A DNA stretch of 64,000 bases from Gemmatimonas sp. GTDB lineage: Bacteria > Gemmatimonadota > Gemmatimonadetes > Gemmatimonadales > Gemmatimonadaceae. The notes under the pieces are model-generated. The model saw only the letters and a program-made list of their open reading frames with translations, was not told the DNA's origin and searched no databases. The first letter of the stretch is position 1; each line of letters starts with the position of its first letter. A program made the position numbers and the translations under genes. Where the stretch lies: NCBI RefSeq assembly GCF_021298855.1, contig NZ_JAJTHI010000015.1, forward strand, positions 1 to 64,000, given 5' to 3'. Below are positions 1 to 64,000 of this stretch, piece by piece.

Positions 1-1387
1 CCGGCTCTGACCCCGGCTCTGACCCCAGCTCTGACCCCAGCTCTGACCCCGGGAAGGTTGGGGTGGCCCAGGCGCGGGCGGCGGCGGCGTGTGCCGGCAG
101 TCCCTCGGCGTCGGCCAAGCGCCCCACATCGTCGCTCAGCAAGGCGGCCGCCCCGGGGGTCACTTCCTGCCACGTGGTCCAGCGCACGAAGTCGAGGGTG
201 CTGAGCCCCGAGTAGCTGCGCCCCGCCCCGGCGGTGGGGAGGACGTGGTTGGCCCCCGTCATGTAGTCGCCGTAGGCCACACTGCTCGACGCGCCCAGGA
301 AGATCGTGCCGGCGCTGCGCAGCGCCGCGAGCGTGGCGTCGCGCACCTCGTCGCGCACCAGCAGCAAGAGGTGTTCGGCGGCCCACACATTGGTGAAGGC
401 AATGGCGTCGTCCAGCTGCGGTATCGTGACGATCGCGCCCCGCTCACGCAGCGACTGTTCGATCACTGCGGCGCGCGGCGCCACCGCGATCTGCCCTGCC
501 AGCGCCTCACGCACGTGCACCGCCAGCGCATCCACATCCTCGCCAGCCAACACCGCGATCACGGCGGCGTCGGGATCGTGCTCGGCCTGCGCCAGCATCT
601 CGCGCGCAATGGCCACGGCATCGGCCGAGGCGTCGGCGAGCACGAGCAGCTCGCTCGGGCCGGCGGGCGCATCGATGGCCACGCGGTGCACAAGCTGCAG
701 CTTGGCCTCGGCCACGTAGGCGTTGCCGGGCCCCATGATGCGATCGACGCGCGGCACACTCGCCGTACCCAGCGCCATGGCGGCAATGGCACCGGCACCA
801 CCAACGGCGAACACCCGGTCCACGTTGGCCAGCGCGGCGGCGGCCAGCACCACCGGCGACGGCATGCCGTCGGGCCCCGGAGGCGAACACACGATCACGT
901 CCTGCACCCCCGCCACCCGCGCGGGAATGGCGCCCATGAGCAGCGAACTCGGATAGGCGGCGCGTCCGCCCGGCGCATAGATCCCCACCCGTTGCAGCGG
1001 GTCCGGCCGGCGCCCGACCGTGATGCCGGGTTCGGGGGAGCAGACGGTTTCCACGGGGCGAAACGCCGCGTGCACGGCGGCGATGTTCCGTGCGGCACGC
1101 TCGAGGGACACACGCAACGCGGGGTCGAGTGAGGCGAGCGCGGCGTCCCAGGCGCTGCGCGGTACCTCGAGGGAGGTGAGCGTCACGCGGTCGAAGTCGC
1201 GGGCGAACTGGAACAGCGCGTCGTCACCACGCTCGCGTACCTGGGCGATGAGGGCGGCGGAGCGCTCGCGCACGGTGCCGTCGGTCGTGGACGAGCGGTC
1301 CACGATGGCACGACGCGTGGGGGCATCGAGTGACGCCAGGGCCCCGAACGCCCGCAACGGCACGGAGGCTTCCAACGACGTGCTCAC
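1..1387 (-). CDS. hisD: Histidinol dehydrogenase HisD (3' end outside window)
   Basis: Catalyses the last two steps of histidine synthesis, NAD-dependent oxidation of L-histidinol to histidine. The GTG start (1387-1385) overlaps the hisG stop as GTGA, so the two genes are translationally coupled. All expected active-site elements are readable: the Q and H zinc ligands in LAQAEHDP, the catalytic E-H pair in NVWAAEHLLL, the D and H of GDYMTGANH, and the C-terminal zinc His in AEGLPAH. The frame stays open through the left edge after about 462 codons, whereas the family normally ends shortly after AEGLPAH. The surplus tail is proline/threonine-rich and then becomes a 12-bp tandem repeat encoding GSEL/GSEP units. 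No stop lies in the window. Confidence 0.95.
   Translation of the reverse strand, partial: MSTSLEASVPLRAFGALASLDAPTRRAIVDRSSTTDGTVRERSAALIAQVRERGDDALFQFARDFDRVTLTSLEVPRSAWDAALASLDPALRVSLERAARNIAAVHAAFRPVETVCSPEPGITVGRRPDPLQRVGIYAPGGRAAYPSSLLMGAIPARVAGVQDVIVCSPPGPDGMPSPVVLAAAALANVDRVFAVGGAGAIAAMALGTASVPRVDRIMGPGNAYVAEAKLQLVHRVAIDAPAGPSELLVLADASADAVAIAREMLAQAEHDPDAAVIAVLAGEDVDALAVHVREALAGQIAVAPRAAVIEQSLRERGAIVTIPQLDDAIAFTNVWAAEHLLLLVRDEVRDATLAALRSAGTIFLGASSSVAYGDYMTGANHVLPTAGAGRSYSGLSTLDFVRWTTWQEVTPGAAALLSDDVGRLADAEGLPAHAAAARAWATPTFPGSELGSELGSEPGSEP
5..52. repeat. 12-bp tandem repeat at the 3' end of hisD
   Basis: Four consecutive 12-bp units of the form CTCTGACCCCRG are visible. Read on the minus strand in the hisD frame they encode repeated Gly-Ser-Glu-Leu/Pro. 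The array continues to the window edge, so the copy number is unknown. It lies beyond the conserved end of HisD. Confidence 0.8.
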
Positions 1388-2262
1388 GGCACGAGCCTCT
1401 CGATGCGCGTGACCAGAATGCCCTCGCCGCCAAGGGCCCGCAGCTGCGAGATGGTGCGATAGATGGTTGCGGCGCTCACGACGGCGTGCACGGCCACGTA
1501 TTGCGAGGATTCGGCAATTTCGATGACCGTAGGGCCGTTGAGGCCCGGCAGCACCTCCCGCACCTGATGGAGCGCGGCGCGCGGGACGTTGGCCATGAGG
1601 TAGCGCTGCCCGCGCGCCCGGATGACCGACGCCAGCGCGGTCACGAGGTCGTCGAGTTCCTGCCGGCGGTCGGCGGCGCCGTGGCGCGGCCCCCCCTCCG
1701 CGGTGATGAGGTGTGCGCTCGAGCGCAGAACGGTTTCGATCTCGCGCAAGCCATTCACGCGCAGGGTGCTGCCGGTGGAGGTGAGATCCACGACCACATC
1801 GGCGATGCCCAGGTGCGGCGCGATTTCGGCAGCTCCCGACACCGGGACCACATCTACCGGCCGGCCGGCCTGCTCGAAGAAGCGGCGGGTGATGTTGGGA
1901 AAGACGGTGGCCACGCGCATGCGCTGCCCATCCTTTCCGATATCGGCCACCGCGCGAATACCCGAGTCCTCCCGCGCGGCCACCACGAGGCGGCACCGGC
2001 CGAAGCCGAGGTCGAGGTGGGAGGTGAGGGGGCGTCCCGATTCGTTCACCAGGTCCCAGCCGGTCACGCCCACGTCGGCGGCGCCGTCGGCCACGAACTC
2101 GGGGATGTCCTGAGCGCGCACGAAGATGGCCTCGAACTCCCCGCCGAGGGAAGCGGTGAGGGCGCGCTCGCCGGACGAGCGGACTTCGAGTCCGGCGTCG
2201 TTGAAGAGTTCGCGGGTGTCTTCGGAGAGGCGCCCCTTGTTGGGGAGGGCGATACGGAGCAT
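1384..2262 (-). CDS. hisG: ATP phosphoribosyltransferase HisG, long form
   Basis: First committed enzyme of histidine synthesis, condensing ATP and PRPP. The start is the ATG at 2262, giving MLRIALPNKGR, which is the family N terminus; a longer upstream reading would run back towards the terminator. The PRPP-binding segment is visible around LTSTGSTLRVNGL. At 292 residues it is the long, hexameric form with the C-terminal ACT-like regulatory domain (last ~75 residues), so feedback inhibition by histidine is expected. It follows a leader peptide and attenuator and overlaps hisD by 4 bases. Confidence 0.96.
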   Translation of the reverse strand: MLRIALPNKGRLSEDTRELFNDAGLEVRSSGERALTASLGGEFEAIFVRAQDIPEFVADGAADVGVTGWDLVNESGRPLTSHLDLGFGRCRLVVAAREDSGIRAVADIGKDGQRMRVATVFPNITRRFFEQAGRPVDVVPVSGAAEIAPHLGIADVVVDLTSTGSTLRVNGLREIETVLRSSAHLITAEGGPRHGAADRRQELDDLVTALASVIRARGQRYLMANVPRAALHQVREVLPGLNGPTVIEIAESSQYVAVHAVVSAATIYRTISQLRALGGEGILVTRIERLVP

Positions 2263-2311
2263 CGGGTGTTCTAGTAGAGAGAAAACGGAACAGGACGTCC
2301 CGGCGGGCAAC

Positions 2312-2340
2312 AAAAAAGGCCCGTCCGGTAGGGACGGGCC
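2312..2340 (-). terminator. his attenuator terminator hairpin
   Basis: On the minus strand a perfect 9-bp GC-rich stem (2332-2340 with 2318-2326, 5-nt loop) is followed directly by six T (2312-2317). It lies between the leader peptide stop and the hisG start, so it ends transcription before hisG unless disrupted. Confidence 0.9.
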
Positions 2341-2405
2341 GCAGGTCGCCGTGCGCGGGGACGCGGAGTGCTTACCCCATCACGCACGAAGCGCCCCGAC
2401 CCGTC
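2318..2405 (-). promoter_or_regulatory. Transcription attenuator of the his operon (alternative pairings)
   Basis: Directly after the His codons the leader RNA carries CCCGAC-GG-GTCGGG (2395-2408 region), a self-pairing 1:2 hairpin. Its downstream half, GACGGGUC (2398-2405), can instead pair over 8 bp (one G-U) with GGCCCGUC of the terminator's promoter-proximal arm, forming an antiterminator. A ribosome stalled on His codons would cover segment 1 and favour the antiterminator. The pairings are seen in the sequence; the mechanism is inferred from the enterobacterial his and trp leaders. Confidence 0.8.
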
Positions 2406-2455
2406 GGGCCGTGGCTGTGGTGCGCATGATGGTGGGCGGTGCGGACGGCAGGCAT
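2372..2455 (-). CDS. hisL: his operon leader peptide HisL
   Basis: A 27-residue frame starting at ATG 2455 and ending at TAA 2372. Residues 8-15 are HHHAHHSH, six histidines in eight residues. It ends 31 bases before the terminator hairpin that precedes hisG. Enterobacterial HisL has seven consecutive His; here the run is interrupted by Ala and Ser. It acts as the sensor of charged His-tRNA in attenuation. No clear Shine-Dalgarno precedes it, and the predicted transcript start lies only a few bases upstream, so translation may be nearly leaderless. Confidence 0.85.
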   Translation of the reverse strand: MPAVRTAHHHAHHSHGPTGRGASCVMG

Positions 2456-2464
2456 AGTCGTGAG

Positions 2465-2493
2465 ACGGTAGCAGGCTCGAGGGATGGCGTCAA
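2465..2493 (-). promoter_or_regulatory. Predicted sigma-70-type promoter of the his operon
   Basis: On the minus strand TTGACG (2493-2488) and TACCGT (2470-2465) are separated by exactly 17 bp. The -35 is near consensus and the -10 is weak. The expected start would fall about 3-5 bases before the HisL ATG. Confidence 0.5.
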
Positions 2494-2531
2494 GTCTGGC
2501 CTTCCCTGACCGGCCCCTTGGCGCTGGTCGC

Positions 2532-2553
2532 CTTTGTGAATAAGTTCACAAAG
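2532..2553. promoter_or_regulatory. CRP/FNR-family operator palindrome
   Basis: A perfect 9-bp inverted repeat with a 4-bp centre, containing TGTGA-N6-TCACA, the core consensus of CRP-family sites. It lies about 80 bp upstream of the plastocyanin-like gene and on the promoter side of the divergent his operon, so it could serve either. Identity of the regulator is inference. Confidence 0.65.
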
Positions 2554-2554
2554 T

Positions 2555-2592
2555 CTGCAGGGCCCTGCAGGCACAGGCCATCCGGTGGCCTG
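2555..2592. repeat. Two further palindromes in the his/plastocyanin intergenic region
   Basis: CTGCAGGGCCCTGCAG (2555-2570) is a perfect 16-bp palindrome. It is followed at once by a 7-bp stem with 5-nt loop (CAGGCCA at 2574-2580, TGGCCTG at 2586-2592). With the CRP-like site this makes three adjacent inverted repeats in 60 bp. Function unknown. Confidence 0.6.
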
Positions 2593-2635
2593 AAAAATAG
2601 GAAATTTCCGATATAGGCTCTGGAGGCCTACACAC

Positions 2636-3136
2636 ATGCGGTTTCTCGGCTTTGCGGTGGTGACGGGCGCGGCGATCCTGCTCGGCGCGTGCGGCGGTGG
2701 TGACAAGGCGGCGACGGATTCGGCGGCGGCTCCGGCGGCCGACACGGCGGCGGCAGCGGCTCCGGCGGCTCCGGCGGCGGGCGCGATGGCCCCGATCACG
2801 GGCACGACGCACACGGTGAACATGGTGGGTGACGGTCAGGGCTACCGCTTCGAGCCGGCCGAAATCACGATCGCCGCGGGCGACGGCATCAAGTTCGTCA
2901 TGGTCTCGGGCGGCCCGCACAACGTGGCCTTCGATCCCGCCACGCTGTCGCCGGAAGCGAAGACGGCCCTCACGGCGAACATGCCGGAGCAGGCTGGTGA
3001 GCTCTCGGGCAAGATGCTCCTGAACGCGAACGAAGAGTACACGGTCTCGTTCGCCGGCGTTCCGGCTGGTACGTACGACTACCACTGCACGCCGCACCTC
3101 GCGATGAACATGAAGGGCAAGATCACCATCAAGTAA
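2636..3136 (+). CDS. Plastocyanin/azurin-like blue copper lipoprotein
   Basis: A 166-residue exported lipoprotein. The signal peptide ends in LLGAC with the lipidated Cys at 19. An Ala/Pro-rich linker (about 28-52) tethers a C-terminal cupredoxin domain (about 55-166). Type 1 copper ligands are readable: H95 in GGPHNVAF, C151, H154 and M159, with the C-x2-H-x4-M spacing of plastocyanin. It probably carries electrons at the periplasmic face. TGGAGG (2621-2626) is a well-placed ribosome binding site. A CRP-type palindrome upstream suggests control by carbon or oxygen status, which is inferred. Confidence 0.9.
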   Translation: MRFLGFAVVTGAAILLGACGGGDKAATDSAAAPAADTAAAAAPAAPAAGAMAPITGTTHTVNMVGDGQGYRFEPAEITIAAGDGIKFVMVSGGPHNVAFDPATLSPEAKTALTANMPEQAGELSGKMLLNANEEYTVSFAGVPAGTYDYHCTPHLAMNMKGKITIK

Positions 3137-3167
3137 GCTTCGGCTCACGCGATGTGATGGGCAGGAC

Positions 3168-3207
3168 CACGGGGGCTGGCGCGATGCGCCGGCCCCCGTG
3201 TTCGTTA
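3168..3207 (+). terminator. Terminator-like hairpin after the copper protein gene
   Basis: A 15-bp stem (3168-3182 with 3186-3200, one G-T) with a 3-nt loop, followed by TTCGTT. A strong hairpin, though the T tract is short. Confidence 0.65.
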
Positions 3208-3215
3208 CGGGCACC

Positions 3216-4964
3216 ATGACTTCCTCCCGCGCCCGTTGGCTGGCCGCACGCACACGGAACGCGGCGCGCCATGGCCTCGTCATTGCCGGCACCGGCGCCC
3301 TCGTGATGATCGCAGCGCTGCTGACCTTCGTGCTGCTGCCACGCCAGGCCGATCGCGCGCTGTCCACCGCCATCGCCGCGCTGCCGCCGGCGCGTGACAC
3401 GGTGCAGCTGCGCGCGCAGCGGGTGCGTGCCGATGCCGCGCGGGCCCGGGCCGAAGGGCAGCGCACCGCCGCCCGCAAGGCGCTGGCCGACTCGTTGCCC
3501 GGGAGCAGCGGCACCGCCGACTCGCTCTTCACCACCGCCATGCTGCCCGTCCTCGCGCGCGACACGGCGCTGCGCGCCTTCGCGGCGCAACTGGCGCGCG
3601 CACGGCAGACGCCGCTCATGGAGAGCTACCGGGCGCTCAGCGAGTCGCCCGTCATGCAGCGCGATTCCGTGCGCCGCGCCGCGGCCAGCCGGCTGCGCGA
3701 TTCGCTCGACGTGCTGTACGATGAGCGCGAAGCCTTGGCCGCGTTGCGCGGCCCCGACGCCCGCTACGCCGCGCTCACCATGCGCCTCACCGAGGTGGGT
3801 GACCAGCTCGTGGCGCTCGCCGACCGCACCCTGCGGGCACAGGCCCAGCTGCCCGAGCCCGCCTCTACCGTGCCCGTGGACGCCGCGCGCCCCGATTCGC
3901 TGCTCGACGCGGCCGTGCGCCTCGCCACGGACTCCGTGGTGGCGCTCGACACGCTGCTGGCGGCGGCGCAGCGATTCAATGCCATCCTCGATGCCCAGCG
4001 GGCGGCGCTGCGTGCGCGCATGCAGTTGTCCGTGCCACCGGTCGCGATGCTGCTTGCCTCGCTGGTGCTGGGACTCAGTGGGGGCTTTTCCGTGGCCGTG
4101 TGGCGCGAGATGCGACTCCCCATGGTGGGGGACGCGCAGGAGCTCGAGGCACTCACCCGCTCGCGGGTGATCGTGCACCAGGGCGACGCCGCCGCGCCCG
4201 GAGAGTCGGGGGGCGCGTGGCGCATGGGCGCACGACGGCTCCCTCGCTTCGCCCGCCGCGCGCGGCCGCCGGAGGCGCCGGTGCCGGTGCTCACGCCGGC
4301 CGGCGATGCGTGGCCGTTGCTCCATCTCACCCTCTCGCACGTGGGAGACGTTTCGCGCGAGGTGCAGGTGCTCGCGGACCATCCGGTGGTGGCAGGCGCG
4401 GTCGGGCTCAACCTGGCGTCGGTGGCAGCGCGCGAGTCGCGCGCCACGGCACTGGTGGACGCCGCGCAACGCGCCGGCGCGCTGGTGCCGCTGCTCCCCA
4501 CCAGCGCCCTGGTGCGCAGCGACGGCGAGCGGTCGACCCATGGCGGCGGCGCCACGGGGGCGTTCGGTGCGGACACGTCATGGGAGGAGGCGTGGGACGC
4601 GTCGCGGGCCCTCCCGCTGGGGCGTGACGCGAGCGTGACGCTGGTGCTGCCGCGTCGGGCCCGCGCCGACGCCGGTGCCCGTGCGCGCGCGGGGGGCCCG
4701 GAGCACCCGGCCACCGCCGACACTCCCACGCGGCTCGAGCCGCTGCTGCGCCACTTCGACTTCACGGTGTACGTGAGCGACCTGTCCCGTGCGCCGGCCG
4801 TCCCTGCTCACTGCGATCTGGTGCTCTGCGCAAGGCTGGGAGAAACGCCGCTGGCCTGGGTGGCCCGCACCGTCAGGGCGGCCGAGGAGCAGGGGCGCCG
4901 CATTCGCGCCGTCGTGCTCTGGGCTACCGATGTGCCGCTGGCCGGCTCGCGCGCCTCCGGCTAG
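3216..4964 (+). CDS. Membrane protein resembling Wzz/BY-kinase with a degenerate nucleotide-binding domain
   Basis: About 582 residues from the ATG at 3216 (an upstream in-frame GTG falls inside the terminator hairpin). One membrane segment lies near residues 22-44. A long, charged, Ala/Arg-rich helical stretch follows (about 50-265, probable periplasmic coiled coil), then a second membrane segment (about 272-292, VPPVAMLLASLVLGLSGG), then a cytoplasmic domain. This is the layout of polysaccharide chain-length regulators fused to BY-kinases. The C-terminal domain keeps the family rhythm (GLNLASVAA, then DLVLCARLGETP), but I see no Walker A motif and no Tyr cluster. Inference: a structural, non-catalytic relative. 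Confidence 0.55.
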   Translation: MTSSRARWLAARTRNAARHGLVIAGTGALVMIAALLTFVLLPRQADRALSTAIAALPPARDTVQLRAQRVRADAARARAEGQRTAARKALADSLPGSSGTADSLFTTAMLPVLARDTALRAFAAQLARARQTPLMESYRALSESPVMQRDSVRRAAASRLRDSLDVLYDEREALAALRGPDARYAALTMRLTEVGDQLVALADRTLRAQAQLPEPASTVPVDAARPDSLLDAAVRLATDSVVALDTLLAAAQRFNAILDAQRAALRARMQLSVPPVAMLLASLVLGLSGGFSVAVWREMRLPMVGDAQELEALTRSRVIVHQGDAAAPGESGGAWRMGARRLPRFARRARPPEAPVPVLTPAGDAWPLLHLTLSHVGDVSREVQVLADHPVVAGAVGLNLASVAARESRATALVDAAQRAGALVPLLPTSALVRSDGERSTHGGGATGAFGADTSWEEAWDASRALPLGRDASVTLVLPRRARADAGARARAGGPEHPATADTPTRLEPLLRHFDFTVYVSDLSRAPAVPAHCDLVLCARLGETPLAWVARTVRAAEEQGRRIRAVVLWATDVPLAGSRASG

Positions 4965-4974
4965 TCTCCGCTGC

Positions 4975-5409
4975 ATGTGGGCAGATACGCTGTTGACCCT
5001 CGAGCAGGGACATCTCCTGCGCCTGGGCGTGTGGGCCGCGCTCAGCATGCTCGGTGGCACCGCGCTGCTGGCGCTGCTGACCGTGCGACGCATGACGGCG
5101 CCGCTGGTGCGGCACTTCGCCATTCAGACGCTGGCCTGGGGGGCCGTCAACGCCCTCATTGCCCTCTGGGCGTGGCGTGGTCTGGCCATGCGCGACTTCG
5201 CCGGCACGCAGAAGCTGCTCAACATCCTGTGGCTCAATACCGGCCTCGATATCGGCTACGCCGCCGTGGGGCTCACGCTGATCATCGTCGGCTGGCGATG
5301 GGAGCGACGGCTCGGCGCCGTGGGGGCCGGCATCGGCGTCGTGCTGCAGGGACTCGCGCTCGCCGTGCTCGACTACCGCCTCATCGTCCTCATCGGCCCG
5401 TTGCGCTGA
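4975..5409 (+). CDS. Small four-helix membrane protein, unknown function
   Basis: 144 residues from ATG 4975, 10 bases after the previous gene. Hydrophobic segments lie near residues 17-37, 51-70, 85-105 and 112-140, separated by short basic loops (VRRMTAPLVRHF, RWERR). There are no catalytic motifs. It is probably cotranscribed with the Wzz-like gene upstream. I do not recognise a function. Confidence 0.75.
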   Translation: MWADTLLTLEQGHLLRLGVWAALSMLGGTALLALLTVRRMTAPLVRHFAIQTLAWGAVNALIALWAWRGLAMRDFAGTQKLLNILWLNTGLDIGYAAVGLTLIIVGWRWERRLGAVGAGIGVVLQGLALAVLDYRLIVLIGPLR

Positions 5410-5503
5410 CGCCCACGCTGACGCCCACGCTGGCGCCGACCCCGGCGCGGCCCGTCGGCCGCTGCTTCCGTCACCGACGTCTCGTCTCGTTTCCCCTGGC
5501 CTC

Positions 5504-6013
5504 ATGGAACCTGTCATCCCCGACCTGCGCGCCGTTCCGCGCGCCGACGCGTACGCCCGCCTGCTGGAAATGCAGGCCCTGCTCCTGCACGACAGCACCG
5601 ATGCCATTGCCGGCATGGCAACGCTGAGCGCCATGCTGCACCACGCCTTCGGCCATTTGTGGACCGGGTTCTATCGGGTCGTGGAGCGGGACCGATTGCT
5701 GCGGGTGGGGCCGTATCAGGGATCACTCGGCTGTCAGGACATCGCCTTCGGGCGCGGTGTCTGCGGCACGGCCGCGGCGGAACGCCGCACGGTGGTGGTG
5801 CCCGACGTGCACGCGTTTCCGGGACACATCGCCTGCGATGCCCGCTCGCAGAGCGAAATCGTGGTTCCGGTGTACGACGCCGCGGGTGCCCTCATGGCCG
5901 TGCTCGACATCGACTCGCCCGTGCTCGACGCCTTCGGCGATGACGACGTGGCCGGCCTCGAACGGTTGGTGGCTTGGTTCACCCGCACGACGTATGTTCC
6001 CGTCCCTGCCTGA
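5504..6013 (+). CDS. msrC: Free methionine-(R)-sulfoxide reductase (GAF-domain fRMsr)
   Basis: 169-residue single GAF domain. The three cysteines that define active fRMsr are present at 77, 87 and 111 with the same spacing as the E. coli protein (+10, +24), in the contexts LGCQDI, GRGVCGTA and HIACDARSQSEIVVP. It reduces free L-methionine-(R)-sulfoxide in the cytoplasm, with thioredoxin as the usual reductant. It is followed after 42 bases by the HD hydrolase gene. Confidence 0.92.
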   Translation: MEPVIPDLRAVPRADAYARLLEMQALLLHDSTDAIAGMATLSAMLHHAFGHLWTGFYRVVERDRLLRVGPYQGSLGCQDIAFGRGVCGTAAAERRTVVVPDVHAFPGHIACDARSQSEIVVPVYDAAGALMAVLDIDSPVLDAFGDDDVAGLERLVAWFTRTTYVPVPA

Positions 6014-6055
6014 CGCGCCCCGTCAGATCCGCCATCGCCCGTCGCCCCGCCGTTC

Positions 6056-6661
6056 ATGCCTGGTATGACTGGATACTCCGATCGGATCAACCACGCCTTC
6101 GCCTTCGCGGCGAAGCATCACGACCAGCAGGTGCGCAAGGGCACACGCCTGCCGTACCTCACGCACCCGGCCAATGTGGCGATGATTCTCACCCGCTACG
6201 GCTGCAGCGAGGACACGGTGGTGGCGGGGATCCTGCACGACGTGGTGGAGGACTGCGTGCGCGACAGCATGACGCGCGAGATGCTCGAGGAGCGGATCGG
6301 TCACAAGTTCGGCCACAGCGTTCTCGCCACCGTCCTCATGGTGACCCACCGCAAGGTGGACGACGATGGCATCGAGCTGTCGTCGGAAGACAAGAAGGAA
6401 GACTACCTCGCCCGTCTGTCGCTGGCGAACGAGGACGCCCTGTGGGTGTGCGCCGCGGACAAGGTGCACAACGCCAACAGCATTCTCTCCGACCTGCGGC
6501 GCACCGCCTTCCCCGAAACGGTGTGGGGGCGCTTCAGCGTGGGCCGCGACGGCACGGTGCGATGGTACCGCCGCGTGGCCAACCGGCTGCGCGAGGTCGG
6601 GTTCAACGCCCCCATCGTCGATGAACTCGACGCCGCGGCGTCGGCGCTCGAGCAGGTGTAG
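6056..6661 (+). CDS. HD-domain hydrolase, stand-alone small alarmone hydrolase (Mesh1/SpoT-like)
   Basis: 201 residues. It shows the HD phosphohydrolase metal site: H37 (THPANVA), H61-D62 with E65-D66 (GILHDVVED), and D135 in AADKVHNANS, matching the KLADRxxN element of SpoT-like hydrolases. No synthetase, TGS or ACT domain is attached. Known members remove the 3' pyrophosphate of (p)ppGpp with Mn2+. A nearby start at 6065 is possible. The alarmone role is inferred from family membership. Confidence 0.8.
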   Translation: MPGMTGYSDRINHAFAFAAKHHDQQVRKGTRLPYLTHPANVAMILTRYGCSEDTVVAGILHDVVEDCVRDSMTREMLEERIGHKFGHSVLATVLMVTHRKVDDDGIELSSEDKKEDYLARLSLANEDALWVCAADKVHNANSILSDLRRTAFPETVWGRFSVGRDGTVRWYRRVANRLREVGFNAPIVDELDAAASALEQV

Positions 6662-6711
6662 CTGCCCCGGCTGTCGTCATTTCCCCACCACCATCTCCGG
6701 CCCTGTCGCCC

Positions 6712-8709
6712 ATGCTGATCGCCCTCGTCTCCGCCTCGCTCGCCGCCGTGCAGCCGCCGTCGGCGGCCAAGCTGGAAATCACCCCCGCCAACCCGGTGGT
6801 CATTGCCGAGGACACGCTGCGACTGCGCGCCCGGGTGGTGGATGCCAATGGCCAGCCCGTGCCGGGCACCACGATTCGCTTCATCGCGGCGGGTGGCCGC
6901 TTCGAAGGCGCGATCGATGCCGACGGGTTGGTGCGCTCCGGCTCCACCGGCACCATGCCGGTGACCGTCGTGGCGCAGATCGTGGGGCAACCCACCATCA
7001 CGCAGCGCATCGAAGTGCGCATGGTGCCCGGACCGGCCGCCACGATCACGCTCGACGACGCCCCGACGCGTCTGGTGGGCGGGCAGCGTCTCGTGCTGGT
7101 GCCCACGGTGCGCAGCGCCGCTGGCGACCGGCGCGACGACCGGGTGCAATGGAGCAGCAGCAACCCCGCGGTGGTAGCCGTCAACGCCGACGGCCTCGTG
7201 GAGGCGAAGGGGGTGGGACGTGCCGTGCTCACGGCGCGCGTCGATCGCGCCACGGCCACGCACGCGGTGCTGGTGGTGGCGGGGCGCATCGGCGCACTCG
7301 CCATCACCCCCAGTGCGAAGGAGGCGCGCACCGGCGACGTGATCCGCTTTGCGGTGACCGCGCGCGACGCCGCCGGCCGGCCGTTGGCCGGACTGACCCC
7401 CAGCTGGAGCTTCAATCCCGGTCAGGGGGTGATCGACGCCGACGGGGCGTTCACCGGCTATGAAGGGGGCACATATGTCGTGACGGCCACGCTGGGCACG
7501 CAGAGTGCGCAGGCGGTGGTGCGGCTCACGCCGCGCGACGTGCGCCGGCCGGCCACGGTCGTGGGGCGGTTGCCGCGCACCGGGTTCACCACGGAAGAGG
7601 TGTGGTTGCACCCCACGCGCGAGATCGCGTACCTCGGCACCGGCTCGGGGGGCGACCGCATGTTCACCATCGACATCACCGACAAGAGCAAGCCGGTGGT
7701 GACCGACTCCATCGTGGAGAACACGCGGCGCGTCAACGACATCATGACGAACCCCGCCGGCACGCATCTCGTGTTCACCCGCGAGGGGGCGAGCGACCGC
7801 AAGAACGGGATCGTCATTGCCACGCTCGACGATCCGCTGCACCCGAAGAAGTGCGCCGACTATACCGAAGGGCTCACCGGCGGCGTGCACAGCACCTTCG
7901 TGTACCGCCAGGAGAAGTACGGCACGCACATCTATCTCACCAACGACGGCACCGGGGCCATTCACATCATCGACTGGAACGACCCGTGCCAGCCGAAGAC
8001 GGCCGCCGTGTGGAAGACGCCGCGTCCCGACGCCGGCCGCTCGCTGCACGACATCGACGTGCAGGATGGCCTCGCGTACCTGAGCTACTGGAACGACGGG
8101 CTGGTCATCCTCGACATCGGCAACGGCGTGAAGGGTGGCAGCCCCAGCAACCCCCAGCTTGTGAGCCAGTACAAGTACGACCTGAACGACATGTACCGGC
8201 AGGTGGAGGCGTCGGGTGGCCCGGGCTTCATTCGCGGCACGCACACCGCCTGGCGTCACAAGAACTACGTGTTCATTGCCGACGAGGTGTTCCCCGCCGC
8301 GCCGGTCAAGGGTGCCAAGGATGCGAGCGCCGGGCGCGCGTACGGCCGCCTGCAGGTGATCGACGTGAGCAACATCGCCAAGCCGAAGAGCGTGGCCTTC
8401 TACGAGCCCGAGTTCGGCGGCGTGCACAACGTGTGGGTGGCCGGCGACACGCTGTACATGGGCGCGTACAACGCGGGCTTCCGCACCTTCGACATCAGCG
8501 GTGAGCTGCGCGGCGATCTGCGGGCGCAGCAGCGGGAGATGGTGCACGTGCACACCGCCGACATGGACGGCTACGTGAAGAACGCCGCCATGACCTGGGG
8601 CGTGGTGGTGCGCAACGGCCTCGCGTACGTGAACGACATGTACAACGGTCTCTGGATCGTGCGCATGGATCCCAAGCCCGAACCCAAGAAGACCGTCATC
8701 GTGCCATGA
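6712..8709 (+). CDS. Secreted BIG2/LVIVD-repeat beta-propeller protein
   Basis: 665 residues with an N-terminal signal-like segment (about 1-13). The first ~280 residues are Ig-like BIG2 domains, with the VRWSSSNPAV-type core readable as VQWSSSNPAVVAV. The rest is a propeller built of LVIVD-type repeats (GLVILDIGNG, LQVIDVSNIAKPK, FRTFDISG). No catalytic residues are evident. Its last codon overlaps the next gene's ATG by 4 bases, so the two secreted propellers are made together. Probably extracellular or cell-surface binding. Confidence 0.8.
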   Translation: MLIALVSASLAAVQPPSAAKLEITPANPVVIAEDTLRLRARVVDANGQPVPGTTIRFIAAGGRFEGAIDADGLVRSGSTGTMPVTVVAQIVGQPTITQRIEVRMVPGPAATITLDDAPTRLVGGQRLVLVPTVRSAAGDRRDDRVQWSSSNPAVVAVNADGLVEAKGVGRAVLTARVDRATATHAVLVVAGRIGALAITPSAKEARTGDVIRFAVTARDAAGRPLAGLTPSWSFNPGQGVIDADGAFTGYEGGTYVVTATLGTQSAQAVVRLTPRDVRRPATVVGRLPRTGFTTEEVWLHPTREIAYLGTGSGGDRMFTIDITDKSKPVVTDSIVENTRRVNDIMTNPAGTHLVFTREGASDRKNGIVIATLDDPLHPKKCADYTEGLTGGVHSTFVYRQEKYGTHIYLTNDGTGAIHIIDWNDPCQPKTAAVWKTPRPDAGRSLHDIDVQDGLAYLSYWNDGLVILDIGNGVKGGSPSNPQLVSQYKYDLNDMYRQVEASGGPGFIRGTHTAWRHKNYVFIADEVFPAAPVKGAKDASAGRAYGRLQVIDVSNIAKPKSVAFYEPEFGGVHNVWVAGDTLYMGAYNAGFRTFDISGELRGDLRAQQREMVHVHTADMDGYVKNAAMTWGVVVRNGLAYVNDMYNGLWIVRMDPKPEPKKTVIVP

Positions 8710-9887
8710 AGCGCCGCGTCGCTCTCCTCGCCGCGTCCCTCGCCTCCCTGACGGCCGCGTCCGGCGCCGCCGCGCAGGGCGGCGCGTCGCTCGCCCCACC
8801 GGCTCCCGCGCGCACGTACACGGCGCTGGTGGCGAGCGAGAGCGTGGACCGCGTGGCGGTCATCGAGTTCGGCCCGCAGGGAGCGAAGGTCGTCCGGCAG
8901 CACGACGTGGGGGTGATGCTCGCCGATCCCGACGGTCCGCACGGACTGGCCGTGGCCCCCGACGGGGCGCACTACTACGTGAGCACGGCGCACGGCACCC
9001 CGTATGGCGTGCTGTGGAAGTTCGACGCGCGCACCAACGCGTACGCCGGCCAGGTCATGCTGGGCAACTTCCCCGCCACGGCGCAGGTGACCCCCGACGG
9101 CCGCCTGGTCGTGGTGGTGAACTTCAACCTGCACGGCGACATGGTGGCGAGCGACGTGAGCGTGGTGCGCACGGACAGCCTGCAGGAGATCGCCCGCATC
9201 ACCACCTGCGCCATGCCGCATGGCTCGCGCGTGAACAGCCGCGGGACGCGGCATTACAGTGTGTGCATGATGGACGAGCAGCTCGTGGAGATCGACCTCG
9301 ACGGACTGCAGGTGTCGCGCCACTTCCTGCTCACGAAGGGGATGGAGCGCGGCATGAGCGGCGCGCCACCGGTGCGCGGGGCGGCCGACGCGGCACACGC
9401 CGGACACGACATGAGCGGCCACGGACTGGCGCAGCCGGCGGCGGGGAGCACGACCTGCTCCCCCACCTGGGCCCAGCCCAGTGCCGACGATCGCACCGTG
9501 TGGGTGGCGTGCAACGGCACGAGCGATCTCGGGGAGATCGACGTGGCGTCGTGGACCATGCGCCGCCGCATTCCGGCGGGGAATGGCGTGTACAATCTCG
9601 CGGCCACCCGCGACGGGACGACGCTCGTGGCCACCAACAAGCGCGGGCAGAGCGTGGGCATCATCGACACGAAGACCGGTGCCACGCTCGCCACCCTCCC
9701 CACGCAGCGGCGGGTGGTGCACGGCGTGGCGATCACCCCCGACGACCGCTATGCGTTCGTGACGGTCGAGGGGGTGGGCTCGGAGCCGGGGACGGTGGAG
9801 ATCATCGACCTGACGACGCGGCGCACCGTGGCCCGCGTGGATGTAGGGCAGCAGGCGGGGGGCATCGACATCCTGCCGCTGCGCTGA
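8706..9887 (+). CDS. Secreted YncE/YVTN-type beta-propeller protein
   Basis: 393 residues with a cleavable signal peptide (about 1-23, ending ASGAAAQG). Repeated blades of the YVTN family are readable (HGLAVAPDGAHYYVST, VYNLAATRDGTTLVAT, HGVAITPDDRYAFVTV). Between two blades lies a His/Met-rich insertion (HAGHDMSGHG, about residues 235-245) that could bind a metal such as copper. The start overlaps the LVIVD gene. Role unknown; a periplasmic metal or redox function is speculative. Confidence 0.8.
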   Translation: MKRRVALLAASLASLTAASGAAAQGGASLAPPAPARTYTALVASESVDRVAVIEFGPQGAKVVRQHDVGVMLADPDGPHGLAVAPDGAHYYVSTAHGTPYGVLWKFDARTNAYAGQVMLGNFPATAQVTPDGRLVVVVNFNLHGDMVASDVSVVRTDSLQEIARITTCAMPHGSRVNSRGTRHYSVCMMDEQLVEIDLDGLQVSRHFLLTKGMERGMSGAPPVRGAADAAHAGHDMSGHGLAQPAAGSTTCSPTWAQPSADDRTVWVACNGTSDLGEIDVASWTMRRRIPAGNGVYNLAATRDGTTLVATNKRGQSVGIIDTKTGATLATLPTQRRVVHGVAITPDDRYAFVTVEGVGSEPGTVEIIDLTTRRTVARVDVGQQAGGIDILPLR

Positions 9888-10022
9888 TCCGGGGGGCGGG
9901 TCTTGCTGCGGCGTCGGCAACAGCGCATGGTACGGAGGCGGTGGCCGGGCACGCATCCCGGCGACCGCCGGTCGCCTCTCCAGGACGACGCGCTCGCCAC
10001 CTCTGCCATGGAATGACCCCGC

Positions 10023-10469
10023 ATGCGATTCCTCCGCGTTGCCGCCGCTGCCGGTGCGATGACACTCCTCGCCGGGTGTTTTCACCAGGTCGTCGACACC
10101 GGGCTTCCCCGCTCGACGACGACCGTGACGAAATCGTTCCACCCGTCCTACATCTTCGGCCTCGTATCGGGCTCGCCGATCGACGTGCGTCAGCAGTGCC
10201 CCAGCGGCATTGCGGTCGCCAGTACGCGGCAGACCTTCGCCAACGGCGTCGTCGGCATGCTCACCCTGGGGCTCTTCACGCCCCACGAAGTGTCGATCAC
10301 CTGCGCCAACGGCGGACGCGCCGATGCCGGCACCGTGACGCGCGTGCTGGCCGCGACGCTCGACACCGAGGCGTTCAACACGGCGCTGTCGGAACTCGCC
10401 CGCGAGTCGGCCGTGTCCGGCCGCCCGATCATCGTCACCTTCGCGCCGGAAACGGCCCCTTCGCGCTGA
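10023..10469 (+). CDS. Bor-like lipoprotein, copy 1
   Basis: 148 residues. Lipobox LLAGC places the lipidated Cys at 19. Residues from about 60 onwards resemble the lambda Bor/Iss lipoprotein core: a Cys, then QTFANGVVGMLTLGLFTP, then a second Cys in SITCAN. It has a longer tail than Bor (about 45 extra residues), which may form an extra small domain. Bor-type proteins sit in the outer membrane; serum resistance is known only for the enterobacterial ones. A paralogue follows 17 bases downstream. Confidence 0.8.
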   Translation: MRFLRVAAAAGAMTLLAGCFHQVVDTGLPRSTTTVTKSFHPSYIFGLVSGSPIDVRQQCPSGIAVASTRQTFANGVVGMLTLGLFTPHEVSITCANGGRADAGTVTRVLAATLDTEAFNTALSELARESAVSGRPIIVTFAPETAPSR

Positions 10470-10486
10470 TCGCGGGAGACCTTGCC

Positions 10487-10807
10487 ATGATGAGCCGGAT
10501 GACTCGTTCCGTTTGCACGCTCGCCACGGTGGCGGCCGTCAGCCTGCTGGCGGGCTGCTACCACTACACCGTCGTTTCCGGGGCGCCGGAAGCGGCGCAG
10601 AAGATCGACCTGCCGTGGCAGAAGTCGTGGGTGCTGGGGCTCGTTCCCCCCGACACCATCAAGTCCCAGCAGACCTGCCCGCAGGGCATCGCCAAGTTCG
10701 AGACGAAGCACAGCTTCCTCAACGGGCTGGTCGGCAGCCTCACCTACAACATCTTCACGCCGATCCATCCCACGGTCACCTGCGCCAGCGGTCCGGTCGC
10801 GCGCTGA
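10487..10807 (+). CDS. Bor-like lipoprotein, copy 2
   Basis: 106 residues starting at a double ATG (10487). Lipobox LLAGC, then the same core as the upstream gene: Cys-Pro-x-Gly-Ile-Ala, HSFLNGLVGSLTYNIFTP and a closing Cys in VTCASG. It ends where classical Bor ends, lacking copy 1's tail. The adjacency and shared core indicate a tandem duplication. Confidence 0.8.
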   Translation: MMSRMTRSVCTLATVAAVSLLAGCYHYTVVSGAPEAAQKIDLPWQKSWVLGLVPPDTIKSQQTCPQGIAKFETKHSFLNGLVGSLTYNIFTPIHPTVTCASGPVAR

Positions 10808-10823
10808 CCGCCGTGCCCATGTC

Positions 10824-10862
10824 CCGTCGGGTGCCCGGCTCCATGAGCCGGGTGCCCGACGG
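10824..10862. terminator. Bidirectional terminator-like hairpin between convergent genes
   Basis: An 18-bp stem (10824-10841 with 10845-10862), interrupted only by two G-U wobble pairs, with a 3-nt loop. It lies between the plus-strand Bor-like gene and the minus-strand ispG. There is no T tract on either side. Confidence 0.6.
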
Positions 10863-10883
10863 ACAGGGGAGTGACCCCGCGCC

Positions 10884-12116
10884 TCAGTAGGTGCGCGCCA
10901 CGTAGTCGTTGAGGATGCCGAGGAACTCCGGCACGATGCGGTCCCCCTTGAGCGTGGTGAACAGCTTGCCGTCCACGTAAACGGGCGCCTTGGGCTCCTC
11001 GAAGGTGCCCGGCAGGGAAATGCCGATGTTCGCGTGCTTGCTCTCGCCGGGACCGTTCACCACGCACCCCATCACGGCCACCTTCATCTCCACCACGCCG
11101 GGCTTCGATTCGCGCCACACCGGCATCTGTTCGCGCAAGTAGCCCTGGATGTCCTCGGCCATGCGCTGGAAGAAGGTGCTGGTGGTGCGGCCGCAGCCGG
11201 GGCAGGCCGTGACCTGCGGCGCGAACGACCGCAGCCCCAGCGACTGCAGGATCTGCTGCGCCACGAACACTTCCTCGCGGCGATCACCACCGGGCTTGGG
11301 GGTGAGCGACACCCGAATGGTGTCGCCGATCCCTTCGCTGAGCAGGATCGACAGGGCCGCTGCCGACGCGATAACACCCTTGTTGCCCATTCCCGCTTCG
11401 GTGAGGCCGAGGTGCAGGGGGTAGTCGCACCGCTTGGCCAGCCGGCGGTAGCACTCCACGAGATCGGGGACCACGGAGATCTTGGCGCTCACGATGATCT
11501 TGTCGTGCGCGAGTCCCACTTCTTCGGCGAGCGCGGCGGACCGGAGCGCGCTCTCGAGCATCGCGTCCATGTACACGTCCTTCGCATCGCGCGGCGTGGC
11601 CGACGCGGCGTTGGCGTCCATCATGTCGGTGAGCAGGTGCTGGTCGAGCGACCCCCAGTTCACGCCGATGCGCACCGGCTTGTCGTGATCGATGGCCGCC
11701 TGCACGATGGTGGTGAAGTTCGTGTCGCGGTGCTTCGTGCCGACATTGCCGGGGTTGATGCGGTACTTGTCGAGGGCAGCGGCCGCCTTCGGGTACTTGG
11801 TGAGCAGCAGGTGCCCGTTGTAGTGGAAGTCGCCAATGAGCGGCACGTCGAGCCCGCGGTCCTCCAGGCGCTGGCGGATCTCGGGAACCGCCTGCGCCGC
11901 CTCGTCGGTGTTGACCGTGATACGCACCTTCTGCGAGCCGGCCTCGAACAGCGCCGCCACCTGGTCGGCGGTGCTGGCAGCGTCAGCCGTATCGGTGTTG
12001 GTCATGGACTGCACCACCACGGGGGCAGAAGACCCCACGGCCACACCGCGCACCGTGACCGTGACGGTGGGACGACGGCTACCGAACCCTGCGGCGGAGG
12101 ACGACACGATACGCAC
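10884..12116 (-). CDS. ispG: 4-hydroxy-3-methylbut-2-enyl diphosphate synthase IspG (GcpE)
   Basis: 410 residues, the bacterial length. It converts MEcPP to HMBPP in the methylerythritol phosphate route to isoprenoids, using a [4Fe-4S] cluster. The N-terminal TIM barrel starts with [11 protein letters not shown]. The cluster Cys residues are in ACPGCGR and in GCVVNGPGE near the C terminus. It is monocistronic here and diverges from the 12191 gene. Confidence 0.97.
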
Positions 12117-12190
12117 CCTGCAAGTGGAAGTGACGGGATGGACGACGGCGAAAGCTAGCGCCTGCCGGTAGGGTCGCCCAAGTTCCGTTC

Positions 12191-12676
12191 ATGGCCGATC
12201 CCACTCAAGACGAACACGACTCGCCGGCCGGCAGTGCCGGGTCGGCGGCCACCGGCGATGCCCCGGGCGGCAAGGCCACCTCGCCCGCGCCTCGCGCGTC
12301 GTTCGTGCGCCGCCATTGGCTGGCGGTCACGGTGCTGGCGCTGCTGGGGCTCCCGGCGCTGGGGCTCGGCATCTGGACAGCGGCAGCGCTTTCGTGGAGC
12401 TACTCCGAGGGGTCGCGCGCGGGCTACGTGCAGAAGATTTCCAGGAAGGGGTGGCTGTGCAAGACCTGGGAGGGGACGCTCTACACGGACATCGCCAAGG
12501 GTTTCCGGTCGGACAGTTTCTCCTTCACCGTGCGCAGCGATTCCGTGGCGGCCGCCATTGCGGCGCTCAGTGGCAAGCGCGTCACGGTGACCTACCAGCA
12601 GCATGTCGGGGTACCAACCTCATGCTTTGGCGAGACGGAGTATTTCGTCACGGCCGTGGCGCCGTCGCCCGAGTAG
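12191..12676 (+). CDS. Single-pass membrane protein, conserved hypothetical
   Basis: 161 residues. A low-complexity Ser/Ala/Pro-rich start is followed by a basic stretch (FVRRHW) and one membrane helix (about 43-66), then a compact extracytoplasmic domain. The segment SYSEGSRAGYVQKISRKG, then CKTWEGTL, resembles small membrane proteins widespread in bacteria, often misnamed 6-phosphogluconate dehydrogenase. Two Cys (in WLCKTW and PTSCFG) could form a disulfide. Function unknown. Confidence 0.75.
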   Translation: MADPTQDEHDSPAGSAGSAATGDAPGGKATSPAPRASFVRRHWLAVTVLALLGLPALGLGIWTAAALSWSYSEGSRAGYVQKISRKGWLCKTWEGTLYTDIAKGFRSDSFSFTVRSDSVAAAIAALSGKRVTVTYQQHVGVPTSCFGETEYFVTAVAPSPE

Positions 12677-12758
12677 CGACGCGCCCCATTCGCGCTGGTA
12701 CGGCATTCGCATCATTGGCGGTGCACGACGTGCGCCCCCCTTGAACTGGAGGTATCTG

Positions 12759-13304
12759 ATGAAGCATGCACTGCGGACCTGTGCATTGATCGCGGCCGTG
12801 ATGGGCCCGGCAACCCTGGGTGCCCAATCCACCGACCGGTCGGTGAGCGTTGGCGTGAGTGGCGGCCTGTCGCTGCCCATGGGCGATCTGGGCGATGTAG
12901 CGAACTCCGGGTACAACCTCACCGGGCACCTGTTCTTCAAGCCGGCGGCGCTGCAGTCGGTGCGTCTCCGGGCCGATGTGAGCGTCGACCAGTGGGACTA
13001 CAAGGATGTCGTGGTGTTCGAGGGGAGCACCCGCGCCATCGGCTTCGTGGGGAACGTGCTGTACGACATCCCCACCGAGTCCTCCTCGATGCTCCGGCCC
13101 TATGCGCTGGGCGGTCTGGGCATCTTCAACACCAGGAACCCCGAAACGGACCAGTCCGACACCAATCTGGGACTGCAAGTGGGTGGCGGTCTCACCTTCC
13201 AGCTGTCGGGCTTCTCCACCTTTGCCGAAGCGCGCTTCGTGAATGTGTTCAGTGACGGTCGAAGCTCGCGCTACGTGCCGATCACGTTCGGCGTGCGGTT
13301 CTGA
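12759..13304 (+). CDS. Outer-membrane beta-barrel protein (porin/OmpX-like)
   Basis: 181 residues from ATG 12759, preceded by a good GGAGG (12748-12752); the longer upstream frame has no support. The signal peptide is about 1-22 (ATLGAQ). The mature part alternates polar and hydrophobic residues, with repeated aromatic-ended strands, and closes with ITFGVRF, the terminal Phe typical of outer-membrane barrels. Probably an eight-stranded barrel. No ligand can be named. Confidence 0.8.
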   Translation: MKHALRTCALIAAVMGPATLGAQSTDRSVSVGVSGGLSLPMGDLGDVANSGYNLTGHLFFKPAALQSVRLRADVSVDQWDYKDVVVFEGSTRAIGFVGNVLYDIPTESSSMLRPYALGGLGIFNTRNPETDQSDTNLGLQVGGGLTFQLSGFSTFAEARFVNVFSDGRSSRYVPITFGVRF

Positions 13305-13437
13305 TGTAGGGAAGGCTGTTCCGGAACGCGTCGGATGCCGTGTCGGATCGGCGGGACCGGCGGTTTGGATGGCCCAACGCCCGCCGGGCGCCACGAGACC
13401 GTGGCGTCCGGCGAAGTCATTCGTGCACTTTGCAGGC

Positions 13438-14736
13438 ATGCGTGCTTCCAACGGGAATCCCATCGTCATCGTCGGCGCCGGTGTGGCCGGACTGGTCGCG
13501 GCCATTGAACTGCAAGCGGCCGGGCGCGCGGTGCTCGTCCTCGATGCCGCCCCCGAGGTGGGCGGACGCGTACGCACGAGCCGCCACGACGGGCTCGTCA
13601 TCGATCACGGCTTTCAGGTGCTGTTCACGGCGTACCCCACGCTGCGCCGCTATCTGGACTTCGACCGGCTCGCCCTGCGGAAGTTCCTCCCGGCAGCGCG
13701 TATCGCGCGCGACGGGCACGTCTCGCTCATTGGCGATGCGCTGGCCGACCCGGGGTTGCTGCTCGACACCATCTTTGCGCGCGCCATTGGCGTGGGCGAC
13801 AAGCTGCGCCTGCTCGCGCTGCGCCGCTTCGCCCAGCACCTCAGCATCGACGACTGTTTCGGCCCGCGCTTCGCCGGCATCAGCACGCGCGAGTTTCTCG
13901 CGGCGCGGGGGTTCGGCGCGCCGGTGATCGACGGCTTCTTTGCGCCGTTCTACGGTGGCATCCTGCTCGATCGCACGCTCGCCACCAGCGCCAGCATCCT
14001 GCTCTTCACCTTCAAGATGCTGGCCGACGGCGACACGGTGATTCCGGCCGGTGGCATCGGCGCGCTCACGCAGCAGATGGCGGCGCGGCTCACCCCCGGC
14101 AGCGTGCGCACGCGCACGGCGGTGCGCGCGCTGACGGTGACGGCCGGACGGGTGAGCGGCGTGCAGCTGGATGATGCCACCACGATCGAAGCCGCGCAGG
14201 TGGTGCTCGCCACCGACGCCCCGGCCGCCGCGACGCTGGCGCGTACGGTGGGGCTGTCGCTCCCCGAGCCCACGGGCGCCCGCGGCTGCACCACGCTGTA
14301 CTTCACCGCCCGCACCTCGCCCATTCCCGGCAAGGCGCTGTGGCTCAACGCCAACCCGCAGGCCGTGCTCTCACACGCGGTGACGCTCACCGACGTCGCG
14401 CCCGAGTATGCCTCGCAAGGGCGCACGCTCATTGCCGCCACCGCGGTAGGGGCGGCCGCCGATCTCGACGACGCGACGCTGGACGCGGCAATGCGCCATG
14501 AGCTGGCGCGCATGGGGGGCGTCTCCCCCGACGCCCTGACGCTCGATCGGGTGGCGCTCTGGCGCGTGCCCTACGCGCAGTACGAGCAGGCCCCGGGGTG
14601 GCGGGAACAACGCCCCAGCATTGCGTGTGGTATGGCAGGGCTCTGGCGCGCCAGCGAAACCCTGCACTCCAGCTCACTCGAAGGTGCCGCACGGGGCGGC
14701 GAGATGGCGGCCAAGGCCATCCTGCACGCCACGTGA
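13438..14736 (+). CDS. FAD-dependent amine oxidase/phytoene-desaturase-like oxidoreductase
   Basis: 432 residues from ATG 13438. The N terminus is a dinucleotide-binding Rossmann motif (IVIVGAGVAGLVAA, then the acidic strand end VLVLDAAPEVGGRVRT), as in protoporphyrinogen oxidase, amine oxidases and carotenoid desaturases. The C-terminal FAD segment appears as GMAGLWRASETLHSSSLEGA. Substrate unknown; there is no carotenoid or heme gene beside it. It is followed 20 bases later by two outer-membrane protein genes. Confidence 0.85.
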   Translation: MRASNGNPIVIVGAGVAGLVAAIELQAAGRAVLVLDAAPEVGGRVRTSRHDGLVIDHGFQVLFTAYPTLRRYLDFDRLALRKFLPAARIARDGHVSLIGDALADPGLLLDTIFARAIGVGDKLRLLALRRFAQHLSIDDCFGPRFAGISTREFLAARGFGAPVIDGFFAPFYGGILLDRTLATSASILLFTFKMLADGDTVIPAGGIGALTQQMAARLTPGSVRTRTAVRALTVTAGRVSGVQLDDATTIEAAQVVLATDAPAAATLARTVGLSLPEPTGARGCTTLYFTARTSPIPGKALWLNANPQAVLSHAVTLTDVAPEYASQGRTLIAATAVGAAADLDDATLDAAMRHELARMGGVSPDALTLDRVALWRVPYAQYEQAPGWREQRPSIACGMAGLWRASETLHSSSLEGAARGGEMAAKAILHAT

Positions 14737-14756
14737 TTCTCCAGTCCTCACCGATC

Positions 14757-15371
14757 ATGCGTTCTGCCTTCCGCCCGGTGCGCGCCACGGCGGGCACCCT
14801 GTTCGCCTTCGTGGCGCCGCTGCTGTTCGCCCCGGCCTCTCTCGTCGCGCAGGGTACGCTGCGCGAGCAGTCCGCCAATCTCCCCGGTGGTGCACCGCGC
14901 CAGATCATCGCCATCAACCCGTTCATGCCGCTCGCCGGGTTCTTCCAGGGTGAGTACGAGCGCAAGCTGCGCGACAACACGAGCGTGGCCATCGGCGCGT
15001 CGTATGTGCCATGGAACCGCAATGTGCTCAACGCCGACATCAAGCTGCGGCTCTATCCGCAGGATCGCGCGCTCGAGGGGTTGGGGCTCGCCGCTGGTGT
15101 GGGGCTGGGGCGCACGCAGCAGGCCGACGACGTGGGTGCCTGTGCGCCGATCAACTGTGAGCCACCGGTCTTCGCCGGCGCGCAGGTCACCGCCCCCACG
15201 TTCTCCGTGGAGGCGCAGTACCAGTGGCTGCTTGGCCGCACGCGCGCCACGGCGGTGACGGTGGGTGGGGGCGTCAAGCGGTACTTCTTCAGTGAAACCG
15301 ACGTGCGGGATCGTGACATCAGCCGCGTGCTCCCCACGGGGCGGCTCACCATTGGCTGGGCGTTCCGGTGA
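14757..15371 (+). CDS. Outer-membrane protein, copy 1 of a tandem pair
   Basis: 204 residues from ATG 14757. The signal peptide is about 1-31. The mature part contains INPFMPLAGFFQGEYE, DIKLRLYP and VEAQYQWLLG, and ends RLTIGWAFR, consistent with a beta-barrel. The next gene encodes the same landmarks (INPFLPLAGSFQGEFE, DIKLRLYPS, VEMQYQWLLG), so this is a duplication. Two Cys (ACAPINCEP) in one loop could pair. Function unknown. Confidence 0.78.
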   Translation: MRSAFRPVRATAGTLFAFVAPLLFAPASLVAQGTLREQSANLPGGAPRQIIAINPFMPLAGFFQGEYERKLRDNTSVAIGASYVPWNRNVLNADIKLRLYPQDRALEGLGLAAGVGLGRTQQADDVGACAPINCEPPVFAGAQVTAPTFSVEAQYQWLLGRTRATAVTVGGGVKRYFFSETDVRDRDISRVLPTGRLTIGWAFR

Positions 15372-15928
15372 GACGGGCCACGCGAGCCGTGACCTGCGCC
15401 GTGGCGGCCCTGCTGCTCGGTGCCGTTGTGCTGCCGGCCCAGACCCCCACGCGCATCATCTCGATCAACCCGTTCCTTCCGCTGGCCGGGTCGTTTCAGG
15501 GCGAGTTCGAATCGCGACTACGCGAGAACCTGTCGGTGGCGGTGGCGGCATCGTATCTCGCCCCCGGTGACAATGACGACGACCGCTTCGCCAACGCCGA
15601 CATCAAGCTGCGGCTCTATCCGTCGGAGCGGGCGCTGCAGGGGTTCGGCTTTGCGGCCGGTGTGGGCGTGGGGCGCCAGTCCACGGTGAGCTTCGTGGAC
15701 TGCGTCGGCTTCAGTCCGTGCACCTATCCGCGCCGCAGCGCCACCTCACCCACCTTCTCGGTGGAGATGCAGTACCAGTGGCTGCTGGGCAAGCAGCGCA
15801 ACACGGCGGTGGCGGTGGGCGGCGGCGCGCGGCGCTACTTCCTGCTCGAGGACTCGCCGACCGGGTTCGACCAGTTCAACGAGTACATGCCCACACTGCG
15901 CCTGACGATCGGGTACGCCTTTCGCTGA
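15368..15928 (+). CDS. Outer-membrane protein, copy 2 of a tandem pair
   Basis: 186 residues with a GTG start embedded in the previous gene's stop (GTGA), so it is translationally coupled. The signal peptide is about 1-23. Same fold landmarks as copy 1, ending RLTIGYAFR. The paired Cys loop is retained at the same place (DCVGFSPCTY) with different residues between. Probably an outer-membrane barrel that works with, or replaces, copy 1. Confidence 0.78.
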   Translation: MRRATRAVTCAVAALLLGAVVLPAQTPTRIISINPFLPLAGSFQGEFESRLRENLSVAVAASYLAPGDNDDDRFANADIKLRLYPSERALQGFGFAAGVGVGRQSTVSFVDCVGFSPCTYPRRSATSPTFSVEMQYQWLLGKQRNTAVAVGGGARRYFLLEDSPTGFDQFNEYMPTLRLTIGYAFR

Positions 15929-16094
15929 CGGCTGGCGGGCGGTGGCGGCGTCCACGTCCAAAGCGGTCTGCGTGCGGCGGTCGCCGCTGCTGGACGCCAC
16001 CGACGGTACGCCCGCATCTCCCCCTCGACGCCACCGGGTCTGCTGCGCGGCGCCTCACCGGAGTCGGAGGTGCACTCGCGCCGCCGCAGGGGCA

Positions 16095-16787
16095 TTACGT
16101 CGCGATCAGCGGCAACAGCGCACGCAGCTGGTCCACCGTATGCACGGCGCCGGCCGCACGAAGGCGATCGGGGGCCACCAATTCGGCGTAGCCAATGACG
16201 GTCATGCCGGCGGCGTGTGCGCCCTGCACGCCAAGCGGGCTGTCTTCCACCACGATCGTTCGCCCGGGCTCGAATCCCAGCGCCTCGGCCGCGTGCAGGA
16301 ACAGATCGGGCGCCGGCTTGGGGCGCGCCACATCCACGGCGCTGAAGCGACGCCCCTCGAAGCGGGCCAGCAGCTCCGTCGCGCCCAAGGTGGTGCGCAT
16401 CTTCTCGTGTTCGCCGTTGCTGGCCACGCCGTACCCAATGCCCGCGGCATCGAGCGCATCGAGCAGCGCCACGATGCCCTCGACCGGGGTGACCTCGCTG
16501 GCCAGGGCCACCTTCACCTCGTCGTAGAAGCGCGGGAGCAGCGTATCGGGCGGGCGGCGGCCCAGCTGCTCGGTCACGATCTCCAGACAGCGGCCCATAC
16601 TGTTGCCAAGATAGGTGGCGAGCGATTGCTCGGTGGTGGTGGGCAGCCCGATCTCCGTGAGCAGCCCGGCCCACACGCGGCTGGTGATGCGTTCACTGTC
16701 CACGAGCACCCCATCGCAGTCGAAGATGACGCCGTCGTAGCGCTCTCCGCGAAAGCGAAGGGAGGCGCCGCCCGCTGTCGTCGTCAC
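16095..16787 (-). CDS. HAD-superfamily hydrolase, phosphoglycolate phosphatase/beta-phosphoglucomutase type
   Basis: 230 residues. Motif I is IFDCDGVLVDSE (nucleophile and acid Asp), motif II VASNGE, motif III Lys in ARPKPAPD and motif IV VVEDSPLG. An alpha-helical cap follows motif I. The gene overlaps the argH stop by 4 bases, so it is probably translated from the argH transcript. Substrate not identifiable; the cap type fits small sugar phosphates. Confidence 0.88.
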   Translation of the reverse strand: MTTTAGGASLRFRGERYDGVIFDCDGVLVDSERITSRVWAGLLTEIGLPTTTEQSLATYLGNSMGRCLEIVTEQLGRRPPDTLLPRFYDEVKVALASEVTPVEGIVALLDALDAAGIGYGVASNGEHEKMRTTLGATELLARFEGRRFSAVDVARPKPAPDLFLHAAEALGFEPGRTIVVEDSPLGVQGAHAAGMTVIGYAELVAPDRLRAAGAVHTVDQLRALLPLIAT

Positions 16788-18181
16788 AGCGCCGGGGTCG
16801 AGAGCGCCGCGTGCGCCTGGGCGATCTGCGCGCGCACGGCTTCGGGCCCGGTGCCGCCGGCAATGTTGCGCGCGGCGAGTGACGCTTCAGCGCCGAGGGC
16901 ATCGCGTGCATCATCACCGAAGAGCGCGTGTGCCTTGCTGAACGCGTCGACCGGCAGTTCGGTCATCTCGATTCCCGCTTCTTCCGCCTGACGCACGAGC
17001 GACCCGACCGCACCGTGCGCTTCGCGGAAGGTCGCGCCCTTCTTGACCAGATAGTCGGCGAGGTCGGTGGCCATCATGGCGCTGCTCACGGCGGCGCGCA
17101 TGCGCGCGCGCTCGAAGCGCAGCTCACTGATGGCGCCGGCCATGGCCGGCAGCACCAGATGCAGCAGGTCCACCGCGTTGAAGAGTGCCCGCTTGTCGTC
17201 CTGCAGATCCTTGCTGTAGCCGCTGGGGAGGCCCTTGATGGTCCCCACCAGCGACACCAGGTCGCCCAGCACACGGGCGCCACTGCCGCGCGCCAGTTCG
17301 AAGACATCGGGATTGCGCTTCTGCGGCATCATGCTGCTGCCGGTGCTGAAGCCGTCGCCGAACTTCACGAAGCCGAACTCGCTCGACCCGTACACGATGA
17401 GATCTTCGGCAATGCGCGAGCAGTGCACGGCGGTCATGGTGCACACGAAGAGCGTTTCCGCCACGAAGTCGCGGTCGCCGGTGGCATCGATGCTGTTGGG
17501 GGAGATGCTCGCGAACTCGAGTTCGTCGCGCAGCACGTCGCGCGGCACCGGGAAGGCCGAGCCGGCAATGGCGCCGGAGCCGAGCGGCAGCACGGCTGCG
17601 TTGCGCAGCGCGTTGGCCAGACGCACGCGGTCGCGCTCGAGGGGCCAGAAGTGCGACAGCAGCCAGTGCGCGCCGCTCACCGGCTGGGCGCGTTGCAGGT
17701 GGGTGTACGCCGGCAGGATGGCATCGGCGATGGACTCGGCCTGCGTGAGCAGCGCCTGTTGCAGCTCGCGAATGGCCGCGTCGAGCTTGCGGCAGGCATC
17801 CATGGTCCAGAGGCGCGACGCCGTGGCCACCTGGTCATTGCGCGACCGGCCGGTGTGCAGCTTGGAGGCCACGGTCCCCGCCTCTTCATGCAGCAGGCGG
17901 TCGATCATGGTGTGGATGTCCTCATCGGTCCCAATGGGCGGTGCGCCGTCGGCAATGCGCATGGCCACGCGATCGAGACCGGCCCGGAGCTGCTCGGCTT
18001 CCTCGGCCGTGAAGACGCCCGCCTTGCTCAGGGCCAACGCCCACGCCTTGGAGAGACGGATGTCGTGCGGCCAGAGGCGGAAGTCGGTGCCGATGGACCG
18101 ATTGATGGCGTCGAGCAGCGGCGACGGGCCGCCGGCAAAGCGACCGCCCCACAGCTTGTGCGTACCGGTGTCGTTGGACAT
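16784..18181 (-). CDS. argH: Argininosuccinate lyase ArgH
   Basis: 465 residues, the usual length. Last step of arginine synthesis, splitting argininosuccinate into arginine and fumarate. The superfamily signature is readable as GSSMMPQKRNPD with the catalytic Ser, and HTGRSRNDQVAT is the N-terminal substrate-binding motif. It lies convergent in function with argR/argC/argB/argD nearby but on the minus strand, separated from argR by about 210 bases holding hairpins. Confidence 0.97.
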   Translation of the reverse strand: MSNDTGTHKLWGGRFAGGPSPLLDAINRSIGTDFRLWPHDIRLSKAWALALSKAGVFTAEEAEQLRAGLDRVAMRIADGAPPIGTDEDIHTMIDRLLHEEAGTVASKLHTGRSRNDQVATASRLWTMDACRKLDAAIRELQQALLTQAESIADAILPAYTHLQRAQPVSGAHWLLSHFWPLERDRVRLANALRNAAVLPLGSGAIAGSAFPVPRDVLRDELEFASISPNSIDATGDRDFVAETLFVCTMTAVHCSRIAEDLIVYGSSEFGFVKFGDGFSTGSSMMPQKRNPDVFELARGSGARVLGDLVSLVGTIKGLPSGYSKDLQDDKRALFNAVDLLHLVLPAMAGAISELRFERARMRAAVSSAMMATDLADYLVKKGATFREAHGAVGSLVRQAEEAGIEMTELPVDAFSKAHALFGDDARDALGAEASLAARNIAGGTGPEAVRAQIAQAHAALSTPAL

Positions 18182-18290
18182 CAGAATTTCGATGAGGGAG
18201 AGATCAGAACAACTGATCAGGTTTGGGTGGCTCGTTCAAGTATCCGGAGGGCGGCTGGCATCTCGTGAGCCGCGGCAGTGCCGGGTGGTG

Positions 18291-18322
18291 GGTTGCGGGT
18301 TTCCGGTGTTGAACCCGCAACC
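18291..18322. repeat. Perfect 11-bp stem-loop between argR and argH
   Basis: GGTTGCGGGTT (18291-18301) and AACCCGCAACC (18312-18322) pair perfectly around a 10-nt loop. An alternative stem, GTTTCCGG with CCGGAAAC, overlaps it (18299-18327). It lies downstream of argR and upstream of argH, so it could attenuate read-through. Confidence 0.6.
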
Positions 18323-18395
18323 GGAAACTCGATACCCGAAACTCCCCGTCGCACACGGGATCCTACGCAGCGATCTTGCCCCGGCAAAAAGCCTG

Positions 18396-18866
18396 TTACC
18401 GGATGTACGCCCCGAGTTTCCGCAGCACTCGCTCCCTCCCCTCGGTGCTGCGGCAGATGATGAGCACCGTGTCGTCGCCGGCGATCGTCCCGGCCACGTC
18501 GGGCCACTCCAGCTGGTCAAGCGCTTCGGCCACGGGCTGCGCGCCGCTCTTCATGGTGCGCGCCACCACCAGCACCTGCACCCCCTCGACACCGGTGAGC
18601 AGTTCGGGGAGCATGCGTTCGAGGCGGGCGAGGGCTTCGGCCTTGGCGCCACTGCCGTTGCCGCTTTCGGGGAAGGCGTAGCGCGCACGCCCCTGACTGT
18701 CGGGGATGCGGGCGAGGCGCAGCTCGCGCAGATCGCGGGAGAGCGTGGACTGCGTGACATCCCAGCCGCGCCGCCGCAATTGCCGGCGCAGCTCCTCCTG
18801 ACTGGCCACGGCATGGGCCGTGATGATGTCGCGGATGACCGCGTGGCGGTCGTGTTTGTCGCTCAC
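18396..18866 (-). CDS. argR: Arginine repressor ArgR
   Basis: 156 residues from GTG 18866, exactly the E. coli length; the longer reading upstream adds unrelated sequence. The N-terminal winged helix contains TQSTLSRDLREL, and the C-terminal hexamerisation and arginine-binding domain contains GTIAGDDTVLIIC. With arginine bound it represses arginine synthesis genes. An ARG-box-like palindrome lies in the divergent argR-argC intergenic region, which suggests self-control and control of argCBD. Confidence 0.95.
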   Translation of the reverse strand: MSDKHDRHAVIRDIITAHAVASQEELRRQLRRRGWDVTQSTLSRDLRELRLARIPDSQGRARYAFPESGNGSGAKAEALARLERMLPELLTGVEGVQVLVVARTMKSGAQPVAEALDQLEWPDVAGTIAGDDTVLIICRSTEGRERVLRKLGAYIR

Positions 18867-18972
18867 TTGCAAAGCTCGTTCGGGAGGCGCGGAGAAGGGG
18901 AGGTGCGGGGACTGCCTCCGGGCTGCTCCAGTGGTAACCGGAGACACCGGCGGCCGATTGACAGCGCCGGCC

Positions 18973-19000
18973 TGCAAAATTATGCATTAACACTGCATAA
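18973..19000. promoter_or_regulatory. ARG-box-like operator between argR and argC
   Basis: TGCAAAATTATGCA (18973-18986) is an AT-centred palindrome of ARG-box type. Its right half also forms a second palindrome, TTATGCA-N7-TGCATAA (18980-18986 and 18994-19000). Two overlapping half-site pairs fit binding of an ArgR hexamer. It is a sharply AT-rich patch in GC-rich DNA, 40-65 bases before argC. Confidence 0.7.
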
Positions 19001-19039
19001 AACGCCGCATCGAATCAACCGTCTTCCGTTTCGCCTTTC

Positions 19040-20059
19040 GTGCCCGAGTCTTCCGCTCTTCCGACCTATCGCGTGGGTGTGCTGGGCGCGTCCGGTTACT
19101 CCGGGCGTGAGCTGTGCGCGCTGGTGCTGGGGCATCCGCAGCTGGCGTTGGCCTTTGCCACGGCCAACAGCCAGCGCGGGACCACCTTGCGCGTGCGTGC
19201 CAACGGCCGCGTGCACGAGGTGCCGCTGGTGGCCCCGGAGGCCGCCGATCTGGCGGGTGTGGATCTCGTTTTCGCGGCGCTGCCGCATGGCGCGAGTGCG
19301 GAGTGGATCGCCAAGGTGATCGCGGCCGGCGCCAAGGTGGTGGACCTGTCGAGCGACCTGCGCCCGGGGCACGGCGGCGCCGCTCACGATCTGCCTGCCG
19401 GGGTGCCGCACGATGCCCCGTATGGCATGCCGGAGCTGTTCCGGGCCGATGTACAGGGGGCGCGCGTGGTGGCCAACCCCGGCTGCTATGCCACGAGCAT
19501 TCTTGTGGCGCTCGCGCCGCTGGCCAAGGCGGGGCTCATCGCCCCCGGCGGCACGGTGAGCATTGCGAGCGCGAGTGGCGTGAGCGGCGCCGGGGCGAGC
19601 CCCAAGCTCGAGCTGCTCTTCGCCGAAGTCACCGAAGACTTCCGCGCGTACGGTGTGGGAAACGCGCACCGGCACCTCTTCGAGATGCGCGCCACCATGC
19701 AGCGTCTGGGCGCCGACTGCGACCTGCTGTTCACGCCGCACCTGCTGCCGGTGGATCGCGGCATCCTCAGCACCATCACCGTGCCGCTGTCGCGGCCGCT
19801 GGCCGACGCTCTGGAGCCGTATCGCAGCGCCTATGCCAACGAGCCGTTCGTGGAGCTCACCACGGGGCTGCCGAGCCTCGCCGATGTGCAGCACCGCAAT
19901 GTGGTGCGCATCGGGGCGGTGCTGCCCACCGGCCTGCGACAGCCTTCGCTGCTGGTGTTCAGCGCCATCGACAATCTGGTGAAGGGGGCGGCGGGGCAGG
20001 CGGTGCAGAACGCGAACCTCATGCTCGGCCTGGACGAGCGGCTTGGGCTCCAGATGTAG
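19040..20059 (+). CDS. argC: N-acetyl-gamma-glutamyl-phosphate reductase ArgC
   Basis: 339 residues with a GTG start at 19040. NADPH-dependent reduction of N-acetylglutamyl phosphate. GASGYSGRELCALV is the Rossmann loop, NPGCYATS holds the catalytic Cys, and a His follows in the GNAHRHLFE region. First gene of argC-argB-argD; unusually, a 244-bp palindromic element separates it from argB. Confidence 0.97.
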   Translation: MPESSALPTYRVGVLGASGYSGRELCALVLGHPQLALAFATANSQRGTTLRVRANGRVHEVPLVAPEAADLAGVDLVFAALPHGASAEWIAKVIAAGAKVVDLSSDLRPGHGGAAHDLPAGVPHDAPYGMPELFRADVQGARVVANPGCYATSILVALAPLAKAGLIAPGGTVSIASASGVSGAGASPKLELLFAEVTEDFRAYGVGNAHRHLFEMRATMQRLGADCDLLFTPHLLPVDRGILSTITVPLSRPLADALEPYRSAYANEPFVELTTGLPSLADVQHRNVVRIGAVLPTGLRQPSLLVFSAIDNLVKGAAGQAVQNANLMLGLDERLGLQM

Positions 20060-20073
20060 TGCGGGCGACAAGC

Positions 20074-20317
20074 AGCAGACGGCAGACGGCAGGAACTACA
20101 GCACGCAGAACGGCAGGAAATCGGTAGAACGTTCGGGCGCGGCCGCTTCGCGGCGCACCCGATAGCCTGTCGGGGTCGTGGTTGTGGTCTCGGCCCCGGC
20201 CGTTCACCCCGACCTGCCGTGTGCTGCAATCGAAGCCGCGCGCAGCGCCGGCTTCGCCAGGTTCCTCCGCATTCCTCCCGTTCTGCTCACTGTAGTTCCT
20301 GCCGTCTGCCGTCTGCT
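20074..20317. repeat. Palindromic intergenic element, B family copy 1
   Basis: The outer arms 20074-20101 and 20290-20317 are perfect 28-bp inverted repeats built on the word CAGACGG, and pairing continues imperfectly inwards (GCAGAACGG next to both arms). Inside are further hairpins: CGGGCGC..GCACCCG (about 20133-20161), GTCGGGGT..ACCCCGAC (about 20169-20213) and CGAAGCCG..CGGCTTCG (about 20230-20256). It fills the argC-argB gap. No reading frame of its own is convincing. Confidence 0.85.
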
Positions 20318-20362
20318 TGCAGTCGCACACACCACACTCAGCCTCCACACCCGTACTCGTCC

Positions 20363-21148
20363 ATGATCTGCATAAAGCTCGGCGGCCGCACCCAGAACGA
20401 CCCACGGCTTCCGCCGGCGATCGCCGCCCTCTGGCAGGCGACCGCCGGCGAGGTGGTGGTCGTGCATGGTGGTGGCGATCAGATCAGCGCGCTGCAGCGG
20501 CTGCGCGGGGAGGAGCCGGTGTTCATTGGCGGGCGCCGCGTCACCACCGACACGGCGCTCGAGCTGGTGCGCATGGTGCTGAGCGGGCTCGCCAACAAGC
20601 AGATGGTGAGCGCGCTGGTGGCGGCGGGGGCGCCGGCAGTGGGGATCAGTGGCGAAGACGCAGCGCTGCTGCGCGCCACCCCCATCGATCCGGCGCAGTT
20701 CGGCCACAGCGGCACGCCGGCGCAGGTGAACCCGGGTGTGGTGCACGCGCTGCTGCGCGCGGGATACCTGCCGGTCATCTCGCCGGTGGCCGCGCGCGAG
20801 CACGCGGGCGAGGCGGGGGCGTACAACGTGAATGGTGACGATGCAGCGGCCGCCATCGCGGCGGCCATTGGGGCCACCGAACTGTTCCTGATGGCCGATG
20901 TACCGGGCGTCCTCGATGGCGACCAGCAGCGCCTCGCTACGCTCACGCTCGACGAGGCCCGCGCGCTGGTGGCCAGTGGCGTGGCGGGTGGCGGCATGGC
21001 CGCCAAGCTGGACGCCTGCGCCATGGCGCTGGCAGGTGGAGTGACCCGGGTGCGGATTGGGGATCTCGCCGCACTCACCGTCCCCCAGGCGGGGACCGCG
21101 ATCGTGGCGCGCGAGGACGCCACGGATTCTTCCAGGCAGCTGCCATGA
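20363..21148 (+). CDS. argB: Acetylglutamate kinase ArgB
   Basis: 261 residues from ATG 20363, placing the family start motif at IKLGG. The ATP-phosphate loop is VVVHGGG, and the later NVNGDDAAAAIA and MAAKLDAC are amino acid kinase landmarks. Phosphorylates N-acetyl-L-glutamate. It lacks the extended N-terminal helix of arginine-inhibited ArgB, so feedback inhibition may be absent. The 3' end overlaps argD (ATGA). Confidence 0.95.
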   Translation: MICIKLGGRTQNDPRLPPAIAALWQATAGEVVVVHGGGDQISALQRLRGEEPVFIGGRRVTTDTALELVRMVLSGLANKQMVSALVAAGAPAVGISGEDAALLRATPIDPAQFGHSGTPAQVNPGVVHALLRAGYLPVISPVAAREHAGEAGAYNVNGDDAAAAIAAAIGATELFLMADVPGVLDGDQQRLATLTLDEARALVASGVAGGGMAAKLDACAMALAGGVTRVRIGDLAALTVPQAGTAIVAREDATDSSRQLP

Positions 21149-22365
21149 CTTCGACGATGCTTCCGCCCGTGGCTCCGGCGCCAACGCCGGCCGCCCCCGC
21201 TCCGCTGCCCGCCATTCTGGGCACGTACAAGCGACAGGCGCCGCTCTTCGTGCGAGGTGAGGGCGTCTACATGATCGACGAGACGGGGAAGCGCTACCTC
21301 GATTTCGTCGCCGGCATTGCCGTGACGTCACTCGGCCACAACGACGCCGGCGTCAACGCGGCCGTGCAGGAGGCGCTCGCGGCGGGCCTCATCCACACCT
21401 CCAACCTGTATCGCACCGCGCCGGGTGAAGCGCTGGCGCAGTGGCTGGTGGAGCACTCGTTCGCGAGCAGCGTCTTCTTCGCCAACTCGGGGGCCGAGGC
21501 CAACGAAGGGGCGTTCAAGTTCGCGCGGCGCTGGGCCCGCAGCACCGAGCATCCGTCGAAGCACGAAATCATCGCCGTGCGCGGCTCCTTCCATGGTCGC
21601 ATGCCCGGCACGCTCGCGGCCACCGATCGCCCGGCGTACCGTCTGCCGTTCCGCCCGCTCATGGGGGGCGTGTCCATCGTGGAGCGCGACCTCGACGAGC
21701 TGCGCGCCGTGCTCGACCCGGAGACGGCGGCGGCGGTGATCGTGGAGCCCATTCAGGGCGAGGGCGGAGTGCGGGTGGTGGAGCCGGCATTCCTGCGCGG
21801 ACTGCGCGAGCTCACGCGGGAGCGCAACGTGCTGCTCATCCTCGACGAGATTCAGTGCGGCCTGGGCCGTACCGGGTCGTTCTTCGCGTACGAGCAGCTG
21901 GGCATCGAACCCGACATGCTCACCATCGCCAAGCCGCTCGCCAACGGACTGCCCATCGGGGCCATCCTCGTGAATGAGCAGGTGGCGCGCGTGATGCAGC
22001 CGGGGGACCACGGCACCACCTTCGGCGGCGGGCCGCTGCTCGCCAATGTGGCCCACCATGTGGTGCAGCGGTTGTCCGACCCGGCGCTGCTGCAGCACGT
22101 CCGCGAGACGGGGGCCTGGTTCGGCGCGCAGCTGCAGGCGATTGCCGATCGCACCGGCGCCGTGCGCGCCATTCGCGGCAAGGGGCTCATGTGGGGCATG
22201 GATGTGCACGAGCCGGCTGCGGCCATCATTGCCCGGGCCTTCGACCGGGGGCTGCTCATGGTGAGCGCCGGCGAGCACACGCTGCGCTTCCTGCCGCCGC
22301 TGGTGATCACGCAGGCGGAGCTGGCGGCAGGGTTGGAGATGCTGGAAGCGTCGATCAAGGGGTGA
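21145..22365 (+). CDS. argD: Acetylornithine aminotransferase ArgD
   Basis: 406 residues, class III PLP transaminase. An N-terminal Ala/Pro-rich extension of about 20 residues precedes the fold. FANSGAEANEGAFK is the phosphate-binding region, LILDEIQCGLGRTG holds the PLP Asp, and TIAKPLANGLPIGA holds the Schiff-base Lys. Starts inside the argB stop, so translation is coupled. The pathway then needs argE/argJ and argF/argG, which are not in this window. Confidence 0.95.
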   Translation: MTSTMLPPVAPAPTPAAPAPLPAILGTYKRQAPLFVRGEGVYMIDETGKRYLDFVAGIAVTSLGHNDAGVNAAVQEALAAGLIHTSNLYRTAPGEALAQWLVEHSFASSVFFANSGAEANEGAFKFARRWARSTEHPSKHEIIAVRGSFHGRMPGTLAATDRPAYRLPFRPLMGGVSIVERDLDELRAVLDPETAAAVIVEPIQGEGGVRVVEPAFLRGLRELTRERNVLLILDEIQCGLGRTGSFFAYEQLGIEPDMLTIAKPLANGLPIGAILVNEQVARVMQPGDHGTTFGGGPLLANVAHHVVQRLSDPALLQHVRETGAWFGAQLQAIADRTGAVRAIRGKGLMWGMDVHEPAAAIIARAFDRGLLMVSAGEHTLRFLPPLVITQAELAAGLEMLEASIKG

Positions 22366-22415
22366 CAGCCCTGTCGTCGGTGTGCCGTGGGGTTGGCTGG
22401 CTCCGTTGAACAGCA

Positions 22416-22604
22416 GACGGCAGACGGCAGGAACCACAGCACGCAGACGGCAGGACTGTCGTAGAACAACACGGGCGCGGCTGCTTCGCAGCGCGCCCGA
22501 TGTCCTTTGTCGGTGCAAATCGGGAGCCGCGCGCAGCGCAGGCTCCCGAGTCGTTCGTCCGCATTCCTGCTGTCTGCGTCCTGTGGTTCCTGCCGTCTGC
22601 CGTC
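22416..22604. repeat. Palindromic intergenic element, B family copy 2
   Basis: Arms 22416-22455 and 22565-22604 are 40-bp inverted repeats with two mismatches, clearly homologous to the other two copies. Inner hairpins: CGGGCGCGGCTGC-TTC-GCAGCGCGCCCG (about 22472-22500) and CGGGAGCC..GGCTCCCG (about 22531-22558). It fills the gap between argD and the PaiB-like gene. Confidence 0.85.
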
Positions 22605-22641
22605 AGCTGGAAGTCCCACACACTGAACCCGCCCCGCACCG

Positions 22642-23289
22642 ATGTACATTCCCGCCCCCTTTCGCGAGTCCGACCGCGCCACGCTGTACGACTTCATGGT
22701 GGCCCATCCGCTGGCGGTGCTGGTCACGGCGGCCGGTCCGGTCGACGCCCCCTATGCAACGCACCTGCCGCTGCATCTCGATCGCGAGGGGGGCAGGCTC
22801 CAGGGGCACGTGGCCCGCGCGAATCCGCATGTGCAGTGGTTGCCGGCAGCCGGCGCCTCCGTGCCCGGACTGGTCGTGTTCTCCGGGGTGGACCACTACG
22901 TCACGCCCACGTGGTACGCGAGCAAGCAGGAATCGGGGCGGGTGGTGCCCACCTGGAACTACATCGCGGTGCATGTGCAGGGTGCGGTCACCAGGCACGA
23001 CGATGTCGCGTGGCTGGAGGCGCACCTGGCGCAGCTGACCGACGTGCATGAGGCTACGCAGGCGCATCCGTGGGCCATGCACGATGCACCGCGCGAGTAT
23101 CTGGATGCACAGATGCGCGGCATCGTGGGGGTCTCCGTGCGCATCGATGCGCTGGAGGGGAAGTACAAGATGAGTCAGAATCGCCCGGATGCCGACATCA
23201 ACGGGGTCGTACAGGGGTTGGCGCGACTCGCCACGCCTGCGGCGGTGGCCACCGCCGCGGAAATGGCGCGACGCAAACCGGCACGCTGA
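22642..23289 (+). CDS. PaiB-family FMN-binding protein
   Basis: 215 residues of the FMN-binding split-barrel type called negative transcriptional regulator (PaiB). MYIPAPFRESD is the family N terminus, and VPTWNYIAVHVQG and GKYKMSQNRP are conserved blocks. B. subtilis PaiB affects protease synthesis, but DNA binding is poorly established for the family, so a flavin reductase-like role is equally possible. It sits alone between two palindromic elements. Confidence 0.85.
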   Translation: MYIPAPFRESDRATLYDFMVAHPLAVLVTAAGPVDAPYATHLPLHLDREGGRLQGHVARANPHVQWLPAAGASVPGLVVFSGVDHYVTPTWYASKQESGRVVPTWNYIAVHVQGAVTRHDDVAWLEAHLAQLTDVHEATQAHPWAMHDAPREYLDAQMRGIVGVSVRIDALEGKYKMSQNRPDADINGVVQGLARLATPAAVATAAEMARRKPAR

Positions 23290-23627
23290 CCGCGCTGGCT
23301 TCTCGCGATGGCGCGTCAGTCCGTGTGATCCGCGGTGCTGCTTCGTGCCCGCCCGCGCCCGCGATTTTCGACTCCCCTCTGTTGCATTTTGCGTTTCCGC
23401 ACAATATTGACGGCGCCATCACGTGCCTCCGTGATCGGTGCGGCGTCCACGCGGTGCACGCGCGTGATGCAACCGCGAAGTGCACCAGCCTGCGTGGCTG
23501 AATCATCGGTGGGTAGACCCTGTCCTGGCGCGTCGATCCGGCGACGCGCATGAGGCCGGACGGGGCGCCGGTGAGGTGCCGCGTGTGGCGATCGCCAGTA
23601 TGGTGGCGAGATCCCGTGTGCGACCTC
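23290..23627. other. Intergenic stretch without recognisable feature
   Basis: About 340 bases between the PaiB-like stop and palindromic element B3. There is no frame with family resemblance on either strand and no strong hairpin; a less GC-rich patch (about 23355-23415) is the only contrast. I see nothing more in it. Confidence 0.5.
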
Positions 23628-23877
23628 CTGCAGACGGCAGACGGCAGGAACGACAGCACGCAGACCGCAGGAACATGGAAGAGCGGCGCGACTGCTGCGC
23701 AGCGCGCCGATATGGGACTCCCGGACGACGAACGGCGACGTCATTGGGGTACCAAACCCGGCCGATCGATCGCGGGGGAAAGGCAATCGGGGGCGCCGCG
23801 CAGCGGCCGCCCCCGTGTCGTTTGTACCGTATTCCTGCGGTCTGCGTGCTGTCGTTCCTGCCGTCTGCCGTCTGCAG
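23628..23877. repeat. Palindromic intergenic element, B family copy 3
   Basis: Arms 23628-23673 and 23832-23877 are perfect 46-bp inverted repeats. The interior holds CGGCGCG..CGCGCCG (about 23684-23709) and a second hairpin, CGGGGGC..GCCCCCG (about 23788-23815). Same family as the elements near argB and argD, but with its own inner sequence. It lies before the PafA-like gene. Confidence 0.88.
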
Positions 23878-23930
23878 TTCGTTGCACACTCGCGACCCGC
23901 CCCCGCCTGCTCCGGCGCTAGATTTCGCGC

Positions 23931-25532
23931 ATGATCTCTCGCGCCCTCGCCGCCGCTTTCACGCTCGCGCTGCCGGCCGTCGCCGCCGCGCAGCAGCCGC
24001 CCAAGCCCACGCTGATCGTGCAAATCACGATCGACCAGCTGCGCCCGGACTACCTCGAGCGGTGGGGGCCGCAGTTCACCGGCGGCCTGAAGCGCTTCCT
24101 CACGCAGGGGGCCTTCTTCACGGAGGCGTTCCACGACCACGCCACCACCGAAACCGCGCCGGGACATGCCACGCTCTGGTCGGGGCGCATCCCCGCCAAC
24201 ACCGGCATCGTCATCAACGACCTCGGCGTGGCCGACGCGCAGACGCCACTGCTGCTGGGGCGCGGCGGCGGGGCGTCGCCCTGGCGCTTCCGCGGCAGCG
24301 CACTCTTCGACTGGATTCGCGCGCGCGACCAGTTCTCGCGGGCGCTCTCCGTCTCGCGCAAGGATCGCGGCGCCATCCTGCCGCTGGGCAAGGCCAAGCA
24401 GCAGGTGTACTGGTACGGGCTCGACGGGCGCTTCACCACCAGCCGCTACTACGCCGATACGCTCCCCACCTGGGTGCAGCAGTTCAATGCGCGCGATGGC
24501 GCCGCCAAGTACCTCGGCCAGACGTGGAATCCGCTGCTCCCCGCGTCGGCGTACCCGGAGCGCGACAGCGTGGCCTACGAACACGAAGGCAAGGACATCG
24601 CCTTCCCGCACACGCTGGGTACCGACCGGCGGCGCGGCCTCGATTCGCTGTCCTCCTTCCCCTGGATGGACGACTACACGGTGGACATGGCGCTGGCGGG
24701 AGTGGTGGCCATGGAACTCGGCAAGGGGCCCACCACCGACGTGCTGGCGCTGTCGCTCTCCACCACCGACGCGATCGGCCACGCCTGGGGCCCGGACTCG
24801 AAGGAGCTGCACGATCAGGTCCTGCGCGTCGATCGGCTGCTTGGCCGCTTCATCGATTCGCTCTACGCCATGCGCGACTCCACGCGCATCGTCTTTGCCC
24901 TGGGCGCCGATCACGGCGTAACGCCGTATCCCGAAGCGTCGTTTGCGGGCACCGACCCCAACCGCGGCCGGGTGGATGTGCGCCCGGTCATCGATGCGGT
25001 ACGCAGCGCGCTGGTGGCCCGCGGACTCGAGACCGATGCGCTCGTCTATCAGGACAAGATGATCATGGTGGATCGCCGCCGGTTTGCCGCCAAGGGGATC
25101 AACGCCGACTCGGTCATCACCGTGGTGCGCCGCGGGCTCCTCGCGCTGCCGGGGATGGCCAGCGTGTATAGAGTGTCGGAGCTTGCGGCGGCGGCCGCGC
25201 GCGGTGACAAGGTGGCGCGTCGCTGGCGGAACTCGCTCCCCGCCGACATGCAGGTGGCGCTCACCGTCACCTTCAAGCCCGGCTACTACGTGTTCACCAC
25301 GCGCTACGCCACGCACGGCATGCCCTACGACCTCGACGCCAAGATCCCGGTGCTCTTCCTGGGACCGGGGGTGAAGCCGGGGCGCTACACCATGCCCATC
25401 CGTTCGGTGGACGTGGCGCCGACACTGGCCGAGCTGGCGCAGGTGGTGCCCATCGAGCGCATCGACGGCACGGTCCTGTCTCAGGTCCTGACCACCCGGC
25501 CGGCGGTCGGCAGCCCCGCGGCGCGTCGCTGA
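23931..25532 (+). CDS. PafA-like secreted alkaline phosphatase
   Basis: 533 residues with a signal peptide (about 1-20). Alkaline phosphatase superfamily: metal Asp35 in QITIDQLRPDY, nucleophile probably Thr75 in TETAPGHATLWSG, further metal sites in LSTTDAIGHAWGP and GADHGVTPYPEA, and a C-terminal His in YATHGMPYD. A Thr nucleophile is typical of the calcium-activated PafA phosphatases of Bacteroidetes and relatives. Releases phosphate from organic esters in the periplasm. It directly follows palindrome B3. Confidence 0.88.
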   Translation: MISRALAAAFTLALPAVAAAQQPPKPTLIVQITIDQLRPDYLERWGPQFTGGLKRFLTQGAFFTEAFHDHATTETAPGHATLWSGRIPANTGIVINDLGVADAQTPLLLGRGGGASPWRFRGSALFDWIRARDQFSRALSVSRKDRGAILPLGKAKQQVYWYGLDGRFTTSRYYADTLPTWVQQFNARDGAAKYLGQTWNPLLPASAYPERDSVAYEHEGKDIAFPHTLGTDRRRGLDSLSSFPWMDDYTVDMALAGVVAMELGKGPTTDVLALSLSTTDAIGHAWGPDSKELHDQVLRVDRLLGRFIDSLYAMRDSTRIVFALGADHGVTPYPEASFAGTDPNRGRVDVRPVIDAVRSALVARGLETDALVYQDKMIMVDRRRFAAKGINADSVITVVRRGLLALPGMASVYRVSELAAAAARGDKVARRWRNSLPADMQVALTVTFKPGYYVFTTRYATHGMPYDLDAKIPVLFLGPGVKPGRYTMPIRSVDVAPTLAELAQVVPIERIDGTVLSQVLTTRPAVGSPAARR

Positions 25533-25577
25533 CGCGCGATCCGCGCACCAACCACCGCCCCGCCGCGTTCACCACGC

Positions 25578-26168
25578 ATGACGAGCCTCGATCGCGCCTT
25601 CGACGAACTGCGCTTTGGCGGGCAGCGCACGCTCAACCTGCGGGCGCTGCAGCCCACGGCGCTGCAGGCCACCGCGCTTGCGGAACGCTGGTTGCGCGAG
25701 CAACAGGTGCTGGGGGCCGACGAGGCGCTCGTGATCACGGGGCGCGGCAACAACAGTGTGGATGGCTACTCGCCCGTGCGGGAATCGATCGTGCGGCTGC
25801 TCCCCTCCCTCCGTCGCCGCAACGTCATTGCAGGCTACGCCGAGCATACCCCGGGCTCGTTCGTCGTGACCTTTGCGCCGGTCACGGCGCTCTTCGAGAC
25901 CCCCAAGCGCCGCCGCGAGAAGCCGGCGCCACCGCCGCGGCCCCCCAGTCTTCACGGACTCGACGACGAGACGGTGCGGCAGCTGCGTGACGTGGCCGTG
26001 CTGTCGTTGGCCGTGCTGGGGGTGAACGCCCCCACGCGCGCGCAGCTGGAAGACGAAATGCTGCGCCAGTTCGCCGCTCTCTCCGCGGCACTCCCCGACG
26101 GGGCCGATCGCGAGGCGCTGCTGCAGCAGGCGCTGCTGCGCGCCGCCGAGGAGTACGAGGCGGGCTGA
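25578..26168 (+). CDS. Smr-domain-like protein
   Basis: 196 residues. The N-terminal 110 residues read as an Smr fold (LNLRALQPTALQATALAERWL, then LVITGRGNNS, then an arginine-rich helix and a FVVTFAPV strand). The usual HGxG is altered to TGRG, so nuclease activity is doubtful. A proline-rich hinge (about 114-125) leads to a helical tail with acidic C terminus. 46 bases after the phosphatase gene. Moderate confidence in the family, none in function. Confidence 0.65.
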   Translation: MTSLDRAFDELRFGGQRTLNLRALQPTALQATALAERWLREQQVLGADEALVITGRGNNSVDGYSPVRESIVRLLPSLRRRNVIAGYAEHTPGSFVVTFAPVTALFETPKRRREKPAPPPRPPSLHGLDDETVRQLRDVAVLSLAVLGVNAPTRAQLEDEMLRQFAALSAALPDGADREALLQQALLRAAEEYEAG

Positions 26169-26214
26169 GGTCGCGGGACAGCGAGATGCCGCCACCGGCC
26201 GTAGCATTGGGGAT

Positions 26215-28383
26215 ATGGACACCACACCTCAGTCAATCCGGCCCACCATGACGCGTGCCCCCCTGAGTTCCCGCCTCATCACCACCGGTCTCGTACTGGC
26301 CATGCCGGCCGTGGCCCGCCTCGAGGCTCAGTCGCTGCCGCCCATGCCGGGCTATGCCCCGGCAACGGCGGCCGCGCAGCGACAGCTCGAGCAGGCCGCC
26401 ATTGCCGGCCCGGTGGCCTCGCGGGCGCGCGCCCACTCGGCGGCACTGTCGAAGGAGCCGCACGTGGCGGGCACGCCGGCGCAGCAGCGCACCGCCGACT
26501 ACGTCATGGCACAGATGAAGGCGATGGGGCTGGACACGGAGCTGCGCAGCTACGCCGTGTGGCTGCCGCACGCCACGGCCGTGTCGGTCACCATCCTCGG
26601 CTCCGACCCGGTGGCCCTCGATCTCACCGAACCGCCGGTGGCGGGCGATGCCGCGACGCAGCTGCCGCAGTATCTCACCGTGAACGGCTCGAGCGGCGCC
26701 GGGGTGGGCGAAGGAGAGGTGGTGTTCGTGAACTTCGGGCTCATCGAGGACTACGCCACCCTCGATTCACTGGGCGTGAGCGTGGAGGGCAAGGTGGTGC
26801 TCGCGCGCTACGGCCGCAGCTTCCGCGGCATCAAGGCGCGTGAGGCGCAGAAGCGCGGCGCCGTGGCGCTGCTCATCTATACGGACCCGCTCGACGACGG
26901 CTTCGTGACCGGCGATGTGTATCCCGAGGGACCCATGCGGCCGTTGCGGGGCGTGCAGCGGGGGAGCGTGTTCAACGGCACCGGCGATCCGCTGACGCCG
27001 GGCTACGCCAGCACGCCGGGGGCGCCGCGCCTCACCCCCGAGCAGACGGCGCTGCCGCGCATTCCCGTCGTGCCCATCAGCGCCGCCAACGCGCAGACGA
27101 TCCTCGCCGCCGTGCGCGGCACCGACATTCCGCGCAGCTGGCAGGGGGGCATGGCACTGCGCTACCACGTGGGGCCCGGACCGGTGCGGCTGCGTGTGTC
27201 GGTCACCACCGATGCCGCCACCAACGGCACCAAGCAGATCCACAATACCCTCGGCTATCTGCGCGGCACCGAGTTTCCCGAGCAGTACGTGTACATTGGC
27301 GCGCACCGCGACTCGTGGGGACCGGGGGCGGCCGACAACATCAGCGGCACCGTGAGCGTGCTCGAGGCGGCGCACGCCCTCACCGACCTTGCCCGGAAAG
27401 GGCAGCGCCCCAAGCGCACCATCGTCTTCGCCACGTGGGATGCGGAGGAGTGGGGGCTCATGGGGAGCACCGAGTACGTGGAAGACGACTCGCTGCGACT
27501 CCAGCGCGGCGCGGTGGCGTATCTCAACCAGGATGTGTCGGCGCAGGGGTCGCAATTCGGCGGCGGCGGCAGCCCCAGCATGCGCGCCATCCTGCGTGAT
27601 GTGGTGAAGAGCGTGCCCGACCCCAAGGGGCGTGGCTCCGTGTACCAAGCGTGGCGCCAGACCAGTGGCACGCGCGCCGATTCGCTCGAGCCCACCATGG
27701 GCGACCCGGGGGGCGGCAGCGACTTCGCCGGCTTCTACAATCATTTCGGCATCCCCACCGCCGACTGGGGCTTCGGCGGGCCCGCCGGTACCTATCATTC
27801 GGCGTACGACACCTTCGCGTGGATGGAGCGCTTCGGCGATCCGGAGTTCCTGTATCATGCCACGGCGGGGCGCATCGGCGCGGCGTTCGCGCTGCGGCTC
27901 GCCAACGCCGAAGTGCTGCCGTACGACTACGCGGAGTTTGCGCGCACGATGCGCCGCTATCTGGCGCCGGTCGAGCGCGGCCTCGCGCAAAAGGGGTGGA
28001 GCAGCGCGCCGGTGGGCTCGCTCGCGACGGCCATCACCACCCTCGAACGCGCCGCCGTGGCCTTTGCCGCGGCCCGGGACACGGCGCTGGCGGGCACGCT
28101 CAGCAAGGCACAGCGCACCGCGGCCAACGCCGCGCTGCTCACCGTGGAGCGCAGCTTCGCCCGCGACCGCGGGCTCAAGAGCCGGCCGTGGTATCGCACG
28201 CTCATCTACGCGAGCGATGTGGACAACGGGTACTCCAGCATGGTCTTCCCCGGCGTGAACGAGGCCATTCGCTACGGCACCGAGGCGGAGACGCAGGCCG
28301 AGGTGGCCGATCTGGTGTCGCGTTTCGAGGCCGCGGCGAAGGCACTGGATACGGCGCGGGCGGCCCTGGCCGGCAAGCGGTAG
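26215..28383 (+). CDS. Secreted M28 metallopeptidase, glutamate carboxypeptidase II (PSMA)-like
   Basis: 722 residues. After a signal segment (about 16-40) come a PA domain (about 130-260), the M28 catalytic domain and a C-terminal dimerisation domain, the PSMA order. Zinc residues are readable: H and D in GAHRDSWGPGAADN, the catalytic E-E in TWDAEEWGLMGS, D in DFAGFYNHF and the last His in TYHSAYDTF. Cleaves C-terminal residues from peptides, probably for nutrient scavenging in the periplasm or medium. The true start may be the ATG at 26248 (position 12). Confidence 0.9.
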   Translation: MDTTPQSIRPTMTRAPLSSRLITTGLVLAMPAVARLEAQSLPPMPGYAPATAAAQRQLEQAAIAGPVASRARAHSAALSKEPHVAGTPAQQRTADYVMAQMKAMGLDTELRSYAVWLPHATAVSVTILGSDPVALDLTEPPVAGDAATQLPQYLTVNGSSGAGVGEGEVVFVNFGLIEDYATLDSLGVSVEGKVVLARYGRSFRGIKAREAQKRGAVALLIYTDPLDDGFVTGDVYPEGPMRPLRGVQRGSVFNGTGDPLTPGYASTPGAPRLTPEQTALPRIPVVPISAANAQTILAAVRGTDIPRSWQGGMALRYHVGPGPVRLRVSVTTDAATNGTKQIHNTLGYLRGTEFPEQYVYIGAHRDSWGPGAADNISGTVSVLEAAHALTDLARKGQRPKRTIVFATWDAEEWGLMGSTEYVEDDSLRLQRGAVAYLNQDVSAQGSQFGGGGSPSMRAILRDVVKSVPDPKGRGSVYQAWRQTSGTRADSLEPTMGDPGGGSDFAGFYNHFGIPTADWGFGGPAGTYHSAYDTFAWMERFGDPEFLYHATAGRIGAAFALRLANAEVLPYDYAEFARTMRRYLAPVERGLAQKGWSSAPVGSLATAITTLERAAVAFAAARDTALAGTLSKAQRTAANAALLTVERSFARDRGLKSRPWYRTLIYASDVDNGYSSMVFPGVNEAIRYGTEAETQAEVADLVSRFEAAAKALDTARAALAGKR

Positions 28384-28411
28384 GCGGCGGGAAACATCGG
28401 GGAACAGCGGG

Positions 28412-28506
28412 GAACAGCTCGTCGGAGCCCACGGCGCCGCGGCGGCACGGAGGGAACGCGATGACCTTGCCGTGCTCCGTGATTCCGCGCATCCGTGTCT
28501 CCGACG
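28412..28506. repeat. Palindromic intergenic element, A family copy 1
   Basis: Outer CGTCGGAG (28420-28427) pairs with CTCCGACG (28499-28506), and inner CACGGAG (28446-28452) pairs with CTCCGTG (28475-28481). The preceding GGAACAGCT matches the start of the other A copies near 40.9, 45.8 and 48.3 kb. It lies between the M28 peptidase and rhodanese genes. Confidence 0.7.
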
Positions 28507-28541
28507 CGCATGATTTCAGAACCCATTCACCAGAACCAATC

Positions 28542-28862
28542 GTGGTCGAACATCAATCCGTTCAGGACATTGCCGCGCTGCTCAAGAGCGACACCCCGCC
28601 GCACATCATCGACGTGCGTGAGCAGTGGGAGTGGGACATCGCCCACATCGAAGGCAGCACACTCATTCCGCTCTCCACGCTGCCGGCGCAGGTGCACACG
28701 CTCGACACGTCGCGCACGTACGCGCTGCTTTGTCACCACGGCATGCGCAGCGAAATGGCCGCCAACTGGCTGGCCCAGCACGGCTTCGCGTCGCTCATCA
28801 ACATCGACGGGGGCATCGACGCGTGGAGCCTCGATGTGGACCCGTCGCTTCCGCGGTACTGA
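28542..28862 (+). CDS. Single-domain rhodanese-like sulfurtransferase
   Basis: 106 residues from GTG 28542 (the ATG at 28510 is out of frame). A complete rhodanese fold: IIDVREQWEWDIAHIEGS near the N terminus and the active-site loop CHHGMRS with the catalytic Cys. The C-x-x-G-x-R-S loop fits GlpE/PspE-type sulfurtransferases rather than phosphatases. Cytoplasmic, as there is no signal peptide. Sulfur acceptor unknown. Confidence 0.88.
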   Translation: MVEHQSVQDIAALLKSDTPPHIIDVREQWEWDIAHIEGSTLIPLSTLPAQVHTLDTSRTYALLCHHGMRSEMAANWLAQHGFASLINIDGGIDAWSLDVDPSLPRY

Positions 28863-29045
28863 CGGCCCACTGCCTCACGCTGGCCGCCGCCTCCTCGTAC
28901 TCGCGCGCTGCCTGGCTCCTGCGGGGTTGCGCGTGGGGCTCCTGTTCGCCGCACCGGTTGAGTGGCCCACACCCCGGATTCGGACTAACTTTTGCGGCTG
29001 GCCCTGAAACGGCCGGTTCTGTTCGATCTACGTTTTGGAGTGTTC

Positions 29046-29819
29046 ATGCCCGAGTTCGGAAGTTGGGCGAGCGACTGGTGGAAGCCGGTCGTATTCGTTC
29101 TGGTAGCCGGTCACCTCACGAATATCTGCGTCACGCTGTTCCTGCACCGGTCGCAGACCCATCGCAGTGTGGTCTTTCATCGCATAGTGGAGCTGCCCAT
29201 GCGGGTGTGGCTGTGGCTCACCACGGCGACGAAGACCAAGGAGTGGGTGGCGTGCCATCGCAAGCACCACGCGTACGCCGACCGTGAGGGGGATCCGCAT
29301 AGCCCGGTGGTGGAGGGGCTGCGCAACATCCTGCTGAAGGGGGCCTTCTACTACCGGAATGCCGTGCGGCAGCCGGGAATGCTGGAGAAGTACGGCAAGG
29401 GCACGCCCAACGACTGGATCGAGCGGCACCTGCTCGACAAGCGGTCGAACCTGGGCATCTTCCTCATGCTGGCCATCAACATCTGGCTCTTCGGCTGGTT
29501 CATCGGCCCCGTGGTGTGGGGGATCCAGATGATCTGGATTCCCTTCTGGGCGGCGGGGATCGTCAATGGTGTGGGGCACGCGCTGGGCTACCGCAACCAT
29601 GACGTGAAGGACGAGAGCCGCAACATCTCGCCCATCGCCATCATCATTGCCGGCGAAGAGCTGCACAACAATCACCACGCCGATCCGCACAGCGCGAAGT
29701 TCGCGCACCGCTGGTTCGAGTTCGATATCGGGTGGATGTACATCAAGCTGCTGTCGCTCTTCGGGCTCGCCGAAGTGAAGTACGCGCGCGTCGGCGCGCA
29801 TGTCCGCGTGGCGGAGTAA
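29046..29819 (+). CDS. Membrane fatty acid desaturase (delta-9 type)
   Basis: 257 residues from ATG 29046, with GGAG 6 bases upstream; the longer frame would need a TTG. The three His boxes of the di-iron site are present: HRSQTH, HRKHH and HNNHH, plus HALGYRNHD. Hydrophobic pairs near 12-32 and 135-175 fit four membrane helices. Introduces a double bond into saturated acyl chains, adjusting membrane fluidity. Two bases before the YggX-like gene. Confidence 0.92.
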   Translation: MPEFGSWASDWWKPVVFVLVAGHLTNICVTLFLHRSQTHRSVVFHRIVELPMRVWLWLTTATKTKEWVACHRKHHAYADREGDPHSPVVEGLRNILLKGAFYYRNAVRQPGMLEKYGKGTPNDWIERHLLDKRSNLGIFLMLAINIWLFGWFIGPVVWGIQMIWIPFWAAGIVNGVGHALGYRNHDVKDESRNISPIAIIIAGEELHNNHHADPHSAKFAHRWFEFDIGWMYIKLLSLFGLAEVKYARVGAHVRVAE

Positions 29820-29821
29820 CC

Positions 29822-30100
29822 ATGGCCGATGTGAACTGCACCCGGTGCGGGACCACCCGCGAAGGCTTCGAACGTCCGCCGTTCCCCGGCGCCATCGGCG
29901 CGCGCGTCGTGGGGGAGATCTGCAAGGAGTGCTGGGGGCAATGGCTCAAGCAGCAGACCATGCTGATCAATCACTACGGGCTGAACGTCATGGACCCGCA
30001 GGCCCGCACGTTCCTCACCCGCAACATGGAGGCCTTCCTGTTCAAGGCCGGGCAGAGCGACGACGTGGATACGAGCAAGCAGGGCACGATCACCCATTGA
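29822..30100 (+). CDS. YggX/Fe(2+)-trafficking-like protein with a four-Cys set
   Basis: 92 residues from ATG 29822. The core LKQQTMLINHYGLNVMDPQAR, shortened here to its recognisable ends LKQQTM and NVMDP, plus FPGAIGARV, is that of oxidative damage protection protein YggX. Enterobacterial YggX has one N-terminal Cys; this one has two CxxC pairs, C6-C9 and C34-C37, which could bind iron or zinc. Likely protects Fe-S enzymes or moves iron. Cotranscribed with the desaturase, which itself needs iron. Confidence 0.82.
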   Translation: MADVNCTRCGTTREGFERPPFPGAIGARVVGEICKECWGQWLKQQTMLINHYGLNVMDPQARTFLTRNMEAFLFKAGQSDDVDTSKQGTITH

Positions 30101-30162
30101 GGTCGATCCTCCTCCAGTGCTCCCCACATCACTGATCGTGGGCGCGCGGAGCACCAGGTGCC

Positions 30163-30212
30163 GAACGCGAAACGCCCCCGCCGGCAATGGTCGGCGGGGG
30201 CGTTCGCGTTCG
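30163..30212. terminator. Strong hairpin after the YggX-like gene
   Basis: Perfect 13-bp core stem AACGCCCCCGCCG (30171-30183) with CGGCGGGGGCGTT (30192-30204), extended outwards by GCGAACGCG..CGCGTTCGC pairs. It lies between convergent genes (YggX-like on plus, zinc-ribbon protein on minus). No T tract. Confidence 0.7.
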
Positions 30213-30286
30213 CGGGTGGTGGACTCGTCGCGATGCGTCGGGTCGAACAAGCGCCGGGGGAGCGGCGCCCTGAAGCAGCGATTCGC

Positions 30287-30496
30287 TCAGTTCACGCCAG
30301 CGATGTACCGGGCCAACCGCCCGCAGCTGGTGCATTTGAGCGTCACGTGCGAATGCGGCTGGGGCGGGGCCTGGGCCGGATCGCGGGAAATCTGCCCCTC
30401 ACAACTCGGGCAGCTCAGGGGAAGTCCGGTACGATCCGCTGCAATGAGATGCAGCGCCTGGGCCGGGTTGTACGTGTTCGGACGGGGCTTGCGCAT
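30287..30496 (-). CDS. Small zinc-ribbon protein
   Basis: 69 residues from ATG 30496, chosen because GGAGG sits 4 bases upstream; a start 10 codons earlier lacks one. Two CxxC knuckles, LSCPSCEG and LKCTSCGR, separated by a proline-rich loop, form a zinc ribbon. No other domain. May bind nucleic acid or assist another protein. Minus strand, alone, with an AT-rich upstream region. Confidence 0.7.
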   Translation of the reverse strand: MRKPRPNTYNPAQALHLIAADRTGLPLSCPSCEGQISRDPAQAPPQPHSHVTLKCTSCGRLARYIAGVN

Positions 30497-30539
30497 CACG
30501 CCTCCAAACGGAAAGTGCGCGGCCAAATAGGGGAGTGCT

Positions 30540-30720
30540 GGCCAGCGACCGATTAAGGTATATCCCCCTTTTTTCCCGCAACACTACTTTAAGTACTTTT
30601 GCGGTAACAACTAACCGGTATGCGCGATTAATGATGGTTTTTCCCTAGGAACATACGGTCCACTATTTGCTCGGACTGTGAGACTTGCACCGCCCAATTC
30701 CGGTACGCTGACCGCTTATC
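30540..30720. other. AT-rich intergenic region upstream of the zinc-ribbon and marR genes
   Basis: About 180 bases far poorer in GC than the surroundings, containing T and A runs (30566-30572, 30637-30643) and a hairpin CCGCAA..TTGCGG (about 30576-30603) with AAGTACTT inside. It probably carries divergent promoters, but I could not fix a -35/-10 pair with confidence. Confidence 0.45.
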
Positions 30721-30802
30721 CGGGTTTTGTTCCCAACGGGCCGCCGACCGCCCCGGCGGCACCCGCCCTTGCGTATTGCATCGGGTTCGCTGAGGCTTCC
30801 GC

Positions 30803-31330
30803 ATGGCCACCACCGCCCGCCCCGCCCGCGACTCGCGCCCGCTCAGCCAGCACCCGGAAGCGCACGAGCCGGCGCTCGACGACCGCACCGCGGCCGCGCT
30901 GCGGCTGTGGGTCATCATGGCCCGGGCCCACACCGCGGTAGCGGCGCACGCCGCCGCCGACGTATCGCGGCATGGGCTGACGCTGGCGGAGTTCGGCATC
31001 CTCGAGGCGCTGTATCACCGCGGGCCGATGCTGCTGGGCGAGGTCCAGAAGCGCATTCTCGTGTCGAGCGGCGGCATCACCTTCCTGGTGGACCGGCTGG
31101 TGGCCAAGGAGCTGGTGGAGCGGCGCAGCTGCGAATCCGATCGCCGGGCGCGCTATGCGGCGCTCACCCCCAAGGGGGTCGCGCTGGTGGCGGACATCTT
31201 CCCGGCCCACGCCGCCGTGGTGGCACGGGCCATGGAGGGGATCAGCAGCGAGGAGCAGCAGCAGGTGGCCGACCTGCTGCGCGACATGGGGCGGCACGCG
31301 GCCATGATGCCGGGGCCACACCACGACTGA
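30803..31330 (+). CDS. MarR-family transcriptional regulator
   Basis: 175 residues. The winged helix-turn-helix is readable as LTLAEFGILEALYHRGPML..LGEVQKRILVSSGGITFLVDRL, followed by the wing RRSCESDRRARYAALT. The N-terminal 25 residues are a charged extension. The gene precedes a yceI gene by 108 bases, and the palindrome lying over that promoter is the likely binding site. The ligand is unknown; related MarR-YceI pairs respond to phenolics or oxidants. Confidence 0.88.
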   Translation: MATTARPARDSRPLSQHPEAHEPALDDRTAAALRLWVIMARAHTAVAAHAAADVSRHGLTLAEFGILEALYHRGPMLLGEVQKRILVSSGGITFLVDRLVAKELVERRSCESDRRARYAALTPKGVALVADIFPAHAAVVARAMEGISSEEQQQVADLLRDMGRHAAMMPGPHHD

Positions 31331-31359
31331 CCCGTCGCCGACGCGGTTCGGGCGCCCCC

Positions 31360-31402
31360 TTGACGGGGGCTTTCTTTCCCGGTTACATCTCATAACTGAG
31401 AT
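31360..31402 (+). promoter_or_regulatory. yceI promoter overlapped by a MarR-type palindrome
   Basis: TTGACG (31360-31365), a 17-bp spacer and TTACAT (31383-31388) form a plausible promoter. ATCTCA-TAAC-TGAGAT (31387-31402), flanked by GGTTA/AACC, is a 16-bp operator palindrome covering the -10 and start site, so protein bound there would block initiation. The repressor is inferred to be the MarR protein upstream. Confidence 0.7.
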
Positions 31403-31438
31403 AACCGCAGTCAGTCCAATCAGCCCCGAGGTAATTCC

Positions 31439-31951
31439 ATGCAGTGGGTCATCGATCCTGCGCATAGCCAGATCCAGTTCGCCGTGAAGCACCTCGGCAT
31501 CTCGACCGTGCGCGGCACCTTCGATCAGTTCAGCGGCACCATCACCGAGGAGAACGGGCAGGCGGCGTCGGTCACCGTCACCGTCGACCTCGCCTCGCTG
31601 GATACCGGGAACGCGCAGCGCGACGGCCACCTGCGCAGCCCCGACTTCTTCGACGTCGAAAACCACCCAACGGCCACCTTCGCCCTCACGCAGTTCGAGC
31701 GCACCGGCGACGCCGTCACGGCCACCGGGGACCTCACCATCCGCGGCATCACCAAGCCCGTCACGCTCACCGGCGACATCGGCGGCCCGGCCAAGGACCC
31801 GTGGGGCAACCAGAAGGTGTCGGCCACGCTCGAGACGAAGATCCCGCGCAAGGAGTGGGGGCTGGTGTGGAACGTCGCGCTCGAGGCGGGCGGCGTGCTG
31901 GTGTCGGAAGACGTGAAGCTGTCGATCGATATCCAGGCGCAGCCTGCGTGA
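31439..31951 (+). CDS. YceI-family lipid-binding protein
   Basis: 170 residues with GAGG (31428-31431) as ribosome binding site. The full YceI pattern is present: WVIDPAHSQIQFAVKHLGISTVRG at the start (read in part: IDPAHS, VKHLGIS), LRSPDFFDVENHPTATF, and a closing VKLSIDIQAQ. There is no signal peptide, so this member is cytoplasmic. YceI beta-barrels bind isoprenoid or fatty acyl chains. Its promoter carries a MarR operator. Confidence 0.93.
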   Translation: MQWVIDPAHSQIQFAVKHLGISTVRGTFDQFSGTITEENGQAASVTVTVDLASLDTGNAQRDGHLRSPDFFDVENHPTATFALTQFERTGDAVTATGDLTIRGITKPVTLTGDIGGPAKDPWGNQKVSATLETKIPRKEWGLVWNVALEAGGVLVSEDVKLSIDIQAQPA

Positions 31952-31982
31952 TGGTACGCGGGGCGGCCACCGGCCGCCCCGC

Positions 31983-32118
31983 TTCTGGTTGAAAAGGCAG
32001 GGAGCAGGAAGAAGGTGGTCAGGACGAAGAACGGGGCCGGTGCATTCGCACCGGCCCCGTTGTCACTTCCCCCTTCCTCCTGATCCCTGCCCCCTGCTCC
32101 CTCCCTCGTCAACCAGAA
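31983..32118. repeat. Palindromic intergenic element, D type
   Basis: Ends TTCTGGTTGA (31983-31992) and TCAACCAGAA (32109-32118) are perfect inverted repeats. Inside, GGCAGGGAGCAGGAAGAAGG on the left is mirrored imperfectly by CCTTCCTCCTGATCCCTGCC on the right. A perfect terminator-like hairpin is at the centre. It lies between convergent genes. Confidence 0.75.
32033..32063. terminator. Terminator hairpin at the centre of the D palindrome
   Basis: GGGGCCGGTGC-ATTC-GCACCGGCCCC (32033-32058), an 11-bp perfect stem with 4-nt loop, followed by GTTGT. It serves convergent yceI and the PD40 lipoprotein gene. Confidence 0.75.
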
Positions 32119-32136
32119 CGGCGCGCAGCGCCTCCC

Positions 32137-33225
32137 TCACTTCCAGTCGGCCACGAACAGGTTCGTCTCCCCCGCCTTCGTCGCCCCGCGATTGCTCGCG
32201 AAGATCAACTGCTTGCCGTTGGGCGAAAACATGGGGAAGCCGTCGAACTCGGGGTTCGTGGTGATCTGCTCCAGCCCCGTGCCGTCGAGCTTCACGGTGA
32301 ACAGATCGAAGTTGCGGCTGCGCGGGTTCTTGTGGTTGCTCGAGAAAATGATGCGCTGCCCGTCGGGGGTCCACGAGGGGCCGAAGTTGGCGCCGCCAAG
32401 GTTGGTGATGCGCCGCTGGTCGCTGCCGTCGGCGTTCATCACGTACAGCTCCATGCGGTTGGGGCGGATCATGCGCTTGGCCAGCAGATCCTTGTACGCC
32501 TGCAGATCCTTCTCGTTGTCGTAGTGCCACGCGCGGTACACGATCTTCGTGCCGTCGGGACTCCACCACGGGCCGCCATCGTACCCGGGCGTGGTCGTGA
32601 GCCGCTTCACGTCGCTGCCATCCACGTTCATCGTGTAGATGTCGAGATCGCCGTCCTTGAGGCTCGTAAACACGATGCGCTTGCCGTCGGGACTCAGCAC
32701 CCCCTCGGCCGTGTATACGCCGTAGTTGGTGAGGCGCTTCATGTTCTTGCCGTCGATATCCGTGACGTAGATGTCGTACGGATCGATTCCCCACACATAA
32801 CCGGCGCTGGGATCGGGCTTGGGCGGGCAGGCACTGTCGGCGTGGTGCGTGGCGCCAAAGAACACCTGCTTGCTCCCCGGCAGGAACCAGCCGCAGGTGG
32901 TCTTGCCACCGCGTGAGACCTTGGTGAGCCCCGTGCCGTCAGCCCGCATCACGTACTGCTGATCGCAGCTGCGCCCGTCGCGCGTGCTCTGGAAGGTGAT
33001 GTACTTCCCGTCGGCGCTGAAGTACGCCTCGGCGTTCTCCCCGCCGTCGGTGAGCTGGACGAGGTTGGCGAGATGCCCTTCGCCGGAGTCCGACGCAATG
33101 GCGCGGCGCAGCGGGGCCGAAGACGAGGCCGCCGGTGCGGAACCTGTGGAGGCGCTGCAGGCAGCAACGAGCGCCGCCGCCAGGGTGGCGGCGGCGAGCG
33201 AGAGGCGGGAGGAGGTGCGTGACAT
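32137..33225 (-). CDS. TolB-like PD40 beta-propeller lipoprotein
   Basis: 362 residues from ATG 33225 (MSRTSSRLSL..), giving a proper signal peptide and lipobox LVAAC. The remainder is PD40/WD40-type blades with the repeated pattern SPDGKRIVFTS, SPDGTKIVYRA, TPDGQRIIFSS and SPNGKQLIFAS. Unlike TolB it has no N-terminal Tol domain and no Tol-Pal genes beside it. Exported and lipid-anchored, with a binding function not further identifiable. Four Cys lie in the second and third blades. Confidence 0.82.
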   Translation of the reverse strand: MSRTSSRLSLAAATLAAALVAACSASTGSAPAASSSAPLRRAIASDSGEGHLANLVQLTDGGENAEAYFSADGKYITFQSTRDGRSCDQQYVMRADGTGLTKVSRGGKTTCGWFLPGSKQVFFGATHHADSACPPKPDPSAGYVWGIDPYDIYVTDIDGKNMKRLTNYGVYTAEGVLSPDGKRIVFTSLKDGDLDIYTMNVDGSDVKRLTTTPGYDGGPWWSPDGTKIVYRAWHYDNEKDLQAYKDLLAKRMIRPNRMELYVMNADGSDQRRITNLGGANFGPSWTPDGQRIIFSSNHKNPRSRNFDLFTVKLDGTGLEQITTNPEFDGFPMFSPNGKQLIFASNRGATKAGETNLFVADWK

Positions 33226-33397
33226 GGCGTGAACCGTACCCGACCGACCGGCATCGAGCAATCCGGACTTTTCCGTACACGGCGGTGCGGTATCCCGCCA
33301 GAACCCGCCGCCGTCACCAGAAATCCGGCTGCCGTCCCTCCCCCGCTGGAGCGGGCCCCCGGCCCCGCTGACTGTTCGGACATCTCAATCCGACGGT

Positions 33398-34846
33398 ATG
33401 CGCTCACCCATGTTCCGCCTGCTCCTCCCGGCCCTGCTTGCTGCGTCGCACCTCCCGGCGCAGCCTCAGACATCGGCCGCCCCCGATTCCCTGTCCATCA
33501 CGCTGACCGACGCGCTGGCCCGGCTCTCGGCGCGCGAGCCACGGCTGGCCACGGCAAGCGCCCTGCGCGACGTCGCACGGGCGGCCCGCGGCGAAGCGCT
33601 CAGTGCGCGTCGCAACCGGCTGCTGCCCGTGGTGTCCGCCGGGTACGGCACCCAGCGGCTGGCCCAGAATCAGTTCGTGGAGATCGGCCGCCGCGCCGGC
33701 ATTCCGCCAGTGCCGGCCGACCAGCTCGATCCCTTCGCGCGCGTCTTCGCGTCTCCCAACACCCGCACGGCCAGCCTGAACGCCGCCATTCGCCCCTTCG
33801 ACGGCGGGGTGGCCAGCGCCAACGTGGATGCGGCACGCGCCGGGGTGCAGGCGGCCACCCTTGCCCAGTCGCAGCTGCGCGCCGCCCTCGAAACCGAGGT
33901 GGTGGCCCGCTACGCCGACGTGCAACTGCAGCGTCGCCTGCGTGATGTGGCCGATTCGGCCCTGGCGCAGGCGCAACGCACATTGGCGGTGACCAGGCAG
34001 GCCGTGGCGCAGGGGCGCACCCCCGAGTTCGAGATCTGGCGCGTGGAGGCCGACGTGCAGGCGCTGCGCCCCGCGCGTATCGACGCCGACCGGCAGCTGC
34101 AGCTGGCCGACCTGGCGCTGCGTCAGCTCCTCGACCTGCCGGGCGGCACGCCGCTGCGTCTCGAGTCCCCTGCCGAACCGTGGAGCGACAGCAGCGCCAC
34201 CGGCAGCGGTGCAACGGACAGCCTTGGGTTCTCACCGTTGGCAGCGTCATCGTCATCAGCCACGGGTACCGCTCCACGCACATCGCGCCTCGCGCTGCGG
34301 GAGCTCGACGCGCGCACGGAGGAAGCGGCCGCCCGCCATCGCGCGGCGTGGCGCGCCCTGCTGCCGGTGCTCGACGTGACGCTGAGTCACCAGCGGTTGG
34401 CCTATCCGCTGCGCGGCGGCAACTGGGGCGGGCCCTACTACCAGAACACGCTGGTGGGGGTGTCACTGTCGCTGCCGCTCGACCTCACGGGCGCCACCAC
34501 GGCGCGCATCGAGTCGGCCGCCGCCAGCGAGCGTCTGGCCCAGGCCCAGCGCCGCGCCGCGGAACGCCAAAATGAACTGGAGCAGACCGACCTTGCACTG
34601 CAACGGCACGCCAGTCGCGCGGCGTGGCAGGCCGCCGTGGCCGGCGCCGCGAGCGCGGACAAGGCGCTGCGCGTGGCGCAGGCCCGTCACGACGTGGGGC
34701 GCGCCTCGCTCCTCGAACTGCAGGACGCGCGCCTGACCTGGCAGCAAGCCATGGCGACCCGCGCCCGCGCCGCCCGCGACCGCACCGTGATCGAAGCACG
34801 CGCCGCCCGTTTTGACCGCCTTCCCCTCTTGCCCCTGCAGCCGTGA
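33398..34846 (+). CDS. TolC-family outer-membrane efflux channel
   Basis: 482 residues with a signal peptide (about 1-24). Two OEP repeats of long helices (about 35-255 and 290-475) are connected by strands; LSITLTDALARLSAREPRL begins the first and the second ends with ARHDVGRASLLELQDARLTWQ, both family hallmarks in place. First gene of a five-gene operon; its stop overlaps the GTG of the adaptor gene. Exit duct of the tripartite RND pump. Confidence 0.92.
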   Translation: MRSPMFRLLLPALLAASHLPAQPQTSAAPDSLSITLTDALARLSAREPRLATASALRDVARAARGEALSARRNRLLPVVSAGYGTQRLAQNQFVEIGRRAGIPPVPADQLDPFARVFASPNTRTASLNAAIRPFDGGVASANVDAARAGVQAATLAQSQLRAALETEVVARYADVQLQRRLRDVADSALAQAQRTLAVTRQAVAQGRTPEFEIWRVEADVQALRPARIDADRQLQLADLALRQLLDLPGGTPLRLESPAEPWSDSSATGSGATDSLGFSPLAASSSSATGTAPRTSRLALRELDARTEEAAARHRAAWRALLPVLDVTLSHQRLAYPLRGGNWGGPYYQNTLVGVSLSLPLDLTGATTARIESAAASERLAQAQRRAAERQNELEQTDLALQRHASRAAWQAAVAGAASADKALRVAQARHDVGRASLLELQDARLTWQQAMATRARAARDRTVIEARAARFDRLPLLPLQP

Positions 34847-35823
34847 GCGCCGCCTACATGCCCCCTCATTCACCCGCTCTCACTCGCCGCACGGCCCGCG
34901 TGCGGGCCACCGCACTGCTGCTCCTGTTGGGTGGAACCATGGCCGCCTGCAACAGCACCGGCGCCGACCAGACCAACGCGGTGCCGCGCCAGCCCGCGCC
35001 CGACCAGGGGGCGGTTGTCTCGACCCCCATCGTGGACACCGTCGCGGCCGACACCGCGCTGGCGCACGCCACCGACACGGCGCGGGCCGCCTCGGCCTTC
35101 GACCTGAGCGGCACCCTCGAGCCGCAGGCTCGCGCCCTGCTGCGCGCCGAACTGTCGGGCGCGTTGCGCACGCTGGCGGCGAAGGTGGGTGAGCCGGTGC
35201 GCGCCGGCGCCGTGCTGGCCACGCTCGAGGTGCCGGCGGTTCGCGCGGCGCTCGCGGCCGCCGAGGCGCAGGTGCAGGCACAGCAGGTGTCGCTGCAGCA
35301 GGTGCAGCGCGAACGTGCGCGCGTGGCCGGATTGCTGGCCGTGGGAGGCGTGAGCCGTGCCGAGATGGACGAGTGGGACGCGCGCGTGCAGGCCACCGAG
35401 GCGGCGCTGCAGGCCGCGCAGGCGCAGCGCGCCAGTGCGCAGGGCGACGTGGCCCGCCTCACGGTGCGGGCGCCGTTCTCAGGCGTCGTGGAACGTCGCA
35501 TGGCCACGCAAGGCTCCATGGTGCAGGCGGGCGACGAGTTGCTCAGCATCATTGACCCCGGCACCCTCGAACTCGACGCGGGCGTACCGGCCACCCTCGC
35601 CCGTGCCGCGCGTCCCGGCGCACGCGTGGCACTCCGCGTGGCGGGATGGGGCGACTCCACGGTCACCGCCCGCATCGTGCGCGTGGCGCCGGCACTCGAC
35701 CCCGTCACGCGCCAGCTGCGCGTGACCGTGCGCGTGCCCAATGGGGCCGGCCGGCTCCCCGCGGGCGCGTGGGCCGAAGGCACGCTCCTTGGTGGCAGCG
35801 CCGCCACGGGCGGAGGGCGCTGA
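34843..35823 (+). CDS. RND efflux periplasmic adaptor lipoprotein (MFP)
   Basis: 326 residues from GTG 34843 overlapping the TolC-type stop. Lipobox TMAAC with the lipid Cys near 36. Then the membrane-fusion layout: a biotinyl-lipoyl half (SGTLEPQARALLRAELSG..VGEPVRAGAVLATLE), a helical hairpin (about 135-195), a second lipoyl half (LTVRAPFSGVVERRMATQGSMV), a beta-barrel and a short membrane-proximal domain. Links the inner-membrane pump to the TolC-like channel. Confidence 0.93.
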   Translation: MSAAYMPPHSPALTRRTARVRATALLLLLGGTMAACNSTGADQTNAVPRQPAPDQGAVVSTPIVDTVAADTALAHATDTARAASAFDLSGTLEPQARALLRAELSGALRTLAAKVGEPVRAGAVLATLEVPAVRAALAAAEAQVQAQQVSLQQVQRERARVAGLLAVGGVSRAEMDEWDARVQATEAALQAAQAQRASAQGDVARLTVRAPFSGVVERRMATQGSMVQAGDELLSIIDPGTLELDAGVPATLARAARPGARVALRVAGWGDSTVTARIVRVAPALDPVTRQLRVTVRVPNGAGRLPAGAWAEGTLLGGSAATGGGR

Positions 35824-35824
35824 C

Positions 35825-38800
35825 ATGTGGATCTCCGATCTGGCCATTCGTCGCCCGCTGGTGGCGGTGGTGGCCATGCTGGCGCTCGTCATGGCGGGCT
35901 TGGTGGCGCTGCGCAGCCTCGAAACCGACGAGTGGCCCGACGTGCAGGCACCCATGGTTACCGTGACGGTGCCCTACCCCGGCGCCACGCCGTCGCAGGT
36001 GGAGCGAGAGCTGCTGCGCCCGCTCGAGGACAAGGTGCGCAGTGTGGGCGGCCTCAAGACGCTGAAGGGCACGGCGGGCGACGGCTTCGCGCTGCTCTTC
36101 GCCGAGTTCGTGTTCAGCAAGCCCACCGGCGAAGCGGTGCAGGAGGTGCGCGACGCCGTGAGCGCCGCGCGCGGTGACCTGCCGCGTGAAGTGGAGGAGC
36201 CGGTGGTGGAGCGGTTCAGCGAGACCGACCTGCCGGTAATGAGCCTGGCCGTGGGTGGCAACGGTGACGCCCTCATGCTGGGCGCCGACGCCCGGCGTCT
36301 GGCGCGCGAACTGCGCGCGGTGCCCGGGGTGGCGCAGGTGCGCGTGATTGGCGACGCGGTGCCCGAGCTGTCGGTGCAGGTGCGTCCGGAGGCGCTGCGC
36401 GCCACCGGCATTTCGCTGGCACAGCTGACCGCCACCCTGGAGGCGCAGAATGTGTCCGTGCCCATTGGCCGCGTGGAGAATGCCACGCGCGAAGCCACGC
36501 TGCGCTTTCAGGGCCGCCCCGACAACGCCGAGGCGTTCGCGGCGCTGCCGCTCGTGGCCAGCGGGGGTCGCGTGGTGCGGCTGCGTGATGTGGCCGACGT
36601 GCGCATTGCGGCGGCGGAGGCGCGCACCACCGCGCGTGTGGACGGGCAGGCGGCGGTGACGCTCGACGTGCGCAAGCGGCGCGGCGTGAGCGCCACCACG
36701 GTGGCTGAGGGGCTGCGCGCACGTCTGGCCACCGCCGAGCGCACACTGCCGGCGGGGCGCACCGTGCGCATCGTGCAGGACGCGGGCACGCGTACGGCGC
36801 TGGCCGTGTGGGACGTGCAGAAGACCCTGCTGGAGGGCGCGGTACTGACCGTGCTCGTGGTGTTCGTCTTCCTCAACAGCTGGCGCTCCACGGTCATCAC
36901 GGGGCTCGCGCTGCCGGTATCGGTCCTCGCCAGCTTCATGGCGGTGTGGGCGTTTGGCTTCAAGCTGGAGACCATGTCGCTGCTGGGGCTGTCGCTCGCC
37001 ATTGGCATTCTCATTGACGACGCCATCGTGGTGCGCGAGAACATCGTGCGGCACGTGGAGATGGGCAAAGACCACGTCACCGCGTCACGCGAGGGCACGA
37101 AGGAGATTGGCCTGGCGGTGCTTGCCACCACCGCCGCCATCGTGGTGGTGTTCCTCCCCGTGGGCTTCATGAATGGGTTGGCGGGGCAGTACTTCAAGCC
37201 GTTCGCGCTCACCATTGCCTGCGCCGTGCTGGTGTCGCTCTTCGTGAGCTTCTCGCTCGACCCCATGCTCTCGGCCTACTGGCCCGATCCGCACGTGCCC
37301 ATTGGGCAGCGGTCGTGGATCAGCCGCGTGCTGCATCGCTTCAATGTGTGGTTCGATGGGTTGAGCACCGGCTATCGCGGCGTGATCGAGTGGGCGCTCG
37401 CGCATCGCGCGCTCACGCTGGCGGTGGCCGCGGCATCGCTGGTGGTGGCGGTGCTGCTGCCGGCCATGGGTGCGGTGGGGGCCGAGTTCCTGCCGGAAGA
37501 CGATCGCGGGGAGATTGGCATTCTCGTGGAGGCCCCACCGGGCGCCGCGTTGCCGTACACCACGGCGCGCGCCGAAGCCGCCGCGGCGCTGGCGCGCCGG
37601 CTGCCGGAAGTGCGCACCGTCTACACCACCGTGGGGGCCGGCGAGGGGGATGTGTCGCAGGCGCAGGTCATGGTGCTGCTGGTGCCGCGCGCGGCGCGGG
37701 CGCGCACGGCCCGCCAGATTGCCACGGCGCTGCGTGGTGATGTGATGGCGCTCACGGGGGCCACCTACGCGGTCATGGACCTGGGGCTCAACGGCTTCCT
37801 CAAACCCATTCAGCTGCAGGTGCGCGGCGCCGATGCCTCCACCCTGCCACAGGTGGCGGCCGCCATTGCGGCGCGCATGCGCACCGTGCCTGGCGCGGTG
37901 GATGTGACGCTCTCCAGCCGCCCCGGTGCGCCCGCGCTGGACATCCGGCTCGATCGCACCTTCTCGGCCACGCTGGGCACCACGCCGGCCGAAGTGGCCG
38001 GGGCCATGCAGGCCGCGTTTGCCGGCGTGGAGGCCGGGCGGTGGATCGATGATGACGGGGACCTGCGCAAGGTGCGCGTGCGGCTCCCCGAGGCGCTGCG
38101 TCGCGAGTCGGGCGATCTGGCCGCGCTGCCGCTGCAGGTGCCGGGCGCTGACGGCGCGCTGCAGGCGGTACCCTTTGCGCAGGTGGCCAGCGCCACGGCC
38201 ACCACGGCGCCCACCCGCATCGAGCACGACAACGGGTCGGCCTCGGTGACTGTGACGGCGAATGTGCTGGGCCGTCCCCTGGGCGACGTCGCGGCGGGCA
38301 TCGACCAGCAGCTGGCGGCCATGTCGCTGCCGGCGGGCGTCACCGTGGCGTACGCCGGCGATGTGGAAGACCAGCAGGAGGTGTTCGGCAACATCCTGCT
38401 GGCGCTCGCCGTGGCGGTGGTGGGGATGTACTTCGTGCTCGTGTTGCAGTTCAATTCGTGGATCGAACCGCTGGCCATTCTCGTATCGCTGCCGCTGTCG
38501 GCGGTGGGGGTGGTGGGCGCGCTCTGGATGGCCGGCATGACCATCAACATCATGTCGCTCATTGGCGTCATCCTGTTGGCCGGCGTGGTGGCCAAAAACG
38601 CCATCCTGTTGCTCGACTATGCGAAGCAGCTGCGTGACGGAGGCCGAAGCTTGAGAGAAGCGCTGGTGGAGTCGGGCGCGACGCGCCTGCGGCCCATCGT
38701 GATGACTACGGTGGCGCTGGTGGCGGGCATGGTGCCCGTGGCCGTGGGGAGTGGCGAGGGCGCCATGTTCCGGGCGCCGCTGGGCATGGCGGTCATTGGT

Positions 38801-38935
38801 GGCACCATCACCAGCACGTTCCTCACCCTGCTGGTCATTCCGGTGGTGTACGCGCTGCTCGACGGGGCGCGTGAGCGCGTGGGTGGCTGGCGTCGGGTGT
38901 CCGCCACCACCACGGCGCACGAGCCGCTGGCGTGA
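35825..38935 (+). CDS. RND efflux pump inner-membrane transporter (AcrB/HAE1-like)
   Basis: 1036 residues from ATG 35825, the proper start (MWISDLAIRRPL). Twelve membrane helices in two halves with large periplasmic loops. The proton-relay Asp pair is in SLAIGILIDDAIVVREN, the second-half counterpart is GVVAKNAILLLDYA, and FLPEDDRGEI begins the second porter loop. Proton-driven drug or solvent exporter. The 3' end overlaps the histidine kinase gene. Substrate unknown. Confidence 0.95.
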   Translation: MWISDLAIRRPLVAVVAMLALVMAGLVALRSLETDEWPDVQAPMVTVTVPYPGATPSQVERELLRPLEDKVRSVGGLKTLKGTAGDGFALLFAEFVFSKPTGEAVQEVRDAVSAARGDLPREVEEPVVERFSETDLPVMSLAVGGNGDALMLGADARRLARELRAVPGVAQVRVIGDAVPELSVQVRPEALRATGISLAQLTATLEAQNVSVPIGRVENATREATLRFQGRPDNAEAFAALPLVASGGRVVRLRDVADVRIAAAEARTTARVDGQAAVTLDVRKRRGVSATTVAEGLRARLATAERTLPAGRTVRIVQDAGTRTALAVWDVQKTLLEGAVLTVLVVFVFLNSWRSTVITGLALPVSVLASFMAVWAFGFKLETMSLLGLSLAIGILIDDAIVVRENIVRHVEMGKDHVTASREGTKEIGLAVLATTAAIVVVFLPVGFMNGLAGQYFKPFALTIACAVLVSLFVSFSLDPMLSAYWPDPHVPIGQRSWISRVLHRFNVWFDGLSTGYRGVIEWALAHRALTLAVAAASLVVAVLLPAMGAVGAEFLPEDDRGEIGILVEAPPGAALPYTTARAEAAAALARRLPEVRTVYTTVGAGEGDVSQAQVMVLLVPRAARARTARQIATALRGDVMALTGATYAVMDLGLNGFLKPIQLQVRGADASTLPQVAAAIAARMRTVPGAVDVTLSSRPGAPALDIRLDRTFSATLGTTPAEVAGAMQAAFAGVEAGRWIDDDGDLRKVRVRLPEALRRESGDLAALPLQVPGADGALQAVPFAQVASATATTAPTRIEHDNGSASVTVTANVLGRPLGDVAAGIDQQLAAMSLPAGVTVAYAGDVEDQQEVFGNILLALAVAVVGMYFVLVLQFNSWIEPLAILVSLPLSAVGVVGALWMAGMTINIMSLIGVILLAGVVAKNAILLLDYAKQLRDGGRSLREALVESGATRLRPIVMTTVALVAGMVPVAVGSGEGAMFRAPLGMAVIGGTITSTFLTLLVIPVVYALLDGARERVGGWRRVSATTTAHEPLA

Positions 38936-40074
38936 ACGGGCAGATGAACGGGCAGATGAACGGGCACGCGAACGGACAGGCGAACAGGCGCAGTGTGCTC
39001 GCGCGCATCTCCCGCGGCGAGCTGCTGTCGCTGCTGGGCGTGGGCGTATTCGGCGAACTGCTGACCGTGGCGTGGATTGCCGCCGTGTTGGGGGTGGAGA
39101 AGGGGCAGGCCACCTGGGCGCACGCGCTGGGGCTGGCCGCGGTGGATCTCGTGTCGCTCATGTGGGTGCCCGTGCCGCTCTTTGCCTGGTACGATCGCTT
39201 TCCACTTGCGGGCGATCACCGGCAGCGGAACCTGCTGCTGCGCGCGGTGGGTGCGCTGGCGCTCATTCTGGTGACCTCATTCACGTCGGCCGCGGCCACG
39301 CGTTGGGCGGGCGACGCCTTGGGCATTGTGCCCGCGGTGATCCAGGCCATGCTGCCCGGCTACCCCGAGCAGGTCTTCTGGGCCGCGTGCCCGGTGCTGG
39401 GTGCTTCCCTGGCGTATCTGGTGCTGCGTCGCCTGCACAACGCACGCGATGTGGAGCAGCGCAACGCCGAGCTGCAGCGGCTGGCGCTCGAGGCGCAGCT
39501 GTCGGCGTTGGCGGCCGAGCTGCGGCCGCACTTCCTGTTCAACGCACTCAACGATCTGGCCGAGCTGGTGCACCACGATCCCGCGCGCGCCGAGACCATG
39601 CTGCTGCACCTGTCGTCGCTGCTGCAGGCCACGCTGGCAGCCGGCCGGCAGCGCACGGTATCGCTGGCAGAGGAGCTGCAACACATGGACGACTACCTCG
39701 CCCTGCAGCAGATGCGCTTCGATGACCGGCTGCAGGTAACGCGCGCGGTGGATGCCTCGGTGCTGGCGGCGCGCGTGCCGCCCATGCTGCTGCAGCCGCT
39801 GGTGGAGAACGCCGTGGTGCACGGGATCGAGGGGCGCGTGGGCGCCTCGCAGCTGCAGCTCACGGTGCGCGCGCGCCCCGGCACCCTGGAGGTGCAGCTG
39901 GATGATGATGGCCCCGGGCCCACCGGGTCGGCGCACCGCGGCACCGGGACGGGGCTGCGGAACGTGCGGGAACGGTTGGCGGCGCTGTATGGCGAGGCGG
40001 CCGAGGCGGTGCTGAGCGAGCGGCCGGGGGGCGGTGCCCGCATGCTGCTGCGTCTGCCGCTGGAAGTGGCATGA
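38932..40074 (+). CDS. LytS-type sensor histidine kinase
   Basis: 380 residues. The GTG at 38932 overlaps the RND stop; an ATG 12 bases on is an alternative. The N terminus is a 12-bp tandem repeat encoding NGQM/NGHA/NGQA. About four membrane helices (25-165) follow, then a coiled linker, the His_kinase domain with phospho-acceptor His in LRPHFLFNALNDLAEL, and an ATPase domain (LVENAVVHGIEG, DDDGPGP, GTGLRNVRERL). Senses a membrane signal, perhaps a pump substrate, and signals to the next gene's product. Confidence 0.92.
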   Translation: MNGQMNGQMNGHANGQANRRSVLARISRGELLSLLGVGVFGELLTVAWIAAVLGVEKGQATWAHALGLAAVDLVSLMWVPVPLFAWYDRFPLAGDHRQRNLLLRAVGALALILVTSFTSAAATRWAGDALGIVPAVIQAMLPGYPEQVFWAACPVLGASLAYLVLRRLHNARDVEQRNAELQRLALEAQLSALAAELRPHFLFNALNDLAELVHHDPARAETMLLHLSSLLQATLAAGRQRTVSLAEELQHMDDYLALQQMRFDDRLQVTRAVDASVLAARVPPMLLQPLVENAVVHGIEGRVGASQLQLTVRARPGTLEVQLDDDGPGPTGSAHRGTGTGLRNVRERLAALYGEAAEAVLSERPGGGARMLLRLPLEVA

Positions 40075-40883
40075 CGATGCCCGCGTTGGCGCCGTTGCGC
40101 ACCATGGTGGTGGACGATGAGTCGCTGGCGCGTCAGCGGCTCAAGCGATTGCTGGCGCAGGATGCACGGGTGCACGTGGTGGGCGAGGCTGCCGATGTGC
40201 CCACGGCGCGCGCGCTGCTGCCGCAGCTCACGCCGTCGCTGCTCTTCCTCGACGTGAGCATGCCGGGGGAAGACGGGTTTGCGCTACTGCGGGATCTGCC
40301 GCCCGAGCTGCGCCCTTTCGTGGTGTTCGTCACGGCCCACGCCGACGCGGCGGTGCGCGCCTTCGACGCGCGCGCCACCGATTTTCTGGTCAAGCCCGTG
40401 CGGACCGAGCGGCTGGCCGAGTCGGTGACACGCGCGCTCGACGCGGTGGCGGCGCGCACGCCGGCACAATCGGTATTCGACGATGAGGTTCGCGCGGAGC
40501 TGGCGCGTCTCGTGCGCGGGCTGGCTGGCGGAGGAGGGGGGGATGGTGCCGCCGCCACCGCCCCGTTGGCGCACTTCGCCGTGACCGTGGGGCGTCGCAC
40601 GCGCTTCGTGAAGCTGGAGGAGGTCGACTGGTTCGAGGCCGACGGCAACTACGTGCGGCTGCACGTGGGGCGCGAGCAGCATCTCGTGCGCATGACCATG
40701 CAGAAGCTGGAGCAGAGCCTGGATGCGCGGCGCTTCGTGCGCGTGCACCGGTCGTATGTGGTGCCGCTGGACCGCGTGCGCGAACTGGTGCAGCTGGGGT
40801 CGGGGGAGTACGAGCTGCGCCTGACCACCGAGGCCACGCTGCCGGTCATGCGCACGTACCGGGACCGGCTGCCGCTGGGGTGA
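40071..40883 (+). CDS. LytTR-family response regulator
   Basis: 270 residues. Receiver domain (about 10-125) with acidic pocket VVDDESLAR, phospho-acceptor Asp in LLFLDVSMPGEDGF and Lys in DFLVKPVRTERL. Linker (about 130-165), then a LytTR DNA-binding domain (EEVDWFEADGNYVRLHV, then FVRVHRSYVVPLDRV). ATGA overlap with the kinase gene. It probably controls this same efflux operon. Followed by a bidirectional terminator. Confidence 0.93.
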   Translation: MTMPALAPLRTMVVDDESLARQRLKRLLAQDARVHVVGEAADVPTARALLPQLTPSLLFLDVSMPGEDGFALLRDLPPELRPFVVFVTAHADAAVRAFDARATDFLVKPVRTERLAESVTRALDAVAARTPAQSVFDDEVRAELARLVRGLAGGGGGDGAAATAPLAHFAVTVGRRTRFVKLEEVDWFEADGNYVRLHVGREQHLVRMTMQKLEQSLDARRFVRVHRSYVVPLDRVRELVQLGSGEYELRLTTEATLPVMRTYRDRLPLG

Positions 40884-40904
40884 GCGGGGCCACGGAGAAC
40901 CCGC

Positions 40905-41082
40905 GGAGAACTGCTCGTCGGAGCCACGGAGCCACGGAGAACTGCTCGTCGGAGGCGCAGAGCCGCGGAGACGCTGAGAACCACAAAAAACAAAATGGGG
41001 TGCCCGGTTGGACACCCCATCTTTCCGTTCATTCGCGGTGCCTCGTGCCTCTGTGCCTCCGTGTCTCCGACGAGCCGTTCAG
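40905..41082. repeat. Palindromic intergenic element, A family copy 2
   Basis: Left arm words GGAGAACTGCTCGTCGGAG occur twice as a direct repeat (40905-40923 and 40936-40954, 31-bp period). The right arm (about 41035-41082) carries the complement as CTCCGTGTCTCCGACGAG, then CCGTTC. A terminator sits at the centre. The arms are built of repeated CGGAG/CACGGAG words. It lies between the convergent response-regulator and S41 protease genes. Confidence 0.78.
40995..41025. terminator. Bidirectional terminator between the efflux operon and the S41 protease
   Basis: ATGGGGTG (40995-41002), 10-nt loop, CACCCCAT (41013-41020). The plus side is followed by CTTTCCGTT and the minus side by TTTTGTTTTTT, so it can end both convergent transcripts. 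Confidence 0.82.
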
Positions 41083-41105
41083 CTGCTCGCCTACGGACCG
41101 GTGTG

Positions 41106-42707
41106 TCAGTTGCGGCGAGCCACGCCCGGCTTGCTCGCCGGCTCCGACGCGGCCACCGTGAACAGATCCTTCTGCGTCGTGCCCTTGCGCATGATCTCCA
41201 TGGCGCGGCGCAGCTGGTTGTCGTCCTTGAGGTTGCGGCGGCGCACGAGCGTGTCGCCGAAGGCAATCTTGGCCACGCGATCCTCGAGGAACCGGTCAAT
41301 GTCGCTGGCGCCGGCGTCCCACACCGCCTTGTCGATCTTCACCGTGTCGGCCTGCAGGCGACGGTACACCTCGTCACGCCACGCCGGGTCCACCGCGAAG
41401 TCGGGCTTCACCTTCCCCTTCTGCAGCTCGGCCACTGCCGCCGCGTGCGCCTGGTACTTGGCGTAGTGCGGCAGCAGCGCGCGCCGCAGCACCTGCTCGG
41501 CAGTGCTCAGCGTGTCCGGCTGCACGATGATGTCCGGCGTGATGGCGCCACCACCGTACACCGTGCGCCCCGCAGCGCTCTTGAACACCGGGCGCGCCTT
41601 GCGCACCGAGTCGGTTTCCATGCTGTCGGGGAGCACCTCGAGGAACTGGCCGTCGGCGTTGAGCTTGCGCTCCTTCTGAATGCTGCGGCCACTCGGCGTG
41701 TACCACTTGCCCGTGGTGATCTTGAGCGCGTAGCCGCCGTCGAGGTTGTACACGCTCTGCACGAGCCCCTTGCCGAAGCTGGTCGTGCCCAGCACGAGGG
41801 CGCGGTCGTAGTCCTGCAGCGCGCCGGCCACGATTTCGGAGGCCGACGCCGAACCGCCGTCGACGAGCACCGTGAGCGGCACGTCGGGCGCGAGCGGGTC
41901 CTGCTGCGATACGAACTTCTGGAACTCACCGCGGCCGCGCACCGACAGCAGCTCCTTGCCGCGCGGCAGGAAGAGGTTGGACATGCTGAACGCTTCCTCG
42001 AGGATGCCCCCGGGGTTGCCGCGCAGGTCGATGATGAACCCCTTCGCACCGCGCTTGCTGAGCGCCATGACGGCGTTGGCAATGTCCTCGGTGGTCTGCT
42101 CGGAGAAGCGCTCCAGGGGGATGTACCCCGTGCGCTCATCGAGCATCATGCTGTAGCGCACCGCCGGCACGTGGATCTCGGCGCGCTTGAAGCTCAGCTT
42201 GACCGGCTGCGCCACGCCCACGCGCAGGAACTGCACGGTGACCGGCGTGCCGATGGGCCCCAGCAGCTTGTTCTGCACCTGCTGCGTGTTGAAGCCGCGC
42301 GCGCTGGTGGTGTCGACCACGGCAATCTTGTCCCCTTCCAGCACGCCACCCTGCTCGGCCGGCGAGCCGGGGAAGACTTTGTTCACCGTTACGTAGTCGC
42401 CCACCTTCACGATTTCCATGCCGATGCCGGCATAGCGACCGTTGGTGTTGCGCGAGAACTCCTCGAGCTGCTTGGGGGTGAAGAGCTCGGTATAGGGATC
42501 CTTGAGCTCGTTCACGAGACCCCGGGCAGCCTTTTCATAGAGCTGCTGGGCGTCGAGCGTGTCCACGTAGCGCAGGGCCACGAAGGTCAGCACCTGGTCG
42601 AGGAGCTGGGCACCGCCTCGTGTGGAGCGCGCCTGCAGGGCGAAGCCCGAGGCGAGCAGAGGAACGAGCACGATGCTGGCCAGCGCGGCCTTGCGGATAC
42701 GGGTCAT
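41106..42707 (-). CDS. S41 C-terminal processing protease (CtpA/Prc-like)
   Basis: 533 residues from ATG 42707; the longer frame runs back through a repeat array and is rejected. The signal or anchor segment is about 5-26. PDZ domain at about 90-175 (GIGMEIVKVGDYVTVNKVFPGSPAE). Catalytic Ser in DGGSASASEIVAGAL and Lys in TSFGKGLVQ. The long C-terminal helical extension (about 420-533) is larger than in CtpA. Periplasmic processing or degradation of exported proteins. Confidence 0.93.
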   Translation of the reverse strand: MTRIRKAALASIVLVPLLASGFALQARSTRGGAQLLDQVLTFVALRYVDTLDAQQLYEKAARGLVNELKDPYTELFTPKQLEEFSRNTNGRYAGIGMEIVKVGDYVTVNKVFPGSPAEQGGVLEGDKIAVVDTTSARGFNTQQVQNKLLGPIGTPVTVQFLRVGVAQPVKLSFKRAEIHVPAVRYSMMLDERTGYIPLERFSEQTTEDIANAVMALSKRGAKGFIIDLRGNPGGILEEAFSMSNLFLPRGKELLSVRGRGEFQKFVSQQDPLAPDVPLTVLVDGGSASASEIVAGALQDYDRALVLGTTSFGKGLVQSVYNLDGGYALKITTGKWYTPSGRSIQKERKLNADGQFLEVLPDSMETDSVRKARPVFKSAAGRTVYGGGAITPDIIVQPDTLSTAEQVLRRALLPHYAKYQAHAAAVAELQKGKVKPDFAVDPAWRDEVYRRLQADTVKIDKAVWDAGASDIDRFLEDRVAKIAFGDTLVRRRNLKDDNQLRRAMEIMRKGTTQKDLFTVAASEPASKPGVARRN

Positions 42708-42784
42708 GCGGGTCTCGCGAAAAGGGGACCAGAAAAGGTACTGCAAGACATACGCGCCAGGACCCCGGGCGTTCCGCGGGGAGG

Positions 42785-43051
42785 GATCGGACGGTCGGAT
42801 GGTCGGATGATCGGACGGTCGGATGGTCGGATGGTCGGATGATCCGATGCCGGATGCCGGATGTCGGATCGAATGCCGGAGGTCAGAAGCCCGACCCCGG
42901 TCGGAAGTCCGAGGCCGGAGGTGTGGGGGCCACCACACGACGGCGGGGCGTCGCGCCCCCGGGAAAGCCACTTCCGGCCTCGGACCTCCGACAGCAGTCC
43001 CGACTCCGATATCGGGCATTCAATCCGACCTCGGACCTCCGACATCCGACC
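42785..43051. repeat. Tandem 8-bp array and inverted repeat next to the RPA-like gene (E type)
   Basis: GGTCGGAT units occupy 42793-42840 as six 8-bp copies (one variant, GATCGGAC) and degenerate copies continue to about 42869. The complement ATCCGACC recurs at 43023-43030 and 43044-43051. Between them 42901-42922 and 42970-42991 are near-perfect 22-bp inverted repeats (CCGAGGCCGG core), around a GC-rich hairpin region. It separates the S41 and RPA-like genes; no convincing gene lies here. Confidence 0.8.
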
Positions 43052-43077
43052 AATTCGATTAGTCCGATCCGTCTGCC

Positions 43078-43938
43078 TCAGCCTTCCTCGCGCGGCCGCG
43101 ATCCCAAAACGTAGTCCACGTGCCACTGTCGGTCGTACTGCCTGATGGCGATGTCACGCACCAGCCCAGCCGACAGCAGCATCTCGTGCGCCGGCTGCAG
43201 CACCCGCTGCAGGTGGCTGGGGTAGCGCTGGGTCAGGGGCATCTGCTCGGCCAGCCGTTCCAGCGGCACCCGCCAGGAGAGCCGTCCGTCGGCGCGCGCC
43301 ACCTCCATCATGCGGTACAGCCGGCGTGCCACCGGGCTCGACAGGGCGTGATACCGGCTGGCCGACAGGGTGACCACATGCCGAGCGGCCAGGTTGGCGC
43401 GCAGCGTGGCCGACAGCGTGACGCGGGCGTCGCCCGGTTCACCGGCGGCCAGGTTGCCAAACAGGTGCAGCTGCTCGCGGTCGGCCACCCGGCGCCGCTG
43501 CACGCTGACCGTGCTCAGCACGGTGAAGCTGATGTCGGCCGTACCCGACTGTGCCGACCAGTAGGCGCCCTCGGTGCTCTCGAGGGTGGTGCGCTCGAGG
43601 CGGGCGAGTGCGGCGCGCAGCTGCTCGTAGGTGCGCCCGTCGGCGCGGCGCCCCATGCTGCGCAGGAAAGCGTGCAGCGTGAAGGTGATGGCGCCGTCGG
43701 CGGGCGAGCCCCCCTCGTGGTAGCGGTGCAGCAGCTCCACGTACACGTCCTGATCGAAAGTGCCGGGGAGCCGGTCGCCGGGGGCGGGGATGACACGCCA
43801 ACGCCCGCCGTTCTCGGTGGTGAACGAGACGGGCGCATCGTCGGCACTATCGCTGAGCCGGAAGAGGGGGAGTTCCTCGAGCGACCGGTCGAGAACCACC
43901 CCCCGCACGGCCGGACGCCTGCGGGCGGCGAGAGTCAT
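43078..43938 (-). CDS. RPA-type plasmid replication initiator-like protein
   Basis: 286 residues from ATG 43938. It resembles replication initiator protein A of alpha-proteobacterial plasmids and phages: TFDQDVYVELLHRY, then a first winged helix with GRTYEQLRAALARLERTT, a central beta region, and a second winged helix (SSPVARRLYRMMEV.., LERLAEQMPL). Such proteins bind iterons and open plasmid origins. No parA/parB or toxin genes are beside it. It lies between two repeat elements, so it may be a relic of an integrated replicon or a domesticated DNA-binding protein. Confidence 0.65.
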   Translation of the reverse strand: MTLAARRRPAVRGVVLDRSLEELPLFRLSDSADDAPVSFTTENGGRWRVIPAPGDRLPGTFDQDVYVELLHRYHEGGSPADGAITFTLHAFLRSMGRRADGRTYEQLRAALARLERTTLESTEGAYWSAQSGTADISFTVLSTVSVQRRRVADREQLHLFGNLAAGEPGDARVTLSATLRANLAARHVVTLSASRYHALSSPVARRLYRMMEVARADGRLSWRVPLERLAEQMPLTQRYPSHLQRVLQPAHEMLLSAGLVRDIAIRQYDRQWHVDYVLGSRPREEG

Positions 43939-44048
43939 CGCGCACAACTTGGCGGGACAGAGGGCATTTGCGCCAGCCACCCCCACTCATATGAGGCCGC
44001 TCGCTGCGCTCGCGGCAGCATTGAGACTTGAGGGGCAGACGGGAGCGG

Positions 44049-44212
44049 TGAGGCGGAGACGGTGAGAGTTGAGTCCGGAGAGCAGTGAAGTTGAGCACTC
44101 CAGCGGTGAGAGTCGAGCGCGCCCTCAATCTCACCGCTAGGACCCTCAACTCTCACCGCGATCCAGGCTCGGCTCTCGTGTCTCCATCTCAACTCTCCGT
44201 CTCACCGCCTCA
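44049..44212. repeat. Palindromic intergenic element, C type
   Basis: Outer arms 44049-44073 and 44188-44212 are imperfect 25-bp inverted repeats made of GGTGAGA/GTTGAG words. Inner AGCGGTGAGA..TCTCACCGCT is a perfect 10-bp stem (about 44102-44138). The right arm includes the stop codon of the S51 peptidase gene. It lies between that gene and the RPA-like gene's 5' side. Confidence 0.75.
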
Positions 44213-45028
44213 AATCTGCTCCGGCTCCAGCACCTTCTCCGTCGCGCGTCCGTTGACCCGGTCCACGTAGTAGCACTTGGCGCCCACGCGCGCCGACACT
44301 ACGCGCTTGAGGGTGGTCTCCTCGAAGTACAGCCCGGCGTCGTTGTCGCAGGCGTAGCCCGGCTTCATTTCGCCGTTGCCGATGAGCTTCTGGTAGAGCG
44401 GGCGGCGCCCCGGTTCGGCGTCGTAGTGCGGCGAGTGGCTGCCGGGGAGGAAGCCCAGGCACTTCACGATGGAGAGCACCTTGGGGCGCGAGTCGGTGGT
44501 GCCCTCCTCGAACCAGCAGAGCGAGCCCGCGCTGGCGCCGCCCAGCACGATGCCGCGGTCCCACGCCTGCCGCAAAATCACGTCGATCCCCTGCGCCTTC
44601 CAGATGGCCTGCTGATTGAGCGTGTTGCCGCCGCTCACCACGATGCCGTCGGCGCTGAGCAACACTTCATCCCAATCCTGCAGCTGCGACGTGCTGGCAA
44701 TGAAGCTGCGCTGCACGAACGGCTCCACGTTGAGCGGCGCGCAGCTCTGGTAGAAGCTGATGATCCCCTGCTCGCTGTCGGCGCTGGCGGTGGGCAGGTA
44801 CAGGATGCGCGGCCGCGCCTTGCCGCTGAGCTGCGCCATGAGGCCGATGAACTTGGTGCGGAACCCGCCGCCGGCGATGAGGATCTTGCGGGTGGCGCGG
44901 GTGGACGAATCGGTCATGTCGGAAAGCGCGGTGGGGGGAGCGGGCATGGCGTGCAGCGGGTTGGCGAAATCAGTCACCGCGGCGGCGGCGAGCGTGGTCC
45001 CTGCAGCTACGAAGTCGCGTCGGTTCAT
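44210..45028 (-). CDS. S51-family peptidase, cyanophycinase-like, Tat-exported
   Basis: 272 residues. The N terminus MNRRDFVAAG is a twin-arginine signal (about 1-28). Peptidase S51 core: ILIAGGGF, GIVVSGGNTLNQQAIW, and the nucleophile elbow GGASAGSLCW with Ser, as in cyanophycinase and peptidase E. Substrate could be cyanophycin-like beta-Asp-Arg or Asp-X dipeptides; no cyanophycin synthetase is in view. The start overlaps the SEC-C gene by 4 bases. Confidence 0.85.
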   Translation of the reverse strand: MNRRDFVAAGTTLAAAAVTDFANPLHAMPAPPTALSDMTDSSTRATRKILIAGGGFRTKFIGLMAQLSGKARPRILYLPTASADSEQGIISFYQSCAPLNVEPFVQRSFIASTSQLQDWDEVLLSADGIVVSGGNTLNQQAIWKAQGIDVILRQAWDRGIVLGGASAGSLCWFEEGTTDSRPKVLSIVKCLGFLPGSHSPHYDAEPGRRPLYQKLIGNGEMKPGYACDNDAGLYFEETTLKRVVSARVGAKCYYVDRVNGRATEKVLEPEQI

Positions 45029-45813
45029 GAGGGCTCCTGATCGGGTTCGTCGTCGCCGCCCTCGGCCTCATCGGCGTAGAGCGTATCCGCCACAGTATGC
45101 CACCGCCGCGCCAGCTTCGCTTGAAACGCGGCATCGGAGAGTTGCGCGTCGGGCACCGGCAGCGTCAGCGACCACTCCGCCGCCAGTTCCGCCACGAACT
45201 GCTGGCCGTCGTGGTGGAGCAGCGTGTCCTCGTGCAGCCCCGCGAAGATGTGCACCCCTTCGGCTTCCAGCACGTAGGCACACACGAACTCGCTGGGGGA
45301 GATCGTGTGCGTGAGATCCGGTTCGTGCACGAACAGCGTGCGGCCGGTGAGCCGGTCGGTGAGGGTGGCGCCCACCCCCTCCTCCACCGTTTCGGCTTCC
45401 CAGATGCCCAGTCGCGCCCCCAGTCCCGCACGCACGAACGCCTGATCGTCGGCACCGGCGCGCTTCCCGGCGTCGTTCAGCCACCCGGCGGCCAGGGTAA
45501 CGCCCAGCGTGGCGGGCGTGTACGCAAACAGCACCCACCCCGTGTAGAGGTCGGCCTCGAGGTCGCTGATGTCTTCATCGCGAGACAGCCCCCACGCATC
45601 GAGCGCGCCGTCGGTCCACTCGACGCCGAGCTTTTTCGTGGCCCAGTCGAGCACCTCCTGCCCAATGCGCTTCTGCCGCTGCAGCAGCACTTCGGCGCGC
45701 TGCCACTCCGCGCGCGACGCGGTGGGAAGCGCCGCCACCTCGGGGGGCACCGCGGCGCCGTGACACTTCTTGAACTTCTTGCCGGAGCCGCAGGGGCAGG
45801 GGTCGTTACGCAT
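45025..45813 (-). CDS. SEC-C zinc-motif protein
   Basis: 262 residues from ATG 45813, which places the SEC-C motif at the very N terminus: MRNDPCPCGSGKKFKKCHG, with the CxCxSGKKxKxCH zinc ligands. The remaining 235 residues are acidic and aromatic-rich with no family I can name, ending in a highly acidic tail. SEC-C motifs bind zinc and partner proteins such as SecB or ribosomes. Translationally coupled to the S51 peptidase. Confidence 0.8.
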   Translation of the reverse strand: MRNDPCPCGSGKKFKKCHGAAVPPEVAALPTASRAEWQRAEVLLQRQKRIGQEVLDWATKKLGVEWTDGALDAWGLSRDEDISDLEADLYTGWVLFAYTPATLGVTLAAGWLNDAGKRAGADDQAFVRAGLGARLGIWEAETVEEGVGATLTDRLTGRTLFVHEPDLTHTISPSEFVCAYVLEAEGVHIFAGLHEDTLLHHDGQQFVAELAAEWSLTLPVPDAQLSDAAFQAKLARRWHTVADTLYADEAEGGDDEPDQEPS

Positions 45814-45843
45814 GGGGGAGACGCGGGGGAAAGGGAGGCGCGG

Positions 45844-45995
45844 GGAACGGCTCGTCGGAGACACGGAGCTGCGGAGGCACGGAGAACGGCTATCGAGGAT
45901 ACGTGAGCAAGGCGAGGGCAGCGTGCGGGGGCGGAACCTCAACCATTGGAAGTGCTCCGTGTCTCCGCGACTCCATGCCTCCGACGCGCTGTTCC
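45844..45995. repeat. Palindromic intergenic element, A family copy 3
   Basis: Left arm 45844-45887 (GGAACGGCTCGTCGGAG, then ACACGGAG) and right arm 45951-45995 are imperfect inverted repeats over about 44 bp. Same words as the copies at 28.4, 40.9 and 48.3 kb. The right arm stops one base before the dehydratase stop codon. Confidence 0.8.
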
Positions 45996-45996
45996 G

Positions 45997-46983
45997 CTAC
46001 TCCGCCAGCAGCGAACAGAAGGTGGCCGCGTCCACATTGCCGCCGCACACCACCACGCCCACCTGCTGGCCGGCGAGCCGGTCACGCAGTGGCCCCACCA
46101 CCGCTGCCAGCGACGCCGCACCGGCGGGTTCGGTGACCAGCTTGGCGCTGCGATAGAGCAGCCGCATCGCGTCGCGAATCGCGTCGTCGCTCACCAGCAC
46201 CACGTCGTCCACGTAGGCCTGGTTGAGCGCGAACGAATAGGGCTCGCAGCGCGGGGCGCCGAGGGAGTCGGCAATGGTGCGCACCTTGTCGATGCCCTGC
46301 GGCGTGCCGGCGGCGAAGCTGCGGTGCATCGTGTCGGCGCCTTCGGGTTCCACCACGAACAGCTGCGCCGCGGGCGCGAGGAGTTTCACCGCACAGGCCA
46401 CGCCGCCGGTGAGCCCGCCGCCGCCGGCGGCCACCACCACGGCGTCGAGCTCCACGCCGTTGGCGCGGGTCTGCTCGATGAACTCGAGCCCCACCGTGGC
46501 CGTGCCTAGGGCGGTGAGCGGCCCCTCGTAGGGATGCACGAAGGTGCGCCCCTCGTCGCGTTCGATGGCGCGCGCCGTTTCGAACGCCTCGTGCACAGTC
46601 TCCACCAGCACCACCTCGGCGCCCAGTTCGGTGCACATGGCAATGCGATACGGGTTGGCGGTGCGGGGCATGACCACCTTGGCCGTGCTGCCCAGTTCGC
46701 GTGCGCTGTACGCCAGGGAGATGGCGTGGTTGCCCGCGGACACGCCCGTGACCCCGCGCGCGAGCTGCTCGGGGGTGAGGCTCATCATCACGGTGAGTGC
46801 GCCGCGCGGCTTGAAGCTGCCGGTGCGCTGGAAGAGCTCTTCCTTGAGCCAGAGCGCCGAGCCCGTCGGCAGCCGCGGGTCCAGCGCGTGGTCGCGGAGA
46901 CGCCGCACCGAGGTGGTCTCCACCCGGTCGCCCAGGCGGTAACGGGCGGCGCGAATGGCGGGGAGGGTGGGGAAGGTGTGCAT
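45997..46983 (-). CDS. PLP-dependent threonine/serine dehydratase
   Basis: 328 residues from ATG 46983. Fold type II PLP enzyme: Schiff-base Lys in RTGSFKPRGAL, Asn in VSAGNHAIS, and the glycine loop VVAAGGGGLTGG. It lacks the C-terminal ACT-like regulatory domain of biosynthetic IlvA, so it looks like the short catabolic TdcB or serine racemase type. Converts L-threonine to 2-oxobutyrate or L-serine to pyruvate; racemase activity cannot be excluded. Confidence 0.85.
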   Translation of the reverse strand: MHTFPTLPAIRAARYRLGDRVETTSVRRLRDHALDPRLPTGSALWLKEELFQRTGSFKPRGALTVMMSLTPEQLARGVTGVSAGNHAISLAYSARELGSTAKVVMPRTANPYRIAMCTELGAEVVLVETVHEAFETARAIERDEGRTFVHPYEGPLTALGTATVGLEFIEQTRANGVELDAVVVAAGGGGLTGGVACAVKLLAPAAQLFVVEPEGADTMHRSFAAGTPQGIDKVRTIADSLGAPRCEPYSFALNQAYVDDVVLVSDDAIRDAMRLLYRSAKLVTEPAGAASLAAVVGPLRDRLAGQQVGVVVCGGNVDAATFCSLLAE

Positions 46984-47014
46984 GAGGAGTGATGAGGGCG
47001 TGGTTCGGCACAAA

Positions 47015-48178
47015 CTACAATGGCGACGTCCCCTCGCTCAGAATGCGCACGTACTCGGCGTAGCTGAACAGACGGTCGCGCTTCCTGCCCGTGAGTTCGG
47101 TGACGATGCCAAGGCTGCGCAGCTGCTCCAGCATACGATTCGTCGTGGGGAGACTCGCGCCGCTTCGCTCCGAGAGCATCGCCGCGGTACAGATGGGTCG
47201 TTCTCGCAACGCATCGAACACGCGGAGCAGCGAGTTCGCGGTACGCCCCGCCGAGGCGATCCGTTCGCGATCCCGCGCAAAGAGTGCGACCAGTCGCTGC
47301 GCCGTGTCGACGGCCGCGCTGGCCGTTTCGCGCACGCCGTCCGCAAAAAAGGCGATCCAGGCCTCCCAGTCTCCCGTTTCGCGGACCGCGGTGAGATGCG
47401 CGTAGTACTCGGCCCGATGCTCCTTGAAGTACAGGGACAGGTACAGCATCGGGTCCTTCAGCACGCCCTCGGCGCAGAGCAGGAGGGTGATGAGCAGACG
47501 CCCCACGCGACCGTTGCCGTCGAGGAACGGGTGAATCGTTTCGAACTGCACATGCGCGAGCGCCGCCTTCAGCACCGGCGAAGTGCGTACCGGATCGTTG
47601 TGGATGAACCGTTCGAGGGCACTGATGCACGGCGCGACCTCGGAAGGCGGCGGCGGGACGAAGGCCGCGTTTCCCGGCCGGGTCCCTCCAATCCAATTCT
47701 GTGAGCGCCGGAAATCGCCCGGGAGCTTGTCGGCCCCCCGGCCGCTGCTCAGCAGGCGGCCATGGATCCCGCGGAGCAGGCGACCGGAGATGGGAAATCC
47801 GCGGCGTATTTCGGCCATGCCCCATTCCAGAGCAGCGACGTAGTTCGACACCTCGGTCACATCGTCGAGGGGAACGCCCGGAGACTCGTCTGCCTCGAAG
47901 GTCAGCAGGTCGGACAGCGATGACTGCGTCCCCTCGATCTGCGAAGACAGTACGGCTTCCTTGCGCACGTAGGTGTAGAGAAAGAGTCTCGTGTCCGGCA
48001 GCAAGAGCGCGACACTATCAAGACGTCCAAGCGCCAGCAAAGAATCATCTACGATGCTTTGCGCAATGGCATCCAATTGCAGCGGCGGCACCGGCGGCAG
48101 CGGGGCGGGAATGAAGGCTCGCACCGCCTCGCCCGATGATGTCTCTGTTCGCCACGTGCCCGTTGGGCCCCGAAGCAT
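47015..48178 (-). CDS. Fic-family adenylyltransferase with class II inhibitory motif
   Basis: 387 residues. Fic signature complete at 216-227 (HPFLDGNGRVGR). The N-terminal inhibition helix is S78-SQI-E82-G83 within VLSSQIEGTQ, so the enzyme is autoinhibited (class II, SoFic/human FICD type). A C-terminal winged helix (about 325-387, ICTAAMLSERSG..LPTTNRMLEQLRSLGI) suggests DNA binding and self-regulation. Transfers AMP to hydroxyl side chains of a target. It is followed after about 30 bases by the dehydratase gene; the upstream DNA is AT-rich with direct repeats. Confidence 0.9.
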   Translation of the reverse strand: MLRGPTGTWRTETSSGEAVRAFIPAPLPPVPPLQLDAIAQSIVDDSLLALGRLDSVALLLPDTRLFLYTYVRKEAVLSSQIEGTQSSLSDLLTFEADESPGVPLDDVTEVSNYVAALEWGMAEIRRGFPISGRLLRGIHGRLLSSGRGADKLPGDFRRSQNWIGGTRPGNAAFVPPPPSEVAPCISALERFIHNDPVRTSPVLKAALAHVQFETIHPFLDGNGRVGRLLITLLLCAEGVLKDPMLYLSLYFKEHRAEYYAHLTAVRETGDWEAWIAFFADGVRETASAAVDTAQRLVALFARDRERIASAGRTANSLLRVFDALRERPICTAAMLSERSGASLPTTNRMLEQLRSLGIVTELTGRKRDRLFSYAEYVRILSEGTSPL

Positions 48179-48188
48179 CGGATGCTCC

Positions 48189-48271
48189 GTTAATTAAAGA
48201 AAGACGCTTTGTTTAATCAGCGCTGAACGCTATGCACAAACTTTAACTAGCGCAATCTGTTATTAAAGAAA
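48189..48271 (-). promoter_or_regulatory. AT-rich control region of the fic gene with direct repeats
   Basis: On the minus strand TTTCTTTAATTAAC (48202-48189) and TTTCTTTAATAAC (48271-48259) are direct repeats 70 bp apart, with further TTAA-rich words (GATTAAAC, TAATTAAGC) between and beyond. The region is sharply AT-rich compared with its surroundings. Binding of the Fic winged helix is a guess. Confidence 0.5.
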
Positions 48272-48295
48272 TAGTCGAAAAGCTTAATTAGCAGT

Positions 48296-48340
48296 CCTCC
48301 GTGCCCCCGTTCCCCCGTGGCCTCCGACGAGCTGTTCCCC
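48296..48340. repeat. Single arm of an A-family element
   Basis: The right-arm words CTCCGTG and CTCCGACGAGCTGTTCC of the A family are present, but I see no matching left arm nearby. It lies between fic and the SDR gene and looks like a solo half-element. Confidence 0.6.
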
Positions 48341-48352
48341 CGCCGCCGGGCC

Positions 48353-49087
48353 TCAGGCCAGGGTGATGGTCTGCCCGCTCACGTTACGCGCCAGCGGGCT
48401 GGCCAAAAACGCCACCACGTCGGCCACGCTCTCCCGCTCCACGTAGTCGGCCTTGTCCCCCATGTCGGCCACGTTGGTGGTGGTGCGAATGGCCGTAGGG
48501 GCCACGGCATTGGCACGCACCCCATGGGCCTTTTCGTCCAGCGCCACGGTGCGCATGAGGCTCAGCACCCCGCTCTTGGCGGCGGCGTAGGCGGCCATGC
48601 CACGGCTGGAGCCCCCCGGCGTGGCGGCCACACTGCCGAAGTACACGAAGCTCCCCTTGGCCGCGCGCACACTGGGCAGGAATGCCCGTGTGGTGGCGAA
48701 GGCGGTCTCGAGGTTGATGGTGAACTGCTTTGCCCACGCTTCGGGGTCGCTTTCGTCGAGTGCGCCCGTAATGCCGAAGCCGCCGGCCACGCACACCACG
48801 GCGTGCACGCGGCCCACGTGCGTGTCTCTGTGCGCCCACGACACCTCGGCCGCCACGCGCTGTGCATCACCCGCATCGGCCAGGTTGGCCGTGTGCGCGC
48901 TCACGTGCGCCGCGCCGAGTGACGTGAGCGTGGCGGCGCGCTGCGGGTCCTGCTCGTTGAGGTCGATGAGTGCCAGCGAGGCGCCGCGCTGCGCGAAGCC
49001 GCGCGCGACGGCTTCGCCGACCTGCCCCTCACGGCCGACACCGGTGATGACGATGAGCTGATCGCAGAAGCTGAGGTCGGTGGACAT
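48353..49087 (-). CDS. SDR-family oxidoreductase
   Basis: 244 residues. Classical short-chain dehydrogenase: dinucleotide loop near ITGVGREGQVGEAVA (a TGxxxxxxG variant), the NAG region replaced by CVAGGFG, catalytic Ser in YFGSVAATPGG and Tyr-x3-Lys in AAYAAAKSG. Substrate unknown. A decayed copy of this gene with an internal deletion lies at 53129-53229. Confidence 0.88.
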   Translation of the reverse strand: MSTDLSFCDQLIVITGVGREGQVGEAVARGFAQRGASLALIDLNEQDPQRAATLTSLGAAHVSAHTANLADAGDAQRVAAEVSWAHRDTHVGRVHAVVCVAGGFGITGALDESDPEAWAKQFTINLETAFATTRAFLPSVRAAKGSFVYFGSVAATPGGSSRGMAAYAAAKSGVLSLMRTVALDEKAHGVRANAVAPTAIRTTTNVADMGDKADYVERESVADVVAFLASPLARNVSGQTITLA

Positions 49088-49122
49088 GAGGCGTGAGGCG
49101 CGAGAGGTGAGGGAAACGCGTG

Positions 49123-49228
49123 AACACGGCGCTCACCGAGGGGGGTGAGGGCACCGAGAACTGCACATGCCACAATGGAAACTACGCTGTTCTCCATGCC
49201 CTCACCCTCCTCGGCGATCTCCGTGTGG
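49123..49228. repeat. Palindromic intergenic element, F type copy 1
   Basis: Arms 49123-49161 and 49189-49228 are about 39-bp imperfect inverted repeats (GGGTGAGGGCA / TGCCCTCACCC core). It lies between the SDR gene's 5' end and the amidohydrolase's 3' end. The right arm is very similar to sequence at 51343-51385 and 53473-53514. Confidence 0.78.
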
Positions 49229-49256
49229 GCGCGTTCCGCCCCCGCTCCGGAACGCC

Positions 49257-51218
49257 TCAGTGCGGGTGATAGAACCGCGGATCCTCCTCGCCGTGCGCGC
49301 TTGCCGCGCCGATGCTCCCCAGCTGCATCACGATGCGCTTGAGCTTCGCGGCGTCGTACAAACGGCCACCGCGCATCACCGTTTCCAGCTTCGACAGGTC
49401 GCTCAGTCGCTCCAGCGGATTGCCGTTCACCAGCAGCACGTCGGCCACCTTCCCCTCGGCCACACTACCGTACTCGCGCGCGTCGTTCATTACCCGCGCC
49501 GATTCGATGGTGGCCATCTGCAGAATCTTCGCGCGTGGAATGCCCGCCGCCTCGAACATCTGCAGTTCACGCGGATAGGTGGCGCTGCGGGCTTCGTCGG
49601 TGCCGGGCACCATCTGAATGCCCAGGTCGTGCATGCGCCGAATGAGCGTCACGTACGCGGAATCACTCTTGAGTCGCGCGGCGTTGTCGGTGATGCCCAT
49701 GTTGCCGATCCAGATGCTGAAGGTACCGTCTACCACGGTGTTCTTCGCCCTGAGCGTTTCCAGCAGCTTCGTCATGGGCGCGCCGTTCACGTCGAAGGTG
49801 GGCGACACCGCGAACGCCACGCTGCTGTAGGCGCGCATCTGCGGCACGTACAGTGAATCCTGGAAGAAGTTGGAGAAGAAGAACGCGCCGTGCTGGATCT
49901 CGTCGTAGCCGAGGGCGATGGCGGCTTCCATACTCATGCCGCGTGGGATGTGCCCGCTGAGTCGCATGCCGCGGTTCTTCGCTTCGCTGGCGATGGTGGG
50001 GAGCAAGTCGGGGTGCACCACGTTGTACACCTTGATCTGTTTGTAGCCCAGCGAGTCGTAGCGGGCCACCCATTCGCGCGCCTGCGCTTCAGTGCTCACG
50101 AGTGACCCCGACGGGCCACGCCACTTGAGCGGCCCCTCCATGAAACCGGCGAGAATGTAGCGCGGCGCGGCGAGTGCGCCCTTCTTTTCACTGTCACGCA
50201 GCATGACCGCGAGATCGGGGTCGCTGGCCAGGTCGCGCGCGGTGGTGAGCCCTTGGCTCAGCTGCGCCACGCCGAACGGGGCGGCGAAGAGATGCGCGTG
50301 CATCTCCCACATGCCCGGCATGATGGTCTTGCCGGTGGCGTCGATCACCGTGGCGCCATCGGGCGTGGCCACGCTCGCCGCGGGCCCCACGCTGATAATG
50401 CGATCGTTGCGCGTAACCACGGTGGTGTTGGGCACCAGCACCCCCTTGTCGGCATCGAACAGACTGCCGTTACGGAACACCACCGTGCCCTTGTGCGGCG
50501 TGGTGACCTTGTCGGCCAGTTTCTTCGCCTCGGCCATGCGCCACCGCAGTTCGATGGTGCGCATGGCGGGCATGAACGGCACCGCGCGCGGCTGCACCGT
50601 CATGAACCACTGCACTTCGGTGGCGAACAGTTGGCCGCGTTCGTCGAGCCACGTGCCCGTGGGGAGGGCGCTGCTGTCGGTGGTGACCATCACCAAGCGC
50701 ACGCGTTGGGTGGCGCCGTTGGCGCGCAGCAGCGTGTCGGCCACGACGTTCGCGCGTATGGTGCTATTGCCGTTCACCCTGGCCGAGCGGGTGGGGCGGG
50801 CGATGAGGGCGCGTGCCAGCGCTGCCTGTTCCCACGGCGTGCCACCGCGCAGGCGCACGAAGTCGGCGGCCGTGCGCGCGATGGTGCGCGTCATGCCGAG
50901 CGATGTGAAGCGCAGCGAGTCACCGGCGAGGGTGATGGACTCGTTCACCGGCCCCGTGCTGCCATCGGTGAGGACGGGGCGTGCCTCGGCACTCACCGGG
51001 AGCCCGTTGGTGCCCATGGCGTAGCGCGCTTCGGTGCGGGTGCCGCGCTGGCGGTCGGTGTACACCCAGCGGGCGGTGGCCGAGTCCCCGCGGGTGGTGA
51101 CCACGAGCTCCCCGGCATCGGTGCCGTGGTTGAGGACGAGCCAGCGGGTGTTGGTTTGTGCGTGGGCCGCGGAGGCGGAGAGGGCTACCGTGAGGGCTGC
51201 GAGAAGAGATTGGCGCAT
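49257..51218 (-). CDS. Secreted amidohydrolase (metal-dependent hydrolase) with an N-terminal extra domain
   Basis: About 653 residues from ATG 51218 (upstream ATG 51224 and GTG 51236 are alternatives). The signal peptide ends AHAQ. The first ~230 residues are an unrecognised beta-rich domain, followed by the amidohydrolase barrel: PGMWEMHAHLF with the metal His pair, bridging region YKQIKVYNV, SGHIPRG and DEIQHG with metal His, VPGTDEAR with the Asp, and GKVADVLLVNGNPLE at the end. Likely a periplasmic dipeptidase, imidazolonepropionase-like or prolidase-like enzyme. Confidence 0.85.
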   Translation of the reverse strand: MRQSLLAALTVALSASAAHAQTNTRWLVLNHGTDAGELVVTTRGDSATARWVYTDRQRGTRTEARYAMGTNGLPVSAEARPVLTDGSTGPVNESITLAGDSLRFTSLGMTRTIARTAADFVRLRGGTPWEQAALARALIARPTRSARVNGNSTIRANVVADTLLRANGATQRVRLVMVTTDSSALPTGTWLDERGQLFATEVQWFMTVQPRAVPFMPAMRTIELRWRMAEAKKLADKVTTPHKGTVVFRNGSLFDADKGVLVPNTTVVTRNDRIISVGPAASVATPDGATVIDATGKTIMPGMWEMHAHLFAAPFGVAQLSQGLTTARDLASDPDLAVMLRDSEKKGALAAPRYILAGFMEGPLKWRGPSGSLVSTEAQAREWVARYDSLGYKQIKVYNVVHPDLLPTIASEAKNRGMRLSGHIPRGMSMEAAIALGYDEIQHGAFFFSNFFQDSLYVPQMRAYSSVAFAVSPTFDVNGAPMTKLLETLRAKNTVVDGTFSIWIGNMGITDNAARLKSDSAYVTLIRRMHDLGIQMVPGTDEARSATYPRELQMFEAAGIPRAKILQMATIESARVMNDAREYGSVAEGKVADVLLVNGNPLERLSDLSKLETVMRGGRLYDAAKLKRIVMQLGSIGAASAHGEEDPRFYHPH

Positions 51219-51228
51219 GAGCATTGAG

Positions 51229-51344
51229 AGAGCCACGGAAGACGCGGATGGGTCACGGATTGCACACGGATACTACAGTCGTTCCTGTCGTCTCGTAGGA
51301 TCCGTGCAGTTTCCGTGACCATCCGAGTTGTCCGTGGCTGTTCT
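51229..51344. repeat. Palindromic intergenic element, G type
   Basis: Arms 51229-51276 and 51295-51344 are about 48-bp imperfect inverted repeats rich in CACGGA/TCCGTG words (AGCCACGGA..TCCGTGGCT at the ends). It overlaps the region just upstream of the amidohydrolase start, so its right arm could affect that promoter. Confidence 0.78.
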
Positions 51345-51391
51345 CTATGCCCTCACCCTCCTCTGTGAGCTCCGTGCTCACGCGTGTCCCC

Positions 51392-51568
51392 GTCAACGAG
51401 ACCGGCTGCGGCACCGAGAAGAGGGGCAGAAAGGGGGAGCTCGAGGTCACCGTGCGCATCGAGCGCGTGAGCGCGAGCGTGACGCCGGTGGACGTGATCG
51501 CCAAGAAGAACGTGGTGGCGTACGACCGCACGTTCGCGAAGCAGGTGCTGGACGCGATGGCGAAGTAG
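51392..51568 (+). pseudogene. Decayed 3' fragment of the DUF3568-type lipoprotein gene
   Basis: The frame ends in VAYDRTFAKQVLDAMAK, closely matching VEYDRDFAKRVLEEMAK of the intact gene at 53575, and ELEVTVRIE matches DLEVTVEMK. About 60 N-terminal residues (signal peptide, lipobox) are missing, and roughly 6-10 internal residues are lost between ETGCGTEKRG and KGELEV. Just upstream is a copy of the palindrome arm that also precedes the intact gene. Confidence 0.8.
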
Positions 51569-51586
51569 TAGCCGACCGGCGACAAG

Positions 51587-51845
51587 TCAGTCCAGTCGGG
51601 GGCCAAACAGCTGGCTGATGTGCGCTACTGACTGGCCAAGCCCCGCGTTGCGCAGCGTGTCCAGCACGTCGGCAAGTGACTGCGGCGGATTCTTCAGTCG
51701 TTCCACCTGCGTTACGGAAGCACTCGTCGAGGATCTGATCGGACCATCGTGCACGCACGATGCCGGTGCCGGCGATTCCGATCAACAGATCGCGCAGCGG
51801 TGCGGGATACAGCACGCACGCGTCGTACACGACGGTGAATGCCAT
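51587..51845 (-). pseudogene. PIN-domain toxin gene with internal deletion and frameshift
   Basis: The start encodes a normal PIN N terminus, TVVYDACVLYPAPLRDLLI then RWSDQILDECFRN, including the first acidic residue. Directly after this the frame shifts by one and the next readable segment, VERLKNPPQSLADVLDTL then HISQLFG, is the C-terminal tail of the same family. The whole middle, including the other catalytic acidic residues, is absent (about 180 vs 85 residues). Toxin activity is therefore lost. Paired with the intact antitoxin gene upstream. Confidence 0.8.
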
Positions 51846-51851
51846 ATCCCG

Positions 51852-52295
51852 TCAGTATCCCATTCCGTGTTCTTGCGCGATCGCGGCGAGTTCGTCGAGT
51901 GCAGCAGACTGCCGTTGCGCGTCTGCCTTACGATACGCAAGCAGATCTTCGAATCGCACGCGCCGATGCGTGCCGACTTTCCGGAACGGGATTTGGCCGC
52001 GCTCCAGCAGGTCTACCAGGAACGGCCGTGACACGTTCAGAAAATCCGCGGCTTGTTGCGTGGTGAGCTCCGCCTGAATGGGGACGATGGTGACGGCATT
52101 GCCGTTGGCCATCTGCCCAAGAATTTCGAGCAGTAGGTCGAACGCCTCCTTTGGCACGATGGCGTGCTCATCCCCAGCGTGCACACGAACGGTGCGCGCA
52201 CCGGCGATTCCTCCGGCAGGCGAAAGCGATCGAAGCGCACGCTTGGCCTCCTCGGCGGCTTCTGGGGTCGGAATCTGGGCGTTTGTGGCGGTCAT
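51852..52295 (-). CDS. Excisionase-type HTH antitoxin of a PIN toxin-antitoxin pair
   Basis: 147 residues. The central helix-turn-helix of MerR/excisionase type is LTTQQAADFLNVSRPFLVDLLERG, given here by its halves TTQQAADFLNVSRP and LLERGQIPFRKVGTHRR. The C-terminal tail AALDELAAIAQEHGMGY would wrap the toxin. Start ATG 52295. The partner gene 6 bases downstream is broken, so this antitoxin is an orphan, perhaps kept as a regulator or as an immunity factor. Three operator repeats lie at its start. Confidence 0.82.
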   Translation of the reverse strand: MTATNAQIPTPEAAEEAKRALRSLSPAGGIAGARTVRVHAGDEHAIVPKEAFDLLLEILGQMANGNAVTIVPIQAELTTQQAADFLNVSRPFLVDLLERGQIPFRKVGTHRRVRFEDLLAYRKADAQRQSAALDELAAIAQEHGMGY

Positions 52296-52297
52296 AC

Positions 52298-52341
52298 TCG
52301 AAATATCGACCAGATTCGAAATAAATGCAATAGTCGAAATA
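52298..52341. promoter_or_regulatory. 18-bp-spaced operator array of the antitoxin gene
   Basis: TCGAAATA occurs at 52298-52305, 52316-52323 and 52334-52341, exactly 18 bp apart, ending 2 bases before the antitoxin start codon on the minus strand. The even spacing of less than two helical turns suggests cooperative binding and autorepression by the HTH antitoxin. Confidence 0.72.
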
Positions 52342-52373
52342 AGCGAAACCGTGGATCCAGGACAGTCCCCCAG

Positions 52374-52895
52374 CTACTCCGCCGCCACCCCCGCCCGTCG
52401 ATACGCATCGAGCGTGGTATCATCGAAGCAGGCGAAGATGACGCGCTCCACGAGGCTCTGCCGGCCGGCCACGAAGGCGCGCACGGTGCTCACGGCAATG
52501 AGTGTGGCCTCGTCGAGCGGATAGCCGTAGATGCCCGTGCTGATGGCGGGGAAGGCGATCTGGCCGAGCCGGTGCGTTTCGCCCAGCTCCATCACGCTGT
52601 GGTATGCATTGGCGAGCAGCTCGGCTTCATGGTGATTGCCGCCCGCCCAGCGCGGCCCCACCGCGTGGATGACGTGGCGCGCCTTCAGGCGGAACCCCGG
52701 CGTGATGTGCGCCTCGCCGGTGGGACACGGCGCGACGGCAGCGCAGGCCTTGGCCAACTCGGGACCAGCCGCGCGATGAATGGCACCGCACACGCCGCCG
52801 CCCGGCGCGAGGCTGCTGTTGGCGGCGTTTACGATGGCGTCGACGGCGAGAGTCGTGATGTCGACGCGGCTGGCGATAAGGTGGGTAGAAGACAT
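52374..52895 (-). CDS. Macrodomain protein, YmdB/O-acetyl-ADP-ribose deacetylase-like
   Basis: 173-residue single macrodomain. The ADP-ribose pocket is complete: DAIVNAANSSLAPGGGVCGAIH near residues 19-40 (read as AIVNAANS and GGGVCGAIH) and FPAISTGIYGYP near 125. Members hydrolyse O-acetyl-ADP-ribose or remove ADP-ribose from proteins. Cytoplasmic, monocistronic. Its position beside toxin-antitoxin genes makes a role against ADP-ribosylating toxins possible but unproven. Confidence 0.92.
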   Translation of the reverse strand: MSSTHLIASRVDITTLAVDAIVNAANSSLAPGGGVCGAIHRAAGPELAKACAAVAPCPTGEAHITPGFRLKARHVIHAVGPRWAGGNHHEAELLANAYHSVMELGETHRLGQIAFPAISTGIYGYPLDEATLIAVSTVRAFVAGRQSLVERVIFACFDDTTLDAYRRAGVAAE

Positions 52896-53128
52896 GCGCT
52901 ACGATAGGGCCCGGGGGTGACAGTCGCGTGCGTCACTCGTTCGTGCTCGACTCTGATTCCGAACGAAATCCCCTGATTGCCATGCTTCGCCTCCCCAAAC
53001 CGAACAAAGCTGCGACTCGCCGTTCTCGGTGTAAGTGACAGAGACGTTGTTCACAGAAAGCTGTTGTAGGTCAGGTAGGTCAGGTAGGTCGGTAAGGCGG
53101 CAGTGCGTCGGGCGGAGCGCCCGTAGGC

Positions 53129-53229
53129 GGTGGCGTAGGCCGCCATCCCCTTGGGGCTGCCTCCCGGGGTGGCGGCCACACTGCCGAAGCCGCCGGCCAC
53201 GCACACCACAGCGTGCACGCGGCCCACGC
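53129..53229 (-). pseudogene. Decayed fragment of the SDR gene with in-frame deletion
   Basis: On the minus strand it reads VGRVHAVVCVAGGFG joined directly to SVAATPGGSPKGMAAYA, both segments of the SDR enzyme at 48353-49087. The join falls in TGCCGAAG (53182-53189), a word present at both corresponding ends in the intact gene (48634-48641 and 48772-48779, 138 bp apart). So 46 codons were lost between short direct repeats. Start and C-terminal half are missing. Confidence 0.82.
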
Positions 53230-53270
53230 GCGCAGCGCGGTTGGTGTTTGGGCGGTGGCCGGAGTTGAAG

Positions 53271-53514
53271 ACGCGTGCACACAGAGCTCACGGAGAAGGG
53301 CGAGGACACGGAGACGTACCGCCAGCTACTGCCCGTGGTGGTTGTGGTGAACGCCGCCCCGCTGGCGCCGCCCCGCCCCTGGTCGAGCCTACGGTCGTGC
53401 CCGTGTGTGTCGTGCCCCTCTGTCGTGCCCGCACGATTGATGCAAGAGGATGCCGTAGCCCCGACCGCTGTGCTCCGTGTCCTCAGCCCCCTCTGTGCGC
53501 TCAGCGAGCACGCG
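53271..53514. repeat. Palindromic intergenic element, F type copy 2
   Basis: Left arm 53271-53313 (GAGGACACGGAG end) and right arm 53473-53514 (CTCCGTGTCCTC start) are imperfect inverted repeats over about 42 bp around a 160-bp centre without recognisable gene. It lies between the SDR remnant and the intact lipoprotein gene, mirroring F copy 1. Confidence 0.72.
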
Positions 53515-53543
53515 CTACCGACCCCGACCATGACCCAGACTAC

Positions 53544-53571
53544 GACCCCGACCCCGACCCCGACCCCGACC
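53544..53571. repeat. GACCCC 6-bp tandem repeat just before the lipoprotein gene
   Basis: Four perfect GACCCC units and a partial fifth end 4 bases before the start codon. The unit length is a multiple of three, so slippage would not shift a frame, but it would alter spacing to any upstream ribosome binding signal. Confidence 0.75.
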
Positions 53572-53574
53572 GCC

Positions 53575-53967
53575 ATGTCCACATCCCGTGCACTTCTCGC
53601 CCTCACGCTCGCCGCGACCGTGCTCACCAGCAGCGGTTGTTTTCTGGTGGCCGCCGGCGCTGGAGCGGGCGCGGCCGTGGCCTACAACAATCGCGGGGCC
53701 ACGGCGCAGCTGCCCGGCGGCGTGAACGCCACCTTCGACAAGGCCGTGGCGAGCTTCGGGCGCAACGGCATCAGCGAAACCGGGCGCGGCACGGAGAACA
53801 GCGGCACGCTGCGCACGCTCACCGGCACCAAGGGTGACCTCGAGGTGACGGTGGAGATGAAGCGCAAGAGCGACAACGTGACCGCGGTGGAGGTGGTGGC
53901 CAAGAAGAACCTGGTGGAGTACGACCGCGACTTCGCCAAGCGGGTGCTGGAGGAGATGGCGAAGTAG
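53575..53967 (+). CDS. Small DUF3568-type lipoprotein
   Basis: 130 residues from ATG 53575. The signal peptide ends in the lipobox SSGC (Cys 22), followed by a glycine/alanine-rich hydrophobic stretch (FLVAAGAGAGAAVAYN). The rest is one small alpha/beta domain ending in DFAKRVLEEMAK. This fits DUF3568 family lipoproteins, function unknown. A truncated relative lies 2 kb upstream at 51392. Confidence 0.78.
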   Translation: MSTSRALLALTLAATVLTSSGCFLVAAGAGAGAAVAYNNRGATAQLPGGVNATFDKAVASFGRNGISETGRGTENSGTLRTLTGTKGDLEVTVEMKRKSDNVTAVEVVAKKNLVEYDRDFAKRVLEEMAK

Positions 53968-54130
53968 GGGGCAAGGCAACGCGGGGCATTGTCAGACCCC
54001 TCCGCGAGGTTGTGTGCAGCAGCCGAGTGGTGTGCTCGTGTCTGCGCAATGACCATCGCGGAGGTATGGAGCTATGTCCCCCTTGGCAGAACTGTCGGGC
54101 CGGCGCACTGGTGCCGGGTATGTGCAGCAC

Positions 54131-56095
54131 ATGCGTATGGCCGTATGTGCGGTGGTGGCAATGAGTGTGGCCGCCTGCGGAGGCGGTGGGGATGGTGGCG
54201 GCAGCAGCATCACCACGCCGCCCCCGGTGGCGGTGGGGAGCGTGGCAGTCACGCTGCCTGCGGCTCAGGTACAGGTGGGGGCGCAGCTTACCGCGCAGGC
54301 CGAGGTGCGCAGTGCGGCCGGGGCAGCGCTCAGTGACCGCGTGGTGGCGTGGAGCTCGAGCAACGGCGCCGTGGCCACGGTCACCGATGGCGGGGTGATT
54401 ACGGGGGTGGCGCCGGGTACGGTGAGCATTACGGCCACCAGTGAGGGGCGCAGCGGAAGTACGTCGCTGACCGTGGTACCGGTGCCGGTGGCGTCCATCG
54501 TGGTGAGTGCACCCACCCCCAGTGTGGTGGTGGGGCAAACCCTGGCACTGTCCGTGAGCGTTCGTGCGGCCGACGGCAGTGTGCTCACCGGTCGCCCTGT
54601 GGAGTACAGCTCCAGCAGCACGGCCGTGGCCACGGTTTCCAACACCGGGGTCGTGACCGGTATCGCCCCCGGCGCGGTCACCATCACGGTACGTAGCGGA
54701 GCGGTTGAAGGCTCCATTGCCATCACGGTGCTGCCGGTTCCGGTGGCGAGCATCACGCTGAGTGCGCCGGCCACCACGCTTGAGACCCGACGCACGCTGG
54801 CCGTGTCCGCGACCCTGCGCGCCGCCGATGGGGCGGTGCTCACGGGCCGGTCCGTCGACTGGGAGTCGAGCAATACCGCCGTGGCCACCGTGTCCCCCGC
54901 CGGCGTGGTCACGGGCGTCGCACGCGGCACTGTGACCATTACCGCACGGAGTGGTTCGGTGAGCGGCAGTCTGCTGCTTACCGTGACGCCTCCGCCGGTG
55001 GCATCGGTGACCGTGACCTCGCCCATTACCACCATCGTGGTGGGTGGCACTACCCAGCTTCAGGCCACGTTGCGCGCCGCCGACGGTACGCTGCTGGAGG
55101 GGCGCGAGGTGCAGTGGGTATCCGGCACGGCAAGCGTTGCGACGGTGAACAACGGTGGTCTGGTCACGGCCATCGCACCGGGTACGGTGACCATCAGCGC
55201 CACCAGCGAAGGCCGTACTGGAGCGCTCGTGCTTACCGTGCAGCCTCCGGCACCGGCGTCGGTGGTGGTCACGCCCGGGTCGCTCAGTCTGCTCGTCGGC
55301 GGCTCGGCCGCGTTGACTGCGAGTGTGCGCGACGCGGGTGGCAACACGCTGCCGGGGGAGCGGGTGACCTGGACGACCTCCAATCCCGCCGTGGTGACTG
55401 CACAGCAGAACGGTACCATCACCGCCACCGGCACCGGCGTGGCCACGATCAGCGCCACCGCGGGCGGACGCACCGGGAGCGCCGTAATCACAGTGCAGAA
55501 CGCGCCCGTGGCCTCGGTAAGCCTCAACTTTTCCGGGATCAACCTGCTGGTGGGCGACGTGCGGCTGCTGGTGGCCACGGCCCGTGACGCGGCCGGCAAC
55601 GTGCTGACCGGTCGACCAGTGGCCTGGAATACCAGCAACTCGACGGTCGTGAACGGCCAGGTCTTTGGCGATACCGCGATCATCACGGGGGTATCCACCG
55701 GCAGCGCCACCGTCACTGCCACGGTGGAAGGCCGTTCGGCCAGTGTGCTGGTGGTGGTGGCGCCTGCCGGCCCGGTGAGTGTGTGCACCCTGATTGCCGG
55801 GGCGCTGCTGTTCGGTGATGACGGGCAGTACCTGGGGCGGTTCACCAACCGCTTCGACTCGCAGTCGGTTCTGAACGAGTTCGGTACGTACGGCAGCCGG
55901 TTCAGCTCCACCAGCACGAACAACGAATTCGGCACCTACGGGAGCAACTTCAGTTCGCTGTCAGCCTGGAACCCGTTCGCCTCACGTCCGCCGCTGATCG
56001 TCCGCAACGGTCAGTTCGTGGCGTACTATACCGTGAACACCGCCCGCACGCCGCGTGTCTCTCCGGCGGTGGCATTGTCGTGCAACTTTCCTTGA
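54131..56095 (+). CDS. Lipoprotein with six BIG2 Ig-like repeats and an EFGTYGS-repeat tail
   Basis: About 654 residues from ATG 54131, which gives a compact signal peptide and lipobox SVAAC followed by a Gly/Ser spacer. Six BIG2 domains of about 82 residues follow, each opening with a VASVxVxxP-type strand and containing WSSSNxxVATV. The last ~110 residues are different: NEFGTYGSRFSS and NEFGTYGSNFSS repeats in a Ser/Asn/Gly-rich region, with Cys near both ends. Surface-exposed, probably adhesive or binding. Confidence 0.85.
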   Translation: MRMAVCAVVAMSVAACGGGGDGGGSSITTPPPVAVGSVAVTLPAAQVQVGAQLTAQAEVRSAAGAALSDRVVAWSSSNGAVATVTDGGVITGVAPGTVSITATSEGRSGSTSLTVVPVPVASIVVSAPTPSVVVGQTLALSVSVRAADGSVLTGRPVEYSSSSTAVATVSNTGVVTGIAPGAVTITVRSGAVEGSIAITVLPVPVASITLSAPATTLETRRTLAVSATLRAADGAVLTGRSVDWESSNTAVATVSPAGVVTGVARGTVTITARSGSVSGSLLLTVTPPPVASVTVTSPITTIVVGGTTQLQATLRAADGTLLEGREVQWVSGTASVATVNNGGLVTAIAPGTVTISATSEGRTGALVLTVQPPAPASVVVTPGSLSLLVGGSAALTASVRDAGGNTLPGERVTWTTSNPAVVTAQQNGTITATGTGVATISATAGGRTGSAVITVQNAPVASVSLNFSGINLLVGDVRLLVATARDAAGNVLTGRPVAWNTSNSTVVNGQVFGDTAIITGVSTGSATVTATVEGRSASVLVVVAPAGPVSVCTLIAGALLFGDDGQYLGRFTNRFDSQSVLNEFGTYGSRFSSTSTNNEFGTYGSNFSSLSAWNPFASRPPLIVRNGQFVAYYTVNTARTPRVSPAVALSCNFP

Positions 56096-56369
56096 GCGCT
56101 GAGCTACAAAGGAGCGCAGCTTTCGTAACCGGTGGGTAGCCTTCCTAATGTGAGTCCTTAGGCGCACCCTCTGACTGCCGTAGCTGACAAGTGAAAACAT
56201 TGCAAAGCTCTCCCTCCACACCAGACCAGTGCCACCACCATACAACGCCAGCGATCGCTCAGGGATCACCGGCATTGCAACTGGCGCGAAGTAGGCAAAA
56301 AACTCAAAAAAGCGAGGTCAAGGCCCTGGTACTCCCCGGGGCACAGGCACCAACGTGCGGCGGCTGAAC
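56096..56369. other. Boundary region before the restriction-like cluster
   Basis: 274 bases between the BIG2 gene and the Res stop codon. Base composition drops visibly here (AAAAAACTCAAAAAAG near 56297). I see no tRNA, no direct repeat and no integrase; one weak hairpin with GAGCGCAGC words lies near 56097-56120. Probably the edge of an acquired segment. Confidence 0.4.
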
Positions 56370-59144
56370 TCAATCAACTGCAAATCGAGCCATAAGCCCT
56401 TCGATCGTCGCCGTGTACAGCACGGCCTCATCCGGAATGAGCAGATACCGCCAAGGCTTCCCACCGTGTACAGCGGCATGACCGTTGGCATGGCGACACC
56501 ATTCAACGGCAGCCTGAGCCTTGGCTCGCACGTCCTTGTCGTCGATCTCTTCCGGGTCCTTGATCTCGACAATCAGGCGATGGGCTGAAGTCTCGACGAT
56601 GAAGTCCGGCTGGTACTGACGATCGGCCTTCCAGTAGATGCGAATGTCGGCCTTTCCCGGACGGAACCAGCGCGTAGCAGCATCGGCTGAATCTTCGAGG
56701 AGCACGGCGAAGCGCCGCTCCCCGTCCGACTCAAACTGCACCTCCGGAAAGAGGCAGCGTGCCATTCCACCAAAACGCATCTGCCGGATACGCGCCTTGT
56801 TGGTTACAGGTTCACGGTAGCCGGCAATCGGCTCGTCTCTGGCCACCGTGCGCGAGCGTCCCTCGGGTTTGCTCCACCCGTGCGCCACGATCGGTTCGTA
56901 ACCGGCAGGTTGTTCGTGACGATGCGCACGGAGATGTTCCGCGATCTGCGTGGCAATGCGCTTCGCATGGAAGGCGACAAGACCTTGAAGCTTCACGTCA
57001 TGGGCCTCGTAGGCACGGATATGCTCGACGGCTTCCTCGGCCCGCTTGTACAGCAGATCGCCATGCACGTCGTAATCGATATCCGGCTCGTCAATGAGCG
57101 CGCGCACGATGTAGTTCTCGAGTCGAGACTCTGTGGCCGGCAGTCCTGCAGCAATGCGGAACTGTTCGCGCGACTGCAGCTCACGCACGACAATCTCCTG
57201 ATCCGGTACCACAAACCGCATGCCGCCGTTGGGGAGCGGTACGTCGTCGTACGTGATGATGGTCTCGCCCTTCGGCTGAAGGAGAATGCGAGGGATGTCA
57301 ATGACGGTACCCACGACGGCGGAGATCACCCGCGAGACTACCTGTTCCACGTTCACCGAGCTGGACGCTGTACTTTCGAGCTCCAGCTGTCCCTGGCTCA
57401 GAGTTTCCTTCACCTTTGCCGCAATAGCCGCCTGCTGGGTGGTATCCGCCAATCGCGTGCTGCTGGGCAGATTACGGAACTCATCGAGTGCTTCATACAC
57501 CACTTTAGCCACGCGTGCTTCTTCGGCGGTGGCAAACAACGGCGTTGGCCGAGGGGCTGGTTCCGCGACGGTCGTCCATGATTGCGATTCTACCGCTGTC
57601 GCGGGGGGCGTTGAGGAATCGCTGGTTTCCGGAGCCTCGGTTCGCACCAGCGCCTCGAGCATCGCCTCAATCGTAGGCGCCACGCTAAGCGCCACCAGTG
57701 GCGCCGCGGCATTGCCGGCGCTCAAATCGATCCGGTCGATCTTGAATGGAGAATCGCCGCGCTCAGCCTCGTCCACGATCTCCTGGAAACGGTCATGCGC
57801 TACGATGGTGAGACGGTCGACGGCCGCGACACCGGTGAGCTTGCCGTATGGCAGGCGCAGTCCGCGCCCAATCGACTGTTCCACCAGCGTTCGCGAGTTG
57901 GCCGCTCGCAGCGGGACCACGGTGTACAGATTCGTAACGTCCCATCCTTCCTTGAGCATCTCCACGTGGATGACGATCTCGGTAGGCTCATCGGGATCCT
58001 CCACCCGAAGGAGTCGCTGAATGACTTCGTCCTTCTCGGCGCCACTGCGATTGGAGTGCACCGTGATCACCCGGCCGTTGTACAGCCCACTGTGGAAGTC
58101 GGGGGAAGACATCATGGCCTGCAAGCCTTCGGCATGAGTAGTGTCGCGTGCGATCACCAGAACGAACGGCTTCACCCGTCGTACGTCTTCACGGTCGGCG
58201 TAGGCAATGAGCTCGGCTTTCACCTGTTCGTGCAGTACCAGCGCATCTTCCAGCTTGATGCGATCGAGCGCAGCTTCATCGCTGATGTCCACCGGACTAT
58301 TGCTACGGCCCGCTACCGCAGGCTTCTTGACGAAACCGTCGGCAATGGCGTTGGCGAGCCCGTATCGGTAGGCCACGTTGCTGAAGGGCTCGGCGCGCGA
58401 CCCACGCTGCACCTGCGGTGTGGCGGTCAGTTCGATGCCCAGAAGCGGATTGAGGTCATTGAGCGCTGTCGCCGCGGCGGCAGCGCGATAGCGGTGCGAC
58501 TCGTCCATGAGCAAAACCAGATCCGGGAGACCGGCCAGATACTCGAAGTAGCTGGTACCGATGGCCTCGTGCATGCGACGCATGCGGGCCCCGTCGTTGG
58601 AGTCGAACTTGGCGATGTTGAATAGGTTGACGTGGATACCCTGTTGAAAGAGATCGCCACTGGCCCCACGTACGCCGCGACCCGTGTCCCAGTCATCGCC
58701 GGTGATAAGCTGCGGTGGCTGGGCGGCATACTCCGGCAACCCCGCGAACACATACTTTGGCGTGTTGGGCGTAAAGTCACGCCGCAGCTTGTCGTAAATG
58801 GTGAGGTTGGGGGCTACCACGAAGAAATGCTGCACACCGTGCACGCGATGCAGATAGGCGATCTGCGCTCCCATCAGCCGCGTTTTGCCAACGCCCGTAG
58901 CCAGCGCGAAGGTGGCACTGGGAAACGCCCGGTCGAATGACGTGAGCGACGGTGCCACTGCCGTACAGGCGGCGCGCTGTGCGTCACGATAACCTGTCTT
59001 GATCGCAGTAAACGCACGACGGTCGGCGACAGCGGCCGGAAGATCGAGTGCGTTGGTCAGCTTTCCCAACGTGGTGAGCGCTTCGCGCTGCGGTGCGCGC
59101 AGCGAGAGGCGTTGCGCAATTTCGCGAACGGCGCGGTCGTTCAT
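56370..59144 (-). CDS. Type III-like restriction subunit Res (SF2 helicase-nuclease)
   Basis: 924 residues. SF2 helicase: Walker A ATGVGKT (82-88), DESH box (214-217), and later motifs including IEMLKEGWDVTNLYTVVPL-type (read as VEMLKEGWDV) and QSIGRGLRLP. C-terminal nuclease of PD-(D/E)xK type: PDF at 846-848 and EIK at 860-862. Length and layout match Type III Res. It needs a Mod partner for cleavage; mod is the adjacent upstream gene with a 4-base overlap. Last gene of the cluster. Confidence 0.88.
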   Translation of the reverse strand: MNDRAVREIAQRLSLRAPQREALTTLGKLTNALDLPAAVADRRAFTAIKTGYRDAQRAACTAVAPSLTSFDRAFPSATFALATGVGKTRLMGAQIAYLHRVHGVQHFFVVAPNLTIYDKLRRDFTPNTPKYVFAGLPEYAAQPPQLITGDDWDTGRGVRGASGDLFQQGIHVNLFNIAKFDSNDGARMRRMHEAIGTSYFEYLAGLPDLVLLMDESHRYRAAAAATALNDLNPLLGIELTATPQVQRGSRAEPFSNVAYRYGLANAIADGFVKKPAVAGRSNSPVDISDEAALDRIKLEDALVLHEQVKAELIAYADREDVRRVKPFVLVIARDTTHAEGLQAMMSSPDFHSGLYNGRVITVHSNRSGAEKDEVIQRLLRVEDPDEPTEIVIHVEMLKEGWDVTNLYTVVPLRAANSRTLVEQSIGRGLRLPYGKLTGVAAVDRLTIVAHDRFQEIVDEAERGDSPFKIDRIDLSAGNAAAPLVALSVAPTIEAMLEALVRTEAPETSDSSTPPATAVESQSWTTVAEPAPRPTPLFATAEEARVAKVVYEALDEFRNLPSSTRLADTTQQAAIAAKVKETLSQGQLELESTASSSVNVEQVVSRVISAVVGTVIDIPRILLQPKGETIITYDDVPLPNGGMRFVVPDQEIVVRELQSREQFRIAAGLPATESRLENYIVRALIDEPDIDYDVHGDLLYKRAEEAVEHIRAYEAHDVKLQGLVAFHAKRIATQIAEHLRAHRHEQPAGYEPIVAHGWSKPEGRSRTVARDEPIAGYREPVTNKARIRQMRFGGMARCLFPEVQFESDGERRFAVLLEDSADAATRWFRPGKADIRIYWKADRQYQPDFIVETSAHRLIVEIKDPEEIDDKDVRAKAQAAVEWCRHANGHAAVHGGKPWRYLLIPDEAVLYTATIEGLMARFAVD

Positions 59145-60895
59145 GCGTCGCTCCCGGACAGGAGGTCTGTCTGTGTGTCCGCGGGCGCTGCATCGCTCTT
59201 GCGCGCACGACCTTTTCGGCGGGCAGGAGTGGTGTTAGGTGTGGCAGCCGATGGTGCAGTGCTGTCCGTCTCCTCACCCTCGGACTCCGGTGCCGCCGGC
59301 AACGAGGCAATGCGCAACGAATAATCATCGCATCCGAACTCGCAGCGGCCGAGCACGGCATTGGGGATCTTCTTGAGGGTAAGATTGGGCCACGACTCCT
59401 CGCTTCCCAGCCACGCGCGACACAGCACCTTCAGTGAACGGTCAGGGCCCACGGACTCGCTGAGCCATTCCAGCTGGCGCACGTCGAGTGTCTGTGTGGT
59501 TACGTACAAGTAGTCCTGCTCGGTGCTCTTACCCTGCTGCCAGAACACCTGCGGGTTGGGTTCGTAGCGGAACCCTTCCAGCTTGCACACGGCCTCAGCG
59601 AGCATGGCCGCGTTGTATTCGCGACTCACCACCCAGTTGCCCCAGTGATCGCGCTCCAACAGTGACGGCGCGAGACGCAGGAAGCGGAACCCGCCGCCGC
59701 CCTTCCAGTTGGTTTGCTCAGTTATGCCGCCCGGATCGGCACCGTCGACGACCTTACGCAGACGTGGTACGCAATGCGTAACCGCGTGCTCGCCCAGCTC
59801 GATGCCGATCCAGCGGCGACCCATTTTGTGCGCGACTGCGGCGGTGGTGCCGGAGCCGAGGAAAGAGTCGAGGACGAGGTCGCCCGGTGATGTGCAGATC
59901 TCCAAGATTCTCGCGACCAAGGGCTCAGGCTTGGGTGTTGCGAATTGGTTCGATGCTCCCAGAAGTGCGGTCAGGTGTTGCTTCGCCTGGCGAGTCGTTT
60001 GTAGTTCTCTCCATATGGTGGGATGTGGACGCGTCGGATTCTCGGGTGCGTATTCCCTCGTATAGGGAATCCAATTCACCTTGTCCTTTTTCTTTCTCTC
60101 TTTCCAGATGATCTCATTGCTGTTCAGTCGACGGAACACCTCCGCTTTCCCCAACGCCCAGCATGCTTCACGCCCGTCATCGTGAATTGGCCAAACGCTT
60201 GTGCCGTCTGGCGCGCGGATTTCGAACCACATGGATGGGCGATCGGTTCGTAGGCTGTTCTTTCCATTCTTTCGAAGTAGCCTATCCCGATACAATCGAC
60301 CATGCTCATCTCGGTTGCTATAAGCATCCAAGACACCAGGAGCGGACAGTGGCTTGAAGGAATGGATACCTGGCTCTCTTGTATAGCAGAGAATGAAGTC
60401 GTGATCGCTCGCTACTGGAACCTTGTTATCGCTGGGAGAGTCTGCAGACTGCCATGTAAAGGTGAATCGGAAGCAATCGCGGCCAAAGATCTCATCCATC
60501 AAAACCTTAAGATATGCTTGCTCGTAATCATCGCAGTGGAGGAAGATCGTTCCGTCGCTCGCGAGAAGAGATCGGAGAATCTCCAGTCGGTCCCTCATCA
60601 GGCTTAAGTACAGCGAGTGCTCCACGCCATCGTCATAGTGCTCGAATGCTTGGCCGGTGTTGAACGGCGGGTCGATGTACACGCACTTGATGGTCCCCGC
60701 GTGTTGCTGCTGAAGCGCCTTGAGCGCGAGTAGATTGTCCCCATGGATTAGCAGATTGTCGAACTGGTCATTCGCCGAAACGCGTGCCGATGCGTGATAC
60801 GACAGCGTGGCATCTTCAACGAGAATGCGGGGTTCGAGGCGCGGACGTTCGTCTTTGCCTACCCACGTGAGTTCGAGCTTCTGAGATCGCGTCAT
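59141..60895 (-). CDS. Type III-like DNA methyltransferase Mod
   Basis: 584 residues. Beta-class N6-adenine methyltransferase order: catalytic DPPFNTG at 75-81 first, a target-recognition region (about 140-330), and the AdoMet site FLGSGTT at 345-351 last. The C-terminal ~50 residues are acidic and then Lys/Arg-rich and low complexity (about 520-575), beyond what most Mods have. It methylates host DNA at a specific site and forms the complex with Res. It follows the ATPase gene by 54 bases. Confidence 0.88.
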   Translation of the reverse strand: MTRSQKLELTWVGKDERPRLEPRILVEDATLSYHASARVSANDQFDNLLIHGDNLLALKALQQQHAGTIKCVYIDPPFNTGQAFEHYDDGVEHSLYLSLMRDRLEILRSLLASDGTIFLHCDDYEQAYLKVLMDEIFGRDCFRFTFTWQSADSPSDNKVPVASDHDFILCYTREPGIHSFKPLSAPGVLDAYSNRDEHGRLYRDRLLRKNGKNSLRTDRPSMWFEIRAPDGTSVWPIHDDGREACWALGKAEVFRRLNSNEIIWKERKKKDKVNWIPYTREYAPENPTRPHPTIWRELQTTRQAKQHLTALLGASNQFATPKPEPLVARILEICTSPGDLVLDSFLGSGTTAAVAHKMGRRWIGIELGEHAVTHCVPRLRKVVDGADPGGITEQTNWKGGGGFRFLRLAPSLLERDHWGNWVVSREYNAAMLAEAVCKLEGFRYEPNPQVFWQQGKSTEQDYLYVTTQTLDVRQLEWLSESVGPDRSLKVLCRAWLGSEESWPNLTLKKIPNAVLGRCEFGCDDYSLRIASLPAAPESEGEETDSTAPSAATPNTTPARRKGRARKSDAAPADTQTDLLSGSDA

Positions 60896-60949
60896 GCGAC
60901 GAATGTATGAAAGGTGTGCGACAGTGCAGTGCGGATGTTGCGCGGCAGA

Positions 60950-62254
60950 TCAGGTGAAGATCAGCCGACTGCGACCGGTGAGTACATACTGCGTTGGCGA
61001 GCCCAGTGCCCGCGGAATGACTCTGACATAGCCGGCGCGGGTGAGCGCCGTGACCGCCTGCGACACGGCAGACTGTGAAATGCCCCACAGTATTCCAAGC
61101 GACTTCTGAGTGTGTATCGCCGACGCATCCTGCTGTCCCCATCCGGTGAGTTGTGCTACACGCGACGGCTCTACAAGGGTGTTCAACTCGGCGAGATATG
61201 CGCGCTGAAGGGTGGGTCGCAGATCGTCGAACGCCAGCGGGCCGAAGACGTGTGTCTCCGACTTCGGCAAGCTGGTTTGCGTGGGCACCAGCCCGATGTT
61301 CGGCGTCACGCCGTCTTCCAGCGCTTTGAGTACGCCGCGCAGATCGCCTTCAAAGAGTTCATATAAGGTGGCTACGGCCTGGTCGTTCACTGGCGTCACG
61401 AATGGTGCGGTCTTGTCGAGACGCATCCAGGCATAGCGTTCGCGAAGGAGTGCCTGCACCTCGGCGAGGTCGAGGGGCTCAAGGGTCAATACGCTGAACG
61501 TGGTGCGCACCTGGGCGTGCGTGAGTACCGTGGCCCGTATCGCCTCGACGGTGCCGACCAACACGACGTGCAGCCCGTTATGCATAAGCATGGGATCACG
61601 CAGATCACGAAGAATCACGCCGGCACGTTCCGCGTCGCTTTCGCTGAGATGCTCCAGATTATTGAGGTGCACGAGCACGCCGTGTGCATCGCTTTCACCC
61701 ACGAGAGTCATGAGGTCCCGAAGCACACGCGGACCGTCCAGCAGCATGTCACGCGGGGCGGTGGTCACCATGCTCTGGCTCACCGAAGCGCCTACGCCAA
61801 ACATCGATCCCCCGCCGCCCCGTATGCGTTCACGCGCGGCGCGCACCAGCACCTGCGCGGCTTGCATGGCGGGGTGGTCGACGATGTGCGGGCGATTCGC
61901 CAGCAGGATGTCATACACGCTGCCCAGCACGCGGCCGAACAGGGAATCGCTGGTGTCATCTGCGTAGATGGGCACCACGCTGTCGGTGGTGAGGAAGTCA
62001 TTCGCCTGAGCCACCGCCTTGAACTGCTTGACCAACGTGGTCTTCCCAATGCCGAGTGAGCCGGCGATCGCTCGCCGGGAAGAGCTGGCTCCTGCGCCGT
62101 ACAGCCCAGTGGTCAGCGTTTGCAGCTCCGCCTCTCGGCCCACGAAGAGACTCAGTGGATGAGCCTGATCCCCGTCGCCCAGCGGGTCCTGCCAAAATGG
62201 CGAAGCGCGTAAGTTAAAGACGCGCCATATGTTAGGGAGTATAGCGGGAGCCAT
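60950..62254 (-). CDS. AAA/ORC-Cdc6-like ATPase with C-terminal winged helix
   Basis: 434 residues. Walker A GSLGIGKT at 65-72, a Walker-B-like strand VLVHLNNLEHL in which the usual first Asp is Asn, a sensor region near VVLVGTVEAIR, and a winged helix at about 370-425 (LGILWGISQSAVSQAVTALTRAG, read as ISQSAVSQAV). This fits the ORC/Cdc6-like STAND group used in several defence systems for sensing or loading. It sits between the helicase and mod genes on the same strand. Confidence 0.8.
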   Translation of the reverse strand: MAPAILPNIWRVFNLRASPFWQDPLGDGDQAHPLSLFVGREAELQTLTTGLYGAGASSSRRAIAGSLGIGKTTLVKQFKAVAQANDFLTTDSVVPIYADDTSDSLFGRVLGSVYDILLANRPHIVDHPAMQAAQVLVRAARERIRGGGGSMFGVGASVSQSMVTTAPRDMLLDGPRVLRDLMTLVGESDAHGVLVHLNNLEHLSESDAERAGVILRDLRDPMLMHNGLHVVLVGTVEAIRATVLTHAQVRTTFSVLTLEPLDLAEVQALLRERYAWMRLDKTAPFVTPVNDQAVATLYELFEGDLRGVLKALEDGVTPNIGLVPTQTSLPKSETHVFGPLAFDDLRPTLQRAYLAELNTLVEPSRVAQLTGWGQQDASAIHTQKSLGILWGISQSAVSQAVTALTRAGYVRVIPRALGSPTQYVLTGRSRLIFT

Positions 62255-62437
62255 ATTACAGGGTGTTTGGCATTATCGGCGAACCGCTCGGAACTGCCAA
62301 TAATATGAAGCTATTCGATGTATAGCAAATAAACTGGGTTTATCTGGCGCAATGGTGAAATGCAAGATAATGGTGCGGCAGTGCCTCTCACTTTACCGGT
62401 CGGGTGCTTCGGCCCTGTGTTGCCCGAGGTATTTCGG
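62255..62437. other. AT-rich gap between the helicase and ATPase genes
   Basis: 183 bases, AT-rich. TTGGCA and TGCCAA (about 62268-62322) form an inverted repeat with a 22-base spacer close to the ATPase start. Probably holds a promoter for the ATPase-mod-res genes, but I could not assign -35/-10 boxes. Confidence 0.45.
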
Positions 62438-64000
62438 TCATACCAGACGCCATGATACCACGAATCGCTCGCTCCAGGATGTCTTGACACCCAACTGCCG
62501 TTCAACGGCGGCGATCAGCTCATCCCGCCGCTCAGCAATACGGTCCTGCGCGTCAAAAAGCTCACGCCGCGCGTTGTTCCTCCGCGTTTCGAGCGTCTTG
62601 AGCGTGCGTTGCGCCTCAAGCTTGGCGGCGAGCGTGTCCGCACCGCGCGCGTGTCCACGAGCCTCCATGATCTGCCTGTCGAGGTCCTTGAGTTCCCGCT
62701 CAAGAGACAGCCGTAAGTCATCGGCCCAGGTATCGAGCTTCGTCACTTCCTCGTCGTACCAGCCGGCGTTTCGCCGTTCTACTCCAGCGAGCACAAGTTG
62801 GCACGCTTGGTCGCGCGCGACCGCTAGCGTTGGCGCAACGACTTCGGGTGAGACAGAAAACTGCTGTACCACCTCGAGTGCAAGCAGCCGACGCGCTTGC
62901 TCGGCATCCAGTACGCGGCCATCATTGCAAACCGCAGCCAAGACGGGATGTGCCTCGGTCTGCAACGATTGTACGGTGAGTTGTCCACAGAGTAACCATC
63001 CGCTCGCTCCGGTGAACTCCACGAGCGCCGCAACCGCCGGCTGACGATGGCTGAGCTGTAGCGTAAGGTGTGCGTGTCCGAGTTCGCGACGGAGTGCGCG
63101 CTCGATGAGCGCAGCGGCAAGCGGATGATCCGGACGAAAGAACGTGTCGCCAAGTCGATCCGCCTCTGGCCACTGCAACGCATACCACCCATGCGGTGCA
63201 AGCGGGCCGTGATAGCGGAAGCGCGGTACATCACTTGCGAAGTCCGCATCTCCGGACAACTCGTGTCGAGCTAACGACCAAAGCGCGCGCTGGTGGGACG
63301 CGAGTGCCTGCTGCGCCTGCTCACGATGCACATACAGACGCGATTGCACGTCGTCGTCGAAATGCTCCAGTACAGCTTGCCGCGTTCGCTCCATGCGGTC
63401 GGCAATTTCGGCCTCCAATTCCGCCTGCAGTGCATCAAAGGCTGTATGAATCTCGGCCGCTGTGCGGCAGGACTGATATACCATGGCAATACGCCGCTCG
63501 ATATCAACCCCGCTTTCCAGTGCACCGAGCACACCGTCGGAGGCGCCAAAGACACCCTCAAAGAGACGGAACTTGGCAGAAAGCAATTCGTAAACGCGTC
63601 GATCTGCCGCGTTGGCGGTGTTGACAAGATTGAGCACCACGACGTCGTGCTGCTGCCCGTAGCGATGACAGCGGCCGATACGCTGCTCGATGCGCTGTGG
63701 GTTCCACGGCAAGTCGTAGTTCACCACAAGAGAGCAGAACTGCAGGTTCACGCCCTCGGCAGCCGCCTCGGTTGCCACCAGAATGGTGGCCGTGTGTCGG
63801 AACGCATTGATGATGGCCGCGCGCGTGTCGGCTGCTCGGGAGCCTGAGATTGTGTTGCTGCCAGCATGCGCCCGACGCCACGCTTCGTAGCGGGCACGGG
63901 ATATCGGATCGCTATTCTGCCCGTTGAGGAACACGACCTGACCTGCGTAGCCATTGGCCTCGAGCAATCGAACGAGATACTCCTGCGTGCGCCGAGACTC
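62438..64000 (-). CDS. SNF2/DEAD-type helicase, C-terminal part (5' end outside window)
   Basis: The frame is open through the right edge (521 codons in the window). Helicase domain 2 is readable: TRAAIINAFRHTATILVATEAAAEGVNLQ (motif V part ATEAAAEGVNLQ), VNYDLPWNPQRIEQRIGR then CHRYGQ (motif VI). After it comes a long region beginning LNLVNTANAADRRVYELL and ending in a charged coiled coil (about the last 120 residues). The style matches the SNF2-like helicases of Hma and DISARM (DrmD) systems. The N-terminal ATPase motifs are outside the window. First gene of the cluster seen here. Confidence 0.88.
   Translation of the reverse strand, partial: ESRRTQEYLVRLLEANGYAGQVVFLNGQNSDPISRARYEAWRRAHAGSNTISGSRAADTRAAIINAFRHTATILVATEAAAEGVNLQFCSLVVNYDLPWNPQRIEQRIGRCHRYGQQHDVVVLNLVNTANAADRRVYELLSAKFRLFEGVFGASDGVLGALESGVDIERRIAMVYQSCRTAAEIHTAFDALQAELEAEIADRMERTRQAVLEHFDDDVQSRLYVHREQAQQALASHQRALWSLARHELSGDADFASDVPRFRYHGPLAPHGWYALQWPEADRLGDTFFRPDHPLAAALIERALRRELGHAHLTLQLSHRQPAVAALVEFTGASGWLLCGQLTVQSLQTEAHPVLAAVCNDGRVLDAEQARRLLALEVVQQFSVSPEVVAPTLAVARDQACQLVLAGVERRNAGWYDEEVTKLDTWADDLRLSLERELKDLDRQIMEARGHARGADTLAAKLEAQRTLKTLETRRNNARRELFDAQDRIAERRDELIAAVERQLGVKTSWSERFVVSWRLV

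Follow-up and report, generated by a model that had tools for sequence, protein, structure and literature searches.

Upstream of hisG and hisD in a Gemmatimonas sp. lies an element that is, with high confidence, a ribosome-mediated transcription attenuator of the hisG-hisD operon, sensing charged His-tRNA. The window analyzed here is the whole stretch of 64,000 nucleotides at the start of contig NZ_JAJTHI010000015.1 (assembly GCF_021298855.1), and the features of the element are collected in Table 1. All parts of the attenuator, their conservation, the covariation of the terminator, the complementarity of the competing strands and the genomic link to his genes are seen directly; from these we infer the start site, the stall, its timing and the response to histidine.

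Table 1. Features of the his leader region and operon in the 64-kb window.
Feature	Position	Strand	Basis
-35 box TTGACG of the leader promoter	2488..2493	-	sequence; most relatives have TTGAC 34-40 nt ahead of the leader ATG
-10 box TACCGT	2465..2470	-	17-nt spacer to the -35 box; ends 9 nt before the leader ATG
Predicted transcription start zone	2455..2460	-	placed from the -10 box; 5' UTR of ~0-5 nt, no Shine-Dalgarno
Leader peptide ORF (hisL), 27 codons, MPAVRTAHHHAHHSHGPTGRGASCVMG	2372..2455	-	translation
Regulatory His codons HHHAHHSH	2411..2434	-	translation
Segment 1 GGCCC, 5' strand of a local hairpin that would sequester segment 2 without a stalled ribosome	2406..2410	-	fold, alignment
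Segment 2 GACGGGUC, antiterminator strand within the leader ORF	2398..2405	-	pairing
GUG-rich ORF end	2375..2387	-	predicted pairing with the His codons (free RNA) or 2351-2360 (stalled-ribosome fold)
Segment 3, terminator 5' arm GGCCCGUCC	2332..2340	-	pairing, covariation
Segment 4, terminator 3' arm GGACGGGCC	2318..2326	-	pairing, covariation
Terminator T6 tract	2312..2317	-	sequence
hisG, ATP phosphoribosyltransferase	1384..2262	-	TIGR00070, E 1.9e-64
hisD, histidinol dehydrogenase; open at the contig end	2..1387	-	TIGR00069; 4-nt overlap with hisG

The first-pass annotation had described a 27-residue leader containing HHHAHHSH, a terminator consisting of a 9-bp stem and six T, and a segment beyond the His codons able to pair with the terminator's 5' arm over 8 bp, and all three descriptions were borne out. 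The leader is a minus-strand ORF (2455-2372). The terminator, GGCCCGTCC-CTACC-GGACGGGCC-TTTTTT (2340-2312), has a stem (2340-2318) of 9 pairs, 8 of them G-C, around a 5-nt loop. Located 5 nt past the last His codon, GACGGGUC (2405-2398) complements GGCCCGUC (2340-2333) over 8 bp with one G-U. The leader exceeds what chance would give: among the ATG ORFs of up to 60 aa on both strands of the window, no other has at least six His in nine residues, and this one has a terminator behind it. Because hisG and hisD overlap, they are read as an operon, which continues up to the end of the contig. Upstream, the leader is flanked by a divergent gene whose plus-strand ORF starts at 2636; thus, the terminator cannot end an upstream transcript.

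In the proposed mechanism, the transcript would begin with the leader AUG itself or only a few bases away from it, and a ribosome would load on the 5' end without a Shine-Dalgarno sequence. With plentiful charged His-tRNA, the ribosome would clear the His codons and segment 2 would be covered or refolded with segment 1; once segment 2 is occupied, the 3:4 hairpin would form and end the transcript ahead of hisG. Under a shortage of charged His-tRNA, the ribosome would instead stall on one of the first His codons, covering only the upstream side, so that segment 2 would be free to pair with segment 3 (the terminator 5' arm) and RNA polymerase would continue into hisG-hisD.

RNA helices were tested on a class-wide alignment of 29 sequences (A2) against 500 shuffles. 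In the terminator helix, 96.9% of the cells are paired and five of the nine pairs have changed on both sides, values of which neither was reached by any of the 500 shuffles. The antiterminator formed by segments 2 and 3 is paired in 88% of cells, as against 30-49% in slid registers, and the local hairpin GGCCC-GAC-GGGUC, which would hold segment 2, is 94% paired. Covariation in the antiterminator is weak because segments 2 and 3 are nearly invariant: 160 of 500 shuffles score as high, as do 51 of 5000 permutations across 104 loci, the latter uncorrected for the relatedness of the loci. Compensated changes were found at L082 (A-T to G-C) and L103 (G-C to A-T); L100, a congener of L103, carries a G-U intermediate at an antiterminator pair, and L107 is a weaker candidate. 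Within segment 2, 101/104 loci have G as the third base of a Thr codon, which the pairing requires, and the segment starts 5-8 nt past the His run in 72/104. The pairing excludes the terminator and is positioned just past the regulatory codons. When segment 2 was set against the 5' arm in dinucleotide shuffles of single loci, 30 of 106 reached p ≤ 0.05, a weak result explained by the GC-rich DNA. The fold of the single leader sequence is only mildly more stable than shuffles (z -1.85) and was left out of the evidence.

In folds predicted for the window sequence, the GUG-rich ORF end has the His codons as its pairing partner in free RNA, and under a stalled ribosome it pairs downstream within an extended antiterminator. 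The predicted mean probability of upstream pairing of the 5' arm is ~0.80 with a ribosome on His codons 1-3, 0.65 in free RNA, 0.68 with a ribosome at the stop codon and 0.45 with one five codons past the last His; in this model, holding the ribosome at the stop codon gives nearly the value of ribosome-free RNA. Masking the second His codon with a ribosome gives a shift of ~5 kcal/mol towards antitermination in 94-96 of the 104 loci. Once the 3' arm is included, the terminator is favored at equilibrium even with a stalled ribosome (P ~0.8-0.9), and the equilibrium model alone yields no antitermination. Therefore, the model needs kinetic control, as in classical attenuators, and the narrowing by ~5 kcal/mol is what a kinetic switch would need rather than a demonstration of one.

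The first-pass annotation had made its reading depend on conservation of the leader peptide in relatives, and a comparison of hisG upstream regions across the phylum agrees with it. Among 395 genomes searched, 272 carried hisG; the comparison covered 133 upstream regions with a length of 300 nt or more, with genera and families labeled as anonymous groups (f1 being the family of the window). A His-rich leader precedes hisG at 71/73 loci in f1, 70 of them with a terminator, and at 6/6 in f4, 21/24 in f5, 6/11 in f2, 3/5 in f7 and 1/1 in f8; the terminator stems carry compensated changes, and leader and terminator occur together in most Gemmatimonadetes families. No His-rich leader was found upstream of hisG in f6 (0/5), f11, which belongs to another class (0/6), f3 (0/1) or f9 (0/1), and the leader was undetected in the family members L044 and L086. 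His-dense ATG ORFs (at least five His in nine residues) in the 133 regions number 98 in sense and 0 in antisense. The interrupted His run is normal in the phylum. Loci with a different HisG type (e.g., L131, L133 and L121) also have His leaders; their terminators are quite different, which suggests repeated turnover of the RNA part of the element. At another locus (L432, G092:C210:21753), a near-duplicate second His leader stands before hisC-hisB-hisH-hisA-hisF, the other half of a split operon, as if copied together with the operon split. The weak His-rich ORFs of L297-L299 and of L132 were put down to chance.

Two perfect palindromes (2533-2552 and 2555-2570) lie between the divergent hisL and plus-strand promoters. 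The first, TTTGTGAA-CTTA-TTCACAAA, is shaped like a CRP-family site (TGTGA-N6-TCACA); of 22 members of the genus, 18 carry it at ~-80 to -95 relative to the hisL ATG. The second is CTGCAGGGCCCTGCAG, and GCAGGGCCCTGC-like palindromes of this type occur at ~-100 to -117 in many of the 22. Searches of Rfam with the window and 14 other loci gave no match at the gathering threshold, including to RF00514 and the T-box, and neither of these two families matched in the window at E up to 10. Sub-threshold matches to sRNA families were rejected, being far below gathering and resembling generic GC-rich terminators. These observations bear on an alternative in which the His ORF is incidental and the operon is controlled by a T-box, a riboswitch or a DNA-binding regulator. 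In other phyla, his genes are indeed regulated by T-boxes and the HisR repressor (PMC9413887), and the conserved palindrome pair stands 78-115 bp upstream of the leader ATG. Given the empty Rfam result and the strict sense orientation of the His ORFs, together with palindromes that only close relatives share and that may act on the divergent gene, such control with an incidental ORF is scarcely credible.

The promoter of the attenuator abuts its reading frame. Across 108 loci, a promoter with at least 8/12 matches and a -10 box 5-10 nt from the start codon is present in 81, compared with 0.9% of dinucleotide shuffles; TTGAC starts at -34 to -40 in nearly all of the relatives that have it, and no Shine-Dalgarno motif precedes the leader in 99/108. 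The same promoter scan of E. coli K-12 hisL returned only weak candidates, 38 and 48 nt away. A start 6-7 nt past the -10 box would put the 5' end 0-4 nt from the ATG. The placement of the -10 box and the missing Shine-Dalgarno motif thus make it probable that the leader peptide is leaderless, with little or no 5' UTR on its transcript.

The specificity of this layout was assessed by scanning the 395 whole genomes of the phylum with the pattern TTGAC-N28-34-ATG-N6-30-HHHxHH. Of 51 matches, 45 precede hisG by 121-227 nt on its own strand, and a reversed-pattern control gave one match. The other six include further attenuators, namely a His leader before hisC-hisB-hisH-hisA-hisF (split operon), a His leader before another HisG type, and an off-frame match to a Thr leader, MTNAAIRTTGTTTTTTTRLTGRGRECLRR, which precedes an aspartokinase gene; the match in G184 looks like chance, and two more are in G283 and G318. 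Gene names other than hisG at these loci were taken from the translated sequence rather than from family searches.

The same layout with five consecutive His codons, in a query that did not include hisG, was sought in 84,980 genomes and found in at least 118 stretches. At least 45 of the matches are short ORFs (≤40 aa) with HHHHH, at least 32 of which have hisG within 3 kb downstream. Phyla, which represent a sample rather than a full survey, were taken as stated in the sequence records; among the matches listed, the 32 linked to hisG include 11 from Acidobacteriota, seven from Spirochaetota, four from Planctomycetota, three from Gemmatimonadota, two from Eremiobacterota and one each from Chloroflexota, Ignavibacteriae and Gammaproteobacteria. 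One further hisG-linked match among those listed is presumably from Spirochaetota, judging by its name. For most of the hisG-linked leaders in this cross-phylum set, a strong terminator comes no more than ~50 nt after the stop codon of the leader. At least six more matches, mostly from Hyphomonadaceae (MNTxLHHHHHHA), stand before two long ORFs read as HisS and HisZ, with hisG ~2.8 kb downstream in all three genomes checked. Leaderless peptides of this type, 11-12 aa long, occur at L199, L220, L268, L270 and L279 (Hyphomonadaceae and other Alphaproteobacteria) in hisS-hisZ-hisG type operons. No strong terminator was recognized at these five loci, and the mechanism there may therefore differ. 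A locus assigned to Candidatus Sulfopaludibacter (L255) has a Hyphomonadaceae-like leader and operon and is probably on a misbinned contig.

As a promoter-independent check, regions upstream of hisG were drawn from three phyla. Nine of ten plausible leaders in Acidobacteriota have leaderless spacing (the genome from the pattern scan being excluded). In Planctomycetota, a leader is present in 7/28 loci and six of the seven are leaderless (one from the pattern-scan genome); one Planctomycetota leader has a GTG start and a promoter 24 nt away. Two Spirochaetota samples contained no His leader (0/30 and 0/20), and the element is thus confined to some members of that phylum. This sampling bears on the reading that the attenuator is real but starts further upstream, with a 5' UTR and initiation independent of a Shine-Dalgarno sequence. 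Such a start would suit the 27 of 108 loci that lack a strong promoter match and the gap between -10 box and ATG, which varies from 5 to 10 nt, and the start site itself is read from sequence. We consider it rather unlikely, since TTGAC with TAnnnT 5-10 nt before the ATG recurs without a Shine-Dalgarno motif in the proportions given above, leaders found via hisG rather than via the promoter show the same spacing in two other phyla, and the E. coli hisL control lacks it.

The attenuator resembles the enterobacterial his attenuator (E. coli and Salmonella hisL, RF00514), in which a short ORF with His codons, alternative pairings and a Rho-independent terminator likewise precede hisG-hisD. It differs in its trp-like 1:2 / 2:3 / 3:4 scheme, with the antiterminator strand within the leader ORF right after the last His, in its interrupted His run, and in a promoter that abuts the start codon and makes the leader probably leaderless. 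The his-attenuator reading of the first-pass annotation is supported by conservation, with one correction: where the promoter sits implies that the leader peptide is leaderless, unlike that of E. coli. Descent from the proteobacterial attenuator, whether vertical or by transfer, would account for the same gene, logic and amino acid. It is unlikely in view of the missing RF00514 match even at permissive thresholds, the lack of leaderless geometry in E. coli, and terminator and post-His sequences that differ between phyla and even within them. The element would work like a his attenuator but stand outside RF00514, and convergence appears likelier than common descent because sequence and layout differ from the proteobacterial type.

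Attenuators of his genes are known in gammaproteobacteria and predicted in some Firmicutes (PMC9413887, PMC2965389, PMC4833913). The predicted Firmicutes attenuators, e.g., of hisZ/hisS in the B. cereus group and in Peptostreptococcaceae and Erysipelotrichales, likewise combine a His-rich leader, terminator and antiterminator outside Proteobacteria, but belong to another phylum and often target hisZ/hisS, with no leaderless feature described in the accessible text (PMC2965389, PMC9413887). The proposal that the mechanism is extended beyond, or converged upon outside, Proteobacteria consequently holds for a new lineage, with convergence likelier, while a first departure from Proteobacteria had already been predicted in Firmicutes. 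Leaderless leader peptides have been described in Actinobacteria: those for Leu, Trp, Ile/Val, Met and Thr, with LeuL, TrpL and IlvL of S. lividans among them (PMC8079986; C. glutamicum ilvBNC, cited in PMC4046766), and mycobacterial Cys-rich uORFs of leaderless or RBS-less type (PMC4633059). These are likewise predicted or shown to lack a 5' UTR or ribosome binding site before amino-acid genes, but concern another phylum and other amino acids. No report of a leaderless His leader was found in the literature searched, nor a paper combining leaderless initiation with his attenuation or treating attenuation in Gemmatimonadota, in a search that did not extend to subscription papers and preprints.

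Leaders for other amino acids were also observed. In family f6, two leaderless Thr leaders, MTNAAIRTTGTTTTTTTRLTGRGRECLRR (L434/L438, G311) and MTSAAICTTCTTTTTTTRVTGRGRECLRR (L439, G379), precede an aspartokinase gene of thrA-like type; these loci have a terminator, GCGGCCCGTGA...TCACGGGCCGC, and share a TGRG-type antiterminator motif with the His leaders. A Thr-run pattern gave four matches (one site twice) in 300 genomes versus six for the reversed pattern, so the two leaders are supported by genomic context and not by a significant count. About 410 nt ahead of leuA, L152 (G079) has a candidate leaderless Leu leader, MQRHAVLLLTSALGRLIGRGLSCLGGRSE; its promoter and start read TTGACC-17-CAAACT-7-ATG, and a GC-rich terminator comes after the leader. 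A candidate branched-chain leader, MFPTVSRLLSLIPAIGTVVLVSVVRVLVGTREGRRVAIA (L157, in the window genome, G000:C46), ~300 nt upstream of ilvB, is followed by a strong terminator-like hairpin, with no promoter recognized. No leaderless Trp leader was found in the trpE upstream regions of eight genomes.

His-rich peptides bind metals. Together with leader RNAs and peptides that can act in trans (peTrpL, PMC7298713), this would favor a role in trans for the terminated leader RNA or the peptide, as a small RNA or metal-binding peptide, with the terminator merely ending the transcript. That role is very improbable, as the peptide varies in its N-terminal half while segment 2 is fixed at the nucleotide level, His-rich short ORFs precede hisG, hisS or hisC across phyla, and a Thr-codon counterpart within the phylum precedes an aspartokinase gene.

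The element brings ribosome-mediated his attenuation into a phylum in which gene regulation has hardly been studied, and the leaderless form is pointed to in at least six further phyla. There is about an even chance that leaderless leader-peptide attenuation is common across many phyla outside Enterobacteria, having arisen repeatedly with unrelated terminators and been overlooked on account of its tiny ORFs and missing Shine-Dalgarno sequences, and that Gemmatimonadota reuse one architecture with the sensor codons swapped (His for hisG/hisC, Thr for thrA). For genome-wide attenuator searches, a promoter set directly against a short ORF with many codons for one amino acid offers a cheap and specific pattern. 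The pairing of a 70S-initiated leaderless ORF with a terminator also raises the question of how ribosome loading at the 5' end would be matched to the pace of RNA polymerase over only ~130 nt.
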